A program made the position numbers and the translations under genes. Below, piece after piece: positions 1 through 60,512 of a stretch of DNA of 60,512 bases. The stretch covers positions 1-60,512 of the forward strand of contig CAIMEH010000027.1 of assembly GCA_903839975.1 (NCBI GenBank), in the 5' to 3' direction. Every line of letters begins with the position of its first letter. Positions within the stretch are counted from its first letter, which is position 1. The notes below the pieces were generated by a model, which made no database searches, was not told where the DNA came from, and saw only the letters and a program-made list of their open reading frames with translations. Source of the stretch: an uncultured Candidatus Berkelbacteria bacterium. GTDB taxonomy: Bacteria > Patescibacteriota > UBA1384 > 2-12-FULL-50-11.

Positions 1-74
1 AGAAGGTCCCAAGGGTTTGGCTGTTCGCCAATTAAAAGGGTACGCGAGCTGGGTTCAGAACGTCGCGAGACAGT
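1..74 (+). rRNA. 23S rRNA, exon 1 (3' part of domain V, partial)
   Basis: The segment matches the peptidyl-transferase region of 23S rRNA. It has the A-loop hairpin (ggctgttcgcc) and then the stretch around E. coli 2572-2604 ending in gagacagt. The gene runs off the left edge. Aligned by eye, position 74 corresponds to E. coli U2604, after which the homology stops abruptly and resumes at 918. The exon ends in T, as expected for a group I 5' splice site. Confidence 0.95.
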
Positions 75-917
75 AGAATGTGCTGTCTAACGCAGCTAGT
101 TTTAGAACTAGTTGCTCTAACTGCTTGAACAACAGTTAGCTAAATTTGGCTAAATGCTGGAAACTCTGAGTATCTTGTACTACTTGTGTTACGATGGTCC
201 TAATGACCATCTTTCGCAGTGAAAATGTACCAAGTGCAGACAATCAGCAGGAAAGGCCTCAAGGCATTAATCCATGGTATATTTCGGGATTTGTTGACGG
301 CGAAGGAACGTTTCACGTTTCTTTTGCCAGACGCACAGATCTGCCCAAAAAGTGGGCAATAATTCCGGAATTCCACGTATCGCAAGACTTTGCTCGGTCG
401 TCTGTGCTCGAAGAGATTAAAACTTCCTTTGATTGCGGGCAGATTAAGCAAAATCACCGCGGTAAATCTAACGATTCAACCTACGTTTTCGTAGTGCGAA
501 ATCGCCAAGATCTGATAAATAAAATAATTCCATTTTTCGACCGATATCCGATGCGCTCATCAAAGCAGAAAGACTTTTTAGTCTTTGCCCAGATTGTGGC
601 GCTGATGGAGAATGGTTATCACCGCTCGGAAAAGGGCTTCAGGGAAATTACCTGGAAAGCTTTTCAAATGAACGGTGGTGGCAAGTATCGTAAACGAAAG
701 ATGGCGGAAATTCTTGAGGAATCCTCAGAGACTATATGCCAGAATGTGCAGGATTAAAACACGCACATAAGATATAGTCCGGACTGCATGGCGACATGCA
801 GACCCCACAGAAATGTTGGGGCGCCACGAAACTAATTTTGTGGTTTTCTCGGCCGTTGCCGAGACGAAAGGTTACAATCACGTAGCAGTGATCATGTGCC
901 TGGTAAGTAACAGATCG
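75..917 (+). mobile_element. Group I intron in 23S rRNA (between E. coli 2604 and 2605)
   Basis: The 843-nt insertion splits conserved 23S sequence. Exon bases 69-74 (gacagt) pair perfectly with intron bases 82-87 (gctgtc), giving a P1 helix with the diagnostic U.G wobble (74 with 82) at the 5' splice site. The intron ends in G (917), the expected omega-G. A P7-like pairing is visible between gactata (730-736) and tatagtc (773-779), and 769-780 carries the typical group I motif aagatatagtcc. It encodes a LAGLIDADG endonuclease. The 5' strand of P7 lies inside the ORF, so coding and ribozyme sequence overlap. Subclass was not assigned. Confidence 0.93.
194..757 (+). CDS. LAGLIDADG homing endonuclease (intron-encoded)
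   Basis: The 187-residue protein carries one LAGLIDADG-type motif, GFVDGEGTF at residues 32-40, preceded by WYIS. This is typical of single-motif enzymes that act as homodimers to cut the intronless 23S allele and start intron homing. The rest has the alternating basic and hydrophobic composition of this family (LAGLIDADG_1/2). It lies wholly inside the intron and ends 160 nt before the 3' splice site, across the R element of the ribozyme core. ATG at 194 gives the longest reading; an ATG at 203 is possible. The frame is open and the motif acidic residues are present, so it looks intact. No Shine-Dalgarno sequence is obvious. Target specificity is inferred only from location. Confidence 0.9.
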   Translation: MVLMTIFRSENVPSADNQQERPQGINPWYISGFVDGEGTFHVSFARRTDLPKKWAIIPEFHVSQDFARSSVLEEIKTSFDCGQIKQNHRGKSNDSTYVFVVRNRQDLINKIIPFFDRYPMRSSKQKDFLVFAQIVALMENGYHRSEKGFREITWKAFQMNGGGKYRKRKMAEILEESSETICQNVQD

Positions 918-1190
<273 letters not shown>

Positions 1191-1330
1191 ATTACTTTCT
1201 CTTTTTTGCCAACCTACGTGTTCGCACGTAGATTTCTAGGCAGAAAAGAGAAGACAAAAAATGCTGAGGAAGAGATATCTTCAACTGCGGCTTGGAACAA
1301 CAAAATTTACTTAGAGATAAGAGGTGAATC

Positions 1331-1621
1331 ATGCCACTATTCGTCGTCGTTAGTAACCAGAATTCAAATCTTGTTACGAATCCGAACTCGTTAACCAAAG
1401 ACGACCTTGCTTCGTCTGTTTACGTCGCTGATACGCCAGATGATGCGTATCGACAGTATATAGAATCTATGGGATTTCGACACCGTACCGGGTCGCCTGA
1501 GTATGAAAGCCAGAGGATTTGGATTGAAGTTTATGAATTCGTTTCTAGGCTCTCACTTTCTCGAGTTGGTACGCCTGCCGAACTCTATGAGGCCAGCGTC
1601 CCCGACAAGTCTCCCGCATGA
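1331..1621 (+). CDS. Hypothetical 96-aa protein in the 23S-5S spacer
   Basis: A 96-residue ORF lies between 23S and 5S, an unusual place for a gene. It starts at ATG 1331 behind a plausible Shine-Dalgarno sequence (gaggtgaa, 1321-1328). The product is soluble and mixed in composition, with no membrane segment and no motif I recognise; the middle contains YVADTPDDAYRQYIESMGF and then several aromatic residues. Its spacing and reasonable amino-acid balance suggest a true small protein. Alternatively it may be a chance ORF in a rapidly evolving spacer. A hairpin at about 1626-1648 (ggccgttt/aaacggcc) follows, without a T-run. No function is proposed. Confidence 0.5.
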   Translation: MPLFVVVSNQNSNLVTNPNSLTKDDLASSVYVADTPDDAYRQYIESMGFRHRTGSPEYESQRIWIEVYEFVSRLSLSRVGTPAELYEASVPDKSPA

Positions 1622-1730
1622 ACTATTGGCCGTTTGTGAGAGAAACGGCCCTTCATCTCTGAGTAAATTTATATTTTGTGTTTTGTGCGTTGGTGCTTTA
1701 TGCGAGCATCGATGCAATTTGCAGTTTTAA

Positions 1731-1849
1731 TGTTGGTGTCTTATGCGAAATGGGTACACCTCTTCCCATACCGAACAGAGCAGTTAAGCGTTTCAGCACC
1801 TAGGATACTCGAGGCTAACAGCCTCCGGGAAAGCGGGCCGACGCCAACA
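1731..1849 (+). rRNA. 5S rRNA
   Basis: The 119-nt sequence begins tgttggtgtc and ends gcgccaaca-like (acgccaaca), which pair as helix I. Inside are the conserved 5S blocks tacacctcttcccat and ccgaacagagcagttaag. It is complete and lies about 540 nt downstream of the 23S 3' end, consistent with a 23S-5S transcription unit. Confidence 0.95.
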
Positions 1850-1863
1850 TTAAGTCTACAAAT

Positions 1864-2001
1864 GCACACCTCTTCACATCGCGACGTAACGCAGTGTAGG
1901 AGCGAACGACCGAAGGAAGATACCGAACAGAGCAGTTAAGCGTCTCAGCACCTAGGATACTCGAGGCTAACAGCCTCCGGGAAAGCGGGCCGGCGCCAAC
2001 A
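1864..2001 (+). pseudogene. Broken second 5S rRNA copy with internal insertion
   Basis: A second 5S-like block starts 14 nt after the first. Its 3' three quarters (about 1919-2001, from gataccgaacag to gcgccaaca) are almost identical to the intact gene. Its 5' part is reduced to gcacacctcttc (1864-1875). Between the two is about 40 nt of foreign sequence containing gcgacgtaacgcagtg (family III repeat). Helix I cannot form, so it is almost certainly not a functional 5S. Confidence 0.85.
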
Positions 2002-2019
2002 CTTAGAACACAAAGAAAA

Positions 2020-2046
2020 AGTCCCATTAACTTGGGGCTTTTTTTG
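2020..2046 (+). terminator. Rho-independent terminator after the rRNA genes
   Basis: The stem agtccca/tggggct (one G.U pair) with a short loop is followed by a run of T. It ends the rRNA transcription unit. Confidence 0.85.
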
Positions 2047-2072
2047 TTGGCGCAAAAAGCTAATATAAGTGT

Positions 2073-2279
2073 ATGGGAAAACGAACACGAGTTATTACGG
2101 CCACCATCGTTGGAATTATTGGTATCGTTACAGTTGCTTTACCGGCTATAGGTGGCAATAGCCTTAACGCCGCCGGCTTACAAGGAACAGGTTTCGACAT
2201 CTCGAAATATCTTGTCTGGGGCGGAATTGCCATCCTAGTTTTTAGCGCCTTACTATTTGTTTCGGCCTCTTCAGATTAA
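2073..2279 (+). CDS. Small two-helix membrane protein, unknown
   Basis: The 68-residue protein starts MGKRTRVIT and has two predicted transmembrane helices: residues about 7-27 (hydrophobic, Ile/Val rich) and about 47-65 (YLVWGGIAILVFSALLF). Positive charges at the N-terminus suggest the N-terminus is inside. It lies just after the rRNA terminator and overlaps the end of the convergent pseudopilin gene by 4 nt. No conserved motif is recognised; a role in the envelope is only inferred. A TATAAG box lies 4 nt before the ATG, so the true promoter and start are uncertain. Confidence 0.6.
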   Translation: MGKRTRVITATIVGIIGIVTVALPAIGGNSLNAAGLQGTGFDISKYLVWGGIAILVFSALLFVSASSD

Positions 2280-2854
2280 CGGCTGCTGCCACCTTTAATT
2301 GTGTAGTTTAGCACTAGGCCTGCGTCTATTTCTGCCGGTGTACCAAGGCTAACAGGTATTCTGTCAGGATCTTTTTTATTCTCCAGGGCGGCCATTAGTA
2401 TATAATTGCTATTAGTATTCTCGGCGTAAACGTATCTATTTATTTGTGGTGTGTTAGTTAAATCAGTATCAGTGCAGGCAGATTTTGTAAAATCTTTACT
2501 CTGCTTGGGGTCATCAGGAATTGTGCTCATGTAGTTAGGAGAGAATGTTGGATTGGATGATGGATGTTGACAAGCAAGGAGGCTATTACTACTCAATTGC
2601 CAAGCGGCGTCGAAGACTACTTTGGTGCTTCCGGGAGTAGTGGCGAAAGGAGTGGGGTCGAAGGCCGGGTACGATCTTTGGTCGGCGTAGTATTGACCTA
2701 GAACTGTTTGTATATGTTGCAAGTCAGTTTTGCGGGTGTTATCGCGCGATCTGGCCGAAACAGATGCCCAAGTGAAACTACCAAGGGCGATTAATATTCC
2801 CATAATCGAGATTACTATCAACAGCTCAATTAGTGTGTAAGCCCTTGTCTTCAT
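2276..2854 (-). CDS. Type IV pilin-like protein (prepilin N-terminus)
   Basis: The 192-residue protein opens with a class III signal: a short basic leader (MKTRA) and then YTLIELLIVISIMGILIAL, with Glu at mature position 5 and a long hydrophobic helix. The residue at -1 is Ala rather than the usual Gly. The following globular part (SRDNTRKTDLQHIQTVLGQYY) resembles the alpha1-C region of pseudopilins. It is far from the main pilus cluster at 38.5-49 kb. It is probably a minor pilin or a pseudopilin of a transport or DNA-uptake apparatus, processed by the PilD at 45.5 kb. Confidence 0.85.
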   Translation of the reverse strand: MKTRAYTLIELLIVISIMGILIALGSFTWASVSARSRDNTRKTDLQHIQTVLGQYYADQRSYPAFDPTPFATTPGSTKVVFDAAWQLSSNSLLACQHPSSNPTFSPNYMSTIPDDPKQSKDFTKSACTDTDLTNTPQINRYVYAENTNSNYILMAALENKKDPDRIPVSLGTPAEIDAGLVLNYTIKGGSSR

Positions 2855-2918
2855 ACATCCACATTAACAGTCTCTTGGGCTGGAAGGAATACTATATAAG
2901 TGATTTACTGTTGGTGCG

Positions 2919-3731
2919 ATGCAAAAAACTCTAGCTTTGATTCTAAAAAAACAGAATTTGGGCGAAACCGACCGAATTATGACTATATTCTCGCCGACTC
3001 TCGGAAAAAAAAGAGTAATTGCTAGGGCAGCCAGAAAACCGCTTTCAAAATTGGCTGGCCACTTAGATACCTTTATGGTTTCGCAGATTATGCTAACCGA
3101 CCACGAAGACCTACCAAAAATTACCAGCGCCGTGTTGGTGGAATCGTTTGAAAATATCCGTGGCACATATTCGAATTTAGAGAAAGCTTTTGCAATATCG
3201 AAAATTATTGAACGGGTAATTATCGAAGACGTATCGCAGCAAACAATTTTTCAGATTTCGGTTGATGCACTTGCTAGGCTAAACGACGAAGAGCCGTGGC
3301 ACAATGTTTGGTTGGCGTTCTTGTCGACGCTTACCAGAAATCTTGGCTTAACAACTTCTAATTTTGAGTGCTTGAAATGCCACGAAAAATTGGCCGGCAA
3401 AGGCTATTGGTTAGTAGACGATAGGGGATTTCATTGTCAAAATTGCGGTGCGCCCAGAGCCGACTATGTAACACTGCAGGAAAATTCTATGAAGATGCTG
3501 TATCTAATGCAGAAAAAAAATTATATGATTCAAGGCCAATCAAATAAAAATAATGGCCTTGAAAGTCGACCATATGCGAACTTTCTCAATAACAGCTATG
3601 GCCAATGGTCGGCTATCCGCCAGGTAAATATTCCAGAGAGTGTTGCCAAAGAAGTTGAAGAGGTGTTTTTGCGTGAAATAACAGAGTGGTTTAACAAGCC
3701 GTGGATTGCTTATTCGGGCGTTGAGCGATGA
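2919..3731 (+). CDS. recO: DNA repair protein RecO
   Basis: The 270-residue protein has the RecO layout: an N-terminal OB-fold (QKTLALILKKQNLGETDRIMTIF, then LGKKRVIARAARKP), a helical middle, and a zinc finger made by C151, C154, C173 and C176. RecO works with RecR (57,077 here) to load RecA on SSB-coated DNA in the RecFOR pathway. Length matches the family (about 240-270). Its stop overlaps the start of the Alr-like gene (TGA over ATG), so the two are translationally coupled. ATG 2919 was chosen because it begins exactly at the OB-fold. Confidence 0.92.
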   Translation: MQKTLALILKKQNLGETDRIMTIFSPTLGKKRVIARAARKPLSKLAGHLDTFMVSQIMLTDHEDLPKITSAVLVESFENIRGTYSNLEKAFAISKIIERVIIEDVSQQTIFQISVDALARLNDEEPWHNVWLAFLSTLTRNLGLTTSNFECLKCHEKLAGKGYWLVDDRGFHCQNCGAPRADYVTLQENSMKMLYLMQKKNYMIQGQSNKNNGLESRPYANFLNNSYGQWSAIRQVNIPESVAKEVEEVFLREITEWFNKPWIAYSGVER

Positions 3732-4819
3732 GAGCCTGGGCAGAGATTGATCGAGCAGTTTTAGTAAGAAATGTTGGCTTCATAAAAAAGGAGGTTGGCT
3801 CAACCGTTGATATTATGGCAATCGTCGGTTCAGATGCTTACGGTCACGGAATTAATGAAGTTGTTAAGGTGATTGATGGTGGGGCTATAGATTCTTATGG
3901 CGTAATTTCGATGAAGGAGGCTTATGCCGTTCGCGAAATTAGTAGTAAGCCAATTTTGGTTATGGGCTATTTAGATACCAAGGAGATAATCGATGCAATT
4001 GAAGAGGATTTTATTGTCAGTTTGTACGACAAAGACCTATTTGCTCAATACGAACGATTTGCTGCCAGGCTGGGTAAGAAACTTCGAATTCAGTTAAAAG
4101 TTGAAACTGGCTTTAATCGGCTGGGAATCAGCGTTGAAGAGACGGTTAATTATTTGAATACGGTACATCTTTTTCCACATTTGAAATTAGAAGGAGTCTA
4201 CTCTCATTTAATAAAATCGGCTGATAAAAATATGCCCAAAGAACAGCTCCAGAAACTTCAAAGTATTTTAGTTGAAGTTGGTGATAAAGTTCCCGATGTG
4301 CCAATTCATCTAGCCAGCAGCAACTCGCTTGGAAAAAATAAAGAGAGTTATTTAGATATGGTTCGGGTTGGCCAGGCAATCTATGGTTTAGATGAGGTTT
4401 TACCAGGTATTGAACAGGCAATGACCTGTAAGTCGGTAGTGGCTCAAGTTAAGCAAATTTCAAAAGGTGAAGGTGTTAGTTACGGACACTTATATATTGC
4501 GCCCAAAGATATGCAAGTTGCCATTATTTCCATCGGCTACGCTGATGGTTTGTCGCAATCGTTTTTCGAAAAAATAGAGGTCTTAATTCAAGGCAAAAAA
4601 GTGCCGATTGTTGGCCAAATCTGTATGAATAATATTATCGCTGACGTAACTGGTATAGAGGTACATCGAAGCGAAGAAGTGGTAATTACTGGTTCGCAGA
4701 AAGATAAAAGTGGTCAAGTCGCCAATATAAGATTAGCAGACTTGTCGAAGGCATGTGGAATTAGCACTTACGAGATTGCTTCTCATTTTGGTTCTTGTTT
4801 GCCAAAAATTTACAACTAG
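3728..4819 (+). CDS. alr: Alanine racemase family protein lacking the PLP lysine
   Basis: The 363-residue protein is a full-length fold III alanine racemase homologue: a TIM-barrel PLP domain and a C-terminal beta domain. Alr makes D-alanine for peptidoglycan. Retained residues include AYGHG (residues 37-41), K124 and R131 (LKVETGFNRLG), R213 (MVRVGQAIYG) and the second catalytic tyrosine Y271 in GYADG. The PLP Schiff-base lysine, normally in VVKADAYGHG, is Gly34 (codon ggt at 3827-3829). The usual MDQ is MNN (N301), and the C-terminal RVPR is replaced by CLPK. Classical racemization is therefore unlikely; it may bind PLP non-covalently or have another role. It overlaps recO by 4 nt. Family assignment is sure, activity is not. 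Confidence 0.88.
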   Translation: MRAWAEIDRAVLVRNVGFIKKEVGSTVDIMAIVGSDAYGHGINEVVKVIDGGAIDSYGVISMKEAYAVREISSKPILVMGYLDTKEIIDAIEEDFIVSLYDKDLFAQYERFAARLGKKLRIQLKVETGFNRLGISVEETVNYLNTVHLFPHLKLEGVYSHLIKSADKNMPKEQLQKLQSILVEVGDKVPDVPIHLASSNSLGKNKESYLDMVRVGQAIYGLDEVLPGIEQAMTCKSVVAQVKQISKGEGVSYGHLYIAPKDMQVAIISIGYADGLSQSFFEKIEVLIQGKKVPIVGQICMNNIIADVTGIEVHRSEEVVITGSQKDKSGQVANIRLADLSKACGISTYEIASHFGSCLPKIYN

Positions 4820-4833
4820 GTCATTATTAAATT

Positions 4834-5796
4834 ATGGACGAGGGGAACCAAACAACTACACCTGTAAGCACAAATAATAACGCTTTGCCAAACGCAAACC
4901 AGCCGTTGGAAACACCGTCTGCTTTAGTTGTACCAATAACATCGGCTCCAGATCCAGCAGTGCTAGACTCATCGCCGTTGTCGATGCCACCAACCTTAGA
5001 TGTACCAGTAACAACTCCAACTCCAGCAGCTCAGGCACCAGCAGTTCCGGCGACGCCAGCCGTTGTAAACCCCCTTGCAGAACCTACTTTGGTTATTCCA
5101 GAGAGCGATGTTAAGCAAGCCACTAAAGATGAAGTCTCACCAATTGAGCAAGTAGACCAAACCAAACTGTCGGAAGAAGTGGAAGTGCTTAATGGTGAGG
5201 TTAAGGCCTTAGAAGATCGAATCGACAAGATGGTCAACTCCGATAAGCCAGTTAATACCGGCGCTGACATTTTTGAAGATAAACCAGCCGAAGATTCTTC
5301 AATTGCGCCAAAAGTTCCTGAGCCAGAGAAGAAAAAAGACGCAGGTTCTAGTGTACCAATTAAAACAAGCTCGAATATGCCCTTAAACGATATCTACCCA
5401 AAACGTAACGAAGCGGCAATTCCAAATTCCACCGCCGACGTTAAAGCTGAAGTCGCCGAAGATCACGAAGAATCCGTTATTGGCATGATCGGTGAAGTTG
5501 TTGGTACTATCGGCATATTCCTGTTTATAATGTTGGCATTATCGCCGGTCTATAAAAGCGTTTTCTCCAGTTCTTCCTGGGATGCAGTTAAATTAATTGG
5601 TTGGTTAACTGCACTTGCCAGCTTATTCATTGGCTTTATTCTATCGCTTTTCAGCCGTGGCAAATGGGCGACGAAAATTTTGCTGCTTATTTTTATGCTT
5701 CTGGCTTTGGTAATGTTCTTGGGCATTAACGGCAGCGATAGTCTTAAAACTACCATCGACGGTCTCACCGGTGGATACCTTTCTTACTTACGTTAA
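4834..5796 (+). CDS. Pro/Ala/Thr-rich membrane protein, unknown
   Basis: The 320-residue protein has a low-complexity N-terminal half (about residues 1-100, rich in Pro, Thr, Ala and Val). A short coiled coil follows (LSEEVEVLNGEVKALEDRIDKMV, about 112-134), then an acidic linker, and three hydrophobic helices near the C-terminus (about 218-236, 249-270 and 279-297). The long disordered N-terminus and C-terminal membrane anchor suggest a cell-surface or membrane-associated scaffold, but no known domain is recognised. It sits 14 nt after the Alr-like gene and before glyQS, on the same strand, so co-transcription is likely. Confidence 0.75.
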   Translation: MDEGNQTTTPVSTNNNALPNANQPLETPSALVVPITSAPDPAVLDSSPLSMPPTLDVPVTTPTPAAQAPAVPATPAVVNPLAEPTLVIPESDVKQATKDEVSPIEQVDQTKLSEEVEVLNGEVKALEDRIDKMVNSDKPVNTGADIFEDKPAEDSSIAPKVPEPEKKKDAGSSVPIKTSSNMPLNDIYPKRNEAAIPNSTADVKAEVAEDHEESVIGMIGEVVGTIGIFLFIMLALSPVYKSVFSSSSWDAVKLIGWLTALASLFIGFILSLFSRGKWATKILLLIFMLLALVMFLGINGSDSLKTTIDGLTGGYLSYLR

Positions 5797-5837
5797 TCTT
5801 TCTAGAGTTTAAGCTGTTTTTCGGGTAACATATTCTT

Positions 5838-7151
5838 ATGGTTGATCAGAAGGATTTAAAGGCAAATCTAGATTTCGAAAAATTTGTCTCGTGGGCTAAA
5901 CGTCGAGGTGTTATCTGGCCGTCTTCTGATATCTACGGCGGCCTAAGTAACTCTTACGACTACGGTCCAGTTGGTGTGGAGATGAAAAATCGCCTCAAAC
6001 AGGTTTGGTGGCGCTCGATGGTCCATGAGCGCGACGACATTGTTGGTTTAGATTCGGCAATTATTCTTAATCCCAAGGTTTGGGAGGCTTCCGGCCATAC
6101 CGGCGAGGGCTTTACCGATCCGATGGTGGAAGATTTAGTTACTCACAAACGTTATCGCCAGGATCAACTCACTGACCCAACTAAAAGTCCTGACGGCAAT
6201 CCGCTCTCGGAGGCTAAAAATTTCAATATATTAATGAAGACCTTTATCGGTCCGGTAGAAGATACTGCCGCCACCGCTTACCTGCGCGGCGAAACCGCCC
6301 AAGGTATTTTTATTAACTTTAAGCAGATCGTAGAGGTTTCGCGACAGAAAGTTCCGTTTGGAATTGCTCAGATCGGTAAATCTTTCCGCAACGAGATCAC
6401 TCCTGGTAATTTCACTTTCCGGACTCGTGAGTTCGAACAGATGGAGCTGGAGTTCTTTGTCAAAAAAGAAGAGGCAGAGGAGTGGTATCAGAAATGGATC
6501 GAGGCACGTTTCCAGTGGTATCTAGACCTGGGCATCAATAAAGACAATCTACGTCTCTACAAGCATCCTAAGGCCAAGCTGGCTCATTACTCAAAGGGTA
6601 CGACCGATATCGAATACAAATTCCCGTGGGGTTGGGGTGAGCTGGAGGGTATCGCCAACCGCTCCGACTGGGATCTAACTCAACATCAAAAACATTCCGG
6701 CAAGGACATGTCTATTTTCGACGAGGAAACCAAAGAACGATTTATTCCTTGGGTTATCGAGCCATCCGGTGGTGTCGACCGAGCCTTGCTGGCGATATTA
6801 ATCGATGCTTGGCAATGTTTCGAGAAAGGTCGCAAAGAAGAAGGTGAAGAAGAAACGATACTGTCGATAACGCCCAAATTGGCTGCCTTTGATGCCGCCG
6901 TACTACCTCTAATTAAAAAAGAACCACTTATAGAAAAAGCCAGAGAGCTAGTTAAGAAACTACGTGCTGAAGGTAAAAATATTTTCTACGATGAATCCGG
7001 CTCGATTGGTCGCCGCTACCGCCGCCAAGACGAGATAGGTACCCCAGTTTGCTATACGGTAGATTTTCAATCAGTAGAAGATGGTTCCGACAAGGGCACA
7101 GTTACTGCTCGTGACCGAGATACTATGGAACAAAAGCGCGTAACGCTCTAG
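5838..7151 (+). CDS. glyQS: Glycyl-tRNA synthetase, dimeric (alpha2) type
   Basis: This 437-residue class II synthetase is of the single-chain dimeric type, not the alpha2beta2 type. Diagnostic stretches include WPSSDIYGGLSNSYDYGPVG near residue 27, motif 2 around FRNEITPGNFTFRTREFEQM (about 188-207), and the C-terminal motif 3 region GGVDRALLAIL followed by an anticodon-binding domain (YDESGSIGRRYRRQDEIGTP). It charges tRNA-Gly in the cytoplasm. Length is near the usual 440-460. It has no clear Shine-Dalgarno sequence; a CATATT box lies only 3 nt before the ATG. Confidence 0.95.
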   Translation: MVDQKDLKANLDFEKFVSWAKRRGVIWPSSDIYGGLSNSYDYGPVGVEMKNRLKQVWWRSMVHERDDIVGLDSAIILNPKVWEASGHTGEGFTDPMVEDLVTHKRYRQDQLTDPTKSPDGNPLSEAKNFNILMKTFIGPVEDTAATAYLRGETAQGIFINFKQIVEVSRQKVPFGIAQIGKSFRNEITPGNFTFRTREFEQMELEFFVKKEEAEEWYQKWIEARFQWYLDLGINKDNLRLYKHPKAKLAHYSKGTTDIEYKFPWGWGELEGIANRSDWDLTQHQKHSGKDMSIFDEETKERFIPWVIEPSGGVDRALLAILIDAWQCFEKGRKEEGEEETILSITPKLAAFDAAVLPLIKKEPLIEKARELVKKLRAEGKNIFYDESGSIGRRYRRQDEIGTPVCYTVDFQSVEDGSDKGTVTARDRDTMEQKRVTL

Positions 7152-7202
7152 TTTATCTCGTTGTAATTACTTCCGGTTTCGCTATGAGAAGCGAGCTGGC
7201 GC

Positions 7203-7263
7203 AGCTTCGAACGGAAGGCGCAAGAAAAGTTATGATATTTTAAACTTTTTGCTGCGCCGAGCG
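7203..7263 (+). repeat. Family II hairpin repeat, copy A
   Basis: It starts agcttcgaacggaaggcgc and ends gcgccgagcg, the same ends as copies at 34,457-34,516 (minus) and 49,761-49,820. The outer stem ggcgc/gcgcc is constant. The inner stem here is aaaagtt/aactttt, different in sequence from the other copies but still paired. Confidence 0.8.
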
Positions 7264-7277
7264 CCTTATAATGCCAA

Positions 7278-7299
7278 CAGGTTAAAAACCTGATTTTTC
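7278..7299 (+). terminator. Rho-independent terminator after glyQS
   Basis: The hairpin caggtt/aacctg with an aaa loop is followed by attttt. The same hairpin, base for base, recurs at 7973-7994. Confidence 0.75.
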
Positions 7300-7357
7300 G
7301 TTGTATTGATAATAAATTTCATTGTAAACACTTTTTACCCGTTCCACGGGCAGTTTT

Positions 7358-7507
7358 TTGCAAAGGGTAGGGCTTCAGAGTCTTGAAGGCCAGCCCTTCC
7401 CTCTGCACTCCCACCTGGCCGTCGCCGCCACAGGCGTAAAGAGAAAATCCTGGCAAAATTTCCAACATTGAACTGTCGGCCAGTAGAAATTTTTTGGATT
7501 TTCAATT
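7358..7507 (-). repeat. Family I structured repeat, copy 1 (inverted)
   Basis: Read on the minus strand it matches the copies at 8337 and 45,313: an outer inverted repeat gaaaatcc/ggattttc around a conserved core (cagttcaatgttggaaattt), then cgcctgtggcggcg and a second hairpin. The second hairpin stem here is gcaaaggg..agggctt with its complement, while its sequence differs from the other copies. With the tail it spans about 150 nt between glyQS and a small gene. The rest of 7152-7585 holds copy A of family II, a terminator, and no gene that I can see. Confidence 0.82.
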
Positions 7508-7585
7508 CTATAAAGCCAAACTCTTGAAATCTGCAGAGAGAGAGTTAGATGGGGTTAATCACGAGTATTAGTTAAGGAGGCTTAA

Positions 7586-7870
7586 ATGGGAGTTGAACAA
7601 GGTGGTCCATCGATGGAAGACATGGGGCTGGATAAAGAAGCTAAGGAAATAAATCCAAAGCCCGTTGAGCTTACGCAAGATCAGAGAGACTTGCTGCTGC
7701 GCGGCGCTGAAGATCCTGATGTACAAAAATTGATCGAAGAGAAAGGGATAGCTGTTGGGGAGGGTAACCAGTTAGTTTCAGTTGACGGCAAAGAGTTCTC
7801 GATCAATACCAGCCCGGAGGATTTTGGCGTAAGGGTCGTTGAAGAAGCAAAAAATCCCAACATTCAGTAA
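7586..7870 (+). CDS. Small acidic hypothetical protein
   Basis: The 94-residue acidic, soluble protein (starts MGVEQGGPSMEDMG) has no membrane segment. A central helix (LTQDQRDLLLRGAEDPDVQKLIEEKGIAV) is followed by a short beta-rich stretch. A strong Shine-Dalgarno sequence, aaggagg, lies 7 nt upstream of ATG 7586, and a good terminator follows at 7893, so it is a well-defined monocistronic gene inside a repeat-rich spacer. No family is recognised. Confidence 0.75.
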   Translation: MGVEQGGPSMEDMGLDKEAKEINPKPVELTQDQRDLLLRGAEDPDVQKLIEEKGIAVGEGNQLVSVDGKEFSINTSPEDFGVRVVEEAKNPNIQ

Positions 7871-7892
7871 TATAGGTTGTTGGTAATACTAG

Positions 7893-7921
7893 ACCGGCCA
7901 TCTTTTTGGCCGGTTTTTTTG
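7893..7921 (+). terminator. Rho-independent terminator
   Basis: The hairpin accggcca/tggccggt, with a loop of tcttt, is followed by seven or more T. It ends the transcript of the small gene at 7586. Confidence 0.9.
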
Positions 7922-7972
7922 TTTGCGACTCGTTGTAATCATTACGGACTTCGTTGTATTGACTTGATTTAA

Positions 7973-7994
7973 CAGGTTAAAAACCTGATTTTTT
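7973..7994 (+). terminator. Second copy of the caggtt/aacctg terminator
   Basis: The hairpin is identical to 7278-7299 (caggtt, aaa, aacctg) and is followed by attttttcg. Both copies are followed by cgttgta, so the element is a duplicated unit longer than the hairpin. Confidence 0.7.
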
Positions 7995-8039
7995 CGTTGT
8001 ACTCACTTTCACTTTCGATGTAACGGCTTTTTTGGGATA

Positions 8040-8275
8040 TGGAAAGGGCCCGGTCGATACTTCGACTCGGGCCCAAAAGGGGGATTTCGCACAGGATCAT
8101 CGCCTGTCGGTCACTTACATATAAATGAGGTCTTTCCGGGTTAGTGAAGTAACAAGTTTCCCGGCCTCTTAAAGAAGATTTCGCATAGGAATCTTTCCTA
8201 TCGGCTGTTTACCCAAATAATAGGATGCTCCCAGGGATTTGAAACAGCAAGTAACCCCAGGTCCTTTAAACTAAC
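8040..8275 (-). ncRNA. Candidate ncRNA with two tandem pseudoknot modules
   Basis: On the minus strand two modules 94 nt apart share the layout: a stem whose loop has guuacuu plus a variable 4-6 nt segment, then guaa plus the complement of that segment, then ccga, a hairpin, and ugcgaaauc. In the first module cuguuu pairs with aaacag; in the second ucacu pairs with aguga, each crossing its stem to form an H-type pseudoknot. A strong promoter lies just upstream on the same strand (8282-8310). A GC hairpin (gggcccgagtcga/tcgaccgggccc) closes the 3' end. No minus-strand gene follows, so it is probably a free RNA. Known class not recognised; ends approximate. Confidence 0.6.
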
Positions 8276-8281
8276 AAAAGA

Positions 8282-8310
8282 ATTATCGCATATTTAATGC
8301 TGTTTGTCAA
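8282..8310 (-). promoter_or_regulatory. Sigma70-type promoter for the tandem-module ncRNA
   Basis: On the minus strand TTGACA (plus 8305-8310) is followed by a 17-nt spacer and GATAAT (plus 8282-8287). The -35 is perfect and the -10 has one mismatch. The expected start is near 8275. Confidence 0.75.
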
Positions 8311-8336
8311 TGGTCTAAGCCTGGTTTTTACCAACC

Positions 8337-8495
8337 GAAAATCCCAGAAATTTCCGTTGGCCGTCAGTTCAATGTTGGAAATTTTGCCAGGATTTTCACC
8401 ACGCCCCTGCGGGAAGCGTGCAGGGTAGGGAGTGTGAGGGTGTAGGGGCTGCCTCGCAATTAAGCCCCTCACCCTCACAAAAAGGGTGCTTGCAC
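8337..8495 (+). repeat. Family I structured repeat, copy 2
   Basis: It begins gaaaatcccagaaatttc and continues with ggccgtcagttcaatgttgg, sharing the core with copies 1 and 3, and ends aagggtgcttgcaca. The second hairpin has the stem gtgagggtg..ggggct with exact complement aagcccc..caccctcac. Its loop (cctcgcaatta) resembles the loops of the other copies although the stem sequence does not. Confidence 0.85.
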
Positions 8496-8526
8496 ATGAA
8501 TCAATGCCTTAATCTCCAAAACATTT

Positions 8527-8556
8527 GATAGCGACGTAACGGAGTGAGGAGCTTTC
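8527..8556 (+). repeat. Family III short repeat (gcgacgtaacg type)
   Basis: The unit gatagcgacgtaacggagtg, followed by aggagc, matches insertions found in the broken 5S (about 1880-1918) and in the broken tRNA-Trp (38,404-38,450). Here it stands alone in the spacer ahead of mraZ. Confidence 0.65.
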
Positions 8557-8618
8557 AAAGCCCTTAATTTCGTGGGGCTTGACAAGCCTTTATTAGAACC
8601 GTAGTGTAACAACAGCAA

Positions 8619-8652
8619 GTGGAGAGAAGTGGTGAAATGTGGGGAAAAGTGG
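8619..8652 (+). promoter_or_regulatory. MraZ operator: four GTGG boxes at exact 10-nt spacing
   Basis: GTGG occurs at 8619, 8629, 8639 and 8649, exactly one helical turn apart, about 80 nt upstream of mraZ. MraZ proteins are known to bind direct repeats of this kind (GTGG-type boxes with 10-bp period) ahead of their own operons. This strongly suggests autoregulation of the dcw cluster. Confidence 0.85.
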
Positions 8653-8731
8653 ATAACCCCTGTGGAAAACACTCAACTGCCTGCGGAGGGAACAATGTTA
8701 GACGCAATATACAAGGAGAAGAACACAACAA

Positions 8732-9163
8732 ATGTTAATCGGGGAGTATCAGCACAGTATCGATACCAAGGGCAGAGTCGCCGTGCCGGCCAAGTTCCGA
8801 ACGGAGCTAGGCTCATCCGCGATTGTTACCAAGGGACTCGACTCGTGCCTGTTCTTATATCCTAAAGGTGAATGGGAAGTAATGGCTAACAAACTCGCAA
8901 ATTTACCGGTGTCCAGTTCTAATGCTCGTTCGTTTGCTCGACTGATGTTGAGCGGAGCGATGGAAGTGGAGATCGATAAACAAGGTCGTGCCTTATTGCC
9001 AAGCTACCTGCGTGAGTACGCAGGTTTAAATGGTGAAACAATAATGGCCGGCGTCTATAATCGTGTCGAAATATGGGATAAAAAAGCGTGGAAAGACTAC
9101 TCGAAGACCGCGGAAGCGAACTCTTCGGCTACGGCAGAAACGCTAACGGAGTGGGAGATATAA
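8732..9163 (+). CDS. mraZ: Transcriptional regulator MraZ
   Basis: The 143-residue protein has two SpoVT/AbrB-like MraZ repeats, each with the family signature: IDTKGRVAVPAKFR (residues about 10-23) and IDKQGRALLPSYLREYAG (about 80-97). MraZ is the conserved first gene of the dcw cluster and represses or activates it through upstream direct repeats; four such boxes lie at 8619-8652. ATG 8732 was chosen because it gives the canonical MLIGEYQHSID start. The stop overlaps the next small ORF (taATG). Confidence 0.95.
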   Translation: MLIGEYQHSIDTKGRVAVPAKFRTELGSSAIVTKGLDSCLFLYPKGEWEVMANKLANLPVSSSNARSFARLMLSGAMEVEIDKQGRALLPSYLREYAGLNGETIMAGVYNRVEIWDKKAWKDYSKTAEANSSATAETLTEWEI

Positions 9164-9321
9164 TGCTAGACAAACTGATTATTGCCTTACTGTCTTTCTT
9201 TCAATCTGTTGCCCGACCGGAACTGGCCTTACAGCCAGCCCGGATTAATACTATTGGTACCAGCGGCGGGGGAATCTCTAAACGGGCTTCCCAAGCTAGG
9301 TTTTTGAAATTTATTTCATGA
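9163..9321 (+). CDS. Possible 52-aa protein coupled to mraZ
   Basis: An ORF starting MLDKLIIALLSFFQSVARP overlaps the mraZ stop (taATG), the usual sign of translational coupling. It has a short hydrophobic N-terminal stretch and a basic C-terminus. It fills the otherwise unexplained gap between mraZ and rsmH. No family is recognised; it could be a chance ORF in a leader region of rsmH. Confidence 0.35.
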   Translation: MLDKLIIALLSFFQSVARPELALQPARINTIGTSGGGISKRASQARFLKFIS

Positions 9322-9458
9322 AGTGAATTTGGGTCGTTTGTTGGGATTTGTCTTAGCTTAGAAATTTGCGAGGACGCCATGCCCGGCAAACATCCGTTGA
9401 AATAGATCTCCCTGCCGTTTGGCCAAATATAATTGTAAGGAACGTACATAAAAAACAA

Positions 9459-10307
9459 ATGTTAAAAGTCACTAAACACCAAAGCATCTTAGTTAAAGAA
9501 GTAATCGAGGCACTCAAACCAGTTTCTGGCGAGACGTATCTTGATGCAACCTTTGGCGGCGGCGGCCACACCAGGGCAATCCTGGAGGCGAGCGCGCCAG
9601 ATGGCAAGGTGGTAGCACTTGATCGTGACAGTTCAACAGAGGAATTTGCAGCCGGGCTTAAGGAGGAGTTCGGGGAACGCTTCGACTATCGTGCAATTTC
9701 CTACATAGAGATGTCTAAATTGGGTGTGAAATTTGACGGAATAATGTTCGACTTGGGTCTGTCGGCTGATCAGCTTGAAGCGAGCGGGAGGGGCTTCAGC
9801 TTTCAGAAGAAGGACGAACCATTAGACTTGCGATTCGATGACTCGCACGGGCAGACGGCAGCAGAGTTTCTGCGTCAGTCGCCGTTAAACGAGCTCGAGA
9901 GAGTTTTCCGGGATTATGCCGAGGATCGTTACTGGAAAGCCCTAGCACGCAAGATTATGGAGCTAAGAAGAATTACACCTGTAAGGACCGTCAGGGACTT
10001 CATTACCCAGGTTGGCAACGAGAACCCAAAGGTTCTGGCGCCGTTATTCCAGGGTTTGCGAATCGAAGTGAACGATGAGCTTGGCGGCCTAAAAAGAGGC
10101 TTAGCCGCGGCATCGGAGTCACTCAAACCAGGTGGCAGGTTAGCAGTAATTACTTTTCACTCTTTGGAAGATCGAATAGTGAAAGAGTTTATGCGAAACG
10201 GCGAGTTCGAGCTCATAAACAAAAAGCCGATATCACCAAGCGAAGAAGAAGTTCGAAGTAACCCACGCAGTCGCAGCGCCAAGTTACGAGCCGGCAGACG
10301 GATTTAA
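9459..10307 (+). CDS. rsmH: 16S rRNA m4C1402 methyltransferase RsmH
   Basis: From ATG 9459 the protein is 282 residues. It begins with the RsmH signature HQSILVKEVIEAL and has the SAM-binding loop DATFGGGGHT (residues 29-38). Later it shows DLGLSADQLEASGRGFSF and TFHSLEDRIVKEF, and it ends with the typical RSRSAKLRAGRR. RsmH methylates C1402 of 16S rRNA at the P site. A longer in-frame ORF begins at 9366, but those residues have no RsmH homology; gtaagga upstream of 9459 is a weak ribosome site. It sits in the dcw order mraZ-rsmH-ftsL. Confidence 0.94.
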   Translation: MLKVTKHQSILVKEVIEALKPVSGETYLDATFGGGGHTRAILEASAPDGKVVALDRDSSTEEFAAGLKEEFGERFDYRAISYIEMSKLGVKFDGIMFDLGLSADQLEASGRGFSFQKKDEPLDLRFDDSHGQTAAEFLRQSPLNELERVFRDYAEDRYWKALARKIMELRRITPVRTVRDFITQVGNENPKVLAPLFQGLRIEVNDELGGLKRGLAAASESLKPGGRLAVITFHSLEDRIVKEFMRNGEFELINKKPISPSEEEVRSNPRSRSAKLRAGRRI

Positions 10308-10366
10308 ATTCCTGATCCCAAATATTTGGGGCAAGGACATTGAATCTAAATCATTTCAGGAGGGGA

Positions 10367-10711
10367 ATGCCATTAAGACACCAGCAAAATCTACATCGAC
10401 GACAGGTCTACAAAACAGGATCCAGCTTTAGTATTGGACCAACAACCGCCCGTTATTTGATACTAATTTTGCTAGCAGTTTTTTCTTTGATGTTCTTAAT
10501 CGAATCGGCACAAGGTTCAGATAGTTTAATTCAGCTACGCAATCTAAACGGTCAAAAAGACAGTATTAATAAAGACCTACAGACCCTTCAAGTTAATGCC
10601 AGTCGTTTACAGTCGCTTCAATCGCTTAGTACTTCAGCTGCCAGCCAGGGCTTAGTGCCTTTGGACAGCTCGGTCGATACAATTACAGTTGCACCTACGG
10701 CTGCTAAGTAA
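10367..10711 (+). CDS. ftsL: FtsL-like septum protein
   Basis: The protein is 114 residues from ATG 10367 (a TTG start at 10340 would add nine). It has one transmembrane helix (YLILILLAVFSLMFLIESA) followed by a coiled-coil segment (LIQLRNLNGQKDSINKDLQTLQ) outside the membrane, the architecture of FtsL. FtsL scaffolds FtsQ and activates FtsI/FtsW at the septum. Sequence similarity is too low to prove it; position between rsmH and ftsI and the topology make it likely. An aggagg sequence lies just before 10367, with a short spacer. Its stop overlaps the ftsI start. Confidence 0.75.
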   Translation: MPLRHQQNLHRRQVYKTGSSFSIGPTTARYLILILLAVFSLMFLIESAQGSDSLIQLRNLNGQKDSINKDLQTLQVNASRLQSLQSLSTSAASQGLVPLDSSVDTITVAPTAAK

Positions 10712-12408
10712 TGGCCGGAAAGGTCCATGTTGAGCGTGTCACAGTTTTATACCTGTTGATATTCTTTGTCACTGGGCTTTTTGTTTTCTTTCTATTTCAG
10801 AAACAAATCTTGGATTACGCCCAGTATTCGGCGGCAGCCAAAGCCCAAACAACCTCAACTACGCCACAGCCTGCTGCTCGCGGCCGGATTTTAGCTCACG
10901 ACAAGGCTGGCAATGTTTACACGTTGGCGGTTAGTAGCTGGGAGTATCAACTGCAAATATCACCACGACAGGTTAAGAATAAACAGAATTTGGTTAATTT
11001 ATTAAAGGTAGATATTCCGACACTTGATACTAACGCTGTTCTTGCCGCTATAAATAATAATAATGTTTATATTCCGCCGGTAATGTCTGGCCTGGATGCC
11101 ACAACTGCCGAAAAAATAACCAGCAAGGGTTATTCTGGAGTATTTATGGTTCCGGTTTTAGCTAGAATCTACCCAGACGGCGCCAACACGGCACCGCAGA
11201 TTATCGGTTTCGTCGGTGGCGATGGCGCAGGTAAATATGGCGTAGAGGCCACCTACAACGACCAACTAGTCGGAAAATCCGGTGACACTACAGCATTACG
11301 CGACTCGTTGGGTGGGTTGATTAGTGTTCTTGGCGGAGCACAACCACAAGCTGGTGATGACGTTACCTTAACCATCGACTATAACCTGCAATTCGAGGTG
11401 GAAACGGTGCTTAAAAGCGCGATTACTAAGTTCCAAGCCGATTCCGGCTCTGTAATTGTAATGGATCCAAAAACTGGTGCGATTCTGGCCGATGCCGGTC
11501 AGCCAAATTTCGATCCAAATGATACTTCTAAGATTACTGGTGCGGATTTATATAAATTAACAGATCCGAATGCTAGTTTAACCTACGAGCCAGGAAGTGT
11601 GATTAAGCCGATTACGATGGCGATGGCTTTGGATTTAGGGGTTGTAACCACTGACACACAGCATAACGCTGGTGGCTCGGTCACAATTTTAGGGCACGAG
11701 ATTAAGAACGCCTTAAACAAAAACTACGGTAATGAAACCTTGAGTGAGATTATTCAGAACTCAGATAATGTTCAGATGTCTTGGATTAGTAGTTTAATGC
11801 AGCCTGCTCAGCAGCGAGATTATCTTTCGAAGTTTGGTATCGGTAAAAAAACTGGGGTTGATTTAGTTGGTGAGCAGACCGGAAGTCTACCTGATATAAA
11901 AAACTGGAATGCTTTATTGCAGGCAACCGCTGCTTTTGGACAGGGTATCTCGACCACAGTTATGCAATTAGCCACCGACTACTCCGTCTTTGCTAACGGT
12001 GGCAAAACTGTGACGCCGCATGTAGTTGACCATTATGTTGATGCCAATGGCAGTACAACAAGTATTACCGAACCGGCTGGAACGCAAATTCTGAAACCAG
12101 AGACGGTCACGGCGGTCGATTCAATGTTGGTTAATACCGTTAATCTTGGTGAAGGTAAAAAAGCTGGCGTTGCTGGAATGCAGGTGGCTGGTAAAACTGG
12201 AACAGCCCAGGTTCCAGATCCAAAAGGTGGATATGACCCGACAAAAAGTATCGGTTCTTTCGCTGGTTATTTCCCGGCGGGTAATCCACAATTTGTGATG
12301 GTGGTGCGCTTAGACAACCCTAAAACTGTTAACTTTGCCGAATCTTCAGCTGCCCCAACTTTTGGTGAGATTGCGGCTTGGATGACGAATTACTACGGCC
12401 TTAAATAG
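10711..12408 (+). CDS. ftsI: Penicillin-binding protein, FtsI (class B transpeptidase)
   Basis: The 565-residue protein has a short cytoplasmic end and one membrane helix (about 10-30). A non-penicillin-binding domain follows, then a transpeptidase domain with all three motifs: SVIK (S296-K299), SDN (351-353) and KTGT (495-498). It cross-links septal peptidoglycan with FtsW, which is encoded at 16,680. Length fits class B PBPs. It overlaps ftsL by 1 nt. Its end overlaps the convergent methyltransferase gene by 8 nt. Confidence 0.94.
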   Translation: MAGKVHVERVTVLYLLIFFVTGLFVFFLFQKQILDYAQYSAAAKAQTTSTTPQPAARGRILAHDKAGNVYTLAVSSWEYQLQISPRQVKNKQNLVNLLKVDIPTLDTNAVLAAINNNNVYIPPVMSGLDATTAEKITSKGYSGVFMVPVLARIYPDGANTAPQIIGFVGGDGAGKYGVEATYNDQLVGKSGDTTALRDSLGGLISVLGGAQPQAGDDVTLTIDYNLQFEVETVLKSAITKFQADSGSVIVMDPKTGAILADAGQPNFDPNDTSKITGADLYKLTDPNASLTYEPGSVIKPITMAMALDLGVVTTDTQHNAGGSVTILGHEIKNALNKNYGNETLSEIIQNSDNVQMSWISSLMQPAQQRDYLSKFGIGKKTGVDLVGEQTGSLPDIKNWNALLQATAAFGQGISTTVMQLATDYSVFANGGKTVTPHVVDHYVDANGSTTSITEPAGTQILKPETVTAVDSMLVNTVNLGEGKKAGVAGMQVAGKTGTAQVPDPKGGYDPTKSIGSFAGYFPAGNPQFVMVVRLDNPKTVNFAESSAAPTFGEIAAWMTNYYGLK

Positions 12409-13012
12409 CTAGAGTTTTCTTAGCAAGAAAGCTTAAATAAGTTCTTGAACGTGGCTTAACATTTCCTAACTCTAGTATTTGGAATTTCTCTTGCTTGAGA
12501 ATTTTTTCTAGCTCGTCCACTTGATAATAACAGAACAGTCTGGTTCCGTTATCTTTAATTCCAGGAAGATTTTCCAGATACTCTTCGCCATTGCCTTCAA
12601 TCATGCCCAAAACCATTGCGCCGTCATTTTTCAAAACTCGCCAGATTTCTTTTAGGGCTTTGCTAATTTCTTTTCTAGGAAGATGGAGTAGGGAGGTATA
12701 GGCCCAGACGCTATCAAAAGTTTCTTTCTCGAAAGGCAATTTCATTAAATCGGCATGCGAGGTTTCAAAGCCTTTTTCCTGACAGATTTTAAGCATGCTT
12801 GCGGAAGCATCTAAGCATATTATTTCATGACCTAGTTCTCTAAGAATCTCTGCATCTCGTCCTGGTCCCGAGCCGATATCTAATATTTTTTCGCCGGCAA
12901 TACCTGAAAATTTATTGATAAAATCCCTAGGGAAGTCTCGCCAAAAGTTTGCTGTTTGGTCGTCGTACTGCTGAAAATAGGTGTCGTAAGTCGAGACTGT
13001 AAGCTGGTCCAT
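12401..13012 (-). CDS. SAM-dependent methyltransferase (class I, Methyltransf_11-like)
   Basis: The 203-residue protein has the class I Rossmann methyltransferase motifs: KILDIGSGPGRDAEILRELG (motif I, about residues 41-60), ICLDASASMLKIC (motif II) and FDSVWAYTSLLHL (post-motif), then KEIWRVLKNDGAMVLGM. The substrate is unknown; small-molecule or lipid methylation is possible. It is the only minus-strand gene inside the dcw cluster, separating ftsI from the MurF-like gene, and looks like a later insertion into the cluster. Confidence 0.88.
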   Translation of the reverse strand: MDQLTVSTYDTYFQQYDDQTANFWRDFPRDFINKFSGIAGEKILDIGSGPGRDAEILRELGHEIICLDASASMLKICQEKGFETSHADLMKLPFEKETFDSVWAYTSLLHLPRKEISKALKEIWRVLKNDGAMVLGMIEGNGEEYLENLPGIKDNGTRLFCYYQVDELEKILKQEKFQILELGNVKPRSRTYLSFLAKKTLAI

Positions 13013-13068
13013 CGCTGGTATCTTAACATATTCTTTCAGTTAGGAGACAAAGTTGTTAAACTTAAGGC

Positions 13069-14211
13069 ATGAAAAAAATTCGGGAGAAGATACTGTGGTG
13101 GGCGGCTAAAAGGCGAATCGCCAAATATCACTGCAAGATTATTGCTGTTGGTGGTGCTATGGCCAAGACTTCGACGAAGAAGGCGATCGGCACAGTGATG
13201 GAATTGGCATATCCCGGTCAAGTAAAAGTTGGCTACGGCAATTTGAACTCGCTTTTGGGCGTGCCACTCTCGATACTGGGTTTTGAGATTGATTTTTACG
13301 AACAAAAAGTTGGGCTCTGGCAGTGGTTCGTAATTCTGATAAAAGCAATTTGGCGCGGATTATTCTTAAAGCTACCAAGATATTTAGTTCTGGAGTACGG
13401 CACCGACAAGCCAGATGATATTAAACAAATAACCGAGCAGCTGCGTCCGGATATTGGCGTAATGACGATTGTTGGCCCGGCGCATTTAGCAAACTATCCA
13501 TCGGTCGAGGCTATGGTTAAGGACGAGGGCTATCTAGCCGAGTCCGTCAAAGAAGACGGTATGTTGTTAGTTAATTCTTCCGACCAATACCTAACCGAAC
13601 ATCATCAGCGCACCAAAGCCCGGGTGGTAAACGTGGTCTGCTCGCTCGAGGAAATTGCGATTAAATTTATGGAAGCCCTGGCGCGCGAGTTAAAAATTGA
13701 CGAGGGGATAATTACTAAAGCTCGCGAGCAGTTTAGTCCGCCAGCGCGCCGATTTAACTACGAAAAACTAAATGGCATAAATCTGCTGGACGATTCGTAC
13801 AACGCTTCGCCGTTAGCGATTCGGGCGGCGTTACATTTATTGAAAAAAATGCCCGGCCGTAAGGTGGCAATTCTCGGCGATATGCGTGAACTTGGCGACT
13901 ACAGTGCTGGTTATCACAAAGAAATCGGTGCATATGCCAAAACCATGGCTGATTTGGTGATTGCTGTTGGTCCGGAGGCCAAAGAATACGGCGCCGAAAA
14001 ATGGTTTGAAAATTCCGAGAACGCATCTAAAAAAATCTTGGCAGATCTTCGCAACGGGGATAGTGTACTTGTAAAAGGTTCAAAATCTGTTCATATGGAA
14101 CTAGTGACAAAAATAATAAGGGGCGCGTATGCGCCATTATGCCTCTCGGATAAGCCGGAGGATATAAGAGAAAACTACGGAGGAATAAATGGATCTAGCA
14201 ACAGCCAGTAA
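13069..14211 (+). CDS. MurF-like Mur ligase with altered P-loop
   Basis: The 380-residue Mur-ligase family protein is most like MurF (UDP-MurNAc-tripeptide:D-Ala-D-Ala ligase) but shorter than the usual 440-460. It retains the C-terminal domain with LLDDSYNASPLAIRAAL and AILGDMRELG. The ATP loop reads VGGAMAKTST (residues 27-36): the Gly before the lysine in GxxGK[ST] is Ala32, although K33 and T34 remain. The N-terminal UDP-binding domain is reduced to about 25 residues. Its end overlaps mraY by 23 nt. It may be a divergent MurF or a related amide ligase; no other MurF or MurE is in the window. Confidence 0.82.
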   Translation: MKKIREKILWWAAKRRIAKYHCKIIAVGGAMAKTSTKKAIGTVMELAYPGQVKVGYGNLNSLLGVPLSILGFEIDFYEQKVGLWQWFVILIKAIWRGLFLKLPRYLVLEYGTDKPDDIKQITEQLRPDIGVMTIVGPAHLANYPSVEAMVKDEGYLAESVKEDGMLLVNSSDQYLTEHHQRTKARVVNVVCSLEEIAIKFMEALARELKIDEGIITKAREQFSPPARRFNYEKLNGINLLDDSYNASPLAIRAALHLLKKMPGRKVAILGDMRELGDYSAGYHKEIGAYAKTMADLVIAVGPEAKEYGAEKWFENSENASKKILADLRNGDSVLVKGSKSVHMELVTKIIRGAYAPLCLSDKPEDIRENYGGINGSSNSQ

Positions 14212-15211
14212 CTTCGCACTCGCAAAAACATTTTGGTTGGCCAGCTTGGCCTTCTTGGTTGCAATTCTTTGGACGCCATTATTCACCGACTTTTTATACA
14301 AAAATCGTCTAGGCAAAAGAATTCGTCAAACCGGTTTCGACGAGAAAAAAGCCCCAATTTTCTATGCCTTGCACAAACACAAAGAGAATACGCCAACAAT
14401 GGGTGGCCTATTGATATGGGTAACCGTTGCCGTAATCACCGTACTTATGAATCTATCGCGTTCCCAAACTTGGCTACCATTATTTGCCTTAGTTGCCACC
14501 GGTGTCGTTGGTGGAATTGACGATCTGTTCAATATTATGGGTATCGGACCAAACCGTGGTGGATTACGCTTCCGATCTAAGCTACTTCTATATCTTGCTA
14601 TTGCCGCCATTGGAGTATACTGGTTCTACTCCAAGCTTGGGTTCAATATTATGAGCATTCCAGGTTTTGGACAGGTTCAGATTGGTGCATGGTATGTTCC
14701 ACTGTTCTTATTGGTTATCGTTTACACCACTTTTGCTGCTAACGAGACAGATGGTCTGGACGGCTTGCTTGCAGGTACGATGGCCAGCTCATTTGCTGCT
14801 TTCGGCATTATCGCGCTATTACAGGGCAAAGTTGAATTAGCTGCCTTCTGTGGCACAATTCTTGGTTCGCTTTTGGCTTTCTTGTGGTTCAATATCTACC
14901 CCGCCCGATTCTTTATGGGCGATACCGGGGCGATGGCTTTAGGAATGACGCTCGGTGTATTGGCCTTTCTTACTAATACAGTGATTTTACTGCCGCTGAT
15001 TGCCTTGGTGCCTTACCTTGAAGGCTTGTCGGCGATTATCCAAATTGGTTCCAAGAAACTCAGGGGAGGTAAGAAGGTATTCTTGTCGGCGCCAATCCAC
15101 CATCACTTCCAGGCGATTGGTTGGCCAGAACCAAAGATTACGATGCGTTTTTGGATTATCTCCGCTGTCTCATCGATGCTAGGACTTTTTGTCTACATCA
15201 TTAGTCGATAA
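14189..15211 (+). CDS. mraY: Phospho-MurNAc-pentapeptide transferase MraY
   Basis: The 340-residue polytopic membrane enzyme transfers phospho-MurNAc-pentapeptide to undecaprenyl phosphate to make lipid I. Visible signatures are TPTMGG, the aspartate pair GGIDDLFN, NETDGLDGL, FMGDTGAMALG and the HHHF motif near the C-terminus (IHHHFQAIGWPE). About ten transmembrane helices alternate with these loops. Length is normal. ATG 14189 is preceded by ggagg at 14179-14183 and lies inside the end of the MurF-like gene. Confidence 0.95.
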   Translation: MDLATASNFALAKTFWLASLAFLVAILWTPLFTDFLYKNRLGKRIRQTGFDEKKAPIFYALHKHKENTPTMGGLLIWVTVAVITVLMNLSRSQTWLPLFALVATGVVGGIDDLFNIMGIGPNRGGLRFRSKLLLYLAIAAIGVYWFYSKLGFNIMSIPGFGQVQIGAWYVPLFLLVIVYTTFAANETDGLDGLLAGTMASSFAAFGIIALLQGKVELAAFCGTILGSLLAFLWFNIYPARFFMGDTGAMALGMTLGVLAFLTNTVILLPLIALVPYLEGLSAIIQIGSKKLRGGKKVFLSAPIHHHFQAIGWPEPKITMRFWIISAVSSMLGLFVYIISR

Positions 15212-15249
15212 ACTTCTAAAACTGGTTTGTTTCTGGGATACTGAGGTTA

Positions 15250-16638
15250 ATGTTGCTATCGATTTTTGCTGGCAAGAAAGTAGGACTTCTAGGTGCCGGA
15301 ATGGAGAATCTGGCACTTTTACCGTTTCTTAAAGAGGCCGGGTCGGAGATTACTGTTTGTGATAAAGCCGACCAAGAAACTCTGTCCAAAAGAATTAACG
15401 ATTCATCAATTTCCTTAAGATCCGGCGAAAACTATTTGGATAATCTTGGTGATTTTGACACTGTATTCCGAATTCCGGGAATGCCGGTTCGTGAAGTTCA
15501 AGCAAAAATCGCCAAATTAGACAAAAAACCAGAGACTAGCTCAGCCATCGATTTATTTATGGAAGTTTGTCCGTGCCCAATAATCGGCGTGACTGGAACA
15601 AAAGGCAAGGGAACAACAAGTACACTAATTGCCGCTGCGTTGAAGCAGGTAAATAAACACGTTTTTGTCGGTGCTAACATTGCTAGGCCTGTATTTGAAT
15701 TTATCGACGAGCTTACAAAAGATAGTATCGTTATCTTGGAGCTTTCCAGTTTTCAACTAGAAGACATAAAACATAGCCCACATATTGCGGTGATTTTGCC
15801 GGTAACGGAAGACCATCTTCAGCCACTATCAGAAATCAGTCCAAATTATCATTTGAATCTTGGTGAGTATGTTAGTGCCAAAGCCCAATTAACAGCATTT
15901 CAGGGGCCGACTGACTTGTTGGTTTATGCACTCGACTCACCAACAACCAAAGAAATCGCCGACAACAGTAACGCCAGACGAATCGGCGTGGGAAGAAATC
16001 CAAAAGCGGATTTAACTGTTTCGATTGATGGCAAAATTTCGGAAAATGGTCATCAGCTTATGGATTTAGCCAAGACTGGTCTGCGCGGCGAGCACGTATT
16101 TCTTGATGCAGCTTTGGCTGTGGCTATAGGACGTGAATTCGGTGTAACCGAAGAGCAGATGGAAGAAGCTTTCTCACATTACGAAACCTTGCCTCATCGC
16201 CTCCAAACTATCGGCAAATTTAACGACGTTACATATATAGACGACTCTTACGCCACGGCGCCCGATGCGGCTATGGCTGCCATCAAGGCTTTTAATGGGC
16301 CAGTTATTTGGATTGGCGGAGGTTCTAAAAAAGGTGCTTCATTCGATGATTTAGCTAGAATTATTAAAGAAAGTCATATTAAGTTAGTCATTCTACTTGG
16401 TGAAGAAGCTGATAGGCTAAAGCAGACACTAGGAGATCACGGTTTTGATCGACCAATTATTAAAGTTAGCCAACTTGTATCTGCAGTTGAGGAGGCCAGA
16501 AGAAGGGCAGTGAAGGGCGATACGGTTTTGTTATCGCCGGCTTGTGCCAGTAAGGATATGTTTAAAAACGCAGCCGAACGTGGCGAGATTTTCACTAAGG
16601 CCGTTCTCGAGGGGAAAGATGGCGGCATTTCAGTTTAA
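15250..16638 (+). CDS. murD: UDP-N-acetylmuramoyl-alanine--D-glutamate ligase MurD
   Basis: The 462-residue Mur ligase has an N-terminal Rossmann-like UDP-binding domain (KKVGLLGAGMENLALL). The ATP loop is GVTGTKGKGTTST (residues 113-125), and a ligase C-domain has YIDDSYATAPDAAMAAI and WIGGGSKKGASFDDL, characteristic of MurD. It adds D-Glu to UDP-MurNAc-L-Ala in the cytoplasm. Length is normal (about 440-460). It follows mraY by 38 nt in the dcw cluster. Confidence 0.93.
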   Translation: MLLSIFAGKKVGLLGAGMENLALLPFLKEAGSEITVCDKADQETLSKRINDSSISLRSGENYLDNLGDFDTVFRIPGMPVREVQAKIAKLDKKPETSSAIDLFMEVCPCPIIGVTGTKGKGTTSTLIAAALKQVNKHVFVGANIARPVFEFIDELTKDSIVILELSSFQLEDIKHSPHIAVILPVTEDHLQPLSEISPNYHLNLGEYVSAKAQLTAFQGPTDLLVYALDSPTTKEIADNSNARRIGVGRNPKADLTVSIDGKISENGHQLMDLAKTGLRGEHVFLDAALAVAIGREFGVTEEQMEEAFSHYETLPHRLQTIGKFNDVTYIDDSYATAPDAAMAAIKAFNGPVIWIGGGSKKGASFDDLARIIKESHIKLVILLGEEADRLKQTLGDHGFDRPIIKVSQLVSAVEEARRRAVKGDTVLLSPACASKDMFKNAAERGEIFTKAVLEGKDGGISV

Positions 16639-16679
16639 ATTACGCCGAAAAATACATTTCTACGAAAGGCTTTTTCTTC

Positions 16680-17795
16680 ATGGAAAATAATAGATTCAAG
16701 TTGAGAAGAAAAATTGACACTAGCATCCCGACTGTCGGGCTAATTTTGTCGCTTTTTGGCTTAGTTATGGTTTTGTCTGCCTCACAATTTTCAGCGGCTG
16801 AAACTTACGGGTCGCCGTACTATTTCTTCGGACGACAGTTAGTTGCATGGTTGCTTGGGCTAGTGGTTTTTTATTATTACTTAAAAATTCCTCTGGAAAA
16901 ATTATACGGTCAACGCTCCTTGTATCTCTATGTGTCGCTTTTTATGCTCGTGATTGTTATTGCTTTCAGTCCGAGAATTGCAGCAGTTCATCGATGGATT
17001 AACCTCGGATTTTTTCAATTTCAACCTGCTGAATTTGCTAAATTATTTCTAACGATATATTTTGCGGGCTGGTTTGCCGCCAAAGCGGAAAATATTCAAA
17101 GTTTTACAAAAGGCGTTTTACCGTTCTTGGCAATTTTGGCGGCAGTGGCTGGCCTAATAATTATCGAGCCAGATATGGGAACTATGTTGGTGGTAGTGGC
17201 GCTATCGATGATTATGTTTTACGCTGCCAAAGCCAAATTATTTCACATACTTGGGATTGTAATCGTCGGTGTTTTGGCAATAGTTTCGTTAATTTATATC
17301 GCCCCATATCGAGCTGCCAGACTCGAGTCTTTCTTGGGAAAGGGTAGTGGAACACAGGATACACTTGGTTCCGCCTATCAAACCAATCAAGCATTGATTG
17401 CGATCGGTAGCGGTGGTTGGTGGGGAGAGGGTTTTGGCCAGGGCTTAAGTAAATATTCGTATCTGCCTGAATCGCACACTGACTCAATTTTTGCCGTTGT
17501 AGCCGAGGAACTTGGCTTTCTTCGGACCTTGTTAGTGGTGCTAGCTTACGTTTTTATCGCCTGGCGCGGTTATCAAATTTCCCAAAAAGCCAATAGTAAA
17601 TTTGCTCAACTTCTTGCGGTGGGATTGTCGTCTGCAATAATCGTACAAGCGCTTATAAATATCGGTGGGCTGCTGAGTGTTATACCACTAACCGGCGTGC
17701 CGCTACCGTTTGTAAGCTACGGTGGCTCGTCTATGGTTGTTTGTTTGGGGATGTTAGGGTTACTTACAAACGTATCTCGAGAAACAGTGGATTAA
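16680..17795 (+). CDS. ftsW: Septal peptidoglycan polymerase FtsW (SEDS family)
   Basis: The 371-residue SEDS protein has about ten membrane helices. Signatures include RWINLGFFQFQPAEFAKLFL, EPDMGTMLVV (with the conserved Asp), GSGGWWGEGFGQGLSKYSYL, PESHTDSIFAVVAEELGFL and PLPFVSYGGSS near the C-terminus. It polymerises glycan strands at the septum with FtsI. A second SEDS gene (rodA) lies at 49,833. The assignment to FtsW rests on the PESHTDSIFA loop and the dcw position between murD and murG. Confidence 0.93.
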   Translation: MENNRFKLRRKIDTSIPTVGLILSLFGLVMVLSASQFSAAETYGSPYYFFGRQLVAWLLGLVVFYYYLKIPLEKLYGQRSLYLYVSLFMLVIVIAFSPRIAAVHRWINLGFFQFQPAEFAKLFLTIYFAGWFAAKAENIQSFTKGVLPFLAILAAVAGLIIIEPDMGTMLVVVALSMIMFYAAKAKLFHILGIVIVGVLAIVSLIYIAPYRAARLESFLGKGSGTQDTLGSAYQTNQALIAIGSGGWWGEGFGQGLSKYSYLPESHTDSIFAVVAEELGFLRTLLVVLAYVFIAWRGYQISQKANSKFAQLLAVGLSSAIIVQALINIGGLLSVIPLTGVPLPFVSYGGSSMVVCLGMLGLLTNVSRETVD

Positions 17796-17824
17796 ACTCC
17801 CCGAACCTGTTATATATAAATGAA

Positions 17825-18934
17825 ATGACAGAGAATACGCAAAAACCTGTAATTCTAGTCGGTGGAGGTACCGGTGGCCATATTATGCCGCTAATTGCTA
17901 TCGCCGAAGAGATGAATGCCAGAAAAATTCCATTTATCTACGTTGGTGGTAAAGAGAGTCGGGAGGAGAAAATGGTTAAGGATCTCGGTTGGCAATTTGT
18001 TGGTATCGATGCCGGCAAATGGCGTCGCGAAACTGGACTAAAAAGCATTTGGCTTAATATGGGCGACGGTTTTAAAGTTATTGCCGGATTTTTCCAATCT
18101 GTAAAAATACTTAGGCAATCAAAGGCTGAAGTCGTCTTTAGTAAGGGCGGTTTCGTTGCCTTGCCAATGGTTTATGCTGCCAAGTTTCTAAAAGTTCGTT
18201 TAATTATTCACGAATCAGATGTATATATGGGTCTGACGAACAAGCTTTCCGCCAGATTTGCTGATAAGGTTTTGACGGCATTTGATCCAAAAGTTTTTTC
18301 CAACTCTGATGAGCGTTATATTCAAGTAGGAATTCCGATAAGAAAAAGTTTGCGTGCTGCCGCTGATTTGAAGGCGCCAGCAAAAAATAGACCAGTTCTG
18401 CTGGTAATGGGCGGAATCCAGGGAGCGATGGCGATAAATAATTACATAAAACAAACTCTCCCAGAATTAGTTAAGAAATACGACGTTGTTCACAGTGTAG
18501 GCGAACAAAATTTTGCGCTTTTTAAGACTGCTCGTGAGTCATTGAAGAAAACTGATCAAGCACACTATAAGCCTTATTCGTTTATAGATCGCGAGTTATC
18601 GTATTACTACCAAACAGCAGATCTTATTATTAGTCGAGCAAGTGCCACGGTAATTGCCGAAGGGGCGTTATTCGGCAAAACAATGTATTTAATTCCGCTA
18701 CCGACTTCAGCTGGCAATCACCAGGTACTAAACGCCAAGTACTTAGCCGAGGCCAATGCCGTGGAATATCGCGAACAGTACCAGCTATCTGGAGAAAAAG
18801 TTTTAGCTGATGTGAACGAGCTAATATCTAATCCAGACAAGATGAAGCAGCTCGGCAGCAATTTGCGTAACTACTTTAATGAGAATAAAACTATAGAGAC
18901 AATCATGGAGATAATACTAAATGGCAAAAGCTAA
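17825..18934 (+). CDS. murG: UDP-GlcNAc:lipid I GlcNAc transferase MurG
   Basis: From ATG 17825 the protein is 369 residues and starts with the GT28 glycine-rich loop ILVGGGTGGHIMPLIAIAEE (residues 10-29). Other MurG blocks are VFSKGGFVALPMVYAAK, LVMGGIQGAMAIN and SRASATVIAEGALFGKTMYLIPLP with the donor-binding site. The acceptor-loop HEQN is HESD here. It completes lipid II on the inner membrane face. A longer frame from 17741 overlaps ftsW but has no homology. It overlaps murC by 14 nt. Confidence 0.94.
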   Translation: MTENTQKPVILVGGGTGGHIMPLIAIAEEMNARKIPFIYVGGKESREEKMVKDLGWQFVGIDAGKWRRETGLKSIWLNMGDGFKVIAGFFQSVKILRQSKAEVVFSKGGFVALPMVYAAKFLKVRLIIHESDVYMGLTNKLSARFADKVLTAFDPKVFSNSDERYIQVGIPIRKSLRAAADLKAPAKNRPVLLVMGGIQGAMAINNYIKQTLPELVKKYDVVHSVGEQNFALFKTARESLKKTDQAHYKPYSFIDRELSYYYQTADLIISRASATVIAEGALFGKTMYLIPLPTSAGNHQVLNAKYLAEANAVEYREQYQLSGEKVLADVNELISNPDKMKQLGSNLRNYFNENKTIETIMEIILNGKS

Positions 18935-20321
18935 ACCCGAGCCAAAGTCCATATATTTTGTTGGAATCAAAGGAGTGGCAATGGCTGGTATGGCGGTTAT
19001 GGCTACTCAGCTAGGTTACGAGGTAAAGGGTAGCGATACCGCCGAAACATTTCCAACCGATGAGATGCTCGATCATCATAAAATTGAATATTTCGAAGGA
19101 TTTAATGCCGATCACTTAAAATACAAACCAGACCTAGTAGTTATCTCTGCGGCTTACGGTTTAACTAATCCAGAAGTGAAAGCAGCCAAAAATTTGCGAC
19201 TAACAACCTTATCGCAATCGGATCTTCTAGGAAAGTTCATGGAAAAATTTGAAGGTATTGGCGTGGCTGGAGTCCATGGCAAGACAACAACATCGGCAAT
19301 GCTAACATTAATTCTAAAAGACGCAGGTTTTAGCCCAAGCTATATGATTGGTACCGGATCTGTTTCCGGGCTAGAAGATGCTGCTCATATTGGCGATGGT
19401 CAATTTTTTGTGGCTGAAGCCGACGAGTATAGAAAGTCCGATTTAGTAAATACGCCAAAATTCTTAGATCTTCCACTTCAGCACGTTATTATTACCAGCA
19501 TCGAACTCGATCATCCAGACGTCTATGCTACTGCCGAGCAGGTTTACAATGTTTTCTATCAGCTTTCAGCTAAAATTCCACGTGGCGGCAATATTATTGC
19601 CTGTGCCGATTGGCCGCTAGTTCGCCGGCTTATCAGTCGCCGAGCCGACCGACCTTGTTTAACATATGGTTTCGATCAAAGCGCTAACTACCAAATTGTT
19701 GATTTTGAAGAAGGTAAAGAAGTTACATTCAAACTTAAAAATGGCGAAGAAACTTATGGGCCATTTAAGCTGAAATTGCCCGGCAAGCATAATGCTCTTA
19801 ATGCTGCCGCTGCTGCTTTAATGGCAAATAAACTGGGGGTTTCGTGGGAAGTAATAATTAAATCATTGTCCGACTTTGTTGGTGCGAAACGTCGTTTTGA
19901 ATTTTTGGGTGAATTTAACGGTGCTGAAGTTTACGACGATTACGCCCATCATCCCACAGCCTTAACTTACCTATTAGATTCGGCTCACCGAAGGTTCGAG
20001 GGCAAAAGAATTGTATTGGTTTTCCAGCCGCATACTTATAGCCGAACTGGCAAACTTTTGAAGGAATTTGCTCAAAGTCTAAAAACAGCCGACAAATTAA
20101 TTTTGCTAAATATCTGGGCCTCGGCAAGAGAGAAGAGCGGCTACGTTACAATTAAAGATCTTATCGATGAGACTAAAAAATATAATCCCCACGTTGAATA
20201 TCGCCCAACTTTAACTGAAGTCGCCACCTACTTAAAAAGTTTTGTTACCGAGAAAGATGTAGTTTTACTAGTAGGAGCGGGCGATGTCTACAAAGTTTAC
20301 GACCAACTCGCTTCAGAGTAA
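18921..20321 (+). CDS. murC: UDP-N-acetylmuramate--L-alanine ligase MurC
   Basis: The 466-residue Mur ligase has the N-terminal IYFVGIKGVAMAGMAVMA, the intact ATP loop GVHGKTTTSAML (residues 117-128), the catalytic region EADEYRKSDL and VFQPHTYSRTGKLLKEFA near the C-terminus, all typical of MurC. It adds the first amino acid to UDP-MurNAc. Length is normal. Its end overlaps the MurB-like gene by 38 nt, so the two are strongly coupled. Confidence 0.94.
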   Translation: MAKAKPEPKSIYFVGIKGVAMAGMAVMATQLGYEVKGSDTAETFPTDEMLDHHKIEYFEGFNADHLKYKPDLVVISAAYGLTNPEVKAAKNLRLTTLSQSDLLGKFMEKFEGIGVAGVHGKTTTSAMLTLILKDAGFSPSYMIGTGSVSGLEDAAHIGDGQFFVAEADEYRKSDLVNTPKFLDLPLQHVIITSIELDHPDVYATAEQVYNVFYQLSAKIPRGGNIIACADWPLVRRLISRRADRPCLTYGFDQSANYQIVDFEEGKEVTFKLKNGEETYGPFKLKLPGKHNALNAAAAALMANKLGVSWEVIIKSLSDFVGAKRRFEFLGEFNGAEVYDDYAHHPTALTYLLDSAHRRFEGKRIVLVFQPHTYSRTGKLLKEFAQSLKTADKLILLNIWASAREKSGYVTIKDLIDETKKYNPHVEYRPTLTEVATYLKSFVTEKDVVLLVGAGDVYKVYDQLASE

Positions 20322-21273
20322 TCCGCTTTCGGACAAGCTCCGAGAGATTTTTGATGAAGATCGCTATTTCCGCCACGAAAATATCGGCAAGTATTTAATT
20401 AATGGTCTCGGCGGTACGGCCGAACATTTAGTTCTGGCTCAAAATACCGGCGACTTAGTAGAGGCTGCTAAGGCGGCTATCGCTAATAAAAAACCATATA
20501 TCGTTATTGCTCACGGGACTGGATCGTTAGTTAGCGAGATCGGATTTCCGGGTTTGGTAATAATCAATCAAACTACCAATATGGTATTTCCGCCCGACAA
20601 AAGTGAGGCGATTGTCGATTCCGGAGTTAGTAATTCAGAGCTGGTAAATTTATTGGCAAGTCGCGGTTACGGCGGCTTAGAATTTTTAGCTGGAATTCCT
20701 GGAACGATTGGCGGCGCAGTTGCTACCGGGGCCGAAAGGCATGGCCAAAAAGTATTGAGCTACGTTAAGGAAATAATTTTGTTTATGCCCGAAAAAGAAG
20801 ATGGCAAAGTTATGACTATTAAAACCAGCGAGCTGCCAAAACGAGATAATAAATTGCTTTTTAGTTCATTTGAAAGCCCGCCGATAATCTTAGGTGTAAG
20901 GCTACAGCTGGCCAAAATTACCGAGCCGGAGATAATGCGGCGGTTAAAACTTGTTCGCAAGGAAATAGACGTCAGGAATACTTTTGGCCGATTTGGTCAT
21001 TATCTCTACCCTGAAATTATTTCTCACGACATTTCTCTAAAAGACTTAATGAGATTACCGCTGCCAAAAGGAATTAAAATTGATCACAAAAATCCGGATA
21101 TTCTTTATTATTCACAAATAAATACGCCGGGGGAGATTCGCCAAGCAATCGAAGCAGTTGGCGATTTCATGCGCCAAAACGGCTGCACTCTTGAACAAGC
21201 AATAGTTTATCTGGGATACTGGCCAAGCAGGGAGGAAAATTCAACAGACTCGACGGACACCGAAAGTTTTTAA
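20284..21273 (+). CDS. murB: MurB-like FAD protein with divergent C-terminal domain
   Basis: The 329-residue protein has the FAD-binding PCMH domain of MurB: AHGTGSLVSEIGFPGLVIIN (about 76-95) and GGLEFLAGIPGTIGGAVATGA (about 125-145). MurB reduces UDP-GlcNAc-enolpyruvate. The C-terminal substrate domain does not show the usual GS-FKNP block that carries the catalytic Ser, and the terminal LE-EV-G motif appears as LEQAIVYLG, lacking the second Glu. FAD binding is likely; canonical reductase chemistry is uncertain. It starts inside murC. A shorter N-terminus (M at a later codon) cannot be excluded. Confidence 0.82.
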   Translation: MSTKFTTNSLQSNPLSDKLREIFDEDRYFRHENIGKYLINGLGGTAEHLVLAQNTGDLVEAAKAAIANKKPYIVIAHGTGSLVSEIGFPGLVIINQTTNMVFPPDKSEAIVDSGVSNSELVNLLASRGYGGLEFLAGIPGTIGGAVATGAERHGQKVLSYVKEIILFMPEKEDGKVMTIKTSELPKRDNKLLFSSFESPPIILGVRLQLAKITEPEIMRRLKLVRKEIDVRNTFGRFGHYLYPEIISHDISLKDLMRLPLPKGIKIDHKNPDILYYSQINTPGEIRQAIEAVGDFMRQNGCTLEQAIVYLGYWPSREENSTDSTDTESF

Positions 21274-21325
21274 TTCCAACTACCGGCCACCAAAGAAGAT
21301 CGATTGGAGCCAGTATAAATCGTTA

Positions 21326-22024
21326 ATGCCTTTGGTTTGGCTACTGATAATTGTTGTTGTGGTTTACGGTATCTTCCACTTGCCATTTTTTTCTATAAAA
21401 CAGGTTCAGATAATCGGCAACGCCAACAGTTCTACGGTTACTTCGCTTGATAGTTTGATAGGTACCACAATTTTCTCACACTCGGTAACTACCAATATCG
21501 ATCACATAAAAAACGCCGACTTAACTATCGACACTTTGGATTGTAGAAAGGGGATACCAAGCACTCTTCGCTGTACGGTTACGTATCGCTCACCGTCGAT
21601 CATTTGGAAACGTGGCGACAATCAATTTTTGGTTGATAGCGACGGCTTTGTCTACGCGCCCAAAATCGCTGATAGCACAGTACTAATGGTTGATGACCGA
21701 ACTCAGCTTGATGTAAAAGTTGGCACAACGGTAGCCGATTCGGATATTATAGGCGCCTATCAAAGCATTAAAGACGAACTAACAAAACGTGGATTTACGG
21801 TCACTAATTTATTTGTAGCCGATGCCTTGCAGCAAGTTGGCGCCATCGTTACTGGTAATGACACCCTAAACTGGCATCCAGCTACGCCAATTAATTTTCT
21901 GTTGGTAACCAGCTATCCAATCTCGTCACAGGCCGATATTCTACAGACAACCGTCCAAACAAAAGCCCCACAGATCACCAATCGAGTTGACGTACGTGTG
22001 CCTGGTTACGTATACATTAAGTAA
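21326..22024 (+). CDS. ftsQ: FtsQ/DivIB-like division protein
   Basis: The 232-residue protein (from ATG 21326) has one N-terminal membrane helix (LVWLLIIVVVVYGIF). A POTRA-like segment follows (FFSIKQVQIIGNANSSTV..LDSLIGTTIF) and then the beta domain (YRSPSIIWKRGDNQFLVDSDGFVYAP), the plan of FtsQ. FtsQ recruits FtsL/FtsB. In the same frame the reading continues upstream to 21239 with a basic stretch (NYRPPKKIDWSQYKSL), which looks like the cytoplasmic tail. The only start with a Shine-Dalgarno sequence there is ATT at 21239 (ggagg at 21231). The real protein is probably about 29 residues longer. Confidence 0.85.
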   Translation: MPLVWLLIIVVVVYGIFHLPFFSIKQVQIIGNANSSTVTSLDSLIGTTIFSHSVTTNIDHIKNADLTIDTLDCRKGIPSTLRCTVTYRSPSIIWKRGDNQFLVDSDGFVYAPKIADSTVLMVDDRTQLDVKVGTTVADSDIIGAYQSIKDELTKRGFTVTNLFVADALQQVGAIVTGNDTLNWHPATPINFLLVTSYPISSQADILQTTVQTKAPQITNRVDVRVPGYVYIK

Positions 22025-23664
22025 TGCCAGCTAAGTGGACGGTTGCCGAGCGTCAGAGCGACGATTTACTTGAACATCTCTGTTTATTGCGTGGTTTTAA
22101 TTCGAAGAATTTAGAACCCAATTATGAAACGCAGCTACATGATCCGTATCTTCTGCCGGATATGAAAAAAGCAGTTGATCTGATCAAGCAGGCCAAGAAA
22201 GAGAAGTGGCCAACGATAATATTCGGCGATTACGATGCTGATGGCACGCCGGCTTCAGTGGTCTTGTCGACGATTTGCAAGCGTTTAGAGATTCCGTTTG
22301 AAGTTGTCCTGCCGACACGCTCTGAAGGCTACGGGCTAACCAAAGAGGCGATTGAAAAATTACCAACCAATACCAAACTACTTATTACGGTGGATACTGG
22401 TGTCACCGCAGTTAATGAAATAAAGCTGGCAAAAGAAAAAGACATAAAAGTAATTGTCCTCGACCACCACCTACCCAAGGATAAATTGCCAATCGCCGAT
22501 GCGCTTGTTGATCCGTTCGTTCCCGGCAGTAAGTATCCGTTCAACGGTCTCTGTGGCTGCGCCTTGGCCTACAAGTTGGCCGTAGCGCTAGCCAAAGAAT
22601 TCCCGGCGGAGATAACCGAAGCCTTTCAGAAATGGCTCTTGGATCTAGTGGCAATCTCGACGGTGGCTGATATGATGCCGATCGTCGACGAGAATCGCAC
22701 GCTGGTGCATTTCGGCTTGCAAGTGATGAGCCATAACCGCCGGCCAGGGCTACGGGCTTTATTTGAACAAGCGGCCCTAAAAAGCGACTCGCTCTCATCG
22801 GGAAATTTGGGTTTTGCGATTGGCCCAAGGTTAAACGCCGCTGGCCGAATGGGCGATAACCGCCCGGCCTACGAACTACTATTTGCCGAAGATTATATCG
22901 AGGCGGGGAAGTGGGCGTTAGAAGTTGAAAAAGCCAACTGGAAACGTCAGCAATTAGTCGAAAAAGTTTTGGCAGAAGTCGAAAAAGTAGTTTTTACTCA
23001 AAACAAAGAAGACGACAGATGTTTGGTGGTGGTGGGTGACGACTGGCCAAGTGGCGTGCTCGGCTTAGCCGCCGGCAAACTTACCGGCAAATATTTCCGT
23101 CCATCAATCGTCCTAACTAAAAGAGGTGATTCGCTTTCTGGTAGCGCTAGATCAATTGGCGAGTATTCAATTATAGATGGCCTAACTAGCCAGGAAAGAT
23201 TCCTAGAGAGATTTGGTGGCCACAATCAAGCCGCTGGCGTAAGTTTACTTACCGCAAACTTGCCAAAATTTGTAGATGGCCTTAAGGCGCACGCCGCGAC
23301 GATTCTTTCGCTGGAAGATCTAGTGCCAACGTATAAAGCCGATGCGGTTTTGCGCAGCGACGAGATCGGTCTAAAGACTGCTGAGATGCTAGAAAAATTA
23401 GAACCGTTTGGACTGCAAAATAACCAACCACTTTTTGTCATTGAAGGCGTGAAATTAGGTAAACCAAAACCGATGGGCAAGAACGGCGATCATCTAAAAT
23501 GGTTCGGCAAAAAAGATCAAACTGAACTGGAAATTGTTGGTTTTGGTATGAATAAAAGATTCACCGAAAATCCACTCGAAACGGCTGACTTGCTTGGCAA
23601 TATCGAAGCCAATCGCTGGAACGGCACTACTCGCTTGCAAATGAAGCTTGTGGACTATAGATAA
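22024..23664 (+). CDS. recJ: Single-stranded-DNA exonuclease RecJ
   Basis: The 546-residue DHH-family nuclease has motif I FGDYDADGTPAS (about residues 66-77), motif II TVDTGVTA, the DHH motif VIVLDHHLPKD, motif IV (VAISTVADMMPIVDENR), then a DHHA1 domain with GRMGDNRPAYELL and the GGHNQAAG motif. RecJ degrades 5' ssDNA ends in recombination and mismatch repair. Length is near the family average. It overlaps the ftsQ stop by 1 nt and so ends the dcw transcription unit. Confidence 0.94.
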   Translation: MPAKWTVAERQSDDLLEHLCLLRGFNSKNLEPNYETQLHDPYLLPDMKKAVDLIKQAKKEKWPTIIFGDYDADGTPASVVLSTICKRLEIPFEVVLPTRSEGYGLTKEAIEKLPTNTKLLITVDTGVTAVNEIKLAKEKDIKVIVLDHHLPKDKLPIADALVDPFVPGSKYPFNGLCGCALAYKLAVALAKEFPAEITEAFQKWLLDLVAISTVADMMPIVDENRTLVHFGLQVMSHNRRPGLRALFEQAALKSDSLSSGNLGFAIGPRLNAAGRMGDNRPAYELLFAEDYIEAGKWALEVEKANWKRQQLVEKVLAEVEKVVFTQNKEDDRCLVVVGDDWPSGVLGLAAGKLTGKYFRPSIVLTKRGDSLSGSARSIGEYSIIDGLTSQERFLERFGGHNQAAGVSLLTANLPKFVDGLKAHAATILSLEDLVPTYKADAVLRSDEIGLKTAEMLEKLEPFGLQNNQPLFVIEGVKLGKPKPMGKNGDHLKWFGKKDQTELEIVGFGMNKRFTENPLETADLLGNIEANRWNGTTRLQMKLVDYR

Positions 23665-23667
23665 CGA

Positions 23668-23698
23668 AAAATCCGGCCGTACCTAATGGTCGTGCCGG
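23668..23698 (-). terminator. Rho-independent terminator on the minus strand
   Basis: Read on the minus strand the hairpin starts ctccggc and ends gccgga, and is followed by tttttcg. It lies 4 nt past the recJ stop and ends the minus-strand transcript from 23,975. Confidence 0.75.
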
Positions 23699-23976
23699 AG
23701 TATTATTGTTGAGCAAGTACTACCTGCCTTCCTCGTCTCAACTACTGTTCAGGCCTAGATCGCTTTGTGATCTTACCACACTTCCTAGGGGAGTGAGGCC
23801 AGTTTTGTTTAGCGCACACAGTTTAGTGCGTTCTGGGGCTTTTCCAAGTACAGCGGATCCTACCTAGTAGCAACCACTTTGGGTCACACCCCTCTCGGGG
23901 CTCTCGTTCACGAGAGTTTACTAGTCTTGTTCCGTGTTACCTATGCAGGCAGTGAGAAGTCTTTTTATAATGTGCG
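23668..23976 (-). ncRNA. Candidate structured ncRNA of about 300 nt, divergent from radA
   Basis: A strong minus-strand promoter (23,982-24,010) and a terminator (23,668-23,698) frame about 300 nt with no ORF. By eye it folds into domains. A cuagua/uacuag stem encloses two hairpins (cucucg/cgagag with a ugaa loop, and cccc-gaga-gggg, a GNRA loop). A three-way junction is closed by ggccu/aggcc, with hairpins cacu..agug and gauc..gauc. A gttgag/ctcaac hairpin and the terminator end it. I compared it with RNase P, tmRNA, SRP and 6S RNA signatures and found none. Class unknown. Confidence 0.6.
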
Positions 23977-23981
23977 GGATT

Positions 23982-24010
23982 ATTATGGCATATTTTGTAA
24001 TAAATGTCAA
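23982..24010 (-). promoter_or_regulatory. Sigma70-type promoter for the 300-nt ncRNA
   Basis: On the minus strand TTGACA (plus 24,005-24,010), a 17-nt spacer and CATAAT (plus 23,982-23,987) make a near-consensus promoter. A plus-strand TATAAT at 23,966-23,971 could serve radA, so the two promoters overlap. Confidence 0.75.
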
Positions 24011-24053
24011 TACTTACTTGTCATTTTTTTACGTTAATGGCATGTTAATTTTA

Positions 24054-25358
24054 ATGGCAAAGGCAAAGTCACATTTTGTATGCAATAGTTGCGGGGCTAA
24101 TTTTACCCAGTGGTCGGGCAAGTGTCCGGTTTGCGGTGAGTGGAATACGATCACTGAAGAAGTACCGGAAGAGATTATTGCTGCTAGCCGAAGCGGGGAG
24201 AGCGATGCCAAACCAGTTGAGCTACTTAAAGTTTCTCAGTTGCCAACCCAAAACGCTAAACGACTGAAAACTGGCATGGAGGAGTTTGACCGAATTTTGG
24301 GGAGCGATGATCCCGGCATTGTGGCTGGCTCGATTATTTTAATGGCCGGAAATCCGGGTGTCGGCAAAAGTACGCTCTTGCTCCAAGTAGCCAGCACAAT
24401 CAAAGACGCCTTGTATTTTTCCGCCGAAGAATCTTTGGAGCAGATACGTATGCGAGCCTACCGCTTAGGCATCGAAAAATCCGGTTTTCGGTTAGCCTCG
24501 GAAAGAAATTTAAATAAAATTATCGCCACTATCAAGGCAGAAAAGCCTTCATTTGTGGTAATCGACTCGATTCAAACAGTTTACGACGACACAATTACTG
24601 GCACGCCTGGTTCACTGATTCAAGTTCGTGATAACTGCTGGCGATTACAGCAACTGGCCAAAATTACCGGCGTGGCAATTCTGGTAGTCGGCCACGTTAC
24701 CAAAGAAGGTGTGGTGGCTGGCCCACGAGTAATGGAACACCTAGTTGATGCCGTAATGTATCTGGAGGGCGAGAAACGAACTGGTTTGCGCTTACTTCGC
24801 TGCGACAAAAACCGTTTCGGCTCCACCGAAGAAGTTGGCATCTGGCAGCTAACTAGCAAGGGCTACCTGCCGGTCAAGGACCCGGGTACGCTCTTCGCCC
24901 AGCTCGTAACCGAAAATATCCCCGGCCGGGCCTTAGCGATAGCTATAGAGGGCAGCAGGGCGTTTGTGGTGGAGATCCAGGCGCTGGTGGCCAAGACTTC
25001 GTTCGGTTATCCGAAACGAACGGCCCAGGGAATAGATACAAATCGCTTAGCATTGTTGCTAGCTGTTTTAGAGAACCAGCTCGGACTAAAATTCAGCGAG
25101 TACGATGTTTATATAAATGTCGTCGGTGGATTTACCCTAAAAGATCCAGGAACAGATTTGGCAGTAGCTGCGGCAGTAATCTCCGGCCTAACCAGAAAAC
25201 CATTAGACAATAAATTGATTCTCGTCGGCGAAATCGGCTTGCTCGGTGAGGTTCGCCCAGCATTAGAACACTTGAAGCGCGTTAAAGAAGCTAAAAGATT
25301 AAACTACGAAACCAATCGTGGCATTCGGACACTTCAAGATTTGAAGAAATTGTTCTAA
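24054..25358 (+). CDS. radA: DNA repair protein RadA
   Basis: From ATG 24054 the protein is 434 residues. It has an N-terminal C4 zinc finger (CNSCGANFTQWSGKCPVCGEW), a RecA-like ATPase with Walker A GNPGVGKST, the RadA-specific KNRFG motif (RCDKNRFGSTEE), and a Lon-protease-like C-terminal domain (VGGFTLKDPGTDLAVAAAVISG). RadA is a branch-migration helicase in recombination and natural transformation. The 40 extra residues available upstream are hydrophobic and unrelated, so they are excluded. Confidence 0.95.
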   Translation: MAKAKSHFVCNSCGANFTQWSGKCPVCGEWNTITEEVPEEIIAASRSGESDAKPVELLKVSQLPTQNAKRLKTGMEEFDRILGSDDPGIVAGSIILMAGNPGVGKSTLLLQVASTIKDALYFSAEESLEQIRMRAYRLGIEKSGFRLASERNLNKIIATIKAEKPSFVVIDSIQTVYDDTITGTPGSLIQVRDNCWRLQQLAKITGVAILVVGHVTKEGVVAGPRVMEHLVDAVMYLEGEKRTGLRLLRCDKNRFGSTEEVGIWQLTSKGYLPVKDPGTLFAQLVTENIPGRALAIAIEGSRAFVVEIQALVAKTSFGYPKRTAQGIDTNRLALLLAVLENQLGLKFSEYDVYINVVGGFTLKDPGTDLAVAAAVISGLTRKPLDNKLILVGEIGLLGEVRPALEHLKRVKEAKRLNYETNRGIRTLQDLKKLF

Positions 25359-25375
25359 TTTTTTGCCCGCGCTAG

Positions 25376-25987
25376 TTAGCGCGGGCAGGTGAGCTGAGCA
25401 AAATACTCAACTATTTCAGGCCAGTTTAGTCTTGGTATATCAGGGCTTAAATCGCCCAACAGACATTCGTTCCACTTATGACGGAAGCAGATTGGTTTTA
25501 TCGTTGGGTGATCCCAGTCGATGAATTCATGTGGATTGTCATCGATTAACGCAATTGCTCCAATTTCATTAGCGATGTCTATCTTCGATCTCATGCCAAG
25601 ATTGCCATACGGGTTGCCACTACCGCTTGCGTAGATAACACGGTAATCCTTATGGTATCTGCTTAGCCAAACTTCGGCTGGCTCGTCAAAGATTTGGTTA
25701 CGGGAAGTGGTGATAACTATTTCGTAGTCTCTCTCGAGGATTGATGAGTTCTCGAGAGACCCTTCGATAGGGTTAGTGTTTTGACAGATACGGTGACGAA
25801 TAGTTGAATTGTTGATTATCAAATCGAACTTTGATTTTTCTAAGCCAAGGCCGATGAGAATATCGTGGTCGGTATTATCTTCTACTCTAAATTTAGTTCC
25901 AAACATTGAGTTGTAGGTAAGAACAAGTTGTTCAAACCAATGAGAATAAACACCGTCCATATCACAGGCGATTATTGGTTTTTGCAA
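25376..25987 (-). CDS. HAD-superfamily phosphatase, 5'(3')-deoxyribonucleotidase-like
   Basis: The 203-residue protein begins IIACDMDGVYSHWFEQLV, with the HAD motif DxDG(V/T) at residues about 8-11. Motif II is VITTSRN and motif III/IV lies around KIDIANEIGAIALIDDNPHEF. The layout resembles the NT5C/5'-nucleotidase branch, so dephosphorylation of nucleotides is possible, but the substrate is unproven. The start is TTG at 25,985-25,987, supported by aggaggaa about 10 nt upstream. It is convergent with radA. Confidence 0.8.
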   Translation of the reverse strand: MQKPIIACDMDGVYSHWFEQLVLTYNSMFGTKFRVEDNTDHDILIGLGLEKSKFDLIINNSTIRHRICQNTNPIEGSLENSSILERDYEIVITTSRNQIFDEPAEVWLSRYHKDYRVIYASGSGNPYGNLGMRSKIDIANEIGAIALIDDNPHEFIDWDHPTIKPICFRHKWNECLLGDLSPDIPRLNWPEIVEYFAQLTCPR

Positions 25988-26048
25988 GGTACGTCTTCCT
26001 CCTGAAAAGATTCCCTAGATTGTAACTGGCAAGTGTCGTATTCGCAAA

Positions 26049-28910
26049 TTACGGTGCGGTCAGGACTACGGTGACGCCAGATGATTCGTTGCCGGAAGTA
26101 TCTACAGATTTAGCAATAAAACGATAGGCAGTGCCAGAGGTTAGCCCTGAAATAACAGTGCTTTGGCCGGGAGCGGGAATAGTAACGGTGTTAACTAAAG
26201 AATTGTTACTATCTTTATAGATATAAATTTTTACCAAACTGAAATCTGAGTTGTTTGGGTTGGTCCAGCTTAAGCTTACTTTACCGCTACCAGGTCCGGT
26301 GTTGCCGGCATAGCCAGTAATGTTATTTGGAGGCGTAATATCTGTGGAGGTGTTTACAGTAATCTGGGTAGACGAGGTTGATCCGTTATTACTGGTGACC
26401 GTAGCTGAGATTATATGTGATCCAGCTGAAAGATTGGCGGAGTTGTAGCTTGTTGCGTAAGGGGCGCTGGTTACTGTGGCTATCGAGACATTATCGATAT
26501 AGAACTGGACACTGGCAACACCGCTTGGCGCTGAAGCGCTTGCGTTAATATTGAATGTACCATTTACTGTCGATCCACCCGACGGTGAGGTAATCGCCAC
26601 CGTTGGTTCGGTCGAAGCATCGGCGCTGCACTTAGCGGTCGGTGGGGCATTGTTGAGTCCGTTAGCTGCTGCCCAAGCCCGAACTGGATTCTCCCAGTTT
26701 GGATTGTTTGGCATCTCGGAGTGAACGTAAGCGTAGGTCACAATCGTTGCCAGGGCGTCAGGAATACTACTGTCGGCTAGTAAACCATTTTCCTTACAGA
26801 CACGTACTTGCTGGTGAACGTCGTCGGAAGCGGTTGGCACCTGCCAGCTGGCAAAAATATCGGTGGTTACATCGGAACCAGGTACTGGAAGTTTATTCGA
26901 AAGCTTATCGACGGTCACGGTTTGAATTCCTGGTGGCTGAGTAAAGTTAGCGGCTGGTTTGCCGTTTTCAAGATTGGTCATAATATCGCGCCACAACGGA
27001 GCAGCGGCGACGGCACCGATCGATTTATTTTTCATGCTGGAGTTGTCGTGGTTACCAGCCCAAACAGCAGTGACGTAATCTGGTGTATAGCCAACAGTCC
27101 AAGCATCGCGATAGTCGTTGGAGGTTCCAGTCTTGGTAGCCGATGGTCGGCCAGTTAACGACAGCATTCCCAAAACGTTGGCAAATTCTGGTTTTTTAGC
27201 ATTAAGGTCGGCTAAGACGTTGGTAATCTCGTAGGCAATCTGAGGATCGAGCACCTGTTTGCCTTGCGGTGGAGTGGTATTGTCGATAATTGTTTTGCCG
27301 CTGGTATCGGTCATTTTTAGAACTGGTGAGATTGGTACCAGAACGCCGTTGTTGGCGAACACGCCATATGCCCCAGCCATCTCCAAAGGAGTTACTGAGC
27401 CACTACCAAGAGCTAGCGACAGGCCGTAACTGTCAGCGCTTTGTAGGGTAGTTATACCCAAATCTTGGGCGGTTTTCAGGACGTTATCGACTCCAGAAAT
27501 GCCAGTGGCTTTTACGGCAGGGATGTTGAGTGAGTTACCCAAAGCTTGGCGAATTGTTAGCGGACCATGATAAGTTCCGTCGTAGTTTACAGGTATATAA
27601 CCGCCGCCAAAATCAGTTTTTAAGTCGAATAATGTGCTGGCAGGATCGTAGGGGCCCTTAAATAATGTGGCGTAGTCGATTGGTTTAAACGACGAACCTG
27701 GCTGGTGTCCGGCGGTGGTGACGTTGAAGGTACCAAAGCCTGGTTGGTAGTAGTTGATAGAGCCAACCATCACTAAAATCTGGCCGGTTTTAGGATCGAT
27801 TGAAACGGCACCAGCATCATCGGCACCAGCTCGTTTTAAGGTTGCGCCGGCTTCGGTGGCCATATTTGCTTCAGCTAATTTTTGCTGAGCGAGATCGAGA
27901 GTGGTCGTAACGGAAAAACCGCCTTGCTCAACTTTCTGCTCGGCCAAAGTGGCGTCACCAAGCTGTTGGGTAAAGTAATCTACTAGCCATTGCTTAACGT
28001 ATAACACGAAATGCGGTGCGGTAATCGATGCACTTTGGGGTTGAACAGTTAGGGCATCTTTTTTAGCAACGTCTGCCTGGGCTTGAGTGATATAACCAAG
28101 CTGAGCCATCGAATCAAGGGCGTAGTTACGACGAGTTAGAAGGGCATCGGTATGAGCACCGTAAGGCGACAGTGTACTTGGAGCCTGAGGTAAGGCAGCC
28201 AAGGTAGCGGCCTGTGACAAAGTTAAATCTTTGGCCTGTTTGCCGAAGTAGGCTTCACTGGCGGCTTCGATACCGTAGTTATTGCCGCCGTAACCAATTT
28301 CATTCAAGTACATATCCAGAATCTGTTGCTTACTATAAAGAGCATCAACCTCAACTGCCAAAATCACTTCTTTGATTTTACGGATGTAGTTTTTGTTGGT
28401 GTCGTTTAAAATTGCTAAACGAACGTACTGTTGGGTAATTGTAGAACCACCCTGAGCTTTACTGCCGCGGAATACGTCTACATATATAGAGCGAATAATT
28501 CCTTTGATATCGACGCCGGGATTGTTATAGAAAGTTCGATCTTCGAGGGAGATTGTTGCCTGTTTAGCGATATCGGGAATTTGGTTGTCGTCAATAATAA
28601 TTCTCTTCTCGGCACCGGAAATGGTGTAGAGTTCCTGGCCGTTGCGGTCGTAGAGTCTGGTAGAGCCGGCTTGAGTTAGGCTTTTTATCTTGCCCGGTGT
28701 TGGCAAATCTTTGGCGAACCAAGCAAAAAGAAAGATAGCAATTATCAGAAAGCTACCGAAACCCCAAAGGCAAATTTTGCCAAACTGCTTCCAGTTCCAC
28801 TTAAATTTTTTCGGGTGCGAAAAAAGACTTTTCTGAATTTTGGTTAGATTAACAGGATTAGAAAAAGGGGACTTGAAGCGAAATTTAAACCGAAACGGCT
28901 TTTTGAACAT
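26049..28910 (-). CDS. Class A penicillin-binding protein with Ig-like and FN3 tail
   Basis: This 953-residue bifunctional PBP has a very basic cytoplasmic end, a membrane helix (about 47-66), and a GT51 glycosyltransferase domain (catalytic E123 in LEDRTFY; GGSTITQQ about 154-161). Its transpeptidase domain has SSFK (S406-K409), SLN (460-462) and KTGT (593-596). After about residue 760 come a bacterial Ig-like domain (VAITSPSGGSTVNGTFNI) and a fibronectin type III domain (VSLSWTNPNNSDFSLVKIYIY). It makes and cross-links glycan; the tail probably contacts wall or surface. It is divergent from tyrS. Confidence 0.93.
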   Translation of the reverse strand: MFKKPFRFKFRFKSPFSNPVNLTKIQKSLFSHPKKFKWNWKQFGKICLWGFGSFLIIAIFLFAWFAKDLPTPGKIKSLTQAGSTRLYDRNGQELYTISGAEKRIIIDDNQIPDIAKQATISLEDRTFYNNPGVDIKGIIRSIYVDVFRGSKAQGGSTITQQYVRLAILNDTNKNYIRKIKEVILAVEVDALYSKQQILDMYLNEIGYGGNNYGIEAASEAYFGKQAKDLTLSQAATLAALPQAPSTLSPYGAHTDALLTRRNYALDSMAQLGYITQAQADVAKKDALTVQPQSASITAPHFVLYVKQWLVDYFTQQLGDATLAEQKVEQGGFSVTTTLDLAQQKLAEANMATEAGATLKRAGADDAGAVSIDPKTGQILVMVGSINYYQPGFGTFNVTTAGHQPGSSFKPIDYATLFKGPYDPASTLFDLKTDFGGGYIPVNYDGTYHGPLTIRQALGNSLNIPAVKATGISGVDNVLKTAQDLGITTLQSADSYGLSLALGSGSVTPLEMAGAYGVFANNGVLVPISPVLKMTDTSGKTIIDNTTPPQGKQVLDPQIAYEITNVLADLNAKKPEFANVLGMLSLTGRPSATKTGTSNDYRDAWTVGYTPDYVTAVWAGNHDNSSMKNKSIGAVAAAPLWRDIMTNLENGKPAANFTQPPGIQTVTVDKLSNKLPVPGSDVTTDIFASWQVPTASDDVHQQVRVCKENGLLADSSIPDALATIVTYAYVHSEMPNNPNWENPVRAWAAANGLNNAPPTAKCSADASTEPTVAITSPSGGSTVNGTFNINASASAPSGVASVQFYIDNVSIATVTSAPYATSYNSANLSAGSHIISATVTSNNGSTSSTQITVNTSTDITPPNNITGYAGNTGPGSGKVSLSWTNPNNSDFSLVKIYIYKDSNNSLVNTVTIPAPGQSTVISGLTSGTAYRFIAKSVDTSGNESSGVTVVLTAP

Positions 28911-28956
28911 TGTCTGTAATATCTATTGTAACAGTTTTTTGCCGTTTTTCGTCAAG

Positions 28957-28985
28957 TTGGACACCGGGTTCCAACAGGGTATACT
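28957..28985 (+). promoter_or_regulatory. tyrS promoter, apparently leaderless
   Basis: TTGGAC (28,957-28,962), a 17-nt spacer and TATACT (28,980-28,985) precede tyrS. The ATG is at 28,992, 6 nt after the -10 box, exactly where transcription would start. There is no room for a Shine-Dalgarno sequence. Confidence 0.65.
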
Positions 28986-28991
28986 CGATTT

Positions 28992-30164
28992 ATGACACTA
29001 AGTATGGACGACATCCTTAAGGGAACCCAGGAAGTTTTAACCAAAGAAGATCTGCAGAAGATGCTTGCTAGTGGCAAGCCGTTAAATGTAAAGCTTGGGG
29101 TTGACCCAACCTCGGCCGATCTTCATCTTGGCCACGCTGTGGTTCTGCGCAAGTTGAAACAATTCCAAGAAGCCGGACATCAAGTATATTTAGTTATCGG
29201 CGATTTCACCGCCAGTATCGGCGATCCAGCTGGAGTTAATAAAACACGGCCAGTTCTAACCGAATCGGAGATTCGTCACCATATGCAAACCTACGTCGAT
29301 CAAGCCGAAAAAATTTTGGATATGGAAAAAACTCATATTGTTTACAACTCTGAGTGGCTAAAAACTATGAACTTTAGCCAATTTCTTCAATATGCAATGC
29401 AAATTTCAGTCAATCAGTTAGTTGAACGTGAAGATTTTGGTAATCGGCTGAAAGAAAATCAGTCAGTTGGTCTACATGAGTTTATCTATCCAGTTGTCCA
29501 GGGAATTGACTCAGTATTTCTGAAAGCCGACATCGAAATCGGTGGCTTCGACCAACTCTTAAATATGTTAACCGGCCGCGACTTACAGCGAAAACTTGGG
29601 ATGCAACCACAGGTAGTTGTCTCAATGAAAGCTCTTATTGGTACCGACGGCGAGGTTAAAATGAGCAAGAGCAAGGGCAATTACATTGGCATTACAGAGA
29701 ACGCAAACCAGATGTTCGGCAAATTAATGCGCATTCCCGACAAACTTATCGACGAGTACGCCGACAGCCACGAGATTGATATGCGAGCGGCACCAAAAGA
29801 TCCACGAAACCGCAAGGCATATATGGCTAGGGCGATGGTAGAGATTTACAACGGCACCGGCGACGCCGACAAAGCTATGGAAGGTTTCGACCAAACATTT
29901 AAAAACAAAACTGTCAGCGAAGATCTGATTATTAAAGTTGGTTTTGACGATCGCGACCTAACCTTAATACAGGCCGTAACTCAGTCGGATAGTGTCTCGT
30001 CATCAGAAGCCCGCCGTCTTATCGAGCAGAATGCCATTAAAGTTGACGAAAAAGTAATGGAAAATCCGCTAGAAAAGATTCACCTCGGCCATAAAGGCGT
30101 CCGACTTCAGGTGGGCAAGCATCGCTTCTTTGAGCTACACTTTAAAGAAGATGCAGAAAAGTAG
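28992..30164 (+). CDS. tyrS: Tyrosyl-tRNA synthetase
   Basis: The 390-residue class I synthetase has a HIGH-type motif HLGH in DPTSADLHLGHAVVLRKL (about residues 37-54), KMSKS in GEVKMSKSKGNYIGI, and a C-terminal S4 RNA-binding domain (SSSEARRLIEQNAIKVDEKV). It charges tRNA-Tyr, whose gene lies at 37,478. Length is usual for the TyrZ-like branch (about 400). The end overlaps the start of the next pilin-like gene by 14 nt. Confidence 0.95.
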   Translation: MTLSMDDILKGTQEVLTKEDLQKMLASGKPLNVKLGVDPTSADLHLGHAVVLRKLKQFQEAGHQVYLVIGDFTASIGDPAGVNKTRPVLTESEIRHHMQTYVDQAEKILDMEKTHIVYNSEWLKTMNFSQFLQYAMQISVNQLVEREDFGNRLKENQSVGLHEFIYPVVQGIDSVFLKADIEIGGFDQLLNMLTGRDLQRKLGMQPQVVVSMKALIGTDGEVKMSKSKGNYIGITENANQMFGKLMRIPDKLIDEYADSHEIDMRAAPKDPRNRKAYMARAMVEIYNGTGDADKAMEGFDQTFKNKTVSEDLIIKVGFDDRDLTLIQAVTQSDSVSSSEARRLIEQNAIKVDEKVMENPLEKIHLGHKGVRLQVGKHRFFELHFKEDAEK

Positions 30165-30729
30165 GGCATTTACCTTGATTGAGTCGTTGACGGTAATTTC
30201 GATTATTGGAATTCTTACAGCCCTAACTATTTATGGTCTTGCTCAAATTAGGTCGCGAGCTAGGGACACCGAAAGAAAGTCGGATTTATTCGTAATTAGC
30301 CAAGGATTCGAGTCAAGGAAACTAGACAAAACATGTAACAATACTGGCCAATATTCGAACGTAAATATTGATGGCGTTAAAACAGCAATTTCTAATTGGG
30401 CCGATACACAACTATTAATTACCGCGAGTAACGAACTAAATTCTTGCTCAGGTTCTTTTGTATCAGCTTATTTATCCTCGATACCTAAAGATCCGTCACC
30501 AGGATATCTCTACTACTACAATCTGTCGCCGGATCTAACTCACTATAGGTTGGCAGCTAGCTTAGAGGTTGCAACAGACTCTGCGACGATAAGCGGTCAA
30601 ACCTGCCAGGTTCAAAGTGATATCTGGACTAAAGATCCTTACAAAGGTCAGTCATATTTTTGTAGCACAGATTCTGGCAGACAAATTCCACTAGGTAGTC
30701 GGCCGTACAATTATTACATTGGTCAGTAG
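30151..30729 (+). CDS. Type IV pilin-like protein
   Basis: From ATG 30151 the protein is 192 residues. It has a short leader, MQKSRA, then FTLIESLTVISIIGILTALTIYG, with Glu at mature position 5. The residue before the cleavage site is Ala, as in the pilin-like protein at 2276. It goes on with SRARDTERKSDLFVISQGFE, the pseudopilin alpha1-C pattern, then a Ser/Tyr-rich domain with several cysteines. It overlaps tyrS by 14 nt. Its role is probably a minor pilin. Confidence 0.85.
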   Translation: MQKSRAFTLIESLTVISIIGILTALTIYGLAQIRSRARDTERKSDLFVISQGFESRKLDKTCNNTGQYSNVNIDGVKTAISNWADTQLLITASNELNSCSGSFVSAYLSSIPKDPSPGYLYYYNLSPDLTHYRLAASLEVATDSATISGQTCQVQSDIWTKDPYKGQSYFCSTDSGRQIPLGSRPYNYYIGQ

Positions 30730-30794
30730 CCATTGGCAGCTGTTTCGTGGTTTGGTATTATGTAATTACATCAGTTACTCAGGAAAAATTTTGA

Positions 30795-32417
30795 ATGGTA
30801 AAAGGACAGTTACATCAAGTCGTTAGACAATCTTATTTGAAAGCGGTCGGATCAGAACCGCCGAAATTTGTGATAGAACCAGCCAAACATCGGATGTTCG
30901 GCGATTTCTCGACTAACATTGCAATGGTATCTTGCCAGGAAAGTGGCGAAAATGCGGTAATTTTCGCTCAAAAAATTGTTCAACAGCTCGAAGAAACGAA
31001 AGTTTTTCGCTCAGTTTCCGTAACTACACCAGGTTTTATTAATTTCACCGTCACCGACGAATATATTATCGAGTTTGTTCGCAACGTTATCGGATCGCCA
31101 GAAGCTTTTGGTCGCAGCGATTTAGGCAAAGAAATTCGTGTTTTAATCGAGTACGTTTCTGCTAACCCAACTGGGCCATTAACTTTGGCCAACGGTCGCG
31201 GCGCCTTCGTCGGCGAGTCAATTGCTAAAGTCTTGGAACTCTACGGTTGCACAGTTATGCGCGAGTTTTACGTCAATGACCAAGGCAGTCAGGTTCGCCA
31301 ACTTGGTCACACCTTATTGCATCCAGAAGATCCAGAGAAACAGTACGCCGGTAAATACATTGACGACTTGCGCAAACGCATTAAAGAAAAAGACGAGCAA
31401 GAAGCCGGCGAAAAAGCAGTGGTAATTATTATGGAAGAGATGATTAAGCCAACGTTGAAATCTATCGGTATTGAATTTCATCAGTATTTTTCCGAGAAAT
31501 CTTTGCATCAGACCGGTGTTTATAAAAAAGCTATGGACCTGCTTAAGCTCGGTGGCTATACCTACGAAGCCGATGGCGCTACCTGGGTTTCAACGACTCG
31601 TTTCGGCGACTCGGAAGATCGCGTTATCTTGCGCAGCGACGGCACGCCGTCTTATTTCGCTAACGACATCGCTTACCACAGCTACAAATTACAGCGCGGT
31701 TACCATCGTTTAATTAACGTGCTCGGTGCCGACCATTTCCAGTACACCCGCCAAATGAATATGATTGTCGAAGGCATTTTGCGCGATAAGTTTATGTGGG
31801 GCGGCAAGCTCGACTGGGTTGTGACTCAGATTGTCAGATTATTTGCCAACGGCGAAGAGATAAAGATGTCTAAACGTGCTGGTACCTATATTCCGCTCGA
31901 TGAAGTCTTGGAAGAGGTTGGGCCAGATGTGACAAGATTCTTATTCTTAAGTAAATCTGTGGACACTCACTTAGACTTTAATTTTGATATCGCTAAATCT
32001 AACTCTAGTCAGAATCCAGTTTTCTACATTCAGTACGCCTACGCCCGTATCTCCTCGATCTTCCGCCAGTTCTCTAAAGAGGACGACTTCGTTATCCCAG
32101 AAAAGATTATGATAACCAGCCCGATCGAACGTCAGCTATTACTTAGAATTATGCAGTTCCCAGATTTAGTGGAGGAGATCGCTGGCGATCTGCAAGTTCA
32201 CAAGCTCACGCATTACGCTACCGGTCTAGCAACCTGTTTACATTCGTTCTACGAGAATCTCCGTGTTCAAGGCGAAGCCCCAGAGATCGCCCAGTCACGT
32301 CTGGCGATTCTTAAGGCCACCAGTATTACGATTAAAAAAACTTTAGATTTGATTGGAATTACCGCTCCATCCCGGATGGTAAAAAACGACGAAAAAGCCC
32401 CTACAACGAACTCGTGA
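30795..32417 (+). CDS. argS: Arginyl-tRNA synthetase with non-canonical HIGH motif
   Basis: The 540-residue protein has the ArgRS layout: an N-terminal Arg-tRNA-synt-N domain, the catalytic core with YVSANPTGPL (about residues 117-126) and YVNDQGSQVRQLG, KMSK in EEIKMSKRAGTYI, and the C-terminal DALR anticodon domain (FYIQYAYARISSIF). The HIGH motif that follows NPTGPL is TLAN rather than HVGH, so both histidines are absent. The rest is fully typical, so the gene is probably functional with a variant active site. The start is ATG 30795. Confidence 0.92.
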   Translation: MVKGQLHQVVRQSYLKAVGSEPPKFVIEPAKHRMFGDFSTNIAMVSCQESGENAVIFAQKIVQQLEETKVFRSVSVTTPGFINFTVTDEYIIEFVRNVIGSPEAFGRSDLGKEIRVLIEYVSANPTGPLTLANGRGAFVGESIAKVLELYGCTVMREFYVNDQGSQVRQLGHTLLHPEDPEKQYAGKYIDDLRKRIKEKDEQEAGEKAVVIIMEEMIKPTLKSIGIEFHQYFSEKSLHQTGVYKKAMDLLKLGGYTYEADGATWVSTTRFGDSEDRVILRSDGTPSYFANDIAYHSYKLQRGYHRLINVLGADHFQYTRQMNMIVEGILRDKFMWGGKLDWVVTQIVRLFANGEEIKMSKRAGTYIPLDEVLEEVGPDVTRFLFLSKSVDTHLDFNFDIAKSNSSQNPVFYIQYAYARISSIFRQFSKEDDFVIPEKIMITSPIERQLLLRIMQFPDLVEEIAGDLQVHKLTHYATGLATCLHSFYENLRVQGEAPEIAQSRLAILKATSITIKKTLDLIGITAPSRMVKNDEKAPTTNS

Positions 32418-32424
32418 TCAACTA

Positions 32425-34302
32425 TTAAGGGAGTTGGTAGATATTTGTTCCAGCACAGATGTAGACAATGGCGCCGTCGCTAGTAATGTCGGTGATTGGG
32501 TCGTTAGTAACGAGGATTTTTGTCTGTTGCAAAGTGCCTTGAAGATTGAAGTACGAGATCTCGCGGCCGTCGGCGACGATAATTGCTGTGCTAGTAACAG
32601 TAACTTTTGCTTGTGGGCTGAAGGTTGTTTTGGCGTTCAAAATCTTATCAGCTTTGCCTTTTTGAGCCTGGGCGATTGAGGTTGGCGTAATTAAATTAAT
32701 CGTGCCGTTAACATCCCAGTCGACAAAACTTGTGCCAGTTCCAGCAGCAGAGGTGGCATAAGCGGCAGGCGTGCCGATAGCGTTGGTGAAACTAGTAATC
32801 TTACTAATTGCGCCGGTTGCTGGTTGCAATATATAAACATTAGCGCCGTATTTTTTTAGATATTTAATGCCAGTATTAAAGCCGGTTGGCAGCGGCATAG
32901 TAATTGGCTGAGCGACGGCGGTGCCATCGAAATGGAGAATATTGCCGTTTTTATCACTGACTAGAATATTAGTTTTAGACAGGGCAGCTATACTGACGGC
33001 ATTGGGAATTAGGGTAGTTTGGGTAGCTTTAGCAAGATTGGCGCCGGTGCCACTCCAAAGCTGACCGGTACTATCCAAAGTGAATAATGTCGCGTCTTTA
33101 GCGCTGAAGTCTACCAACGAAACAGGAGATGTGAAAGTGGAAGTGGCGGTAGATGTTGGAATAATCGTTAAACTTGCTTGGGTAGCTAGGACGCTGAGCT
33201 GACTTAGATCGGTGGTGGATAATTTCTGATAATTATCGGCGGTTAAATTTTGATTAAGTGAGCTAATAATCTCGGCGGCAGTCTTGCTGGAAAGATCGCT
33301 GACAAAACTATTATTGCTTGTAGCTGCTGTAGTAGGGGAAGAATGATGGCGCATCTTGAAACCAATAACAACTCCCACAACTACTACCAAACCGATTAGG
33401 CCGTATATAACTCGTTTGTCTCTTATGAGCGAACCAAAAAAGCCAAAATTAATTCTTTGTAAAACTTTGGCTGAGTTAGCTTTGTATTCGTTAATAACTG
33501 GCGAGTCGAAATCTGGTGTAATTTCAGGTTTGGGCACCGGTTTTTCTTCCGGTTTGGAGAATTTGAATTTTGGCATACTAAACTTTGGTACAGCGAATTT
33601 AGGCAGTGAAATAGGTGTGCGCGATTCCAATTCGTCTAAATTAATTGTAGTTGTAGTTGATTCGCCTTCGGAGAGCCTAACAATATTCCCGGTTAAATTA
33701 TTGCCGTTAGCTAAGGCAATCTGTTCCTTAACTAATGTTGTTAGCTGTTCTTCGTCGCAATTTTTTAGTTTGGCCGGGTCGATAGCGCGCAAAATTCCAG
33801 AAAGGTCTTTGTTGACGTAAAAGATCCAATCTTTTTTACTGAGGCCGCCGGAGGTGACTGTGGAAAATTCACTAAGGTCGTCGTCTTTGCTTCGGGGTGC
33901 AATATTGCTGAGCTTGCCGTCACGAAGTAGTAAAATTTTGGCCGAGCCGATGGTGGAAAAATAAACCTCGCTGCCGGCGTGAATCGATAGGATACACGAG
34001 ATTGGGGAATCAACTTTTTGGTTAGCGGCAAATAATTGTTTATTAAGGCTTTTTAAGGAGTCTTCGAAGCGAGTTAGAATCGACTGATGAGTACTGCGGC
34101 TAAAAAATCTAGCAAAATTTTGAGCCAGGGTGGCGCCGATCTCGCGAGCAGGGTGCCAACGGCTGATTATCTCAACAGTGGAGAAAAGGGTAATGGTCTG
34201 ACCGTTGTGCTCCAAATTTCCGGTCTGACTGGAAATGTATCGGTCTATTGGCCGCTCTTTTTGAGTGAGAACAATGTTTGTCAGACCAATTGGAGTGTCC
34301 AT
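32425..34302 (-). CDS. PP2C-like membrane protein with beta-propeller-like ectodomain
   Basis: The 625-residue protein has three parts. Residues about 1-210 resemble a degenerate PP2C phosphatase (SCILSIHAGSEVYFSTIGSAKILLLRDGKL), without clear metal-binding aspartates. A Pro/Lys linker (about 230-290) and one membrane helix (VIYGLIGLVVVVGVVIGF, about 305-322) follow. Residues about 370-625 form repeated beta strands (TLFTLDSTGQLWSGTG, ILVSDKNGNILHFDGT, VYILQPATGAI) suggesting a propeller. It may sense something outside, but this is inference. It is convergent with argS. Confidence 0.72.
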   Translation of the reverse strand: MDTPIGLTNIVLTQKERPIDRYISSQTGNLEHNGQTITLFSTVEIISRWHPAREIGATLAQNFARFFSRSTHQSILTRFEDSLKSLNKQLFAANQKVDSPISCILSIHAGSEVYFSTIGSAKILLLRDGKLSNIAPRSKDDDLSEFSTVTSGGLSKKDWIFYVNKDLSGILRAIDPAKLKNCDEEQLTTLVKEQIALANGNNLTGNIVRLSEGESTTTTINLDELESRTPISLPKFAVPKFSMPKFKFSKPEEKPVPKPEITPDFDSPVINEYKANSAKVLQRINFGFFGSLIRDKRVIYGLIGLVVVVGVVIGFKMRHHSSPTTAATSNNSFVSDLSSKTAAEIISSLNQNLTADNYQKLSTTDLSQLSVLATQASLTIIPTSTATSTFTSPVSLVDFSAKDATLFTLDSTGQLWSGTGANLAKATQTTLIPNAVSIAALSKTNILVSDKNGNILHFDGTAVAQPITMPLPTGFNTGIKYLKKYGANVYILQPATGAISKITSFTNAIGTPAAYATSAAGTGTSFVDWDVNGTINLITPTSIAQAQKGKADKILNAKTTFSPQAKVTVTSTAIIVADGREISYFNLQGTLQQTKILVTNDPITDITSDGAIVYICAGTNIYQLP

Positions 34303-34354
34303 TTAGTACTTACAGTTAATTCATACCGTTTTCAGGAATCCAAAGCAAGAAGCT

Positions 34355-34431
34355 TGGTCGGGCTGACTGGATTTGAACCAGCGACCTCATGCACCCCATG
34401 CATGCGCGCTACCAACTGCGCTACAGCCCGA
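34355..34431 (-). tRNA. tRNA-Pro (GGG)
   Basis: On the minus strand the acceptor is tcgggct/agcccga, the D-arm region is tagcgcagttggtagcg, the anticodon stem is catgc/gcatg with loop atggggt (anticodon GGG), and the T-arm is ctggttcaaatccag. CCA is encoded (plus 34,355-34,357). It reads CCC, and possibly CCU by wobble. Confidence 0.93.
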
Positions 34432-34456
34432 TGTAGAGTGCTTAGTCCTGCGCTAT

Positions 34457-34516
34457 CGCTCGGCGCTGCAAAATGCTAAATAAATTATGGCATTTTTCGC
34501 GCCTTCCGTTCGAACC
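34457..34516 (-). repeat. Family II hairpin repeat, copy C
   Basis: On the minus strand it runs from ttcgaacggaaggcgcg to gcagcgccgagcg. The outer stem ggcgc/gcgcc is as in copies A and B; the inner stem is aaaatgc/gcatttt. It lies downstream of tRNA-Pro. Confidence 0.8.
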
Positions 34517-34539
34517 TACGCTCGCTCGGTTCTCATCAA

Positions 34540-34784
34540 CTAAGCTACACCCTGCATGCTTTGCAGGTCGAAGTAAAACTGAAGCCCAACTACTAACCTC
34601 AAAGTAAAGCGTCGCCCAGATTTTAACCGAACTTAGCTAACAAAAACGAGGCAGAGCGGGATCCTTTTGGAGCAACCACGGTTGCCCCAGATCTTAGAAT
34701 CGTGACGATTCTAAGCCCATCGGGTAGAACCCAAAAGTAAAGTTTGTGGTTCAGTTTTAAGTGACGCTGCAAAGCTCTTAGATT
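34540..34784. other. Non-coding spacer with stacked hairpins
   Basis: No gene is visible between the family II copy and the M50 protease. The minus strand holds clear hairpins: cttagaatcg/cgattctaag, ggggcaacc/ggttgctcc, and an outer pairing of cttttgg with cccaaaag that would enclose both (about 34,660-34,735). A fragment gtgtagcttagttgatgag (minus, about 34,535-34,553) looks like a tRNA D-arm. No promoter or terminator stands out. Confidence 0.4.
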
Positions 34785-35417
34785 TTAGCGGTTCAGTAAG
34801 AATAGTGCCAGTTGCTGGCTCCAGTTGGCGATAGGAGTAATTAAGAAAAAGAAAATTACTAACAATATCCCAAGCGAAACCATTGGATTCCCAGTAATGA
34901 CAAAGTAGGTTTCTTCCGGCAAAACCAGTCGCAATACTCTTGATCCGTCTAGTGGCGGCACCGGAATAAGATTAAAGAACATCAAGAAGATGTTTATGTA
35001 TATCGCAAAGTAGAAAGCCGAACCGAGAACACTGTCGATTGATAAGTGTGCAGATCGAACAATTACGGAAATAATAATTGCAAAGATTAGATTGCTCATC
35101 GGTCCGGCAATTGCGGCCTGAAAACCGTGCCAACGTGGGTTGGAGAAGTTGCGTTCATCGATTGGTACTGGTTTGCCCCAGCCAAAAACCGGCAATCCTA
35201 GACCTAAGGTATTTAAGAATATTAAGCATACTAATAATGTAGTGCCGATATTGTCCCAATGCTTGATTGGGTTTATGGTCATTCGGCCTTCGAGGCGGGC
35301 AGTTGGATCGCCAAACAAATTTGCTACCCAAGCGTGGGCGAACTCGTGAACCGAGAGGCTAAGCAAAACTACAGCGATAATTATTAGGGCTTCGATGATT
35401 GCGGACGCGATGTTCAT
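34785..35417 (-). CDS. Site-2 protease family metalloprotease (M50, Rip1-like)
   Basis: The 210-residue membrane protease has the zinc motif HEFAH (residues 24-28 in SVHEFAHAWVA) in the first helix region and the second motif NLIPVPPLDGSRVL (about 152-165). There are about five or six membrane helices. S2P-family proteases cut membrane-embedded anti-sigma factors and signal peptides; no partner is seen nearby. Length matches the compact bacterial group (about 200-220). It is transcribed toward the tRNA-Pro. Confidence 0.92.
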   Translation of the reverse strand: MNIASAIIEALIIIAVVLLSLSVHEFAHAWVANLFGDPTARLEGRMTINPIKHWDNIGTTLLVCLIFLNTLGLGLPVFGWGKPVPIDERNFSNPRWHGFQAAIAGPMSNLIFAIIISVIVRSAHLSIDSVLGSAFYFAIYINIFLMFFNLIPVPPLDGSRVLRLVLPEETYFVITGNPMVSLGILLVIFFFLITPIANWSQQLALFLLNR

Positions 35418-35580
35418 GTTGAATATTGACCAGGTTTATTGTATTATTATACTACTTACGATCTAACGAAGTTAGAAGTGAGTGGTATAACCACGACTTA
35501 TACATTTATAACATATATAATAGCTAAGTTGTGTATTGATCTCACAGTAAGAAATATATAACTAAAAAGATAAATATTCC

Positions 35581-35757
35581 ATGAAAAGAAGCGAAATGTA
35601 CTGCCAGCTCTGCGGAAAAACTCCTCAGAAAGGCTATAACCGACCAAAATCATTACATGCCACCAAGCGGCTGATTTTACCGAATCTACAAAAATGGAAC
35701 GGTATTTATATCTGTAATCGTTGCCGCAAAACTTTGAAACTAAAAGCGGTTGCGTAA
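35581..35757 (+). CDS. rpmB: Ribosomal protein L28 (bL28)
   Basis: The 58-residue protein starts MKRSEMYCQLCGKTPQKGY and continues with RPKSLHATKRLILPNLQ, the L28 core, and ICNRCRKTLKLKA. The CxxC pairs C8/C11 and C45/C48 suggest the zinc-binding form. It binds the large ribosomal subunit. A bidirectional terminator follows at 35,776. It is monocistronic. Confidence 0.93.
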   Translation: MKRSEMYCQLCGKTPQKGYNRPKSLHATKRLILPNLQKWNGIYICNRCRKTLKLKAVA

Positions 35758-35775
35758 ATAAAATTTAAACAAAAG

Positions 35776-35806
35776 AAAAATCCGGACACCGTCCGGATTT
35801 TTCTTT
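35776..35806. terminator. Bidirectional terminator between rpmB and the zinc-ribbon gene
   Basis: The stem aaaatccggac/gtccggatttt with loop acc is flanked by A-run and T-run, so it can serve both convergent genes. Confidence 0.88.
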
Positions 35807-35818
35807 TAACTTATATTT

Positions 35819-36106
35819 TTACACGGCTTGTTTCTGGAGAAACTTCTCTTCGAAGCACTTTTTACAGAAGATTTCGGCTTCAGGATCGCTAGGTTTAAAC
35901 ATAGCTTCGCCGATTTGTTTGCAGTTTGAGCAGGTAATTTTGAAGTATTCGGCTTCGACTTTTTGGCGGTTGTTTTTGCGGCAGTCTTTGCAGCGGGTAG
36001 GTTTATTGTTAAAACCTTTCTTGGCGAAAAACTCTTGTTCGCCGGCGGCCCAAATAAACTCTTTGCCACAATCCTTACACACCAATGTCTTATCCTGAAA
36101 TTCCAT
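35819..36106 (-). CDS. Zinc-ribbon protein (zf-trcl type)
   Basis: From the ATG at 36,106 the protein is 95 residues, starting MEFQDKTLVCKDCGKEFIWA. It contains four CxxC pairs (CKDC, CKDC, CSNC, CKKC), so two zinc knuckles. The motif AAGEQEFFAKKGFNNKPTRCKDCR is characteristic of the zf-trcl family, whose role is unknown. A longer frame from 36,319 overlaps the divergent holB-like gene and is rejected. RNA or DNA binding is only inferred. Confidence 0.85.
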   Translation of the reverse strand: MEFQDKTLVCKDCGKEFIWAAGEQEFFAKKGFNNKPTRCKDCRKNNRQKVEAEYFKITCSNCKQIGEAMFKPSDPEAEIFCKKCFEEKFLQKQAV

Positions 36107-36176
36107 TAAAAATAGTGTACCAGTATTCACATATTCGCACAATTGCTGAGGTGTGATTTTCTTGTACAATGCCATC

Positions 36177-36797
36177 ATGCTGCAGTTTTTGCCTGGACGT
36201 TCGTATCTGTATTCAGCCGAAATTACTCCAAACGAGCTTCCGGATATAAAAGTCGACCAGATCGACCTGATTTCAGTAGATTTAGGCGAGATGGCGGTGA
36301 AAGATTTGCGCACACTCATTAGTACTGCTCAAGAGAAGCCGTTCGGCGAAAATCGCTTATTATGGCTGCGTAACGCGGTGGATTTAAGTGATGTTGTCCA
36401 AAATACCTTATTAAAAATTATCGAAGAGCCACCGGCCCAGCTAATTATTGTTGTTCAAGCCAGCTCGGCCGACGACTTGTTGCCGACGCTGCGTTCCAGA
36501 CTTCATTTTGTAAACTCAGCCACTGACGAAACAGTCTTCGAGGAAGTTTTTCCTGCATCAGTTTCTGAGCTCGATAAAACATTACGGGGGATAAAAGAGC
36601 GCGCAGAACTGGTAAAATTAATATCTATGGAGCTTTCATATTTAAAGAAAAAAATGCTCGAGCAGCCCTCTAAAGAGGTTAGTTCTAAGATTAGTTTGCT
36701 GCTAAAAACTATTACTAGATTAAAACAAAACTGTAACCAGAAATTGGCAATCGACTCACTCCTGTTGCACTGGTTCGAGGATTCAGGTAAAGCATAA
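36177..36797 (+). CDS. holB: DNA polymerase III delta'-like protein (HolB), shortened
   Basis: From ATG 36177 the protein is 206 residues (a GTG at 36,153 would add eight). It shows AAA+ clamp-loader features: LRTLISTAQEKPFGENRLLWLRNAVDL, then NTLLKIIEEPPAQLIIVVQ and the sensor-1 region LPTLRSRLHFV. The Walker A loop and N-terminal part are missing, as is usual for delta' subunits that do not hydrolyse ATP, and the collar domain is short. It likely serves in the clamp loader. It is followed 3 nt later by a TPR gene. Confidence 0.82.
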   Translation: MLQFLPGRSYLYSAEITPNELPDIKVDQIDLISVDLGEMAVKDLRTLISTAQEKPFGENRLLWLRNAVDLSDVVQNTLLKIIEEPPAQLIIVVQASSADDLLPTLRSRLHFVNSATDETVFEEVFPASVSELDKTLRGIKERAELVKLISMELSYLKKKMLEQPSKEVSSKISLLLKTITRLKQNCNQKLAIDSLLLHWFEDSGKA

Positions 36798-36800
36798 ATA

Positions 36801-37469
36801 ATGTGGACACAGATAATTTTCTTTGCGGCGGTGGCACTGGTAATAATATTGCTGCTTCGTCATGCGGCCACTTCCAAACAGGGAATAAGCGCAGTTAGCG
36901 AAGGCGCCAAGGGCGCAGTTTCGGGAATTGGAAAGTTTTTCGGTACTGTTCCAGGTATTTTAGGAAACCTATTACACTCAACTAGGAAATTTGCCCCCAA
37001 AATTCAGCTGCCAAAAAGAACTAATCGCGACCTTTCACCAACACATATTTCTACCGATGAGCGCACAAACCAAGAAGGTCACAAGTTTTGGCAAGAAGAG
37101 GCGATGAGCGAAAAACTTGATCTGAGTTCGCATTTCGAAGAAGGCGAAATATTGTATAAAGCTGGCAAGTTGGATGAGGCGGAGCAGTATTTCTTGAAAG
37201 CCGCTTCTAACAACCCAGGAGACTCTAAAATTTATGCCCGACTCGGGTTGTTGTATTTACAGACAAAAAGTTACTCGGACGCAATCGAATCGTTAAAGGT
37301 GGCGACGAAGCTGGACAAGTACAATCCAAGCCGCCATTACAACCTTTCGTTGGCCTACTGGGGCAATAAAGACATCCAAAAAGCTATCTCTAGTGTTCGT
37401 GAGGCTATAACTCTTGATCCTGTAACGCCGAAATACCGCCAACTGCTCGAGCAATTACTTAACGGCTAA
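36801..37469 (+). CDS. Membrane-anchored TPR protein
   Basis: The 222-residue protein has one N-terminal membrane helix (IIFFAAVALVIILLLRH). A variable linker follows, then about three TPR repeats from residue 115 on (FEEGEILYKAGKLDEAEQYFLKAASNNPGDSKIYARLGLLYLQTKSYSDAIESL.. partial). TPR domains bind other proteins. It lies 3 nt after the holB-like gene and probably shares its transcript. Its partner is not known. Confidence 0.82.
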   Translation: MWTQIIFFAAVALVIILLLRHAATSKQGISAVSEGAKGAVSGIGKFFGTVPGILGNLLHSTRKFAPKIQLPKRTNRDLSPTHISTDERTNQEGHKFWQEEAMSEKLDLSSHFEEGEILYKAGKLDEAEQYFLKAASNNPGDSKIYARLGLLYLQTKSYSDAIESLKVATKLDKYNPSRHYNLSLAYWGNKDIQKAISSVREAITLDPVTPKYRQLLEQLLNG

Positions 37470-37477
37470 ATTATTTG

Positions 37478-37561
37478 TGCTGGGGGTAGGATTCGAACCT
37501 ACGAAGACACAAGGCCAGCAGATTTACAGTCTGCCCTCGTTGACCGCTTGAGTACCCCAGC
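37478..37561 (-). tRNA. tRNA-Tyr (GTA)
   Basis: On the minus strand the acceptor is gctgggg/ccccagc, with a long variable arm and anticodon loop ctgtaaa (anticodon GTA). The T-arm is gtaggttcgaatcctac. It is class II, as expected for bacterial Tyr. CCA is not encoded (caa follows). Confidence 0.94.
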
Positions 37562-37574
37562 ATAATACGAACAG

Positions 37575-37646
37575 AGCCACCTGTCGGATTTGGACCGACG
37601 ACCTGCTGTTTACAAAACAGCTGCTCTACCACTGAGCTAAGGTGGC
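37575..37646 (-). tRNA. tRNA-Thr (TGT)
   Basis: On the minus strand the acceptor is gccacct/aggtggc, the D-arm is tagctcagtggtagagc, and the anticodon stem is gctgt/acagc with loop tttgtaa (anticodon TGT). The T-arm is tcggtccaaatccga, with tcc in place of the usual ttc. CCA is not encoded. Confidence 0.92.
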
Positions 37647-37772
37647 ACACGTTGGTCAAATACTCCGACCTAACTTTACTATTTTACCGCAATTCTGCCT
37701 TAAAAAGAAGAATCTGCTTTGCTTCTAGGGCCTTATAAATTACACTTATTTTTGTTAAAATTGTTCTGTTAT

Positions 37773-37844
<72 letters not shown>

Positions 37845-37892
37845 CAAGAATCGTAGACATAACAGAGAAAAGAAGCTAAAATATAAAAACAG

Positions 37893-38057
37893 ATGGCAAA
37901 GAAAACAGCGCGCGACCGCATCACAATGGAATGTAGTGTTTGCAAAGAGCGCAATTATTACTCAGAAAAGAACAAAACCAACACGCCAACGCGTTTAGAG
38001 TTGAACAGGTTTTGTAAACGTTGCCGAAAAGCCACTCCTCATAAAGAGACTAAATAA
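37893..38057 (+). CDS. rpmG: Ribosomal protein L33 (bL33)
   Basis: The 54-residue protein starts [20 protein letters not shown] and has [20 protein letters not shown] and [14 protein letters not shown], the complete L33 sequence with two zinc CxxC pairs. It is a large-subunit protein near the E site. It is followed by a terminator at 38,077. Close placement after tRNA-Thr resembles other bacterial loci. Confidence 0.94.
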
Positions 38058-38076
38058 TTAATTATTACCAATAATG

Positions 38077-38102
38077 AAAAGCGGCCAACTGGCCGCTTTT
38101 CT
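38077..38102 (+). terminator. Terminator after rpmG
   Basis: The hairpin aaaagcggcc/ggccgctttt with loop aact ends in ttttc. It is strong and almost symmetric. Confidence 0.9.
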
Positions 38103-38153
38103 TGTCGACTGGTTAGGTAATAATTGGTAAACTATATGAGTTAGTTAACTTAT

Positions 38154-38269
38154 AGGGGCGTAGCTCAGTGGGCCGAAGCGGTAACGAGAACTAAACTGCT
38201 TTAGTTCGAGTCGCTGAGGCGGGCGAAAGTATGTTGCATACTTGCAACACTTAAGTCCCGGAAGAGCAT
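38154..38269 (+). pseudogene. 5' fragment of tRNA-Trp interrupted in the D-loop
   Basis: 38,154-38,171 equals the first 18 nt of the intact tRNA-Trp (aggggcgtagctcagtgg). A 91-nt insert follows that includes hairpins gaactaaa/tttagttc and aagtat/atactt. Then agagcat (38,263-38,269) resumes the D-arm before similarity ends. It therefore lacks the anticodon and the 3' half. Confidence 0.8.
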
Positions 38270-38289
38270 ATTAATTTAGTGACAAATGC

Positions 38290-38361
38290 AGGGGCGTAGC
38301 TCAGTGGTAGAGCATCGGTCTCCAAAACCGAGTGTCGCAGGTTCGATCCCTGTCGCCCCTG
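38290..38361 (+). tRNA. tRNA-Trp (CCA)
   Basis: The acceptor is aggggcg/cgcccct, the anticodon stem is tcggt/accga with loop ctccaaa (anticodon CCA), the T-arm is gcaggttcgatccctgt, and the discriminator is G. The acceptor is extended outside the gene by a perfect 10-nt inverted repeat (tgacaaatgc/gcatttgtca), so the precursor can form a 17-bp stem. Confidence 0.93.
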
Positions 38362-38377
38362 CATTTGTCATTCAATA

Positions 38378-38468
38378 GTCTCCAAAACCGTAGGTCGCAG
38401 GTTAGATAGCGACGTAGCGAAGTGGCGGAGCTATCCGGAACGAAGTGAAGGATCCCTGTCGCCCCTGC
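38378..38468 (+). pseudogene. 3' fragment of tRNA-Trp interrupted in the T-loop
   Basis: 38,378-38,403 matches the anticodon loop through ggtt of the T-loop of tRNA-Trp. A 47-nt insert (38,404-38,450) carries the family III unit gatagcgacgtagcg with gatagc/gctatc ends. Then gatccctgtcgcccctgc (38,451-38,468) completes the T-arm and acceptor. Confidence 0.82.
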
Positions 38469-38477
38469 AAAAAGAAA

Positions 38478-38506
38478 GTCGCCCTATTTGGGCGTTTTTC
38501 TTTTTA
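38478..38506 (+). terminator. Terminator after the tRNA-Trp locus
   Basis: The hairpin cgccc/gggcg with loop tattt is followed by tttttc and more T. Confidence 0.9.
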
Positions 38507-38518
38507 CTCCCTGTCTTG

Positions 38519-38556
38519 TTGACAGTCCGTATTGCCGCCAAGTACAGTAAATATAT
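38519..38556 (+). promoter_or_regulatory. Promoter of the pilus operon
   Basis: TTGACA (38,519-38,524) and a TACAGT box (38,543-38,548, spacer 18) precede pilN. The 15-mer gtacagtaaatatat (38,542-38,556) recurs exactly at 45,515-45,529 before pilD, suggesting a shared control element. Confidence 0.6.
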
Positions 38557-38575
38557 AACGAAATAAGGAGGGGGA

Positions 38576-39220
38576 GTGGAACAAGATCGAGGTTATCCGG
38601 CTTCACAGCCGACGCCAGCTATGCAAAATCCGCAGGTCGTAAGACCGGCGTATACTCGTGGTCCAGAGAAAGAGGGCATCTCTTCTGTTGGCGAGGTCTC
38701 TCAACCATTAGATACCTTCGGTATGATTATTTTCTTCGTGGTTTTATTACAAGTTGGTTTAATGATTGGTCTTAACCTTTACCAGAAGAGTCGAGTTAAC
38801 ACGATTACGACCGATCTACAGACAAAGCAAGCTCAACTGGCCTCACCAACATATACAGCCTTAAATACCCAAGTAAATGATGTCCTGGCAGGTCAGCAAA
38901 AACTGGAGATTATCTTAAATTCTAAACTCAGTTGGGCTACTTTTTACAGTACGTTAGACGCCGTAACGCCTAAAAATGTCCGTTTAACCTCAATGGCAAT
39001 TAACTCCGACGGAACTTTCAAAGCTGACGGCGAAACAGCCACTTTGTCTAGCTTGGCCGAAGCTATTGCTGCTTGGCGTGATGGCACATCGGCCACACCA
39101 ACACCTTTCTCAGCTATAAATCTTACCAATAACGGCTATACCAGCACTGGTGCAGCTAGACGAGTAACCTTTTCCATAACCGGACAGATCAATTTAAACA
39201 AACTACACGTACAACAATGA
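38576..39220 (+). CDS. pilN: PilN-like type IV pilus assembly protein
   Basis: The 214-residue protein starts at GTG 38576 behind ggagg (38,567-38,571). It has a proline-rich cytoplasmic end (about 1-45), one membrane helix (MIIFFVVLLQVGLMIGLNL, about 50-68), a coiled coil, and an alpha/beta ectodomain with LEIILNSKLSWATFYSTLDAVTPKNVRLTSM, the PilN pattern. PilN and PilO link the inner-membrane platform to the pilus machine. It overlaps pilO by 4 nt. Confidence 0.82.
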   Translation: MEQDRGYPASQPTPAMQNPQVVRPAYTRGPEKEGISSVGEVSQPLDTFGMIIFFVVLLQVGLMIGLNLYQKSRVNTITTDLQTKQAQLASPTYTALNTQVNDVLAGQQKLEIILNSKLSWATFYSTLDAVTPKNVRLTSMAINSDGTFKADGETATLSSLAEAIAAWRDGTSATPTPFSAINLTNNGYTSTGAARRVTFSITGQINLNKLHVQQ

Positions 39221-39750
39221 ATATACGATCTCACTTAGGAATGTTACTACTGCTGGTTGCGGCTATCGGTTGGTTTGCGGTAGTTAAGCCACAATTAAGC
39301 ACCTATTCCGACGAAACTCTTCAAGTAAAAACCAAAGCAGCCGAATTGGATTCGTACAATCAACGAATTAGCGACCTTCAAACAATTCAAAACGCTGGCA
39401 GCTCGGTTCAAAATGTGTTGAAAGAGATGTACTTAGCGATGCCAAAAACCTCCCAAATTCCAGAAGTTTTGGTGATGATTGAAAGTGTTGCCAGTAACAG
39501 CGGGGTAGTCTTGAACGGAATTAATGTTGGTAGTACTGCTTCGTCAAGCTCAACTACAGCTGGTGCAGTTTCTCAAGTTCCAGTCTCGGTTTCGTTCTCG
39601 GGTAATTTAACAAGTGTTGTCAATTTTCTTAACGCCATTAATAATAATATCCGAACAGCCACAGTTAACAGTCAAACAATGACTTCAGATCAAAGTGGTA
39701 ACTTGTCGGTTACAATGCAGCTCGGGATAGTCTATCAAGGGGGCAACTAA
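39217..39750 (+). CDS. pilO: PilO-like type IV pilus assembly protein
   Basis: The 177-residue protein has one N-terminal membrane helix (HLGMLLLLVAAIGWFAVV), a coiled coil (YSDETLQVKTKAAELDSYNQRISDLQ) and a ferredoxin-like ectodomain (IPEVLVMIESVASNSGVVLNGINV, then VSFSGNLTSVVNFLNAI), as in PilO. It overlaps pilN and is followed 1 nt later by the next gene, so the set is one operon. Confidence 0.85.
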   Translation: MNIRSHLGMLLLLVAAIGWFAVVKPQLSTYSDETLQVKTKAAELDSYNQRISDLQTIQNAGSSVQNVLKEMYLAMPKTSQIPEVLVMIESVASNSGVVLNGINVGSTASSSSTTAGAVSQVPVSVSFSGNLTSVVNFLNAINNNIRTATVNSQTMTSDQSGNLSVTMQLGIVYQGGN

Positions 39751-39751
39751 T

Positions 39752-40021
39752 ATGAATACAGTTAAACGTTTACAGCTATATATCGGAATTGGACTTCTGG
39801 TAGTTGTGATCGGCCTTTTCTTGTACTCGTTTGTTACAAGTATGCCTTCAGCAACAACTGTCAGCCAAAATGCCAAGCCGTTACCAGCAATACCGGCCGA
39901 TTTATTCTCGAGTAGTAATGCAGTAACTGGAGCTCTGGGTAAATTGAACGTTCCGTTAAATGTGCCCGTAACGGTTGACCCATCAACACTCGGTCGAAGT
40001 AATATATTCCAGAACTTTTAA
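39752..40021 (+). CDS. Small single-pass membrane protein of the pilus operon
   Basis: The 89-residue protein has one membrane helix (LYIGIGLLVVVIGLFLYSFV, residues about 9-28) and a Pro/Ser/Thr-rich ectodomain ending RSNIFQNF. It sits between pilO and pilB where other bacteria have PilP, but no lipobox or PilP fold is seen. It may link PilO to the ATPase or wall. It is unrecognised outside this context. Confidence 0.7.
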   Translation: MNTVKRLQLYIGIGLLVVVIGLFLYSFVTSMPSATTVSQNAKPLPAIPADLFSSSNAVTGALGKLNVPLNVPVTVDPSTLGRSNIFQNF

Positions 40022-40024
40022 TGA

Positions 40025-42379
40025 ATGACTCCACAAGTTACTCCGGCACCAGCTCAAAATATTAGTCGGGCGTTTCTTGAATCCTTGATTGCCAAAGGAT
40101 TGATCAAAGATGGTTTTAGACAAGTTTTATCTGGCCGGGATTTACCTGATATTCAGGATTACTTACTTACGAAACAGCTTTTATCCAAAGAACAGATTAA
40201 TCAAGAGCTAGCGGCTTTATTCGGCCTAACATATATTCACCTTACCGGCAGAACAATTCCACCGGCAGCATTATCTATTCTTCCGATAGAAGTGGCCAAA
40301 CAATTTAAGATGGTTCCGTATGATCTACAAGGACTGGATTTATATTTAGCAGTGGCCGAGCCAGCCAATCTCCAGGGCGGAGCGCCCAAAGCTATCGCAG
40401 CTATCAGACAAGAGAAAGGTTTAAGGCTTCATTTAGCAGTTGCGCCAATTGAAGAAATAAACGAAGTTCTTTCAGCCGAAAGCAAACCCGCAACACCGCA
40501 ACCCCCACTCGTAGAAAGCCAACCAGTACCGTCACAGAGTGTTGGCGATTCTGAGAACGTTCAGTCTCTAAATAAAAAAGATCTAATTAACGAAGTTGAA
40601 CCAAGGGATAAGCCTATCGACCTAACCACAATTCAAATACCCAAAGAAACTCTCAATAAAATTCCTTATGAGGTAGCCAAAAAATATAGCATTATTGTTT
40701 TTGGCACCGAGCAGCCAAAGAGCAATCTTGAAGTGCCGATGATAAAAGTGGCAATCGTTAATTTTGCCGATAATCACGTTCGCGAGATTTTGGCCTACAT
40801 CGAACAGCGAAATAAAGTTTTAATCGATCGCTACTCTACTACCAAAGAATCGTTTGAAGCGGCCCTGAAAGGTTACGGACAGCCAGCTATGCCAATTACT
40901 CCAGCACCGAGCCAGCCAATTCCACGACCACCAGAAACTTCGGATACAGCTGTGGCAACTGTTTCAACGCAGTCGAGACCATTAGAAAGCCCAACAGAGG
41001 GTCTAGCTATTTCAGCTGCCGAGATGACCAATAAGCCAACCAGCGTAACAGACGAAACCCCAACAGTAATGTCTAATCAAAACCAGCGAGACTTGGAGGA
41101 CGAGGACATCGTCAAAGATCTGCCAAACAAAATTAATTCCGTTGAAGATTTGGCGGTAGTCTATAAGAGTGGGATTGTGCCACAGATTGTGGCCGCAACT
41201 ATTCTGTTGGGCGTAAAAATGCGTGCCAGCGATGTTCATATTGAAGCCAGCAAAGAGGAAGTAAGAATCCGCTATCGAATCGACGGTATTCTACACGATG
41301 TCATCCGCGTTCCAGCTTTTCTACATGCGCCGTTAATCTCACGTATAAAAATTCTCTCCAAGATGAAGATCGACGAGCAGCGAATACCACAGGATGGCCG
41401 TTTCGATGTTGTGGTAGAGAAGCGCCAAGTTGACGTTCGTGTTTCCACTATGCCAACAGTTCATGGCGAAAAGATTGTAATGCGACTTTTGGATAAAAGT
41501 AGCGGAATAATGTCGCTGGAGCAATTAGGAGTAACTGGCAGTAACTTCGATGTTTTAATTAAAAATGTTAATAAACCTTATGGTGTGATTTTATCAACTG
41601 GTCCAACCGGATCTGGTAAATCCACCACGCTTTACGCTATCCTTACCCGTATTAGCAAGCCAGGCGTAAACATTGTTACGTTGGAAGATCCAGTTGAATA
41701 TGAACTTCCGGGTATCAACCAAGCTCAGGTTAAACCACAGATTGGTTTCACTTTTGCCGAAGGTCTGCGCTCGGTTTTGCGCCAAGATCCAAACATTATT
41801 ATGGTTGGCGAAATTCGTGACCTGGAAACTGCCGCAATGTCTACTCACGCCGCCCTAACTGGTCACCTAGTCCTTTCCACATTGCACACCAACGATGCTT
41901 CTGGCGCCTTGCCTCGTCTTATCGATATGGGCGTGGAACCGTTCCTAATCACATCTTCGATTAACTGCGTTATCGGTCAACGTTTGGTGCGCCGTGTCTG
42001 TGAGAGTTGCCGCGAGCCAGAAGTAATTCCTGAAGCAGTAAAGAATTTTGTTAAGAAAGAGCTGAGCGAGATTCCTTCCGGCCAGCTTAAAGATCTCGAT
42101 TTAGAGAAGATGGTTTTCTATCATGGTCGAGGTTGTCCAAACTGTAATAACGGCTATCAGGGTCGTATCGGTATCTTCGAAGTTCTGCCAATGACCGAGA
42201 ACATCGAAGAGTTGGCAGTTAAAAAAGCCCCAGCTAGCGAACTGCGTCGCCAGGCCATTAAAGATGGCATGATGACTATGGTTCAGGATGGTTTTATTAA
42301 GGCTCTAAAGGGTATTACTACTGTTGACGAGGTTATGCGGGTGACGACTACTTCATACAAAGAGGTGCCCGAGGTCTAG
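40025..42379 (+). CDS. pilB: Type IV pilus extension ATPase PilB
   Basis: The 784-residue protein has two N-terminal MshEN-like regions (about 10-150 and 200-290) separated by a Pro/Ser-rich linker. A GspE/PilB ATPase follows: Walker A GPTGSGKST (526-534), VTLEDPVEYELPGINQAQVK, the Asp box FAEGLRSVLRQDPNIIMVGE and the His box THAALTGHLVLSTLHTNDA. A tetracysteine zinc site (CESC..CPNC) follows. It powers pilus assembly. It is longer than the usual 560-580 residues because of the duplicated N-domain. Confidence 0.95.
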   Translation: MTPQVTPAPAQNISRAFLESLIAKGLIKDGFRQVLSGRDLPDIQDYLLTKQLLSKEQINQELAALFGLTYIHLTGRTIPPAALSILPIEVAKQFKMVPYDLQGLDLYLAVAEPANLQGGAPKAIAAIRQEKGLRLHLAVAPIEEINEVLSAESKPATPQPPLVESQPVPSQSVGDSENVQSLNKKDLINEVEPRDKPIDLTTIQIPKETLNKIPYEVAKKYSIIVFGTEQPKSNLEVPMIKVAIVNFADNHVREILAYIEQRNKVLIDRYSTTKESFEAALKGYGQPAMPITPAPSQPIPRPPETSDTAVATVSTQSRPLESPTEGLAISAAEMTNKPTSVTDETPTVMSNQNQRDLEDEDIVKDLPNKINSVEDLAVVYKSGIVPQIVAATILLGVKMRASDVHIEASKEEVRIRYRIDGILHDVIRVPAFLHAPLISRIKILSKMKIDEQRIPQDGRFDVVVEKRQVDVRVSTMPTVHGEKIVMRLLDKSSGIMSLEQLGVTGSNFDVLIKNVNKPYGVILSTGPTGSGKSTTLYAILTRISKPGVNIVTLEDPVEYELPGINQAQVKPQIGFTFAEGLRSVLRQDPNIIMVGEIRDLETAAMSTHAALTGHLVLSTLHTNDASGALPRLIDMGVEPFLITSSINCVIGQRLVRRVCESCREPEVIPEAVKNFVKKELSEIPSGQLKDLDLEKMVFYHGRGCPNCNNGYQGRIGIFEVLPMTENIEELAVKKAPASELRRQAIKDGMMTMVQDGFIKALKGITTVDEVMRVTTTSYKEVPEV

Positions 42380-42429
42380 CGATGAAAACGATTACTGTGT
42401 AACGTAAAAAGAAGAGGGGAGAATATACA

Positions 42430-43497
42430 ATGGCCGAAGCAATGACAACCCAAATGAAGGAGCTGCTAGATATCGCAATTGAAAAGAATGCGAGCGATCT
42501 TCACGTAACCAACGGCTTACCGGCGATGATCCGTATCGACGGCAGACTAATTCCAGTACCAGGTGCGGCCGTTATTACCCCTGAAACTTCGGAACGACTT
42601 TTAATGAGTATTATGACCACCGAGCAGGTGGAGCGTTTAAATCAGCGTCGTGAGCTAGATTTCTCCTTTGGCTATCAAAAGATGCGTTTCCGAACCAATG
42701 CTTTCTATCAAAAAGGTAGTTTAAGTGCCGCCCTTCGTCTAATTCCAATGGCTATCAAAACAATGGAGCAACTAGGTGTCCCACCAATTCTGGAGCGCTT
42801 TGCAGAGCCAAGCCAAGGTTTTGTAATTATTACCGGCCCAACTGGTCACGGAAAAACCACCACATTAGCCGCCCTTATCCAGAGTATTAACGTGAAACGT
42901 GCTGAACATATTATTACTATCGAAGATCCTATCGAGTATGTCTTTGAGCACAGCAAATCAATTATCGTTCAGCGTGAAGTTGGCTCCGACACCAACTCGT
43001 TTAGTCGTGCTCTGCGTAGCGCCCTTCGTGAAGATCCAAACGTTGTTCTGGTCGGTGAGATGCGTGATTTGGAAACAATCGAAGCTGCTCTAACCTTAGC
43101 CGAAACCGGTCACTTAGTTTTTACTACATTGCACACCAACTCCGCTTCCCAAACCGCCGACCGTATTATTGATGTTTTCCCACCACACCAGCAGGAACAG
43201 GTACGAATGCAGCTAGCTAATGTTTTACTTGGTGTTGTTTCACAAAGATTACTGCCAAGAGTTCAGGGTGGGCGAGTTCTGGCCAGCGAAATTATGATTG
43301 CTAACTCGGCAGTTAGAAACACTATTCGCGAAGGCAAAACTCATCAGCTACCAAACATTATCCAAACCTCAGCATCGGAAGGCATGATCTCGCTAGACAA
43401 GGTTCTAGCCGAGCTTGTTAGCCGCGGCGACATCACTATTGATACGGCTCTTACTTGGGCGCTTGATCCAAAAGCCTTCAAGATGATGGTGTATTAG
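42430..43497 (+). CDS. pilT: Type IV pilus retraction ATPase PilT
   Basis: The 355-residue hexameric ATPase has Walker A GPTGHGKT (136-143), IITIEDPIEYVFEHSKSIIVQREVG, the Asp box (SRALRSALREDPNVVLVGEMRDLETIEAAL) and the His box ETGHLVFTTLHTNSASQT. The PAS-like N-domain has NASDLHVTNGLPAMIRIDG. It disassembles pili for retraction. Length is normal. ATG is preceded by gaggggag at 42,413-42,420. Confidence 0.95.
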   Translation: MAEAMTTQMKELLDIAIEKNASDLHVTNGLPAMIRIDGRLIPVPGAAVITPETSERLLMSIMTTEQVERLNQRRELDFSFGYQKMRFRTNAFYQKGSLSAALRLIPMAIKTMEQLGVPPILERFAEPSQGFVIITGPTGHGKTTTLAALIQSINVKRAEHIITIEDPIEYVFEHSKSIIVQREVGSDTNSFSRALRSALREDPNVVLVGEMRDLETIEAALTLAETGHLVFTTLHTNSASQTADRIIDVFPPHQQEQVRMQLANVLLGVVSQRLLPRVQGGRVLASEIMIANSAVRNTIREGKTHQLPNIIQTSASEGMISLDKVLAELVSRGDITIDTALTWALDPKAFKMMVY

Positions 43498-43498
43498 C

Positions 43499-44569
43499 AT
43501 GGCCAAAAAAAGCTACTCGTTAAATATTTTTAACCGAGTCTCGCCGCAAGAGCGAGCATTTATTGCCCGCCAGATGGCGGTAATGCTCGATGCCGGCTTG
43601 CCATTAGTTCAAGCAGTCCAGTCTTTAAGTGAGCAAACTCAAAATCCAGTTGTTCAGCAAGCATTAACGGAATTAACCGAGGATCTGGAAAACGGCTACA
43701 CACTATCCGATGCCGCCAAAAAACATCCAAAACTTTTCAATCATATCTTTATTTCAGTGGTCGCAGCCGGTGAAGCATCTGGAAAGCTTGATGTTGGTTT
43801 GAATCTGTTAGCTGATGAGCTCGAGCGCGACAACAGTTTCCGAGGCCGAGTTGTTGGCGCAATGCTTTATCCAGGATTTATAGTGGTGGCAATGATTGCT
43901 GTCGGAATTATTATGGTTACTAAGATTGTGCCAGCTCTTGAGGCAGTTTTTAAAGAATCGGGTGCTTCATTGCCATGGACAACGCAGTTGGTTGTTACTA
44001 TTACTAACAGTTTAATTAACTTTTGGTACATCTATATACTAGTTATCGGTATTATTATTTACTTATTTACCCGACTTCTGGCGAGCGATGATGGCGCTAG
44101 GGCATTCAACAACTTTTTATTCAAACTTCCGGCAATTGGGCCTCTTTATACTAATTTGGAGATGGCTAGGTTAACTAGAATCCTGGGAATTATGATTGAG
44201 GCTGGTGTGCCGATAATTCAATCGCTTGACTCAGTGGCATTAGTATTGGATTCAGTGGTTTTTCGTGAAACCCTAATTGCCACCGCTAGAAATGTAGAAC
44301 GTGGCGCGCCAATATCACAGACTTTAGCCAAATACGATCAGTTCCCAAGAACAGTAACCCAGATGGTTGCGGTCGGGGAGAAGACTGGAAAATTAGAAGA
44401 AGTATTGGCAAAGCTAGCCGACTACTACGAAACCCAAACTGACCAAGCTACAAAAAACTTTGCGGCGCTTATTGAGCCGGTTATCTTTGTTATCGTCGGC
44501 CTCGGCGTAGCTTTTCTAGTTTTCTCTATTATTGTGCCAATCTACAACCTCTCCGGCGTTATCAAATAA
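43499..44569 (+). CDS. pilC: Type IV pilus inner-membrane platform PilC
   Basis: The 356-residue GspF/PilC family protein has two related cytoplasmic four-helix domains (FIARQMAVMLDAGLPLVQAVQSL near residue 21 and RLTRILGIMIEAGVPIIQSLDSV near 224). Three or four membrane helices end at VGLGVAFLVFSIIVPIYNL. Signature VAAGEASGKLD/VAVGEKTGKLEEVL occurs twice. It follows pilT by 1 nt. Confidence 0.95.
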   Translation: MAKKSYSLNIFNRVSPQERAFIARQMAVMLDAGLPLVQAVQSLSEQTQNPVVQQALTELTEDLENGYTLSDAAKKHPKLFNHIFISVVAAGEASGKLDVGLNLLADELERDNSFRGRVVGAMLYPGFIVVAMIAVGIIMVTKIVPALEAVFKESGASLPWTTQLVVTITNSLINFWYIYILVIGIIIYLFTRLLASDDGARAFNNFLFKLPAIGPLYTNLEMARLTRILGIMIEAGVPIIQSLDSVALVLDSVVFRETLIATARNVERGAPISQTLAKYDQFPRTVTQMVAVGEKTGKLEEVLAKLADYYETQTDQATKNFAALIEPVIFVIVGLGVAFLVFSIIVPIYNLSGVIK

Positions 44570-44706
44570 TTTGTCCAAACTTGACACTTGAGCCCATCTG
44601 CGGTGAGATGGGTATATAGCTTTCACCCTACCTTTTGGAGAGGGGCAGATGTGAGTCTGTTAGGGTCGACGAAAGTTTAAAAATATTTTTCCTTCGAAGG
44701 AGAAAA

Positions 44707-45237
44707 ATGAAATTACACAAAATGATGAAAAAAGGGTTTACGCTTATTGAGCTTTTGGTGGTTATCGCCATCATCGGTATCTTGGCATCTTTGATTATTG
44801 TCTCGCTAAACGGGGCACGAACCAAGGCTTCAGATACTCAGCTCAAGAATAATGCCCGAAACGTTGACACAGCCCTAGCACAATATGCTACGGATAATAA
44901 TAGTAACTATCCAAACAGTATAACCGCAGGAGAGGTGTCCACTGCTCTCTCAACACCTTTAACCAGCTATCTAAGCTCGGCTAATGTTTACGCACATCCA
45001 AAGACAGACGCAAAGTATGTATCGGACGCCGCTTCCTTGAGCACGAAATACTTACAGGTCTGGGGTTTGCAGACTAAAACCGACACAGTTGTTACTTCTG
45101 CTAATGGAACTTATCAGTTAGCTGCAAGTGGCACCATTGTGCAAAATACTCTAACTATTGCTGGTATTGCGACCGGCGAGGGTACTTCCACGCCTTACCC
45201 ATATGGTCTTGCGTTTGTGACCTACGGTCCACAGTAA
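44707..45237 (+). CDS. Major-type pilin (type IV prepilin)
   Basis: From ATG 44707, behind aaggag, the protein is 176 residues. It has the leader MKLHKMMKKG and then FTLIELLVVIAIIGILASLIIV, a canonical G/F cleavage site with Glu5. The next part (RTKASDTQLKNNARNVDTALAQYATDN) is the pilin helix. It is monocistronic between pilC and the family I repeat, which fits a highly expressed major pilin. There is a hairpin (cccatc/gatggg) in its leader at 44,592-44,611. Confidence 0.9.
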   Translation: MKLHKMMKKGFTLIELLVVIAIIGILASLIIVSLNGARTKASDTQLKNNARNVDTALAQYATDNNSNYPNSITAGEVSTALSTPLTSYLSSANVYAHPKTDAKYVSDAASLSTKYLQVWGLQTKTDTVVTSANGTYQLAASGTIVQNTLTIAGIATGEGTSTPYPYGLAFVTYGPQ

Positions 45238-45312
45238 AAATTAGTCAAAGACAAAATAATTAAGGGGGCTGCTGTTGCAGCCTCTTTGATGTTGTTCGAA
45301 TATTTTAAAATC

Positions 45313-45475
45313 GAAAATCCCAAAAATTTCTATTGGCCGTCAGTTCAATGTTGGAAATTTTGCCAGGATTTTCACAATACGCCTGTGGCGGCGTGCGGGG
45401 GTACGGGTCGCAAGGGCCTAGGGGGTCGCCTCAAGACTAGACCCCCTGGCCTTTGCAGAAAGGGTGCTTGCACAG
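45313..45475 (+). repeat. Family I structured repeat, copy 3
   Basis: It begins gaaaatcccaaaaatttc, carries the shared core cagttcaatgttggaaattt, then cgcctgtggcggcg. A second hairpin has stem aagggcc..agggggtc paired to gaccccct..ggcctt, and the copy ends aagggtgcttgcaca. The spacer 45,238-45,527 contains nothing else but the pilD promoter. Confidence 0.85.
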
Positions 45476-45514
45476 ATAATATTTGTATTTATTAGAGTTC
45501 TATCAAGTCTTTTG

Positions 45515-45529
45515 GTACAGTAAATATAT
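45515..45529 (+). promoter_or_regulatory. pilD promoter box shared with the pilus operon
   Basis: The 15-mer gtacagtaaatatat equals 38,542-38,556. TACAGT lies 6 nt before the pilD ATG (45,528), so the transcript would be leaderless. No clear -35 is visible. Confidence 0.5.
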
Positions 45530-46310
45530 GGTACTTGAGGGAACGATCGCCTTTATCTTCGGGTTGGTCTACGGCTCATTCTTGAACGTGGTAATCCTAC
45601 GTCTAGACGAGTGGAAAACTATCCTTTACGACCGCTCTCATTGCCCAAACTGTAAAAACGACCTGATGTGGTACGACCTAATCCCGGTTATAAGCTACGC
45701 GTCTTTAGGTGGAAAGTGCCGCTACTGTAAAAAACCAATCTCGGGGCAATATCCAATGGTTGAAATACTTACAGCTGTGCTAGTAACGCTAGGCTATTTC
45801 TTGGTATTCACAAGTAACTGGCCACTATGGCGCGAGATTGTAGCTTTTGCGCTACTCATTCTGGCACTTGGCTCAATTATGACAATTCTCTGGCAAGATT
45901 TACGGGAGATGATGATTCCAGATAGTATCTCATACGCGTTACTATTTTTTGCCATCCTGTTTTCTTGGGCCTTTACCGGCGATTTTCTAAAGACCATCTA
46001 CGGTGGCCTGGTTGGCTTCTTGCCGATTGCATTGCTGGTATATCCTAGTCGTGGCAAATGGATGGGGGAGGGTGATGTAAAACTAGCGACCGCTCTTGGT
46101 TTGCTTGTTGGTTTTCCTTCGGCCGCTGTATTTATGGTTATGGCATTCTTTAGTGGTGGTTTATACGGTGCCATCGCTTTAATCGCTAAAAAAGCCAAAC
46201 TCAAAACGGCGGTACCATTTGCTCCATTTCTAATTTTCGGTGCACTAATAGCGCTATTTTGGGGCAAGGATTTGGTCAACTGGTACTTGGCATTTGCCCT
46301 GGGGCAATAA
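45528..46310 (+). CDS. pilD: Prepilin peptidase / N-methyltransferase PilD
   Basis: The 260-residue membrane enzyme has the N-terminal methylase domain with two CxxC pairs (C39/C42 and C64/C67) and the aspartyl protease motifs WQDLREMMIPD (D124) and GEGDVKL (D183). It cleaves and methylates the pilins in this window. ATG 45528 gives the typical FGLVYGSFLNVVILRL start; 15 further upstream residues in frame are not conserved. It precedes four minor-pilin genes. Confidence 0.95.
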   Translation: MVLEGTIAFIFGLVYGSFLNVVILRLDEWKTILYDRSHCPNCKNDLMWYDLIPVISYASLGGKCRYCKKPISGQYPMVEILTAVLVTLGYFLVFTSNWPLWREIVAFALLILALGSIMTILWQDLREMMIPDSISYALLFFAILFSWAFTGDFLKTIYGGLVGFLPIALLVYPSRGKWMGEGDVKLATALGLLVGFPSAAVFMVMAFFSGGLYGAIALIAKKAKLKTAVPFAPFLIFGALIALFWGKDLVNWYLAFALGQ

Positions 46311-46901
46311 ATGATTCGTAGGGGTTTTACACTCGTTGAGCTGCTGGTTACTATATCGATAATCGGATTACTTACAGGTTTGTTTATTCCGGCCGTAAAT
46401 CGCTCACTCACTAACAATAATATCGCCAACGACGCTGAACTTTTGGGCTCAAAAATCGAATCCGCTAGATTACTAGCGGGATCCACTCAGCAATTCGATC
46501 AAACAACTGGTGCCATCGGCTATTATGGTATTTTTATCTCCCCAGCTAATAACGCTGCCTTTTATATCGTTAGGCTAACAGGAGTTGCCGGAAGCCTGTC
46601 TTTCGATACAAATAATTGTGACGTAAATGTGGTTAAAAATCAGGTTAGTGCCGGCTCTGGATCGTGCATCGTTGAGACTGTAAAACTTACAAACGGCGTA
46701 ACTATTACTCCAGCTAACTTCCAACCCGACTCAACTAATCCATTTATTATATTCAAAACACCTACGCAACTTATTTATTCGGTTAACGGCGACAGCGCGA
46801 TTGCGCCAGTTTCTAACTGGGAGATTGATTTGAAAACCAGCACCAAAACTGCCAGAGTAATAGTAGATATGGTTTCGGCAAAAACAAACGTAACCTACTA
46901 A
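46311..46901 (+). CDS. Minor pilin (GspH/FimT-like)
   Basis: The 196-residue protein starts MIRRG, then FTLVELLVTISIIGLLTGLF with Glu5. The remainder (DAELLGSKIESARLLAGSTQ and beta-strand rich C-terminus ending VSAKTNVTY) fits a GspH/FimT-type minor pilin. It starts immediately after the pilD stop and leads the minor-pilin set that primes pilus assembly. Confidence 0.87.
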   Translation: MIRRGFTLVELLVTISIIGLLTGLFIPAVNRSLTNNNIANDAELLGSKIESARLLAGSTQQFDQTTGAIGYYGIFISPANNAAFYIVRLTGVAGSLSFDTNNCDVNVVKNQVSAGSGSCIVETVKLTNGVTITPANFQPDSTNPFIIFKTPTQLIYSVNGDSAIAPVSNWEIDLKTSTKTARVIVDMVSAKTNVTY

Positions 46902-46903
46902 AA

Positions 46904-47656
46904 ATGCAAAAGAGGGGATTCACACTACTTGAAGTTCTAATTGCCGGAGGCGTCTTATTTATTGTATCATCAGCTGTTGTTGGGCTTAGTAACGCTATTG
47001 TTCAAGGTACGAGCACTACCAGCGATACGGCTCAAACTAGTCTCTGGGCTCAAGAAGGGTTGGAGTTAGTTGGAAAAATCCGTGATGATAACGTAACAGC
47101 CAATAGAACCTGGTTGGATGCCTCAACCGATCCATCTGTTTACGGTTGGTACTACTTAAAACAAGTTCCAGATCCGGCAGATAATACTAAAACAACCTGG
47201 ACGTTGCAGAAAACTAGCTTATTCGGATCGACGGCAAATTTAAGCGATATTTATAGCCAAGGGGTTAATAGCAGTATAGGTGCCGCCCTAAATAGTCAAA
47301 ACGCAAATCAAAACCTTGTCGGCTATCGCTTAATTTGTATTGAGGCCTACGGCGCGAACGACACTAGTGCAGATAGTACTCTTGCCTCCTGTAATAACTC
47401 CAACCAAAATGATGGCTTTAGGAATATTACCAATATCACGGGATGTCAGGTTGCTGGCAGTACTTCGAACGCAAACGATACTTATTGTCAGCTAACCCAA
47501 GGTAGTTTAACTCTTGACGGCAGTAGTACTTTTGTCCCACCTGGCAATGCCTTAAAAGTTCGGTCTGTAATTGTCTGGCAGAATGGAACTTCGTTCAAAG
47601 ATTTTGATTTGAGCTCAGTCTTAACAAACTGGCGTATACCAGGGAGTGGAGTTTGA
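46904..47656 (+). CDS. Minor pilin (PilV/GspI-like)
   Basis: The 250-residue protein starts MQKRG, then FTLLEVLIAGGVLFIVSSAV with Glu5. The following helix (SDTAQTSLWAQEGLELVGKIRDDN) is typical of PilV/GspI. The C-terminal domain is Asn/Ser/Thr rich with several cysteines. It lies 2 nt after the previous pilin gene and overlaps the next by 4 nt. Confidence 0.87.
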   Translation: MQKRGFTLLEVLIAGGVLFIVSSAVVGLSNAIVQGTSTTSDTAQTSLWAQEGLELVGKIRDDNVTANRTWLDASTDPSVYGWYYLKQVPDPADNTKTTWTLQKTSLFGSTANLSDIYSQGVNSSIGAALNSQNANQNLVGYRLICIEAYGANDTSADSTLASCNNSNQNDGFRNITNITGCQVAGSTSNANDTYCQLTQGSLTLDGSSTFVPPGNALKVRSVIVWQNGTSFKDFDLSSVLTNWRIPGSGV

Positions 47657-48330
47657 TGAAAGGTTTTACCTTGCTTGAGCTCTTAGTGTCGGTGACTATT
47701 TTTGCAGGAATAATTATTTTATCTATGGCGGTTTTTGCAAGAACAATTAGTTCTTCAGCTAGGGCAAATAATACCAGGCAGAAAACTGAAGCTGCCAGAT
47801 CGATCTCCGATCAGATTTCTGGTGATTTTCGCTATGTCTCAACAACAAAGGATATTACCGTTGGATTCGGTTGTCCGGCACCGGCAACAAATGAAAAATG
47901 GTTCGGCTACTGCTATGGCTCTTTTTCTACCGGTTTAGTGTCGTCCGATGGCCTGTTCATGCTATTAAAATACCCAGGACAAGACGCAGATACTTACACA
48001 GCTAGAACCTATTACTTTGACGGTGTTAACAATATTTTTATGGGAGAGGCGGGAGTTGGGCACGAATGCAAACTTTCACTATCAAATTGTCAGCCAACAG
48101 CCTCAACCTCGACGGCCGGATTGCTATCCTCGTCTTATTGGATCGATCACCCAGCTGGAACTCAGATCTTCTCTGGGCAGGGTCAGACTACTACTGGGTC
48201 TGGTTTTCTTAATCTAGTCTTAACCATAAAACCAAACAACACACTAGCTCACTGTAGTGGCGCCGGTAGCGTTGATATTGGCACATGCTATTCATTAAAC
48301 AGTACACTAGTACCTGGAGGGCTTAACTGA
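47653..48330 (+). CDS. Minor pilin (PilW/GspJ-like)
   Basis: The 225-residue protein starts MMKG, then FTLLELLVSVTIFAGIIILS with Glu5. The helix TRQKTEAARSISDQISGDFRYV matches the GspJ/PilW pattern. The C-terminal part has several cysteines. It overlaps both neighbours (4 nt and 1 nt), so the minor pilins are made in fixed proportion. Confidence 0.87.
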   Translation: MMKGFTLLELLVSVTIFAGIIILSMAVFARTISSSARANNTRQKTEAARSISDQISGDFRYVSTTKDITVGFGCPAPATNEKWFGYCYGSFSTGLVSSDGLFMLLKYPGQDADTYTARTYYFDGVNNIFMGEAGVGHECKLSLSNCQPTASTSTAGLLSSSYWIDHPAGTQIFSGQGQTTTGSGFLNLVLTIKPNNTLAHCSGAGSVDIGTCYSLNSTLVPGGLN

Positions 48331-49280
48331 TGAAAAAAGGTAGTAGTCTAATCTTGGTAATGTTAGTTATTTCAAGCGTGATAACCGTAATTGTTGGCGC
48401 ACAAAGAATTGCTTTAGTGCAGTTTCAGCAGGCCGGTCAGAGCGATGACAATGTTCAAGCATATTCGGCAGCGAAAGCCGGCATCGAAGATGGGCTCTTA
48501 CGTTTCCGCTACAATAAAAACGCTGCAACCTCAGACGGTAAATCGTATCGTTTCGATCTGAAAACAGGCAGCTCTAGTGGTGAGGTTACTAATAATACCA
48601 AAGTCACCACAACAAATGACCAGATTTATGATCTTAAAATGGTCTACAAAACAAACAAAACCAGCAGTATTAGCGATTCGGGTGTATTTACTCCGGACCC
48701 TAACTTAACCATCTCTGATACCTCCGGCGTCGGCGTCAATAATGGTTTCCTAGAGTTGTCTGGCTTTGGCACAACGCAATACTATCTAAATGCACAATTT
48801 CGTTTTGTTAATCCAGGAACAAATACCGACTGTAATGTGGTAAGTTCTGTTCCGCCATTTGTGGAGATCCAGCAGGTTAATAAGAACATAACCTCGCAGG
48901 GTAGTAACTCAGTCAATGTCCAAGCGACTATCAACCTAGCAACGCATCGATTCGACTCTTCTGCCAGTGGCAATTTCACCATCAACCCAACCGGTTTTAC
49001 AACTACATCAATAAGATTCCGGTCGTACTACTGCGACGTCCAGTATGGTTTTTCGGCCACTACCAGCAATAACGACACCAAACCAAGTACGTCAGGCGTT
49101 GGCTTTAACGATGTCTCTACTACAATTACCGCCACAGGTTACTATGGCCAGTCACAGCGAACTTTACTCGCTTCAGTAGATCGAAATACCGGTCGTTTAA
49201 TTAGCATCTACGACTTCACTGCATATGCTGGAGGTGGTACTGCCGGTCCTGGCAGTGGAAATATCAACGTTGCTCCGTAG
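48330..49280 (+). CDS. PilX/GspK-like minor pilin without Glu5
   Basis: The 316-residue protein starts MKKG, then SSLILVMLVISSVITVIVGA, a hydrophobic helix with no Glu at position 5, as in PilX/GspK, which cap the pilus tip. DDNVQAYSAAKAGIEDGLLRF matches the PilX family. It ends the operon. The large ectodomain (about 280 residues, Ser/Thr/Asn rich) may be exposed at the tip. Confidence 0.82.
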   Translation: MKKGSSLILVMLVISSVITVIVGAQRIALVQFQQAGQSDDNVQAYSAAKAGIEDGLLRFRYNKNAATSDGKSYRFDLKTGSSSGEVTNNTKVTTTNDQIYDLKMVYKTNKTSSISDSGVFTPDPNLTISDTSGVGVNNGFLELSGFGTTQYYLNAQFRFVNPGTNTDCNVVSSVPPFVEIQQVNKNITSQGSNSVNVQATINLATHRFDSSASGNFTINPTGFTTTSIRFRSYYCDVQYGFSATTSNNDTKPSTSGVGFNDVSTTITATGYYGQSQRTLLASVDRNTGRLISIYDFTAYAGGGTAGPGSGNINVAP

Positions 49281-49306
49281 ACAAAAAAGCTTTTGTTTGG
49301 CATATT
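49278..49306 (+). promoter_or_regulatory. rnhA promoter, apparently leaderless
   Basis: TAGACA (49,278-49,283), a 17-nt spacer and CATATT (49,301-49,306) precede ATG 49315 by 8 nt, so transcription would start at or next to the start codon. The box overlaps the end of the pilX-like gene. Confidence 0.55.
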
Positions 49307-49314
49307 GCTAAAGC

Positions 49315-49749
49315 ATGATAGAGATTAATATTCATACCGATGGCGCTTCTCGAGGAAATCCAGGCAAAGCGGCAATTGCTTATGTTATTGAAGGTTTGCC
49401 GAGTGGCAAAGTTGAATTTGCCGAAACTATCGGCGAGACTACCAATAATCAGGCCGAGTACCAAGCGTTGGTGCGCGCACTAACTAACCTGTCTGAATTC
49501 TCACCATCCAACTACGAGATTAACTGCTACGCCGACAGTGAACTGATGGTTAAACAATTAAACGGCGAGTATCGGGTGAAAGATGCCTTACTTCGTCCGC
49601 ATTTTCAAGCTATTCAAGATATAGTTAAGGATTTCAAGAAACTCGGAAATAATTTTACCTTTATCGCCGTAAGGCGAGCCGAAAACAAACGGGCCGACGA
49701 ACTCGGCAATATGGCTCTGGACGATGAGAAGCGTCAAGAAATTCATTGA
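49315..49749 (+). CDS. rnhA: Ribonuclease HI family protein
   Basis: The 144-residue protein has the RNase H fold with IHTDGASRGNPG (first Asp, residues about 6-17), TNNQAEYQALVRAL (Glu), YADSELMVKQLNG (Asp) and the late basic/Asp part RRAENKRADELGN (Asp). It hydrolyses RNA in RNA-DNA hybrids; the pattern is that of the short archaeal-like or reverse-transcriptase-like RNase HI. It is followed by a family II repeat. Confidence 0.9.
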   Translation: MIEINIHTDGASRGNPGKAAIAYVIEGLPSGKVEFAETIGETTNNQAEYQALVRALTNLSEFSPSNYEINCYADSELMVKQLNGEYRVKDALLRPHFQAIQDIVKDFKKLGNNFTFIAVRRAENKRADELGNMALDDEKRQEIH

Positions 49750-49760
49750 TAATGAATTTT

Positions 49761-49820
49761 AGCTTCGAACGGAAGGCGCGAAAAATTGTAAAATTCATCA
49801 CAATTTTACAGCGCCGAGCG
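49761..49820 (+). repeat. Family II hairpin repeat, copy B
   Basis: It starts agcttcgaacggaaggcgc and ends gcgccgagcg. The inner stem is aaaattgt/acaatttt, a third sequence variant of the same hairpin. It lies between rnhA and rodA and could act as a terminator-like or processing hairpin. Confidence 0.8.
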
Positions 49821-49832
49821 ATATAAATAACG

Positions 49833-50945
49833 ATGAAGAAATTTTTTAGTCTGCCCATTGACTGGGTGACGCTTTTTATCCCGATTCTACTAACTATCAC
49901 CGGCCTTATTACTATATATACAATTACCTATACCGAGCACGGCACCTCGATTGCGCTCAATCAATTAGTTTTTGGTGTTATTGGCTTGGTCGCGATGGCC
50001 GTATTAATGTTCTCCGATTACCGTTTCTGGAAATCCTGGGCCAATTTACTTTTCGTAGTTGGAATTCTATTACTTCTACCACTTCTACCATTTTGGGCTA
50101 GTAAATTACCGTTTGTCTTGAAAGTTTACGGCGCCCATCGTTGGTTGAATTTAGGTTTTTTCCAACTTCAGTCGGCTGAGATATTTAAGATTATCGCTGC
50201 CGTATTTTCGGCCAGATATATCTCCGATAAAGTTGGCAAATTAAAGTGGCATCAGTCACTATTGTTCCTTTTTCTATCGTTCTTCTCATTCGCACTTATT
50301 TTGCTGCAGCCCGACTTAGGAACGGCCGCTACGGTACTTGTAATGATGTTTGGCGTCTATTTAGCGGCTCGACCGTCTTGGAAGGTTCTCGCGGTCGTTG
50401 TGATTGTGTTGGCGATTGCAGCACCACTAGCCTGGAGACAGCTAAAGCCGTACCAGATTAAGCGGGTGGAAACTTTTATGAACCCAGCCAGCGATCCGCA
50501 GGGGACTGGCTATAATGTGAAACAATCAATTATCGCCGTAGGCAGTGGCGGCTTGTATGGCAAAGGTTTTGGCCAGGGAACACAAACGGTACTAAATTTT
50601 TTACCAGTGCCACACGCCGACTTTATCTTTGCCGGTTTTGCCGAAGCCACCGGCTTTATCGGTTCCTCGGTTTTAATCGCGCTTTACGGGGTTCTTATCT
50701 ATCGGGCAATTAGTATTGCCCAAAGCTCTACCGATAAATTTGGCGAACTTTTAGCTATCTCGATTGCGGCCAAATTCTCGTTTCAAGCGGTGGTTCACAT
50801 CGGAATGAATGTTGGTATTTTACCTGTTACTGGAATCCCGCTACCGTTTATGTCATATGGTGGAACGGCACTGGTTATTGATTTAGCATGCATTGGCTTG
50901 CTTGAAAGTATCTACATTCGGCATAAAAAAGGCTTTTTCGAGTAA
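49833..50945 (+). CDS. rodA: Rod-shape peptidoglycan polymerase RodA (SEDS)
   Basis: The 370-residue SEDS protein has ten predicted helices, with RWLNLGFFQLQSAEIFKII, QPDLGTAATVLVMM, GSGGLYGKGFGQGTQTVLNFLP, PHADFIFAGFAEATGFIGSS and PLPFMSYGGTALVID. The PHADFIFA loop and the unlinked position indicate RodA rather than FtsW. It polymerises side-wall glycan, probably with the class A or another class B PBP. No mreB is in the window. Confidence 0.92.
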   Translation: MKKFFSLPIDWVTLFIPILLTITGLITIYTITYTEHGTSIALNQLVFGVIGLVAMAVLMFSDYRFWKSWANLLFVVGILLLLPLLPFWASKLPFVLKVYGAHRWLNLGFFQLQSAEIFKIIAAVFSARYISDKVGKLKWHQSLLFLFLSFFSFALILLQPDLGTAATVLVMMFGVYLAARPSWKVLAVVVIVLAIAAPLAWRQLKPYQIKRVETFMNPASDPQGTGYNVKQSIIAVGSGGLYGKGFGQGTQTVLNFLPVPHADFIFAGFAEATGFIGSSVLIALYGVLIYRAISIAQSSTDKFGELLAISIAAKFSFQAVVHIGMNVGILPVTGIPLPFMSYGGTALVIDLACIGLLESIYIRHKKGFFE

Positions 50946-50969
50946 TCCTATTTTTTACCCATATTCAGG

Positions 50970-50998
50970 TTGACGCTAACAGGAATATTTTGTACAAT
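50970..50998 (+). promoter_or_regulatory. rplU promoter
   Basis: TTGACG (50,970-50,975), a 17-nt spacer and TACAAT (50,993-50,998) give a near-consensus promoter. The ATG is at 51,013, so the leader is only about 8 nt with no Shine-Dalgarno sequence. Confidence 0.72.
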
Positions 50999-51012
50999 AA
51001 CATCTGTTAAAC

Positions 51013-51438
51013 ATGACTAACGAACTAAATACTAAAAAACTTACAGGTATTATCGACAAAGACGAGCAGACTCGTCGTAATAGCCCGACGGCTATTATCG
51101 AATTGGGCGGCAAGCAGCACATTGTTTCTAATGGCGCCAAAGTTGTAGTTAATCGCTTAAAGAACGAAGAAGGCGAAACTATTACCGCTAAAGATATGCT
51201 TGGTGGTGCAGATATTCAGCTCAAAGTTGTTAGCCATATGCTCGGCAAAAAAATTAACGGACTAAAATTCAAAAGCAAAGTTCGCTACACTCGTCACTAC
51301 GGTCACCGTCAGCAGCTAACTACCTTAGAAGTATTAGCCGGCACAGCTCCAAAAGTAGCCGAGGCAAAAATCTCTGAACCAAAAACCGAAAAAGTTGCCA
51401 AAAAGCCTGCCGCTAAAAAAGTAGCTGCCAAGAAGTAA
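51013..51438 (+). CDS. rplU: Ribosomal protein L21 (bL21) with basic C-terminal tail
   Basis: The 141-residue protein has the L21 core after a 25-residue extension: TAIIELGGKQHIVSNGAKVVVNRLKNEEGETI and then FKSKVRYTRHYGHRQQLTTLEV. The last 35 residues are rich in Lys/Ala and repeat KPAAKKVAAKK. It binds 23S rRNA domains. It begins the unit rplU-secE-nusG-rplK; rplU is normally next to rpmA, not secE, so this order is unusual. It overlaps secE by 1 nt. Confidence 0.9.
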   Translation: MTNELNTKKLTGIIDKDEQTRRNSPTAIIELGGKQHIVSNGAKVVVNRLKNEEGETITAKDMLGGADIQLKVVSHMLGKKINGLKFKSKVRYTRHYGHRQQLTTLEVLAGTAPKVAEAKISEPKTEKVAKKPAAKKVAAKK

Positions 51439-51629
51439 TGATTAAAACAGTCATTAACTTTTTCAAGTCCATAGTCGACGAAGCCAAAAAAGTTGTTTGG
51501 CCAAACCGCGATACCGTTACCCGTCACAGCGTCATGGTTATTATTACTGTCGTCATCTCAATTCTAGCTGTTGCCGGAATCGATTATGTATTTCAAAAAC
51601 TGTTACTATTAACATTAAATCAAGGGTAA
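51438..51629 (+). CDS. secE: Preprotein translocase subunit SecE
   Basis: The 63-residue protein has the SecE amphipathic helix and signature VDEAKKVVWPNRDTVTRHSV, then one membrane helix (VMVIITVVISILAVAGIDYVF). It stabilises SecY in the translocon. Size is the single-helix form. It starts at the rplU stop (taATG) and is 3 nt from nusG. Confidence 0.93.
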   Translation: MIKTVINFFKSIVDEAKKVVWPNRDTVTRHSVMVIITVVISILAVAGIDYVFQKLLLLTLNQG

Positions 51630-51632
51630 AAA

Positions 51633-52214
51633 ATGGCAGACGAATTTGACAAAATTGAAGATAAACAGCCCGACGTAAACCGCCAAACAGGTCAGGCTGG
51701 TTGGTATGTTATTCATACCTACGCCGGTTACGAAGATCAAGTTGCCGAAAACTTGTTGCAGCGCGCTGCTACATTACACCTAAAAGATTTTATCTTTGAG
51801 GTTATTGTTCCAAAAGAAAAACAAGTTGAAATTAAAAATGGCAAGCGTAAAGTCGTTGAAAAACGCAGCTACCCAGGTTATGTCTTCGTTAATATGATTG
51901 TTACCGACGAATCTTGGTATGTTGTCCGCAATACTCCAAGCGTTACTGGTTTCTTAGGTTCAGGCGTTCGCCCAACTCCGATTCCACAATCTGAAGTTGA
52001 TTCGATCAAAGCCAAGATGGCCAGCGACGAGCCAGAGCACACAGTCGATTTGCAGATCTCTGACTTGGTTCGCATTAGCGATGGCCCACTTAAGGGTTAC
52101 GAAGGTAAAATCACCGAAGTTGACGCCCTCAAAGGTAAAATTAAAGTTTCAGTCTCCATGTTTGGCCGCGAAACTCCAGTCAGTCTCGATTTCCTACAAG
52201 TAAAGAAAATTTAA
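51633..52214 (+). CDS. nusG: Transcription antitermination factor NusG
   Basis: The 193-residue protein has an NGN domain (WYVIHTYAGYEDQVAENLLQRA, residues about 23-44; RSYPGYVFVNMIV) and a C-terminal KOW domain (VRISDGPLKGYEGKITEVDALKGKIKVSVSMFGRETPVSLDF). It binds RNA polymerase and couples it to ribosomes. Length and order with secE and rplK are standard. Confidence 0.95.
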   Translation: MADEFDKIEDKQPDVNRQTGQAGWYVIHTYAGYEDQVAENLLQRAATLHLKDFIFEVIVPKEKQVEIKNGKRKVVEKRSYPGYVFVNMIVTDESWYVVRNTPSVTGFLGSGVRPTPIPQSEVDSIKAKMASDEPEHTVDLQISDLVRISDGPLKGYEGKITEVDALKGKIKVSVSMFGRETPVSLDFLQVKKI

Positions 52215-52226
52215 CAGAAAACCACA

Positions 52227-52652
52227 ATGGCAAAAAAGATTAAAACAATTATTAAGTTACAAGCTCCAGCCGGCAAAGCTACGCCAGGCCAGCAGATTGG
52301 TACTGCCCTCGGACCCCACGGCGTAAATATGATGGACTTCATTACCCAGTTCAACGAGAAGACTCGTGAGATGGGCGACAACATCATTCCAGTTGAGATT
52401 ACTGTCTACGAAGACCGTTCATTTACTTTTATCACCAAAACTCCACCAGCCGCCAACCAGCTGATGAAAGCTGCCGGTTTGGAAAAAGGTTCAGCCACAC
52501 CAAGAAAAGAAAAAATTGGTAAGGTCACCAAAGATCAGATTCGCGCCATTGCCGAGAACAAGATGCCAGATTTAAATGCTCGCACAGTTGAGCAAGCTAT
52601 GAAGATCATCGAAGGTACCGCCAAGTCGATGGGCATTGAAGTAGAGAAATAA
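52227..52652 (+). CDS. rplK: Ribosomal protein L11 (uL11)
   Basis: The 141-residue protein is full-length L11: [41 protein letters not shown] and the C-terminal RNA-binding domain ([33 protein letters not shown]). It binds the 23S GTPase-associated region. rplA, which normally follows, is absent: a terminator comes at once. Confidence 0.95.
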
Positions 52653-52671
52653 ATAATTAAATAAAAAGAAG

Positions 52672-52702
52672 AAGCGGACAGGCAATTGCCTGTCCGCTTT
52701 TT
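52672..52702 (+). terminator. Terminator after rplK
   Basis: The hairpin aagcggacaggc/gcctgtccgctt with loop aatt is followed by a T-run. It closes the rplU-secE-nusG-rplK transcript. Confidence 0.92.
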
Positions 52703-52717
52703 AGATCGTGATTCTTT

Positions 52718-53158
52718 TTATCTTAAAGCCCTTTTTAGAGATTCATAGATCGACCACATAATGTCGTCCGACACCTTGAACTCCTTGTCGTACGGGGCGT
52801 AGTTCTTTCCCCAGTTTTTGTCAGTGAACGTGCAAATGCTTTCTACGATTCTCGCAGTCTTGTAGCGAGGGATAACGTGCACGTGGACATGATGGTTGTG
52901 ACTTTCCAGGTTACCAAGAGCCGCCCAATTATAGAGATCGGGTTTCCATTTGGTGTATTTATCCATAACAACCCTATACTGTCTGCCAATCTCAAAAAGT
53001 TCAGCCCTTTCTTCGTTGGTTATGTCCATCAAGTCGTTGATATTGTCTCGTTTTAGCCATATATAGACCCTACCAAGATAATACTGATTCTCATGAAGGT
53101 AAAGGTCCCAGTATCTGTAGGACTTAAGTTTGTAACGTTCGTAATCTTGCGATGCCAT
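52718..53158 (-). CDS. HIT-family protein
   Basis: The 146-residue protein has the histidine triad HHVHVHVI (HxHxHxx, about residues 89-96) preceded by NLESHN. HIT proteins are nucleotide hydrolases or transferases (Hint, Fhit, GalT-like). The N-terminal part (YYLGRVYIWLKRDNINDLMDI) is typical of the group. ATG is preceded by ggagg and a TATAAT at plus 53,176-53,181. Substrate unknown. Confidence 0.9.
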   Translation of the reverse strand: MASQDYERYKLKSYRYWDLYLHENQYYLGRVYIWLKRDNINDLMDITNEERAELFEIGRQYRVVMDKYTKWKPDLYNWAALGNLESHNHHVHVHVIPRYKTARIVESICTFTDKNWGKNYAPYDKEFKVSDDIMWSIYESLKRALR

Positions 53159-53199
53159 TTTCGCCTCCAGGAAGCATTATACCAGTAAAAATTTTAAGA

Positions 53200-53345
53200 A
53201 AAAGGAAAAAGCTCCGGATTACTCCAGAGCCTTTTCCAAATTCTCCCGTCACACTCACTATCCAGCGTTAGCCTTTGCAACGGCCGAAATTTGTAGGGCC
53301 GGTGATAGTGTTGCGCGGAATACGGAAACATCTTTCAAGATACTT
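53200..53345 (-). ncRNA. Candidate ncRNA with strong terminator, upstream of the HIT gene
   Basis: On the minus strand a terminator (gctctgga/tccggagc then ttttt; plus 53,200-53,230) ends a 100-nt stretch that can fold. An outer pairing of acactatc with gatagtgagtgt and attc/gaat encloses a hairpin cggcc/ggccg. A small hairpin atctt/agat lies 5' of it. A TTGACA lies at plus 53,373-53,378, but no good -10 is found. It could be a free RNA or an attenuator for HIT, which has its own TATAAT. The spacer 53,159-53,473 otherwise holds only promoters. Confidence 0.45.
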
Positions 53346-53473
53346 TCGTAAACCGAGAATTACCTTAACTTTTGTCAAAGCTTTGTGAATTTATCCACTG
53401 CTCACGCAGGGGAAAATTAACTTTTGCTGTAACTATTGTTACGCAAAAGATAAATTATCATAATATAGAAATC

Positions 53474-54565
53474 ATGTCAAGAGTTTCGCAGTGGTTTTCC
53501 GATATAACAACAGAGGAAATTGTTAGTTTCGCCAGCGTTGAATATTTAACTCCTGTGTATTTGCACAAAATTTTTAGAAGTTTTGACAATTTTAAGTCTG
53601 TTTTAAAAGCTTCGGAGAAGCAGTTGCTTGATCACGGCGTGCCACCTGATTTATCTAAACAGATCTTGAAACGCCCAAAAGACGTTACTAAGCAACTGAA
53701 ACTAATGAAGCAATTCGATATAAATGTTATAAAGTTGTGCGATTCAGAATATCCTGCACTACTTAAACATATTGACGACCCGCCATTATGGCTATTTTAC
53801 AGGGGGAGCTTAGAAAGTTTAAAGCAAAAATGCCTAACAGTTGTTGGTACACGCAAGCCCAGCACCTACGCTCTAGCGGCAATGGAACATCTTTTCGTAT
53901 CAGATTTGATGAGTAACGTTACTACTTTATCCGGTTTGGCTTACGGCGTTGATAAAAAGGCTCACGAGCTATCCTTGAAAAGCGGCGGAACCACCGTCGC
54001 CGTCTTGGCCGGCGGTCTAGATTGTATCTACCCCAGTGCTCATATCCATTTGGCGGAGAAAATAATCGAAACTGGTGGTGCGCTAATAAGCGAGTATCCG
54101 CCGCTTTCCACGCCCGAGCCGTATCGCTTCCCAATTCGCAACCGCATTATCGCCGGCCTATCGCCACTAACGGTTATCGTTGAAGCTAAAATAAAATCTG
54201 GCACTATGACCACCGCCAAATCGGCCGTAGATTATAATCGCGATATTATGTCTTTGCCTGGCGACATAAATCGCCCGGCAGCTGAAGGTCCAAATATGTT
54301 AATAAAAAAGGGCGCCATGCTGCTTGATAGCCCCGACGATTTGCTGCAGTACTACAATATAAAAAGCAGCAAAGTTGCCCAGCAGGTTGACAAACAGGGT
54401 AGTGAGCTTCTAAACTTACTCACTGACGACCCTAAAACAGTGGATCAACTGGTGTCAGTTACTGGCGAGGGGATCGATATAGTTTTATCAAAATTAACAG
54501 AGCTTGAGCTCGTTGGATTGGTTTACCAAATTTCAGCAGGCTGTTATAGCGCCAACAAAAAGTAA
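53474..54565 (+). CDS. dprA: DNA processing protein DprA
   Basis: From ATG 53474 the protein is 363 residues. It has the DprA Rossmann fold: LTVVGTRKPSTYALAAMEHL, VTTLSGLAYGVDKKAHELSL, TVAVLAGGLDCIYPSAH, GALISEYPP and FPIRNRIIAGLSPLTVIVEAK. A C-terminal winged-helix-like tail follows. It loads RecA on incoming ssDNA in transformation. A -10-like CATAAT lies 9 nt before the ATG. The gene is followed directly by topA, a common order. Confidence 0.94.
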   Translation: MSRVSQWFSDITTEEIVSFASVEYLTPVYLHKIFRSFDNFKSVLKASEKQLLDHGVPPDLSKQILKRPKDVTKQLKLMKQFDINVIKLCDSEYPALLKHIDDPPLWLFYRGSLESLKQKCLTVVGTRKPSTYALAAMEHLFVSDLMSNVTTLSGLAYGVDKKAHELSLKSGGTTVAVLAGGLDCIYPSAHIHLAEKIIETGGALISEYPPLSTPEPYRFPIRNRIIAGLSPLTVIVEAKIKSGTMTTAKSAVDYNRDIMSLPGDINRPAAEGPNMLIKKGAMLLDSPDDLLQYYNIKSSKVAQQVDKQGSELLNLLTDDPKTVDQLVSVTGEGIDIVLSKLTELELVGLVYQISAGCYSANKK

Positions 54566-56767
54566 ATGCCAAAAAAATTAGTAATTGTGGAGTCTCCAGC
54601 TAAAGCTAAAACAATTAGCCAATATCTCGGTGCTGGTTTTGTAGTTCGGGCCTCGTTCGGCCATGTTCGCGACCTGCCAAAAAGTAAACTTGGAATCGAC
54701 GTGGACGATCATTTTAAAGTTGATTATCAATCTATTCCCAAAGCCAAAAAAGTTCTAACCGAACTCCGCAAAGAGTTAAAAGACAGCACCGAACTATTTC
54801 TGGCGCCTGACCCGGATAGAGAAGGGGAGGCCATCGCTTGGCATCTGGCCGCCGAACTGAAACCGAAAGTGCCGATGCACCGCGTCAGTTTCTCGGAAAT
54901 TACCAAAACCGCCGTCCAAAATGCTATAGAAAATCCCCGCGAGCTCGATAAAGATCTAATCGATGCTCAACAGGCTCGCCGAATTCTAGACCGTCTTGTT
55001 GGCTACAAATTATCACCACTGCTTTGGAAGAAAGTTTATCGTGGTCTGTCGGCTGGCCGAGTTCAGTCTGTCGCGGTTCGCTTAATCGTTGAACGTGAAC
55101 GTGAGATTCGCGCATTTATAGTTCGCGAGTTCTGGACGCTCGATGCCATCGCCAAAGCCAAGGCAGGAGACTTCAAGGCATTTGTTGTTAAAGACGGCTC
55201 AGCCGAAAAGCTAGAGCTGGAAAGTAAAGCTGAAGTCGATAAAATTGCCAGGCAGCTTGAGTTTGCCAAATTTAATGTGGAAAAAATCGTCGAGACAGAA
55301 TCGCAGCTTCGACCGTATCCACCGTTGATCACTTCTACCTTGCAGCAGATGGCGGCTCGTGTTTGTGGCTTCTCCGCCAAGCGAACTATGAAAATTGCCC
55401 AGGACCTCTACGAGGGTATGGACGTAGGTAGCGGCTCGCACGGTTTAATCACCTATATGCGTACCGACTCGTACAATATTGCCAACATCGCTCGCCAAGA
55501 GGCCGAAGCCACCATTAACAAAACTTACGGCGCCAAATATCTGCCAGAAAAACCAAACTTCTTCGGTAAAAAAGTTAAAGGCGCTCAAGAGGCGCATGAA
55601 GCCATTCGTCCAACCGACTTCAATTTCACACCTGAAATGGCCAATGCCAAGCTCGACAAAGAGCACGCCAAACTTTATACGGTTATCTATCGAGCCGCTA
55701 TTGCCTCGATGATGACGCCGGCCCAAGTAAAATCCACTGCCGTTACCGTTGGTAGCGACAAAAACGTAAACTTGCTCGCTCGTGGCCGAGAATTAGTCTT
55801 TGATGGCTTTCTGAAAGTTTTCCCAGACTCCGAAGAGCGTTTTGAAGCACTACCAAAGATGGAGCAGAGTGAAAAAATTACTATTAAGAAGCTCGAACCA
55901 ACTCAGCACTTCACCGAACCGCCTGCCAGATACTCTGAAGCCACTTTAGTTAAAGAGCTGGAGAAGCGTGGCATCGGCCGTCCGTCCACTTACGCGCCAA
56001 TTATGAGTACAATCGTAGATCGCGGTTACACCGTTAAACAAGCCGGCCGTTTCGTACCCCAAGACGTGGCTGAAGTCGTCACCGACTTATTAGTAGCTAA
56101 CTTCCCGCAGATTGTTGATTACGACTTCACTGCCAAATTAGAAGACGAGCTCGACGATATCGCCGATGGCAATAATACCTACGAAGCAGTTCTGCAAGAA
56201 TTTTACGGCCCGTTCTCGAAACTTTTAGAAGAAAAAGAAAAAACTATCGAGCGTAAAGATTTGGTAGAAGAGGCTACCGATCAAGTCTGTCCAAAATGTG
56301 GCAAACCGTTAGTAATAAAACTCGGAAGATTCGGTAAATATTATCGTTGCTCCGGTTACCCAGATTGCGACCATACCGCACCGATGGAGAATACAATCAG
56401 TGTAGAAGAACAGAAACAGATAGACGAGATTACTAAAGAAAAATGCCCAGACTGTGGCGGCGAACTAAAGATGAAGCAGAGTCGCTTCGGGAAATTCGTT
56501 GGCTGCTCCAACTATCCAAAATGTAAGTACACCAAATCAATCGAGGTCAAAGCCGAGGCCAAATGTCCTAACTGTGGCAAAGATCTGGTGCGCAAAAATA
56601 CTCGCCGCGGGAAACCTTTCTGGGGCTGTAGCGGCTATCCAAAATGCAAAACTGCTTTCTGGGACGAGCCAACCAATGAAAAATGCCCGCTTTGCGGCAA
56701 CTTAATGCTAAAGAGAAAATCCGGCCTTGTTTGTAGCCAGTGTAAGCACGAAGCCGAAAAGTCCTAA
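54566..56767 (+). CDS. topA: DNA topoisomerase I
   Basis: The 733-residue type IA topoisomerase has the Toprim domain (LVIVESPAKAKTISQYLG at residues 5-22; DPDREGEAIAWHL), the catalytic Tyr in SHGLITYMRTDS (Y297) and three C4 zinc ribbons (CPKC..CSGYPDC, CPDC..CSNYPKC, CPNC..CSGYPKC) plus a final CPLC..CSQC. It relaxes negative supercoils. Start ATG directly follows the dprA stop. Confidence 0.95.
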   Translation: MPKKLVIVESPAKAKTISQYLGAGFVVRASFGHVRDLPKSKLGIDVDDHFKVDYQSIPKAKKVLTELRKELKDSTELFLAPDPDREGEAIAWHLAAELKPKVPMHRVSFSEITKTAVQNAIENPRELDKDLIDAQQARRILDRLVGYKLSPLLWKKVYRGLSAGRVQSVAVRLIVEREREIRAFIVREFWTLDAIAKAKAGDFKAFVVKDGSAEKLELESKAEVDKIARQLEFAKFNVEKIVETESQLRPYPPLITSTLQQMAARVCGFSAKRTMKIAQDLYEGMDVGSGSHGLITYMRTDSYNIANIARQEAEATINKTYGAKYLPEKPNFFGKKVKGAQEAHEAIRPTDFNFTPEMANAKLDKEHAKLYTVIYRAAIASMMTPAQVKSTAVTVGSDKNVNLLARGRELVFDGFLKVFPDSEERFEALPKMEQSEKITIKKLEPTQHFTEPPARYSEATLVKELEKRGIGRPSTYAPIMSTIVDRGYTVKQAGRFVPQDVAEVVTDLLVANFPQIVDYDFTAKLEDELDDIADGNNTYEAVLQEFYGPFSKLLEEKEKTIERKDLVEEATDQVCPKCGKPLVIKLGRFGKYYRCSGYPDCDHTAPMENTISVEEQKQIDEITKEKCPDCGGELKMKQSRFGKFVGCSNYPKCKYTKSIEVKAEAKCPNCGKDLVRKNTRRGKPFWGCSGYPKCKTAFWDEPTNEKCPLCGNLMLKRKSGLVCSQCKHEAEKS

Positions 56768-56775
56768 GTAAAGTA

Positions 56776-56810
56776 ATAAAAAAGCCGAATAACACAATTG
56801 TTATCCGGGC
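56776..56810 (-). terminator. Terminator for the small minus-strand gene (and possibly topA)
   Basis: Minus-strand hairpin agcccggataac/gttattcggct, with a caattgt loop region, is followed by tttttt. On the plus strand the same stem has only a weak T-run. Confidence 0.8.
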
Positions 56811-56830
56811 TCTTGTTGAGGATATTAGTC

Positions 56831-56995
56831 CTAGACTTTGATGTTGAGCTTTCTAAGAAGCTCCTCAAAAGTCTCGGAATCTTTTTCGTCAGGTTTGGGT
56901 GGATAAGGAGGCGTTTTCTCGCCAACCTCTTTACCCTCTGGATAGCGACCAAGCTCGCTCGTTCCAGGATTACGTCGAATGTTAAATTCTCTCAC
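56831..56995 (-). CDS. Small 54-aa hypothetical protein
   Basis: The minus-strand ORF starts at GTG 56,993-56,995 and reads MREFNIRRNPGTSELGRYPE, then a Lys/Pro segment (EKTPPYPPKPDEK) and an acidic helix (ETFEELLRKLNIKV). It ends 21 nt before a strong minus-strand terminator. Charged, low-complexity and soluble. No Shine-Dalgarno sequence is evident, so the start is uncertain. Confidence 0.6.
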   Translation of the reverse strand: MREFNIRRNPGTSELGRYPEGKEVGEKTPPYPPKPDEKDSETFEELLRKLNIKV

Positions 56996-57076
56996 AATGC
57001 GTACATGCTAGCAGGTTTTAACTAATAAGTCAATTACTTGGAGCAATATTTTTTACCTGGTATATTCACTAAGCAG

Positions 57077-57709
57077 ATGAAAAAGATTCTCCCAAAATCC
57101 ATCGAACGGCTTTCTGAGGTTTTAAGCTCACTTCCTGGCATTGGCCCAAAAACCGCCAACCGCTTAACTTTCTACCTACTTAGCCGTAACGACGATGATC
57201 TCAAAAAATACGGCGCTGCCTTTTCCGAGTTGAAAGACAACCTCACAACTTGCTCCACTTGTTTCATCGTGGCTGAATCCGATCCGTGCGAGATCTGTCG
57301 CGATAAAGATCGTGTTCAGAACAAGATTGCTGTCGTCGAAGAAACCCTCGACGTCCTAGCATTAGAGAAAGCCCGCTTTGATGGCCGATACCATGTTTTA
57401 GGTGGACAAATCTCTCCAATTAATAACGTCGGGGTAGGGGATTTGAAAATCTCTGAGTTGTTGAAACGTCTAGAGACAGGCGACATCAATGAGATTATTT
57501 TAGCTACCGACCCATCGCTTGAGGGTGAGGCGACCGCACTATATATTGATGAGCAAGTCCAGCAGCTGATAAAAGACGGTAAGATCGATGAAGTTTCCGT
57601 CACCAGATTGGCTCGCGGGCTGCCAGTAGGGGGAGATCTTGAATACGCCGATGAGTTAACATTGTCACGAGCCCTAGAAGGTCGTCGCTCGTACGGTTCA
57701 CAAAAGTGA
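57077..57709 (+). CDS. recR: Recombination protein RecR
   Basis: From ATG 57077 the protein is 210 residues. It has the helix-hairpin-helix LSSLPGIGPKTANRLTFYLL, the C4 zinc finger (CSTC..CEIC) and a Toprim domain (IAVVEETLDVLALEKARFDGRYHVLGG; EIILATDPSLEGEATALYI). It works with RecO. The 13 extra residues before it are not conserved. A TATATT lies about 10 nt upstream of the ATG. Confidence 0.95.
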   Translation: MKKILPKSIERLSEVLSSLPGIGPKTANRLTFYLLSRNDDDLKKYGAAFSELKDNLTTCSTCFIVAESDPCEICRDKDRVQNKIAVVEETLDVLALEKARFDGRYHVLGGQISPINNVGVGDLKISELLKRLETGDINEIILATDPSLEGEATALYIDEQVQQLIKDGKIDEVSVTRLARGLPVGGDLEYADELTLSRALEGRRSYGSQK

Positions 57710-57748
57710 CCCTTGACGACGTTCAATTAGTTTAAGAAAATTATACAA

Positions 57749-58051
57749 ATGCCAAAGAAAGATATTCAAACAACCGAAGAGCGCTACGTCTGCGAAGAAT
57801 GTGGCACCGAAGTTCCAACAGCTGAAGAAGTCTGTCCAAACTGTGGCGCGCCATTGGAAAAATTTGGCGATCATCCCGGAGTCGTTGAAGAAGAAGACGA
57901 TGTAATGGATCTCAGCGACGAGGCCTTGCATAAAGGGCTTCCAAGCGAAGAAGACGATGGAGCTCCGCTGTCGTTAGAGGCGTTGCGAGAAGAGGAAGAC
58001 AGCGACGACGAATTGGACGCTTACGAAAAGGGCCAAAACGACGGGGAGTAG
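57749..58051 (+). CDS. Acidic zinc-ribbon protein
   Basis: The 100-residue protein has a C4 zinc ribbon at its N-terminus (CEECGTEVPTAEEVCPNCG, residues about 15-33) and then a very acidic tail (EEEDDVMDLSDEALHKGLP..). It lies between recR and cysS. The function is unknown; acidic tails like this often contact basic proteins. No partner is evident. Confidence 0.8.
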   Translation: MPKKDIQTTEERYVCEECGTEVPTAEEVCPNCGAPLEKFGDHPGVVEEEDDVMDLSDEALHKGLPSEEDDGAPLSLEALREEEDSDDELDAYEKGQNDGE

Positions 58052-58092
58052 GTCCTCTTTCTAACTAGCAAAAAAAATATACAATTACGGTA

Positions 58093-59430
58093 ATGCCGTT
58101 TGAAATATACAATACTTTATCGAGCAAAAAAGAAGAGTTTAAAAGCATAGAACCGAATAAAGTCGGGATGTATGTTTGTGGCCCGACAGTTTACGATTAC
58201 GACCATGTCGGCCACGCTAGAACTTATCTCAGTTTCGACCTATTGAACCGCTTTTTACGGTTTCTAGACTACCAGGTTAAGTATATCCAGAACATAACCG
58301 ATGTCGGCCACTTGGCTAATGACGCCGAAGTAGGAACAGATAAGATTCAACAAAAGGCCCAGGATTCTGGCCAGTCTGTCAAGCAGGTTATTGAGCATTA
58401 TACCGAGGCACATCTGAAGGATATGGAAGCTTTGAATATTATCATGCCAGATAACTTCCCGAAAGCCTCAGAGCATATTGCCGATATTATCGAGTTTATT
58501 AAGGGTCTAACAGAGAAGAATATGGCATATGTTACTAGCCAGAATAACGTCTATTTCTCGGTTTCTAAGGATATGGATTACGGTAAATTAAGTCATCGTA
58601 ACCTAGCAGAGATAATCACTGGTACAAGGGTAGACTCCGCCGCCGATAAGCGTTCGCCGGCCGATTTTGCCCTGTGGAAATCCTCACCAGTTACAGTTAG
58701 CGACTACACCTGGGAATCTCCTTGGGGTAGAGGCTATCCTGGGTGGCATATAGAGTGTTCGGCAATGAGCCGTAAATACCTAGGTGATACCTTTGATATT
58801 CATGGTTCGGCCATTGAACATGTTTTCCCGCATCACGAGAATGAGATTGCTCAAAGTGAGAGTTTAACAGGTGTAGAGATGGCACATTACTGGGTACATT
58901 CAGGAATGCTTACAACTCATGGACAGAAGATGAGTAAATCATTTCACAACCAAGTTACAGTTCAAGATGCCTTAAAAACATATACTAATAACGAGTTACG
59001 TTTAGCTTTTTATCAAACCCATTACAGAAAGCCATTTGATTACACGAAAGAGTCACTTGAACAGGGTGTTTCACTCCGTCACAAGCTATTTTCAGGTAAC
59101 GACTTACTACCAGAAAAGACCGACCAACAGGTTTGGCAGGGGATTATCGACGCCTTAAACGACGATCTTGATACCAGTAAAGCCCTCCAGCTATGGGGCG
59201 AGAATGCTAAACTTGTTTCCAGAGAAGATACTGGCAAACTATTTGAGATATTCGGACTGGTTTACAAACCTATTACAGAGAACGAAAAAGCTTCCGAACT
59301 TGCCAAGGATCGTGATGCCGCCCGTGCGTCGCAAGACTTCTTAACCGCAGATAATCGAAAAGCCGAGTTGATACAAATGGGCTACGAAGTTTTGGATACG
59401 CCAAACGGCACTGTTTACGTTCCACGCTAA
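58093..59430 (+). CDS. cysS: Cysteinyl-tRNA synthetase
   Basis: The 445-residue class I synthetase has HIGH as HVGH in YDYDHVGHARTYLSFDLL (about residues 35-52), the zinc residues (CGPTVYD; GWHIECSAMS; FPHHENEIAQSE) and KMSKS (GQKMSKSFHNQVTV). It charges tRNA-Cys. It is preceded by TACAAT 7 nt before the ATG, again suggesting a leaderless transcript. Confidence 0.95.
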   Translation: MPFEIYNTLSSKKEEFKSIEPNKVGMYVCGPTVYDYDHVGHARTYLSFDLLNRFLRFLDYQVKYIQNITDVGHLANDAEVGTDKIQQKAQDSGQSVKQVIEHYTEAHLKDMEALNIIMPDNFPKASEHIADIIEFIKGLTEKNMAYVTSQNNVYFSVSKDMDYGKLSHRNLAEIITGTRVDSAADKRSPADFALWKSSPVTVSDYTWESPWGRGYPGWHIECSAMSRKYLGDTFDIHGSAIEHVFPHHENEIAQSESLTGVEMAHYWVHSGMLTTHGQKMSKSFHNQVTVQDALKTYTNNELRLAFYQTHYRKPFDYTKESLEQGVSLRHKLFSGNDLLPEKTDQQVWQGIIDALNDDLDTSKALQLWGENAKLVSREDTGKLFEIFGLVYKPITENEKASELAKDRDAARASQDFLTADNRKAELIQMGYEVLDTPNGTVYVPR

Positions 59431-59454
59431 ACCCAAAAATACGTGCTCAATTCC

Positions 59455-59483
59455 TTGACTTTTTGAATGGCATATGCTATTAT
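59455..59483 (+). promoter_or_regulatory. Strong promoter after cysS
   Basis: TTGACT (59,455-59,460), a 17-nt spacer and TATTAT (59,478-59,483) give a near-consensus promoter that starts a transcript around 59,490 into the non-coding terminal region. A second TTGACA is at 59,609-59,614, with weaker -10 candidates. Confidence 0.65.
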
Positions 59484-59489
59484 CCAACA

Positions 59490-59975
59490 GCACCGTAAAA
59501 ACGTGCCGCGACTATGAGGGTAGTTGCCTAAAGAGCGCCCCCCGAAAGTAGTTAACTTTAACATCAGAGCCCGTCACACAACTGTTCCGCATTTCTACGC
59601 GACAAGCTTTGACATAAAAATAAAGACCACATTATATATTCATCGGCATTGCCGTATTTGTCTTTGTATTTTTATCCTCATTGCTTACTAGTTCGATTTT
59701 CGAAACAGTTTCGTGCCGGGCTCAATCTTCACTGCTCACAAATAATTGTGATAAGTGAAGATGACAGAAGCAAAGATGCTTGTGTCATTCTAAAATTCGC
59801 CAAAACGACTTCATGAACGTAACGGAGGACTGTAATGTTATAACTTTGAAGCCCCACCCTGCCTGTCCGGCTCTGCCGGACAGGAGCTCCTCATTGCTCA
59901 CGAACGCACTTTTAATACTGCGCCTTTACGGCGCGGAAAAATTTTCGTGAGCAGCGAGGAGTGACATTAGGAGGA
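59490..59975 (+). other. Hairpin-rich non-coding region
   Basis: No long ORF is present. Clear inverted repeats are cttcact..tcacaa/ttgtga..agtgaag (about 59,729-59,761), tgaca..agca/tgct..tgtca, cctgtccgg/ccggacagg (about 59,861-59,883), and a long stem gctcctcattgctcacgaa with its complement before aggaggagctc. The latter region repeats later (ttcgtgagcag with gaggag at about 60,150). Transcription from 59,490 is likely. Confidence 0.45.
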
Positions 59976-59979
59976 GCTC

Positions 59980-60093
59980 ATGCTAATTTTGCTAATTAAG
60001 GATCTTTCCCCGACAGGGGAGATGATTGTCATAGTCGGATCCGTAATTATTGTAATGTTCCTAACAAGGAACCTCGACAAGAAACGTAAGTAG
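59980..60093 (+). CDS. 37-aa single-helix membrane peptide
   Basis: ATG 59980 follows a strong Shine-Dalgarno sequence, aggaggagctc. The peptide MLILLIKDLSPTGEMIVIVG continues into VIIVMFLTR, a plausible transmembrane helix, and ends RNLDKKRK. It is too short for a confident family. A hairpin (ggccaag/cttggcc-like) follows. Confidence 0.5.
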   Translation: MLILLIKDLSPTGEMIVIVGSVIIVMFLTRNLDKKRK

Positions 60094-60297
60094 TATCGTC
60101 CGGCCAAGTGTGCACCTAGACATTTGGCCAATTCCTTATTGTTCATGAAGAAATTCGTGAGCAGAGAGGAGTAGAATCCAGTTTGCCAAAATAGGAGGGA
60201 AAAATTGGTAAATATGTATGAGTTGGTTTTGGCCAGCGTTCGTGCTGGTCAATAATCCTTTGTCTCCGGTAAAGAGACAAAGGTTTCGGCTTCTTTT

Positions 60298-60420
60298 GTG
60301 AAGCCTAAGTACGAAAAAGCCTCGTGGCGGGAACTAAATTTCCGCAACGACGGAGATCGCCAGATCCTCAGGAGTCGGGCGATTCGTGTTGCTCGTCGCA
60401 AGCGCGAGCTTGCGTTCTAA
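60298..60420 (+). CDS. Possible 40-aa basic protein
   Basis: The ORF from GTG 60298 encodes MKPKYEKASWRELNFRNDGD and a very basic end (RSRAIRVARRKRELAF). The start has a weak aaagg about 14 nt upstream. Between it and the 37-aa peptide lies a 16-codon ORF (TTG 60205, aggaggga before it) and the hairpins cctttgtctc/gagacaaagg and ggcttc/gaagcc. The last 90 nt of the window contain no further gene. Confidence 0.35.
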   Translation: MKPKYEKASWRELNFRNDGDRQILRSRAIRVARRKRELAF

Positions 60421-60512
60421 TCTATTTGGTCAGTCATGCGCATATATTGTCTGCGTGGCTGACCAGTCCAAACAGACTCATTTCTAACGAGGAGTGACTC
60501 TGAAGGATTTAA

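Follow-up and report, generated by a model that had tools for sequence, protein, structure and literature searches.

Two plus-strand genes, one for a 94-aa protein (7586-7870) and mraZ (8732-9163), flank what looks like a real gene on the minus strand. It would specify a stand-alone, structured non-coding RNA of about 240 nt, confined to a narrow lineage. The locus, which is adjoined by a cell-division gene cluster, lies in a window (the whole stretch of DNA analysed) of 60,512 nucleotides from the 679-kb genome of an uncultured Candidatus Berkelbacteria bacterium. The RNA is composed of two modules, M1 and M2. To judge by base complementarity, each of them can fold into an H-type pseudoknot; downstream of this comes a hairpin with one bulged G, and AAAUC forms the tail. 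The first-pass annotation had read the locus as a stand-alone structured minus-strand RNA with its own promoter, and this is supported: no minus-strand gene follows for about 5 kb, and downstream about 5.1 kb separate the locus from the first ORF of 100 aa or more on that strand. Overlap of the candidate RNA with ORFs is limited to a 43-aa minus-strand ORF in the 3' part (7969-8100) and to two ORFs whose ends reach the 5' edge. The features of the locus are the following.

8282-8310, minus strand: promoter TTGACA-17-TGcGATAAT with extended -10 (TGc), 11 of 12 consensus positions
8035-8276, minus strand: candidate non-coding RNA of about 240 nt (U-rich leader, M1, M2, terminator hairpin), placed by promoter and terminator positions
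8171-8267, minus strand: module M1, 97 nt, from model and alignment
8222-8265, minus strand: predicted stem P2 of M1, AGGA+CC.GGG (8265-8256) with CCC.GG (8236-8231), a 5-nt bulge GAGCA (8230-8226) and UCCU (8225-8222)
8205-8247, minus strand: predicted pseudoknot helix of M1, CUGUUU (8247-8242) with AAACAG (8210-8205)
8177-8203, minus strand: predicted hairpin P3 of M1 and AAAUC tail, CGAUAGG...CCUAU-G-CG, bulged G at 8184
8077-8170, minus strand: module M2, 94 nt, retrieved by the M1-only model (E=3.5e-8)
8127-8168, minus strand: predicted stem P2 of M2, GAGG+CCGGG (8168-8160) with CCCGG (8140-8136), a 5-nt bulge AAAGA (8135-8131) and CCUC (8130-8127)
8111-8147, minus strand: predicted pseudoknot helix of M2, UCACU (8147-8143) with AGUGA (8115-8111), 4 of 5 pairs double-changed relative to M1
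8083-8109, minus strand: predicted hairpin P3 of M2 and AAAUC tail, CGACAGG...CCUGU-G-CG, bulged G at 8090
8041-8074, minus strand: terminator-like 12-bp GC-rich hairpin GGGCCCGAGUCGAAGUAUCGACCGGGCCC, then a short U run (UUUCC), from sequence and folding

The TTGACA-17-GATAAT promoter claimed in the first-pass annotation is present at 8310-8282, with a TGn preceding the -10 element as well, and transcription would be expected to start near 8275. Promoter sites with 11 of 12 matches occur 26 times in the 679-kb genome, and three sites (at least 11 of 12) also have the extended -10, namely that of the RNA locus and those at window position 24010 and C21:2346, each of which precedes another small-RNA candidate; no site of at least 11 of 12 with TGn appeared in 15 shuffles of the window. 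At the other end, the transcript is proposed to terminate near 8035, after the 12-bp hairpin. The U tract of this terminator is weak, and because it is short the terminator was missed by a pattern scan; the same GGGGCC-UUUCC ending is also found in unit B of contig C21.

The two modules were described in the first-pass annotation as sharing the invariant pieces guuacuu, guaa, ccga and ugcgaaauc, every one of which is present. In the alignment of M1 with M2, 57 of 97 columns are identical (59%), the distance from UGCGAAAUC to UGCGAAAUC is 94 nt, and the longest stretches common to both are CCGA and UGCGAAAUC, while the P2a and pseudoknot helices differ in sequence. With M1 as its only input sequence and P2 and P3 as its stems, a covariance model retrieved M2 as its sole other match in the 60.5 kb (45.7 bits, E=3.5e-8). 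The self-duplication score of the RNA is 62.5 against a shuffle maximum of 40.5 (above 60 of 60 shuffles), and among six small-RNA candidates in the genome a clear internal duplication is found in this locus only: each of the other five is equalled or surpassed in self-similarity by at least one of its own shuffles, and the six have no significant sequence in common. It is proposed that the modules arose by an old tandem duplication and diverged with their helices kept. Such a diverged duplication serves as an internal comparative experiment, in which one genome by itself supplies covariation evidence that an RNA is structured.

Three helices were read in each module: P2, the pseudoknot helix and P3. 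P2, which the first-pass annotation overlooked, is stem 1 of the predicted pseudoknot and a second covarying helix, with three of its four outer pairs differing on both sides between M1 and M2. The pseudoknot helix joins the loop of P2 to the strand directly before CCGA, and the hairpin P3, likewise overlooked, has a base built from CCGA and UGCG with one bulged G. The within-module complementarity of the pseudoknot segments that had been reported (CUGUUU/AAACAG in M1, UCACU/AGUGA in M2) is confirmed, with P = 0.012 for M1 and 0.107 for M2 by loop shuffles and a joint P of about 0.0012. The claim of internal covariation also holds, in that eight base pairs, pseudoknot included, have changed on both sides between the copies and are all still paired. 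Since P2 adds covariation, the predicted structure is better supported than had been claimed.

Several chance tests bear on these helices. For the 16 nested pairs, 31 of 31 cells hold standard pairs, a proportion that falls to 26-52% when partners are slid by 1-3 columns. When divergence was simulated free of constraint, 20 or more of the 21 pairs survived with P=2.5e-5 and eight or more double changes arose with P=5.5e-5, values that flatter the result because the pairs were picked after both copies had been seen. The less biased tests are the E-value of the M1-only model, the column shuffles with RNAalifold, the loop shuffles for the pseudoknot and an architecture descriptor. RNAalifold scored the M1/M2 alignment better than 999 of 1000 column shuffles (z=-4.5), its preferred nested fold being a different one, and a simple descriptor of the architecture matched no part of the window besides M1 and M2; genome-wide it gave one tandem pair, and in 600 kb of shuffled sequence nothing. 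Folding energy by itself does not reveal the structure: single modules folded with pseudoknots disallowed had energies no better than shuffles, and minimum-energy folds favour different stems. That the pseudoknot is the actual fold we infer, two copies being too few to confirm it; as the searches described below found no relative, all of the covariation comes from the M1/M2 pair of this one genome.

The statement of the first-pass annotation that the RNA matches no known class agrees with a search of Rfam 15 (4227 families), in which nothing exceeded the gathering score and permissive filters gave only unrelated matches outside 8035-8310. Elsewhere in the genome, tmRNA was located at C5:12441-12811 and RNase P RNA at C11:12411-13128 (L248); the latter match spans 718 nt for a model of 367 positions, which suggests that this RNase P RNA carries a large insertion.

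Relatives were sought with models and patterns. A mainly sequence-based model, R1, later replaced by R3, gave nothing below E=0.1 in 55 genomes of the class beyond the RNA locus itself, and R3 together with the invariant pattern returned, from 380 genomes of the phylum, the RNA locus alone or pattern matches without the hairpin. From the complete genome of a same-family relative (G001), both the sequence and the tandem architecture are absent; its twelve single architecture matches all fall within ORFs, with no tandem among them. When TGCGAAATC occurring twice was used as an exact pattern on genome contigs, at least 117 matches were obtained, and those examined for a hairpin and CCGA resembled coding sequence or unrelated repeats. 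No relative of the RNA was found in phage, plasmid and IMG/VR viral collections: one viral contig (L121) matched two patterns without the hairpin and carries an unrelated repeat, and in viral matches to the P3 pattern the rest of the module was absent. Within the genomes searched the modules are not conserved in relatives, an outcome that the first-pass annotation had counted against its own reading; the nearest of these genomes belong to other genera, so that the result shows a narrow distribution, not absence of function, and for the same reason the RNA may be confined to an unsampled genus.

The function tentatively preferred, with well under even confidence, is that of a trans-acting RNA that binds a protein and titrates or scaffolds this partner. 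Each domain would consist of an H-type pseudoknot (P2 plus the pseudoknot helix) stacked beside the bulged hairpin P3, with the AAAUC tail, and the two domains would bind one protein, or the two subunits of one dimer. Binding would take place through the parts common to both domains, namely ACUUG/GUUACUU in loop 1, the bulged G with CGA/UGCG of P3, and the AAAUC tail, and the bound protein would be titrated or scaffolded by the RNA. Protein binding is suggested because the short shared stretches are bulged or unpaired beside variable paired helices, as in a binding site presented twice. What has been observed is the two modules, their complementarity, the promoter consensus, the absence of a substantial ORF and the absence of an Rfam match; transcription, the pseudoknot fold and a protein partner are surmised. 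CsrB/RsmZ and 6S are protein-titrating stand-alone small RNAs with repeated binding sites; the candidate resembles them in its predicted stand-alone transcript and repeated sites, but here the repeats are whole pseudoknot domains, and no 6S or CsrB family of Rfam was matched. By analogy only, the tandem xrRNA of flaviviruses also has two tandem modules, each locked by a pseudoknot, whereas here there is no downstream RNA to protect past the terminator and the topology differs.

The main rival, rather unlikely in our estimation, is a stand-alone tandem ligand sensor, in which two riboswitch-like aptamers would set the termination or activity of the small RNA. Tandem riboswitch aptamers and riboswitch-controlled small RNAs of the Rli55/EutX type have similar domains in tandem, conserved unpaired residues and a terminator at the end, all of which can be recognised here; it is typical of aptamers to have pseudoknotted domains in tandem whose unpaired residues do not vary, and M2 has a C-rich end that adjoins the GGGCCC arm of the terminator. 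A sensor could also exploit mutually exclusive pairings, with an outer AAAGGA/UUCUUU competing with P2a AGGA/UCCU in M1 and AAGAGG/CCCCUU with GAGG/CCUC in M2; the outer pairing of M2, however, has an A.C mismatch while its P2a is intact. Unlike the Rli55/EutX-type RNAs, the candidate has no regulated gene and no known aptamer or riboswitch class, and with 5 kb of strand free of genes any readthrough would run only antisense into the 94-aa gene at 7586-7870. A cis-acting riboswitch was rejected, the RNA not being in the 5' leader of any regulated gene. A small RNA that pairs with mRNAs by means of loop 1, or of the segments rich in pyrimidines that follow AAAUC (UUCUUU, CCCCCUUUU), is unlikely: the loops would be exposed and the stretches are pyrimidine-rich and anti-Shine-Dalgarno-like, but complementarity to 289 translation-start regions was no better than that of shuffled RNA, and the covarying helices argue for a folded function. 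Quite improbable, too, is a decaying relic or by-product of repeat insertions that has lost its function. It would fit the failure to find relatives of the RNA and its position between dispersed repeats (7928-8035 and 8333-8496, with an inverted copy at 7355-7513), where related genomes have a pterin dehydratase gene instead; against it, eight double changes have left every helix intact, the promoter departs little from consensus and the RNA itself is outside the repeats.

Two further readings are given very little weight. The antitoxin RNA of a type III-like toxin-antitoxin system, with tandem pseudoknots binding a toxin nuclease, is brought to mind by tandem repeats with predicted pseudoknots, a strong promoter and a terminator behind them, as in ToxIN (PMC5086642). 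Type III RNA antitoxins (ToxI, CptI, TenpI) likewise carry H-type pseudoknot copies in tandem on one transcript with a terminator hairpin behind, the pseudoknots here resting on complementarity. In such systems the toxin gene lies directly behind the terminator that follows the repeats, and ToxI repeats measure 34-36 nt (PMC5086642), whereas the copies here are diverged (94-97 nt, 59% identical) and not short and near-identical, there is an extra P3, and no toxin gene stands behind the terminator on a strand that is empty for about 5 kb, so that gene order already fails and any toxin would have to act from a different locus. A search of the genome with PF13958 (ToxN) gave no match, control genomes being silent too. 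A pair of self-cleaving ribozymes appears just as improbable: the modules are compact, predicted to be pseudoknotted and of ribozyme size, and they match no ribozyme family of Rfam or known catalytic core even with permissive filters. The HDV ribozyme fold was mapped by hand and discarded, the strand before CCGA having no partner upstream of the outer helix. Of the first-pass proposal of a regulatory or catalytic RNA, the structured stand-alone part stands; nothing points to catalysis.

The M1/M2 RNA is one of several orphan small-RNA candidates in this genome. Another, of about 310 nt, is located at 23980-23665 of the window (minus strand) between recJ and radA; its promoter is TTGACA-17-TGcCATAAT (24010), it folds strongly, and its GC-rich terminator has UUUUU. 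It gave no Rfam match, and 54 genomes contained no real relative at the DNA level. Upstream of tuf, at C21:2587-2130 (minus strand; L269), two small-RNA units follow one another, both having a strong promoter and a terminator of their own; each has a long closing stem, which in the second is UGUUGUUCUG/CAGAACGACA, and a leader like that of the M1/M2 RNA, and neither matches Rfam. At C2:7694-7060 (minus strand; L250) there are two consecutive intergenic promoter-terminator units of about 280 and 245 nt, with no long ORF and no Rfam match. The RNA locus in this way draws attention to a group of orphan small RNAs encoded by only about 0.68 Mb, in a phylum whose regulatory RNAs are little described in the open literature searched. 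It is possible, on the doubtful side, that the M1/M2 RNA represents a class of pseudoknot RNA with two domains that has not been described before. Such an RNA would act by itself, as a sensor or as the ligand of a protein, and its lineage would be one in which a very small genome retains several orphan structured RNAs driven by promoters of unusual strength.

In the same-family relatives tested by Pfam, the gap from mraZ to glyS contains a gene for pterin-4a-carbinolamine dehydratase (PF01329) and lacks the candidate RNA; in the present genome the place of this gene is occupied by the 94-aa gene, the RNA and several dispersed repeats. The candidate RNA itself is single-copy in its own genome and outside these flanking repeats. 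The dispersed intergenic repeats (7165-7290, 7355-7513, 7928-8035 and 8333-8496 of the window) belong to at least three families with copies across many contigs of the genome, and the family at 8333-8496, with its inverted copy at 7355-7513, is partly palindromic. The 94-aa protein encoded at 7586-7870 is acidic, and its gene has a good ribosome-binding site and a terminator; it has no Pfam or PHROG match and no convincing relative among 54 genomes. At the start of the window, a LAGLIDADG endonuclease gene (194-757) is present inside the 23S rRNA, and the LSU match covers positions 1-1200 for 369 model positions, for which reason the 23S rRNA gene is probably interrupted by an intron.

Follow-up and report, generated by a model that had tools for sequence, protein, structure and literature searches.

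A putative lineage-specific structured RNA gene with its own promoter and terminator between recJ and radA of a patescibacterial genome

Patescibacteria have very small genomes and few known regulators, and to our knowledge almost no non-coding RNA besides tRNA, rRNA, RNase P RNA and tmRNA has been annotated in them. The window analyzed here, a stretch of 60,512 nucleotides from an uncultured Candidatus Berkelbacteria bacterium, contains a 389-nt spacer between recJ (22024–23664, plus strand, with DHH, DHHA1 and RecJ_OB domains) and radA (24054–25358, plus strand), in a genome whose median spacer length is 65 nt. We asked what occupies this spacer. A sequence-only reading had proposed a structured RNA on the minus strand, on which recJ converges and from which radA diverges.

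The proposed promoter, TTGACA-17-CATAAT at 24,010–23,982, was borne out: the site (23982–24010, minus strand) matches the consensus at 11 of 12 positions, and a TG before the −10 element makes it an extended −10 promoter, TTGACA-17-(TGC)CATAAT. Given how far from a −10 element transcription usually begins, the RNA should start about 7 nt after it, near 23975. The T-rich hairpin claimed at 23,698–23,668 likewise proved to be an intrinsic terminator (23667–23699, minus strand; pair probabilities 0.92–1.0), in which a GC-rich stem, TCCGGCaCGACC-ATTA-GGTaCGGCCGGA at 23699–23672, is followed by TTTTT; in a longer writing the hairpin is TCCGGCACGACC-ATTA-GGTACGGCCGGA and, with TTTTT, spans 23699–23667. 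The stem has two bulges, which is why it was absent from the strict terminator scan. The distance from promoter to terminator is ∼305 nt, and the two enclose a putative structured non-coding RNA of ∼308 nt (23668–23975, minus strand).

Neither signal is rare by itself. There are two promoter sites of at least 11/12 in the window (1.3 in shuffled windows) and eight terminators of this type (3.2 in shuffled windows). A promoter and a terminator lying 150–500 nt apart occurred once in the real window and not at all in the 20 shuffled ones, which agrees with the claim of a delimited unit of about 300 nt. Genome-wide there are 26 promoter sites of at least 11/12. Of these, 18 are intergenic, mostly lying closely upstream of genes, which indicates that sites as strong as this one are for the most part genuine promoters in the source genome. 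Upstream of the RNase P RNA of the same genome stands TTGACA-17-TGG-TAGTAT, with the same TTGACA-17-TGN layout. The GC content of the RNA is 0.50 as against 0.21 for its 75-nt promoter spacer. Neither strand of the spacer has a noteworthy coding frame; no minus-strand open reading frame exceeds 29 amino acids, and two small plus-strand frames had no Pfam match. Each end of the RNA gene carries a copy of a 15-nt direct repeat (87%; 23692–23706 and 23972–23986), possibly as the trace of an insertion, possibly by chance.

The minimum free energy of the minus strand is −99.2 kcal/mol (z = −3.0 against dinucleotide shuffles). The plus strand of the same stretch folds equally well (z = −2.8). Elsewhere in the window, 201 further stretches of 309 nt were folded, and 12 had an equal or lower energy. 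For these two reasons energy alone is weak evidence, and as a value within the background of the window it was rejected as proof of structure. Base-pair probabilities describe a compact predicted fold. A terminal closing helix (23736–23957, minus strand) would pair 23957–23939 with 23754–23736 through UCUCACUGC..CUG with CAG..GUAGUUGAGA and then UAGGU/GCCUG, at probabilities of 0.72–0.86. In the 5′ domain (23850–23937, minus strand), an ACACGGA/UCCGcUGU stem is predicted to open into a four-way junction, nearly all pairs being at 0.90–0.99; in the junction, CTAGTA/TACTAG closes three hairpins, one of which has a GAGA (GNRA) loop. Smaller hairpins follow in series (23847–23833, 23830–23813, 23799–23775 and 23773–23757, minus strand), the last formed by AGAUC..GAUCU (0.94), and a further hairpin, GGCAGGU-AGU-ACUUGCU (23712–23728, minus strand; 0.73), precedes the terminator. 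The predicted fold thus confirms the at least five hairpins that had been claimed; the GNRA-capped stem also stood, but the junction described as three-way is predicted as four-way.

The loops carry information on the strand. Unpaired A and U on the minus strand stand at 64:21, a ratio matched by 4% of background stretches, and the RNase P RNA of the same genome is likewise A-rich (73:24), although the mark is not universal, the tmRNA of the same genome having 50:48. The A-rich minus-strand loops, like those of RNase P RNA, support the minus-strand orientation, which is better supported than the fold energy.

The size of the RNA recalls RNase P RNA, tmRNA and SRP RNA, all three of which the sequence-only reading had set aside for want of their signatures. 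An Rfam search found no match at the locus at gathering thresholds, nor at E ≤ 10. The true RNase P RNA lies on another contig (G000:C11:12411–13128, 139.4 bits), and the locus has neither a covariance-model match nor a P4 core, so that this identity was rejected. Diverged RNase P RNAs are known in CPR (PMC8172020); in contrast, the source genome has a clear RNase P RNA. That RNA (L003) is 718 nt long, with an insertion of ∼365 nt compared to the relative G002. The present RNA resembles it in size class, in the TTGACA-17-TGN promoter, in A-rich loops and in a GC-rich terminator, but lacks the P4 core and any other conserved sequence of RNase P RNA (RF00010). An identity with tmRNA was rejected in the same way, as ARAGORN finds none at the locus and the true tmRNA is on a different contig (G000:C5:12441–12811, 60 bits).

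For SRP RNA, the covariance model of the S-domain (helix 8) had no match at the locus, in the genome or in 20 relatives. Its protein partners were not found either: none of 13 genomes (the source and 12 related ones) had an SRP54-family GTPase (Ffh/FtsY) above the cut-off, whereas all 14 control genomes were positive. Matches below the threshold were short stretches, mostly over the model start alone, and a motif scan for the family in the reading frames of the source genome and of G002 found none. Because SRP54 proteins were undetected, an SRP RNA is not expected, and with neither a covariance match nor a partner Ffh this identity was rejected as well. These data suggest that the whole SRP pathway may have been lost across the sampled class members. 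The separation from RNase P RNA, tmRNA and SRP RNA thus held in the covariance-model and protein searches.

Several other assignments were tried. A riboswitch or structured leader of radA was rejected, the promoter, terminator and A-rich loops lying on the minus strand, away from radA. No CRISPR-like repeat array was found in the 679 kb of the genome, which speaks against a CRISPR tracrRNA, and a TnpB/IscB guide RNA was rejected because there is no adjacent nuclease, the neighbors being recJ, radA, an NT5C-like protein and a penicillin-binding protein. Among the papers searched, none on orphan RNAs of this patescibacterial class was found. Orphan intergenic sRNA and ncRNA genes have been found in other bacteria by comparative or transcriptomic screens, and the present RNA shares with them its own promoter and terminator, a spacer location and the lack of an open reading frame; compared with typical antisense sRNAs it is larger, more branched and without detectable relatives.

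The surrounding operon suggests how the spacer arose. In four checkable members of the family (G002 among them; all of other genera, with RadA 60–66% identical), the recJ–radA gap is −14 to +2 nt as against 389 nt here. As the two genes abut or overlap in these members, the spacer is lineage-specific, and it was probably gained inside a recJ–radA operon. Other recJ–radA spacers scanned in the class hold protein genes or are short, and the RNA is not present in them. A covariance model built from the single sequence found only the query itself among 55 class genomes (54 others) and no homologue in 379 genomes drawn across the phylum. In control searches of G002 with single-sequence nhmmer, the tmRNA was recovered at 5e-19 and the RNase P RNA at 5e-25, but the best match of the present RNA had E = 2.6; since the controls were recovered and the RNA was not, it is unlike a shared housekeeping RNA. 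No other genomes of the same genus were found in our searches. The sole other DNA match among 60 relatives, 27 nt in G028, lies in a frame unrelated to recJ or radA and was taken as chance. The genome itself has no second copy of the RNA and no long complementarity to it (no shared word longer than 13 nt). Phage and plasmid records gave no convincing match to it, and three exact patterns scanned in viral contigs gave nothing convincing.

Comparable orphan units occur in the same genome on contigs C27, C21 and C2; the set comprises two in the window, two adjacent on C21 and two adjacent on C2, nearly all with promoters of the TTGACA-17-(TGN)NANNAT type and with terminators. The second unit of the window (8310–8040, minus strand) starts from TTGACA-17-(TGC)GATAAT, the sole other 11/12 promoter in the window, and runs through ∼235 nt of spacer that is structured, has no open reading frame and is closed by a GC-rich terminator hairpin; it contains two similar hairpin repeats, CCGAYAGG..CCURUGCGAAAUC, and has no Rfam match. 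The two clusters, L172 (G000:C21, ∼2870–2130) and L153 (G000:C2, ∼7694–7090), both on the minus strand with promoter and terminator, consist of strongly folded units of 80–280 nt without open reading frames. On C21, units C21a and C21b at 2587 and 2346 (198 and 185 nt) are each closed by a long terminal stem, possibly with two shorter units beside them; on C2, two consecutive units start at 7694 and 7352 (282 and 240 nt). None of these four has a match at Rfam gathering thresholds. The orphan units share no long sequence words; the longest that the present RNA has in common with another orphan RNA is 8 nt (with E1), which is close to chance and does not establish them as a single family. What they have in common is their architecture. 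Counting the present RNA, the genome seems to hold at least five such units. We consider it possible, though doubtful, that together they make up a fast-evolving regulatory or structural RNA layer of this patescibacterial lineage, one that RNA libraries miss altogether.

Two further features were seen in the course of this work. The contig end (59440–60512, ∼1 kb) has an extreme folding potential (z ∼ −9), with repeated near-identical inverted segments around CTCACGAA / CGTGAGCAGCGAGGAGTGA. A c-di-GMP-I-GGC riboswitch aptamer scored above the gathering threshold in L162 (G000:C11) at 15414–15489 on the minus strand, which is unexpected in a genome so reduced.

We favor, with a probability of roughly two in three, a stand-alone gene for a structured, trans-acting non-coding RNA of ∼308 nt that is specific to one lineage of this patescibacterial class. 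The reading most in competition with it is that the spacer is non-functional DNA, in which the promoter arose by chance and the hairpin is the recJ terminator. Promoter and energy are individually unremarkable, there is no conservation, and recJ could use the same hairpin from the opposite side; a transcript, given the lack of conservation, may also be decaying or without function. The T-run, however, is on the minus-strand side of the hairpin, the strong promoter-terminator pairing was absent from shuffles, most predicted helices have a probability of at least 0.7, and a spacer of this length stands out against the genome median. We therefore hold this reading to be unlikely. Slightly less likely still is a cis-acting element of radA, in which either the divergent promoter or RNA interferes with radA or the plus-strand copy forms a structured radA leader. 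The −35 hexamer of the RNA promoter and the radA start codon are 44 bp apart, the plus strand folds like the minus strand, and the spacer separates recJ from radA. Yet the minus-strand terminator and A-rich loops indicate a minus-strand RNA, no plus-strand promoter of note precedes the structure, no riboswitch family matches, and interference needs no complex 300-nt fold. As a side effect of the layout, interference with radA through the divergent promoter is a plausible candidate.

Both remaining readings appear highly improbable. That a mobile element left the RNA between the two genes, as its remnant or its cargo (a TnpB guide RNA, a retron RNA or a phage RNA, for instance), would be in keeping with a lineage-specific insertion and with a direct repeat that flanks most of the element. 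However, this repeat may have arisen by chance, the neighborhood has no frame for a transposase, a reverse transcriptase or a nuclease, the genome lacks both a second copy and a CRISPR-like array, and the phage, plasmid and viral-contig searches gave no convincing match. The least probable of all seems to be that the RNA is a divergent 6S-like species binding RNA polymerase. Rfam finds no 6S RNA (RF00013) anywhere in the genome, and the present RNA, which has a strong promoter, shares with 6S RNA a free-standing gene of the abundant type and a terminal helix. In place of the single rod-like hairpin with a central bubble, though, its fold is predicted to have a four-way junction and further hairpins; it is longer (308 nt versus ∼190), has no model match and is absent from sister genera, whereas a 6S RNA would be expected there too. 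Of the other orphan RNAs, C21b at 185 nt would fit the size of 6S RNA better.

Under the favored reading of a stand-alone RNA gene, a strong σ70 extended −10 promoter would drive minus-strand transcription, the transcript would adopt a multibranched fold closed by a helix between its 5′ and 3′ parts, and its own intrinsic terminator would stop transcription just short of the recJ 3′ end. Promoter, terminator, fold orientation and restriction to the lineage are the parts of this model that can be read from the DNA. The gene would occupy a spacer opened within an ancestrally contiguous recJ–radA operon, and with the spacer opened there radA would now need its own start signals. From the compact, A-rich-looped architecture and the lack of an open reading frame, we infer that the product would act as a stable protein-binding or regulatory RNA, probably in trans through bound proteins.

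If this is true, a conserved DNA-repair operon is interrupted by a 308-nt RNA gene, in a genome that carries several more orphan units of a similar kind, and such lineages would acquire novel structured RNAs even as they lose universal ones, that of the SRP among them. If they are transcribed, the orphan units would be direct targets in the search for new RNA functions.

Follow-up and report, generated by a model that had tools for sequence, protein, structure and literature searches.

Palindromic repeats of the REP/BIME type are moved by RAYT (Y1) transposases, and the introns of tRNA genes are of group I or of the archaeal type. RtT RNA was first found in the tyrT operon of Escherichia coli (Bosl and Kersten 1991, as cited in PMC4986893), RtT RNAs are reported to be released from tRNA transcripts (PMC4986893), and rtT-like attenuators were reported as members of the BIMEs (PMC2965389). 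Tyrosine integrases acting at tRNA genes use a geometry of stem arms and loop (PMC1762012, PMC4383910). The literature searched, a partial coverage, held no paper on nested tRNA genes in CPR genomes and none reporting 5' parts, a nested intact tRNA or the three-way-junction element described below.

Here we present a tRNA-Trp locus from a stretch of 60,512 nucleotides (the window), which belongs to a Berkelbacteria-like CPR genome (G000, a 0.68-Mb MAG of 34 contigs, about 90% complete). The locus consists of a tRNA gene nested within another, split copy of itself (Table 1). A sequence-only reading of the window had described an intact tRNA-Trp gene between two split parts, the 5' one interrupted in the D-loop by 91 nt and the 3' one in the T-loop, and had noted a perfect 10-nt inverted repeat that lengthens the acceptor helix of the intact tRNA to 17 bp; the coordinates hold and the repeat was verified in the sequence. 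The 18-nt copy of the tRNA 5' end is located 118 nt upstream of the intact gene and the exact copy of the 3' end, with its hairpin insert in the T-loop, downstream of it (38378-38469). As fragments and intact gene are only 15-118 nt apart in the window, no integrase gene lies between them. The variable loop of the outer 3' part (38378..38407) is GTAGG, as in the intact tRNA-Trp of the related genome G003. An Rfam search of window positions 38100-38520 with E values up to 10 gave no match to RtT (RF00391), and no group I intron (Intron_gpI) was detected by Rfam search in the insert region.

Table 1. Features of the nested tRNA-Trp locus, with positions in the window
Feature	Position	Strand	Remarks
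Outer tRNA-Trp 5' part	38154..38171	+	AGGGGCGTAGCTCAGTGG; acceptor 5' strand and D-stem 5' strand; identical to 38290-38307
D-loop insert, three-way-junction structured element	38172..38262	+	91 nt
Outer D-arm, 3' side	38263..38269	+	AGAGCAT; pairs in the consensus fold with GCTC of the outer D-stem
Inverted repeat, left arm, clamping the intact tRNA	38280..38289	+	perfectly complementary to 38361-38370
Intact tRNA-Trp(CCA)	38290..38362	+	ARAGORN; RF00005, 70.5 bits
Inverted repeat, right arm	38361..38370	+	partner of 38280-38289
Outer tRNA-Trp 3' part, first piece	38378..38407	+	anticodon loop to T-stem 5' strand; 87% copy of 38318-38347
T-loop insert	38408..38450	+	43 nt; hairpins with GCGACGTAGCGAAGTG; GAT on either side (3-nt direct repeat)
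Outer tRNA-Trp 3' part, second piece	38451..38469	+	T-stem 3' and acceptor 3' strands; identical to 38345-38363
Intrinsic terminator	38480..38505	+	3' of the outer tRNA-Trp 3' part

The full tRNA-Trp nest occurs in G000 and G003. Since G003 is an independent genome of another genus and has the same architecture at its tRNA-Trp gene, an assembly error, which the sequence-only reading had named as a possible undoing of its interpretation, is ruled out. The G003 locus carries the D-loop element, an inverted repeat of the same design in other letters, and a 3' part likewise split in the T-loop. In G001 the intact tRNA-Trp gene is directly followed by a terminator similar to 38480..38505 and then by a 3' part; no fragments were found at the tRNA-Trp locus of G002, G005 and G006.

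The neighbourhoods of nearly all tRNA genes in six genomes of the family were surveyed for fragments of tRNA ends on the same strand within 300 nt. Fragments with nested polarity, i.e. 5' parts upstream and 3' parts downstream, flank 92 of 249 tRNA genes (12/40, 11/38, 15/44, 17/37, 13/44 and 24/46 in the individual genomes); the corresponding figures are 4/45 for a CPR sample and 1/36 for E. coli K-12, where the sole case, lysV, is the RtT of Rfam (RF00391). The nested set numbers 133 (52 upstream 5' parts, 81 downstream 3' parts); the opposite arrangement was seen 4 times, and 7 fragments lie on the other strand. This polarity of 133 vs 4, the exact 18-mer copies of both tRNA ends and the covariation controls given below rule out chance similarity. 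Breakpoints are situated in the D-, anticodon- or T-loop, mostly in the D- and T-loops, since 33 of 46 5' parts end at position 16-21 and 57 of 68 3' parts measure 15-18 nt. Direct repeats at the insertion points measure 0 to 4 nt, GCGAAGCG-like motifs were seen in 24 of the 68 3' inserts vs 2 of 153 background flanks, and the outer tRNA copies are frequently damaged. Working tRNA genes of this lineage are often enclosed by halves of a broken copy with invaded loops, so that its tRNA genes probably serve as repeated landing sites. In the leaders of tRNA-Leu and tRNA-Ser genes of the six genomes, a hairpin composed of the first 13-16 nt of the tRNA, a CTCCCTnnnnGGTTGA-like loop and an antisense strand recurs across genera.

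On balance we favour, with modest confidence, a repeated insertion of hairpin units, among them tRNA cassettes, into tRNA-gene loops, the inner copy remaining functional. Alternatively, the fragments could be scars of integration by the tyrosine integrases of small integrative elements. Such enzymes recombine in the T-, anticodon- or D-loop; the incoming element rebuilds the tRNA end, and the piece that it displaces stays at its far side. Most of these elements would since have shrunk to 40-150 bp. Displaced 3' fragments that start in the T-loop are a recognised mark of tDNA islands (PMC4383910), phage Ms6 recombines in the T-loop (PMC1762012), and the fragments described here are likewise tRNA ends displaced as direct repeats with the breakpoint in a loop. 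At tRNA-Arg(TCG) and tRNA-Gly(GCC) of G000 a terminator-like hairpin follows both the intact gene and the fragment, and at many loci the 3' fragment stands alone, past a terminator; such 3'-only fragments fit integrase scars or RtT-type repeats better than nesting. We nevertheless regard integration scars as an unlikely general explanation: the inserts are without genes, no fragment at kilobase distance was found in the one-contig genome G001 (144 kb of which read N), and one integrase event yields neither paired 5' and 3' parts around an intact gene nor stacked 5' halves.

The order of events under recurrent loop insertion can be followed at tRNA-Ile(GAU). When joined, the outer halves of the nested tRNA-Ile(GAU) in G001 equal the ordinary tRNA-Ile(GAU) of G006, except that four nucleotides, GATA, are duplicated where the insertion entered the anticodon loop. 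G006 also contains the same nest, with inserts in the outer D-loop and T-loop that are both lacking in G001. Because the outer loops are empty in G001 and filled in G006, nesting preceded the loop inserts: a tRNA entered the anticodon loop of the resident, and small hairpins entered the outer D- and T-loops afterwards. The inner tRNA and the resident differ solely by three base pairs, located in the acceptor and T stems. The idea that divergence of the outer stems served to prevent cross-pairing with the inner tRNA is weakened, because at this locus the outer stem has the resident sequence and the inner one is altered.

A tRNA-Ile with the anticodon UAU is rare in bacteria. It is present in genomes of this family and is their most consistently nested tRNA: five of the six genomes have the nest, which lies at about anticodon position 35/36. 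Upstream of the intact tRNA-Ile(UAU) gene of G003 three 5' halves are stacked, each ending with CTTA in the anticodon loop. At tRNA-Val(GAC) on contig 5 of G000 (L002/L012) the outer 5' part has the acceptor sequence GCGCTCA, like tRNA-Val(GAC) of G003 and unlike the present intact gene, which suggests that the tRNA-Val(GAC) gene of G000 may have been replaced.

Neutral tandem partial duplication of tRNA genes, decorated later by unrelated repeats, has a counterpart in the RtT locus of E. coli, which repeats the tRNA 3' end plus terminator as in a plain tandem duplication. It accounts neither for the polarity of the fragments nor for loop-specific breakpoints, nor for the fact that in several genera the insertion at anticodon position 35/36 is clean, and we consider it highly improbable. 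The sequence-only reading had also proposed remnants of a tandem array invaded by units; this is an incomplete account, as strictly nested fragments are not predicted by random array decay.

An inverted repeat of at least 8 bp flanks 9 of 20 nested loci, a partly hand-picked set, vs 3 of 153 unflanked genes and 0.6% of shuffled sequences. Its letters vary between genomes with the pairing kept. Shuffling the repeat lowered the predicted pairing of the inner acceptor from 0.99 to 0.80 at the tRNA-Trp locus of the window, and from 1.00 to 0.55 and from 0.99 to 0.34 at two other loci. The repeat helped predicted inner folding at three of seven loci; the effect was absent at the tRNA-Ile(UAU) loci and reversed at tRNA-Ile(GAU) of G001. 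Judged by these folding models, the inverted repeat may prevent pairing between the inner tRNA and the outer strands.

A copy of the D-loop insert (38172-38262), 80% identical, lies 5' of tRNA-Val on a different contig of G000 (E 3e-18). In relatives the element occurs upstream of tRNA-Ala, tRNA-Trp and tRNA-Pro, between the D-loop GG and the 3' side of the D-stem of tRNA-like sequences, it precedes tRNA-Ile in G005, and it lies within the D-loop of a near-complete second tRNA-Gln (L097). Two broken copies of tRNA-Pro (L027, L098) contain the element in their anticodon loops, a repeated intergenic palindrome (L101) contains it in its loop, and further copies of the element stand alone outside tRNA copies (L020, L021, L025, L028, L029). 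Matches were obtained in Berkelbacteria, Uhrbacteria and further CPR genomes, the phylum-wide count being a lower bound with 10 candidates per genome scored; a tRNA-Ser locus of Zambryskibacteria (L030) has only the central hairpin in common with the element. An alignment of 12 sequences folds into a three-way junction in which 26 of 35 pairs are changed on both sides somewhere; 95% of the cells are paired vs 29-42% in the control with partners slid. The D-loop insert matched none of the Rfam families, which excludes a known RNA family, and it belongs to a covarying structured family absent from Rfam. The exact core pattern of the element is not present in IMG/VR, and a viral source was rejected on this basis.

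These distributions bear out the earlier suggestion that the inserts prefer tRNA-like stem-loops: copies of tRNA-Trp, -Val, -Ala, -Pro, -Ile and -Gln, in different genera, carry the element at one common place in the D-loop, it also lies in the two tRNA-Pro anticodon loops and the palindrome loop, and filled and empty loops can be compared at tRNA-Ile(GAU). The worry that the inserts are unrelated to repeats elsewhere is dispelled for the D-loop insert. The T-loop insert had been said to carry a unit of a repeat family termed III, which is partly right: positions 38402-38424 weakly resemble window positions 8524-8546 (E 0.01, whole genome) and 1874-1896. Intergenic repeats of about 80-90 nt with 78-90% identity, in both orientations and unrelated to the tRNA inserts, are found at 8333-8412, 45309-45388 and 7423-7513.

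The segment 1874-1896 is part of an rRNA locus of the window. Downstream of an intact 5S rRNA (1732-1849) lies a broken 3' copy (93% over 95 nt; region 1732-2014) with a GCGACGTAACGCAGTG unit in loop C; the segment, a relative of the tRNA-Trp T-loop insert, is the insert in this copy. Loop insertion is not confined to tRNA, the same phenomenon being seen at 5S rRNA. Window positions 1-1200 comprise the 3' end of the 23S rRNA with an insertion of about 850 nt, which contains a sub-threshold match to a group I intron (34.4 bits) and an open stretch.

In the favoured sequence of events, the tRNA genes of the family would be repeated targets in whose loops small hairpin-forming units land. One type of unit would be a tRNA gene itself, usually clamped by the short inverted repeat, which would land in the anticodon loop of the resident or just 5' of the anticodon arm. 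The incoming tRNA would take over the resident's function and leave it split into an upstream 5' and a downstream 3' part; such insertions would be tolerated because one intact tRNA copy remains. The disabled outer copy would afterwards gather non-coding units in its D- and T-loops, including the mobile three-way-junction element. By analogy with tyrosine integrases, insertion would be site-specific and enzyme-driven, with the stem arms as binding sites and the loop as crossover, and the locus would form a single transcript from which the inner tRNA matures. Against recurrent loop insertion, the inverted repeats lack the sequence conservation of transposon ends; the varying length of the direct repeats (0 to 4 nt) also counts against it. 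A Y1/RAYT transposase was rejected as the mover: PF01797 is absent from the five examined carriers of units or fragments (G000, about 90% complete, G001, G002, G003 and G188). A bolder version, that tRNA genes of this lineage are mobile self-nesting cassettes which, clamped by the inverted repeat, enter the anticodon loop of the resident and replace it, sometimes repeatedly, the outer copy being kept as a folded RNA scaffold that hosts a new structured RNA family, is put forward only tentatively.

Simple loop insertion does not explain fragments that are young or kept identical. In a search biased to fragments that resemble their own tRNA, and hence favouring recent or conserved copies, 133 fragments matched the present tRNA of their own genome and 22 more that of an ortholog; given this excess, many fragments are young or have been kept identical. 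The flanking parts could instead be functional RNA elements like RtT of E. coli, i.e. hairpins in leader and trailer which copy the ends of the tRNA and either influence how the pre-tRNA folds or is processed, or are set free as small RNAs. Such a role agrees with fragments that track their own tRNA, and with isotypes flanked in common across genera beyond expectation (p=0.0002 for 5' parts, p=0.02 for 3' parts). The tRNA-Leu 5' copies are located in a conserved leader hairpin, whole loci are predicted to fold with a closed outer acceptor stem and far more stably than shuffles (z -4.6 and -7.8), and the lysV case is itself RtT, the RNAs of this type being reportedly released from tRNA transcripts (PMC4986893). 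On the other hand, fragments are patchily present within one genus (G001 vs G006), several 3' parts lie past an intrinsic terminator, and the detection bias itself favours apparent tracking, so that we give a functional role of the flanking parts little credence.

If recurrent loop insertion holds, the family would offer a dated and countable record of essential single-copy tRNA genes that were invaded and replaced with their function retained, and what cuts and joins the loops of tRNA genes becomes directly testable. A structured element family is added beyond the holdings of Rfam, and the RtT oddity of E. coli is linked to a pattern touching more than one third of the tRNA genes in one bacterial lineage. 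Prediction of tRNA genes in CPR genomes should reckon with many partial copies.

Among known systems, RtT (RF00391) of E. coli follows a tRNA and its terminator with a reverse complement of the T-arm, GCGAAGCGAG-rich hairpins and the tRNA 3' end, copied exactly from the T-loop on; many 3' parts in the family genomes have the same anatomy, but RtT lacks 5' parts, a nested intact tRNA with inverted repeat and a three-way-junction element. The islands of tyrosine integrases (Islander, PMC4383910) share the loop breakpoints, one regenerated intact gene and a displaced fragment, whereas the inserts described here are gene-free and 40-150 nt long, 5' parts lie upstream and both halves surround one intact gene. 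REP/BIME repeats resemble the units as small hairpins inserted between genes and differ in their mover, as a Y1 transposase was not found in five carrier genomes, that of the window included. Like tRNA introns, the cassettes are inserted at the anticodon loop; here, however, no group I match was found in the region, the outer copies are often damaged, and the insert holds a whole tRNA.
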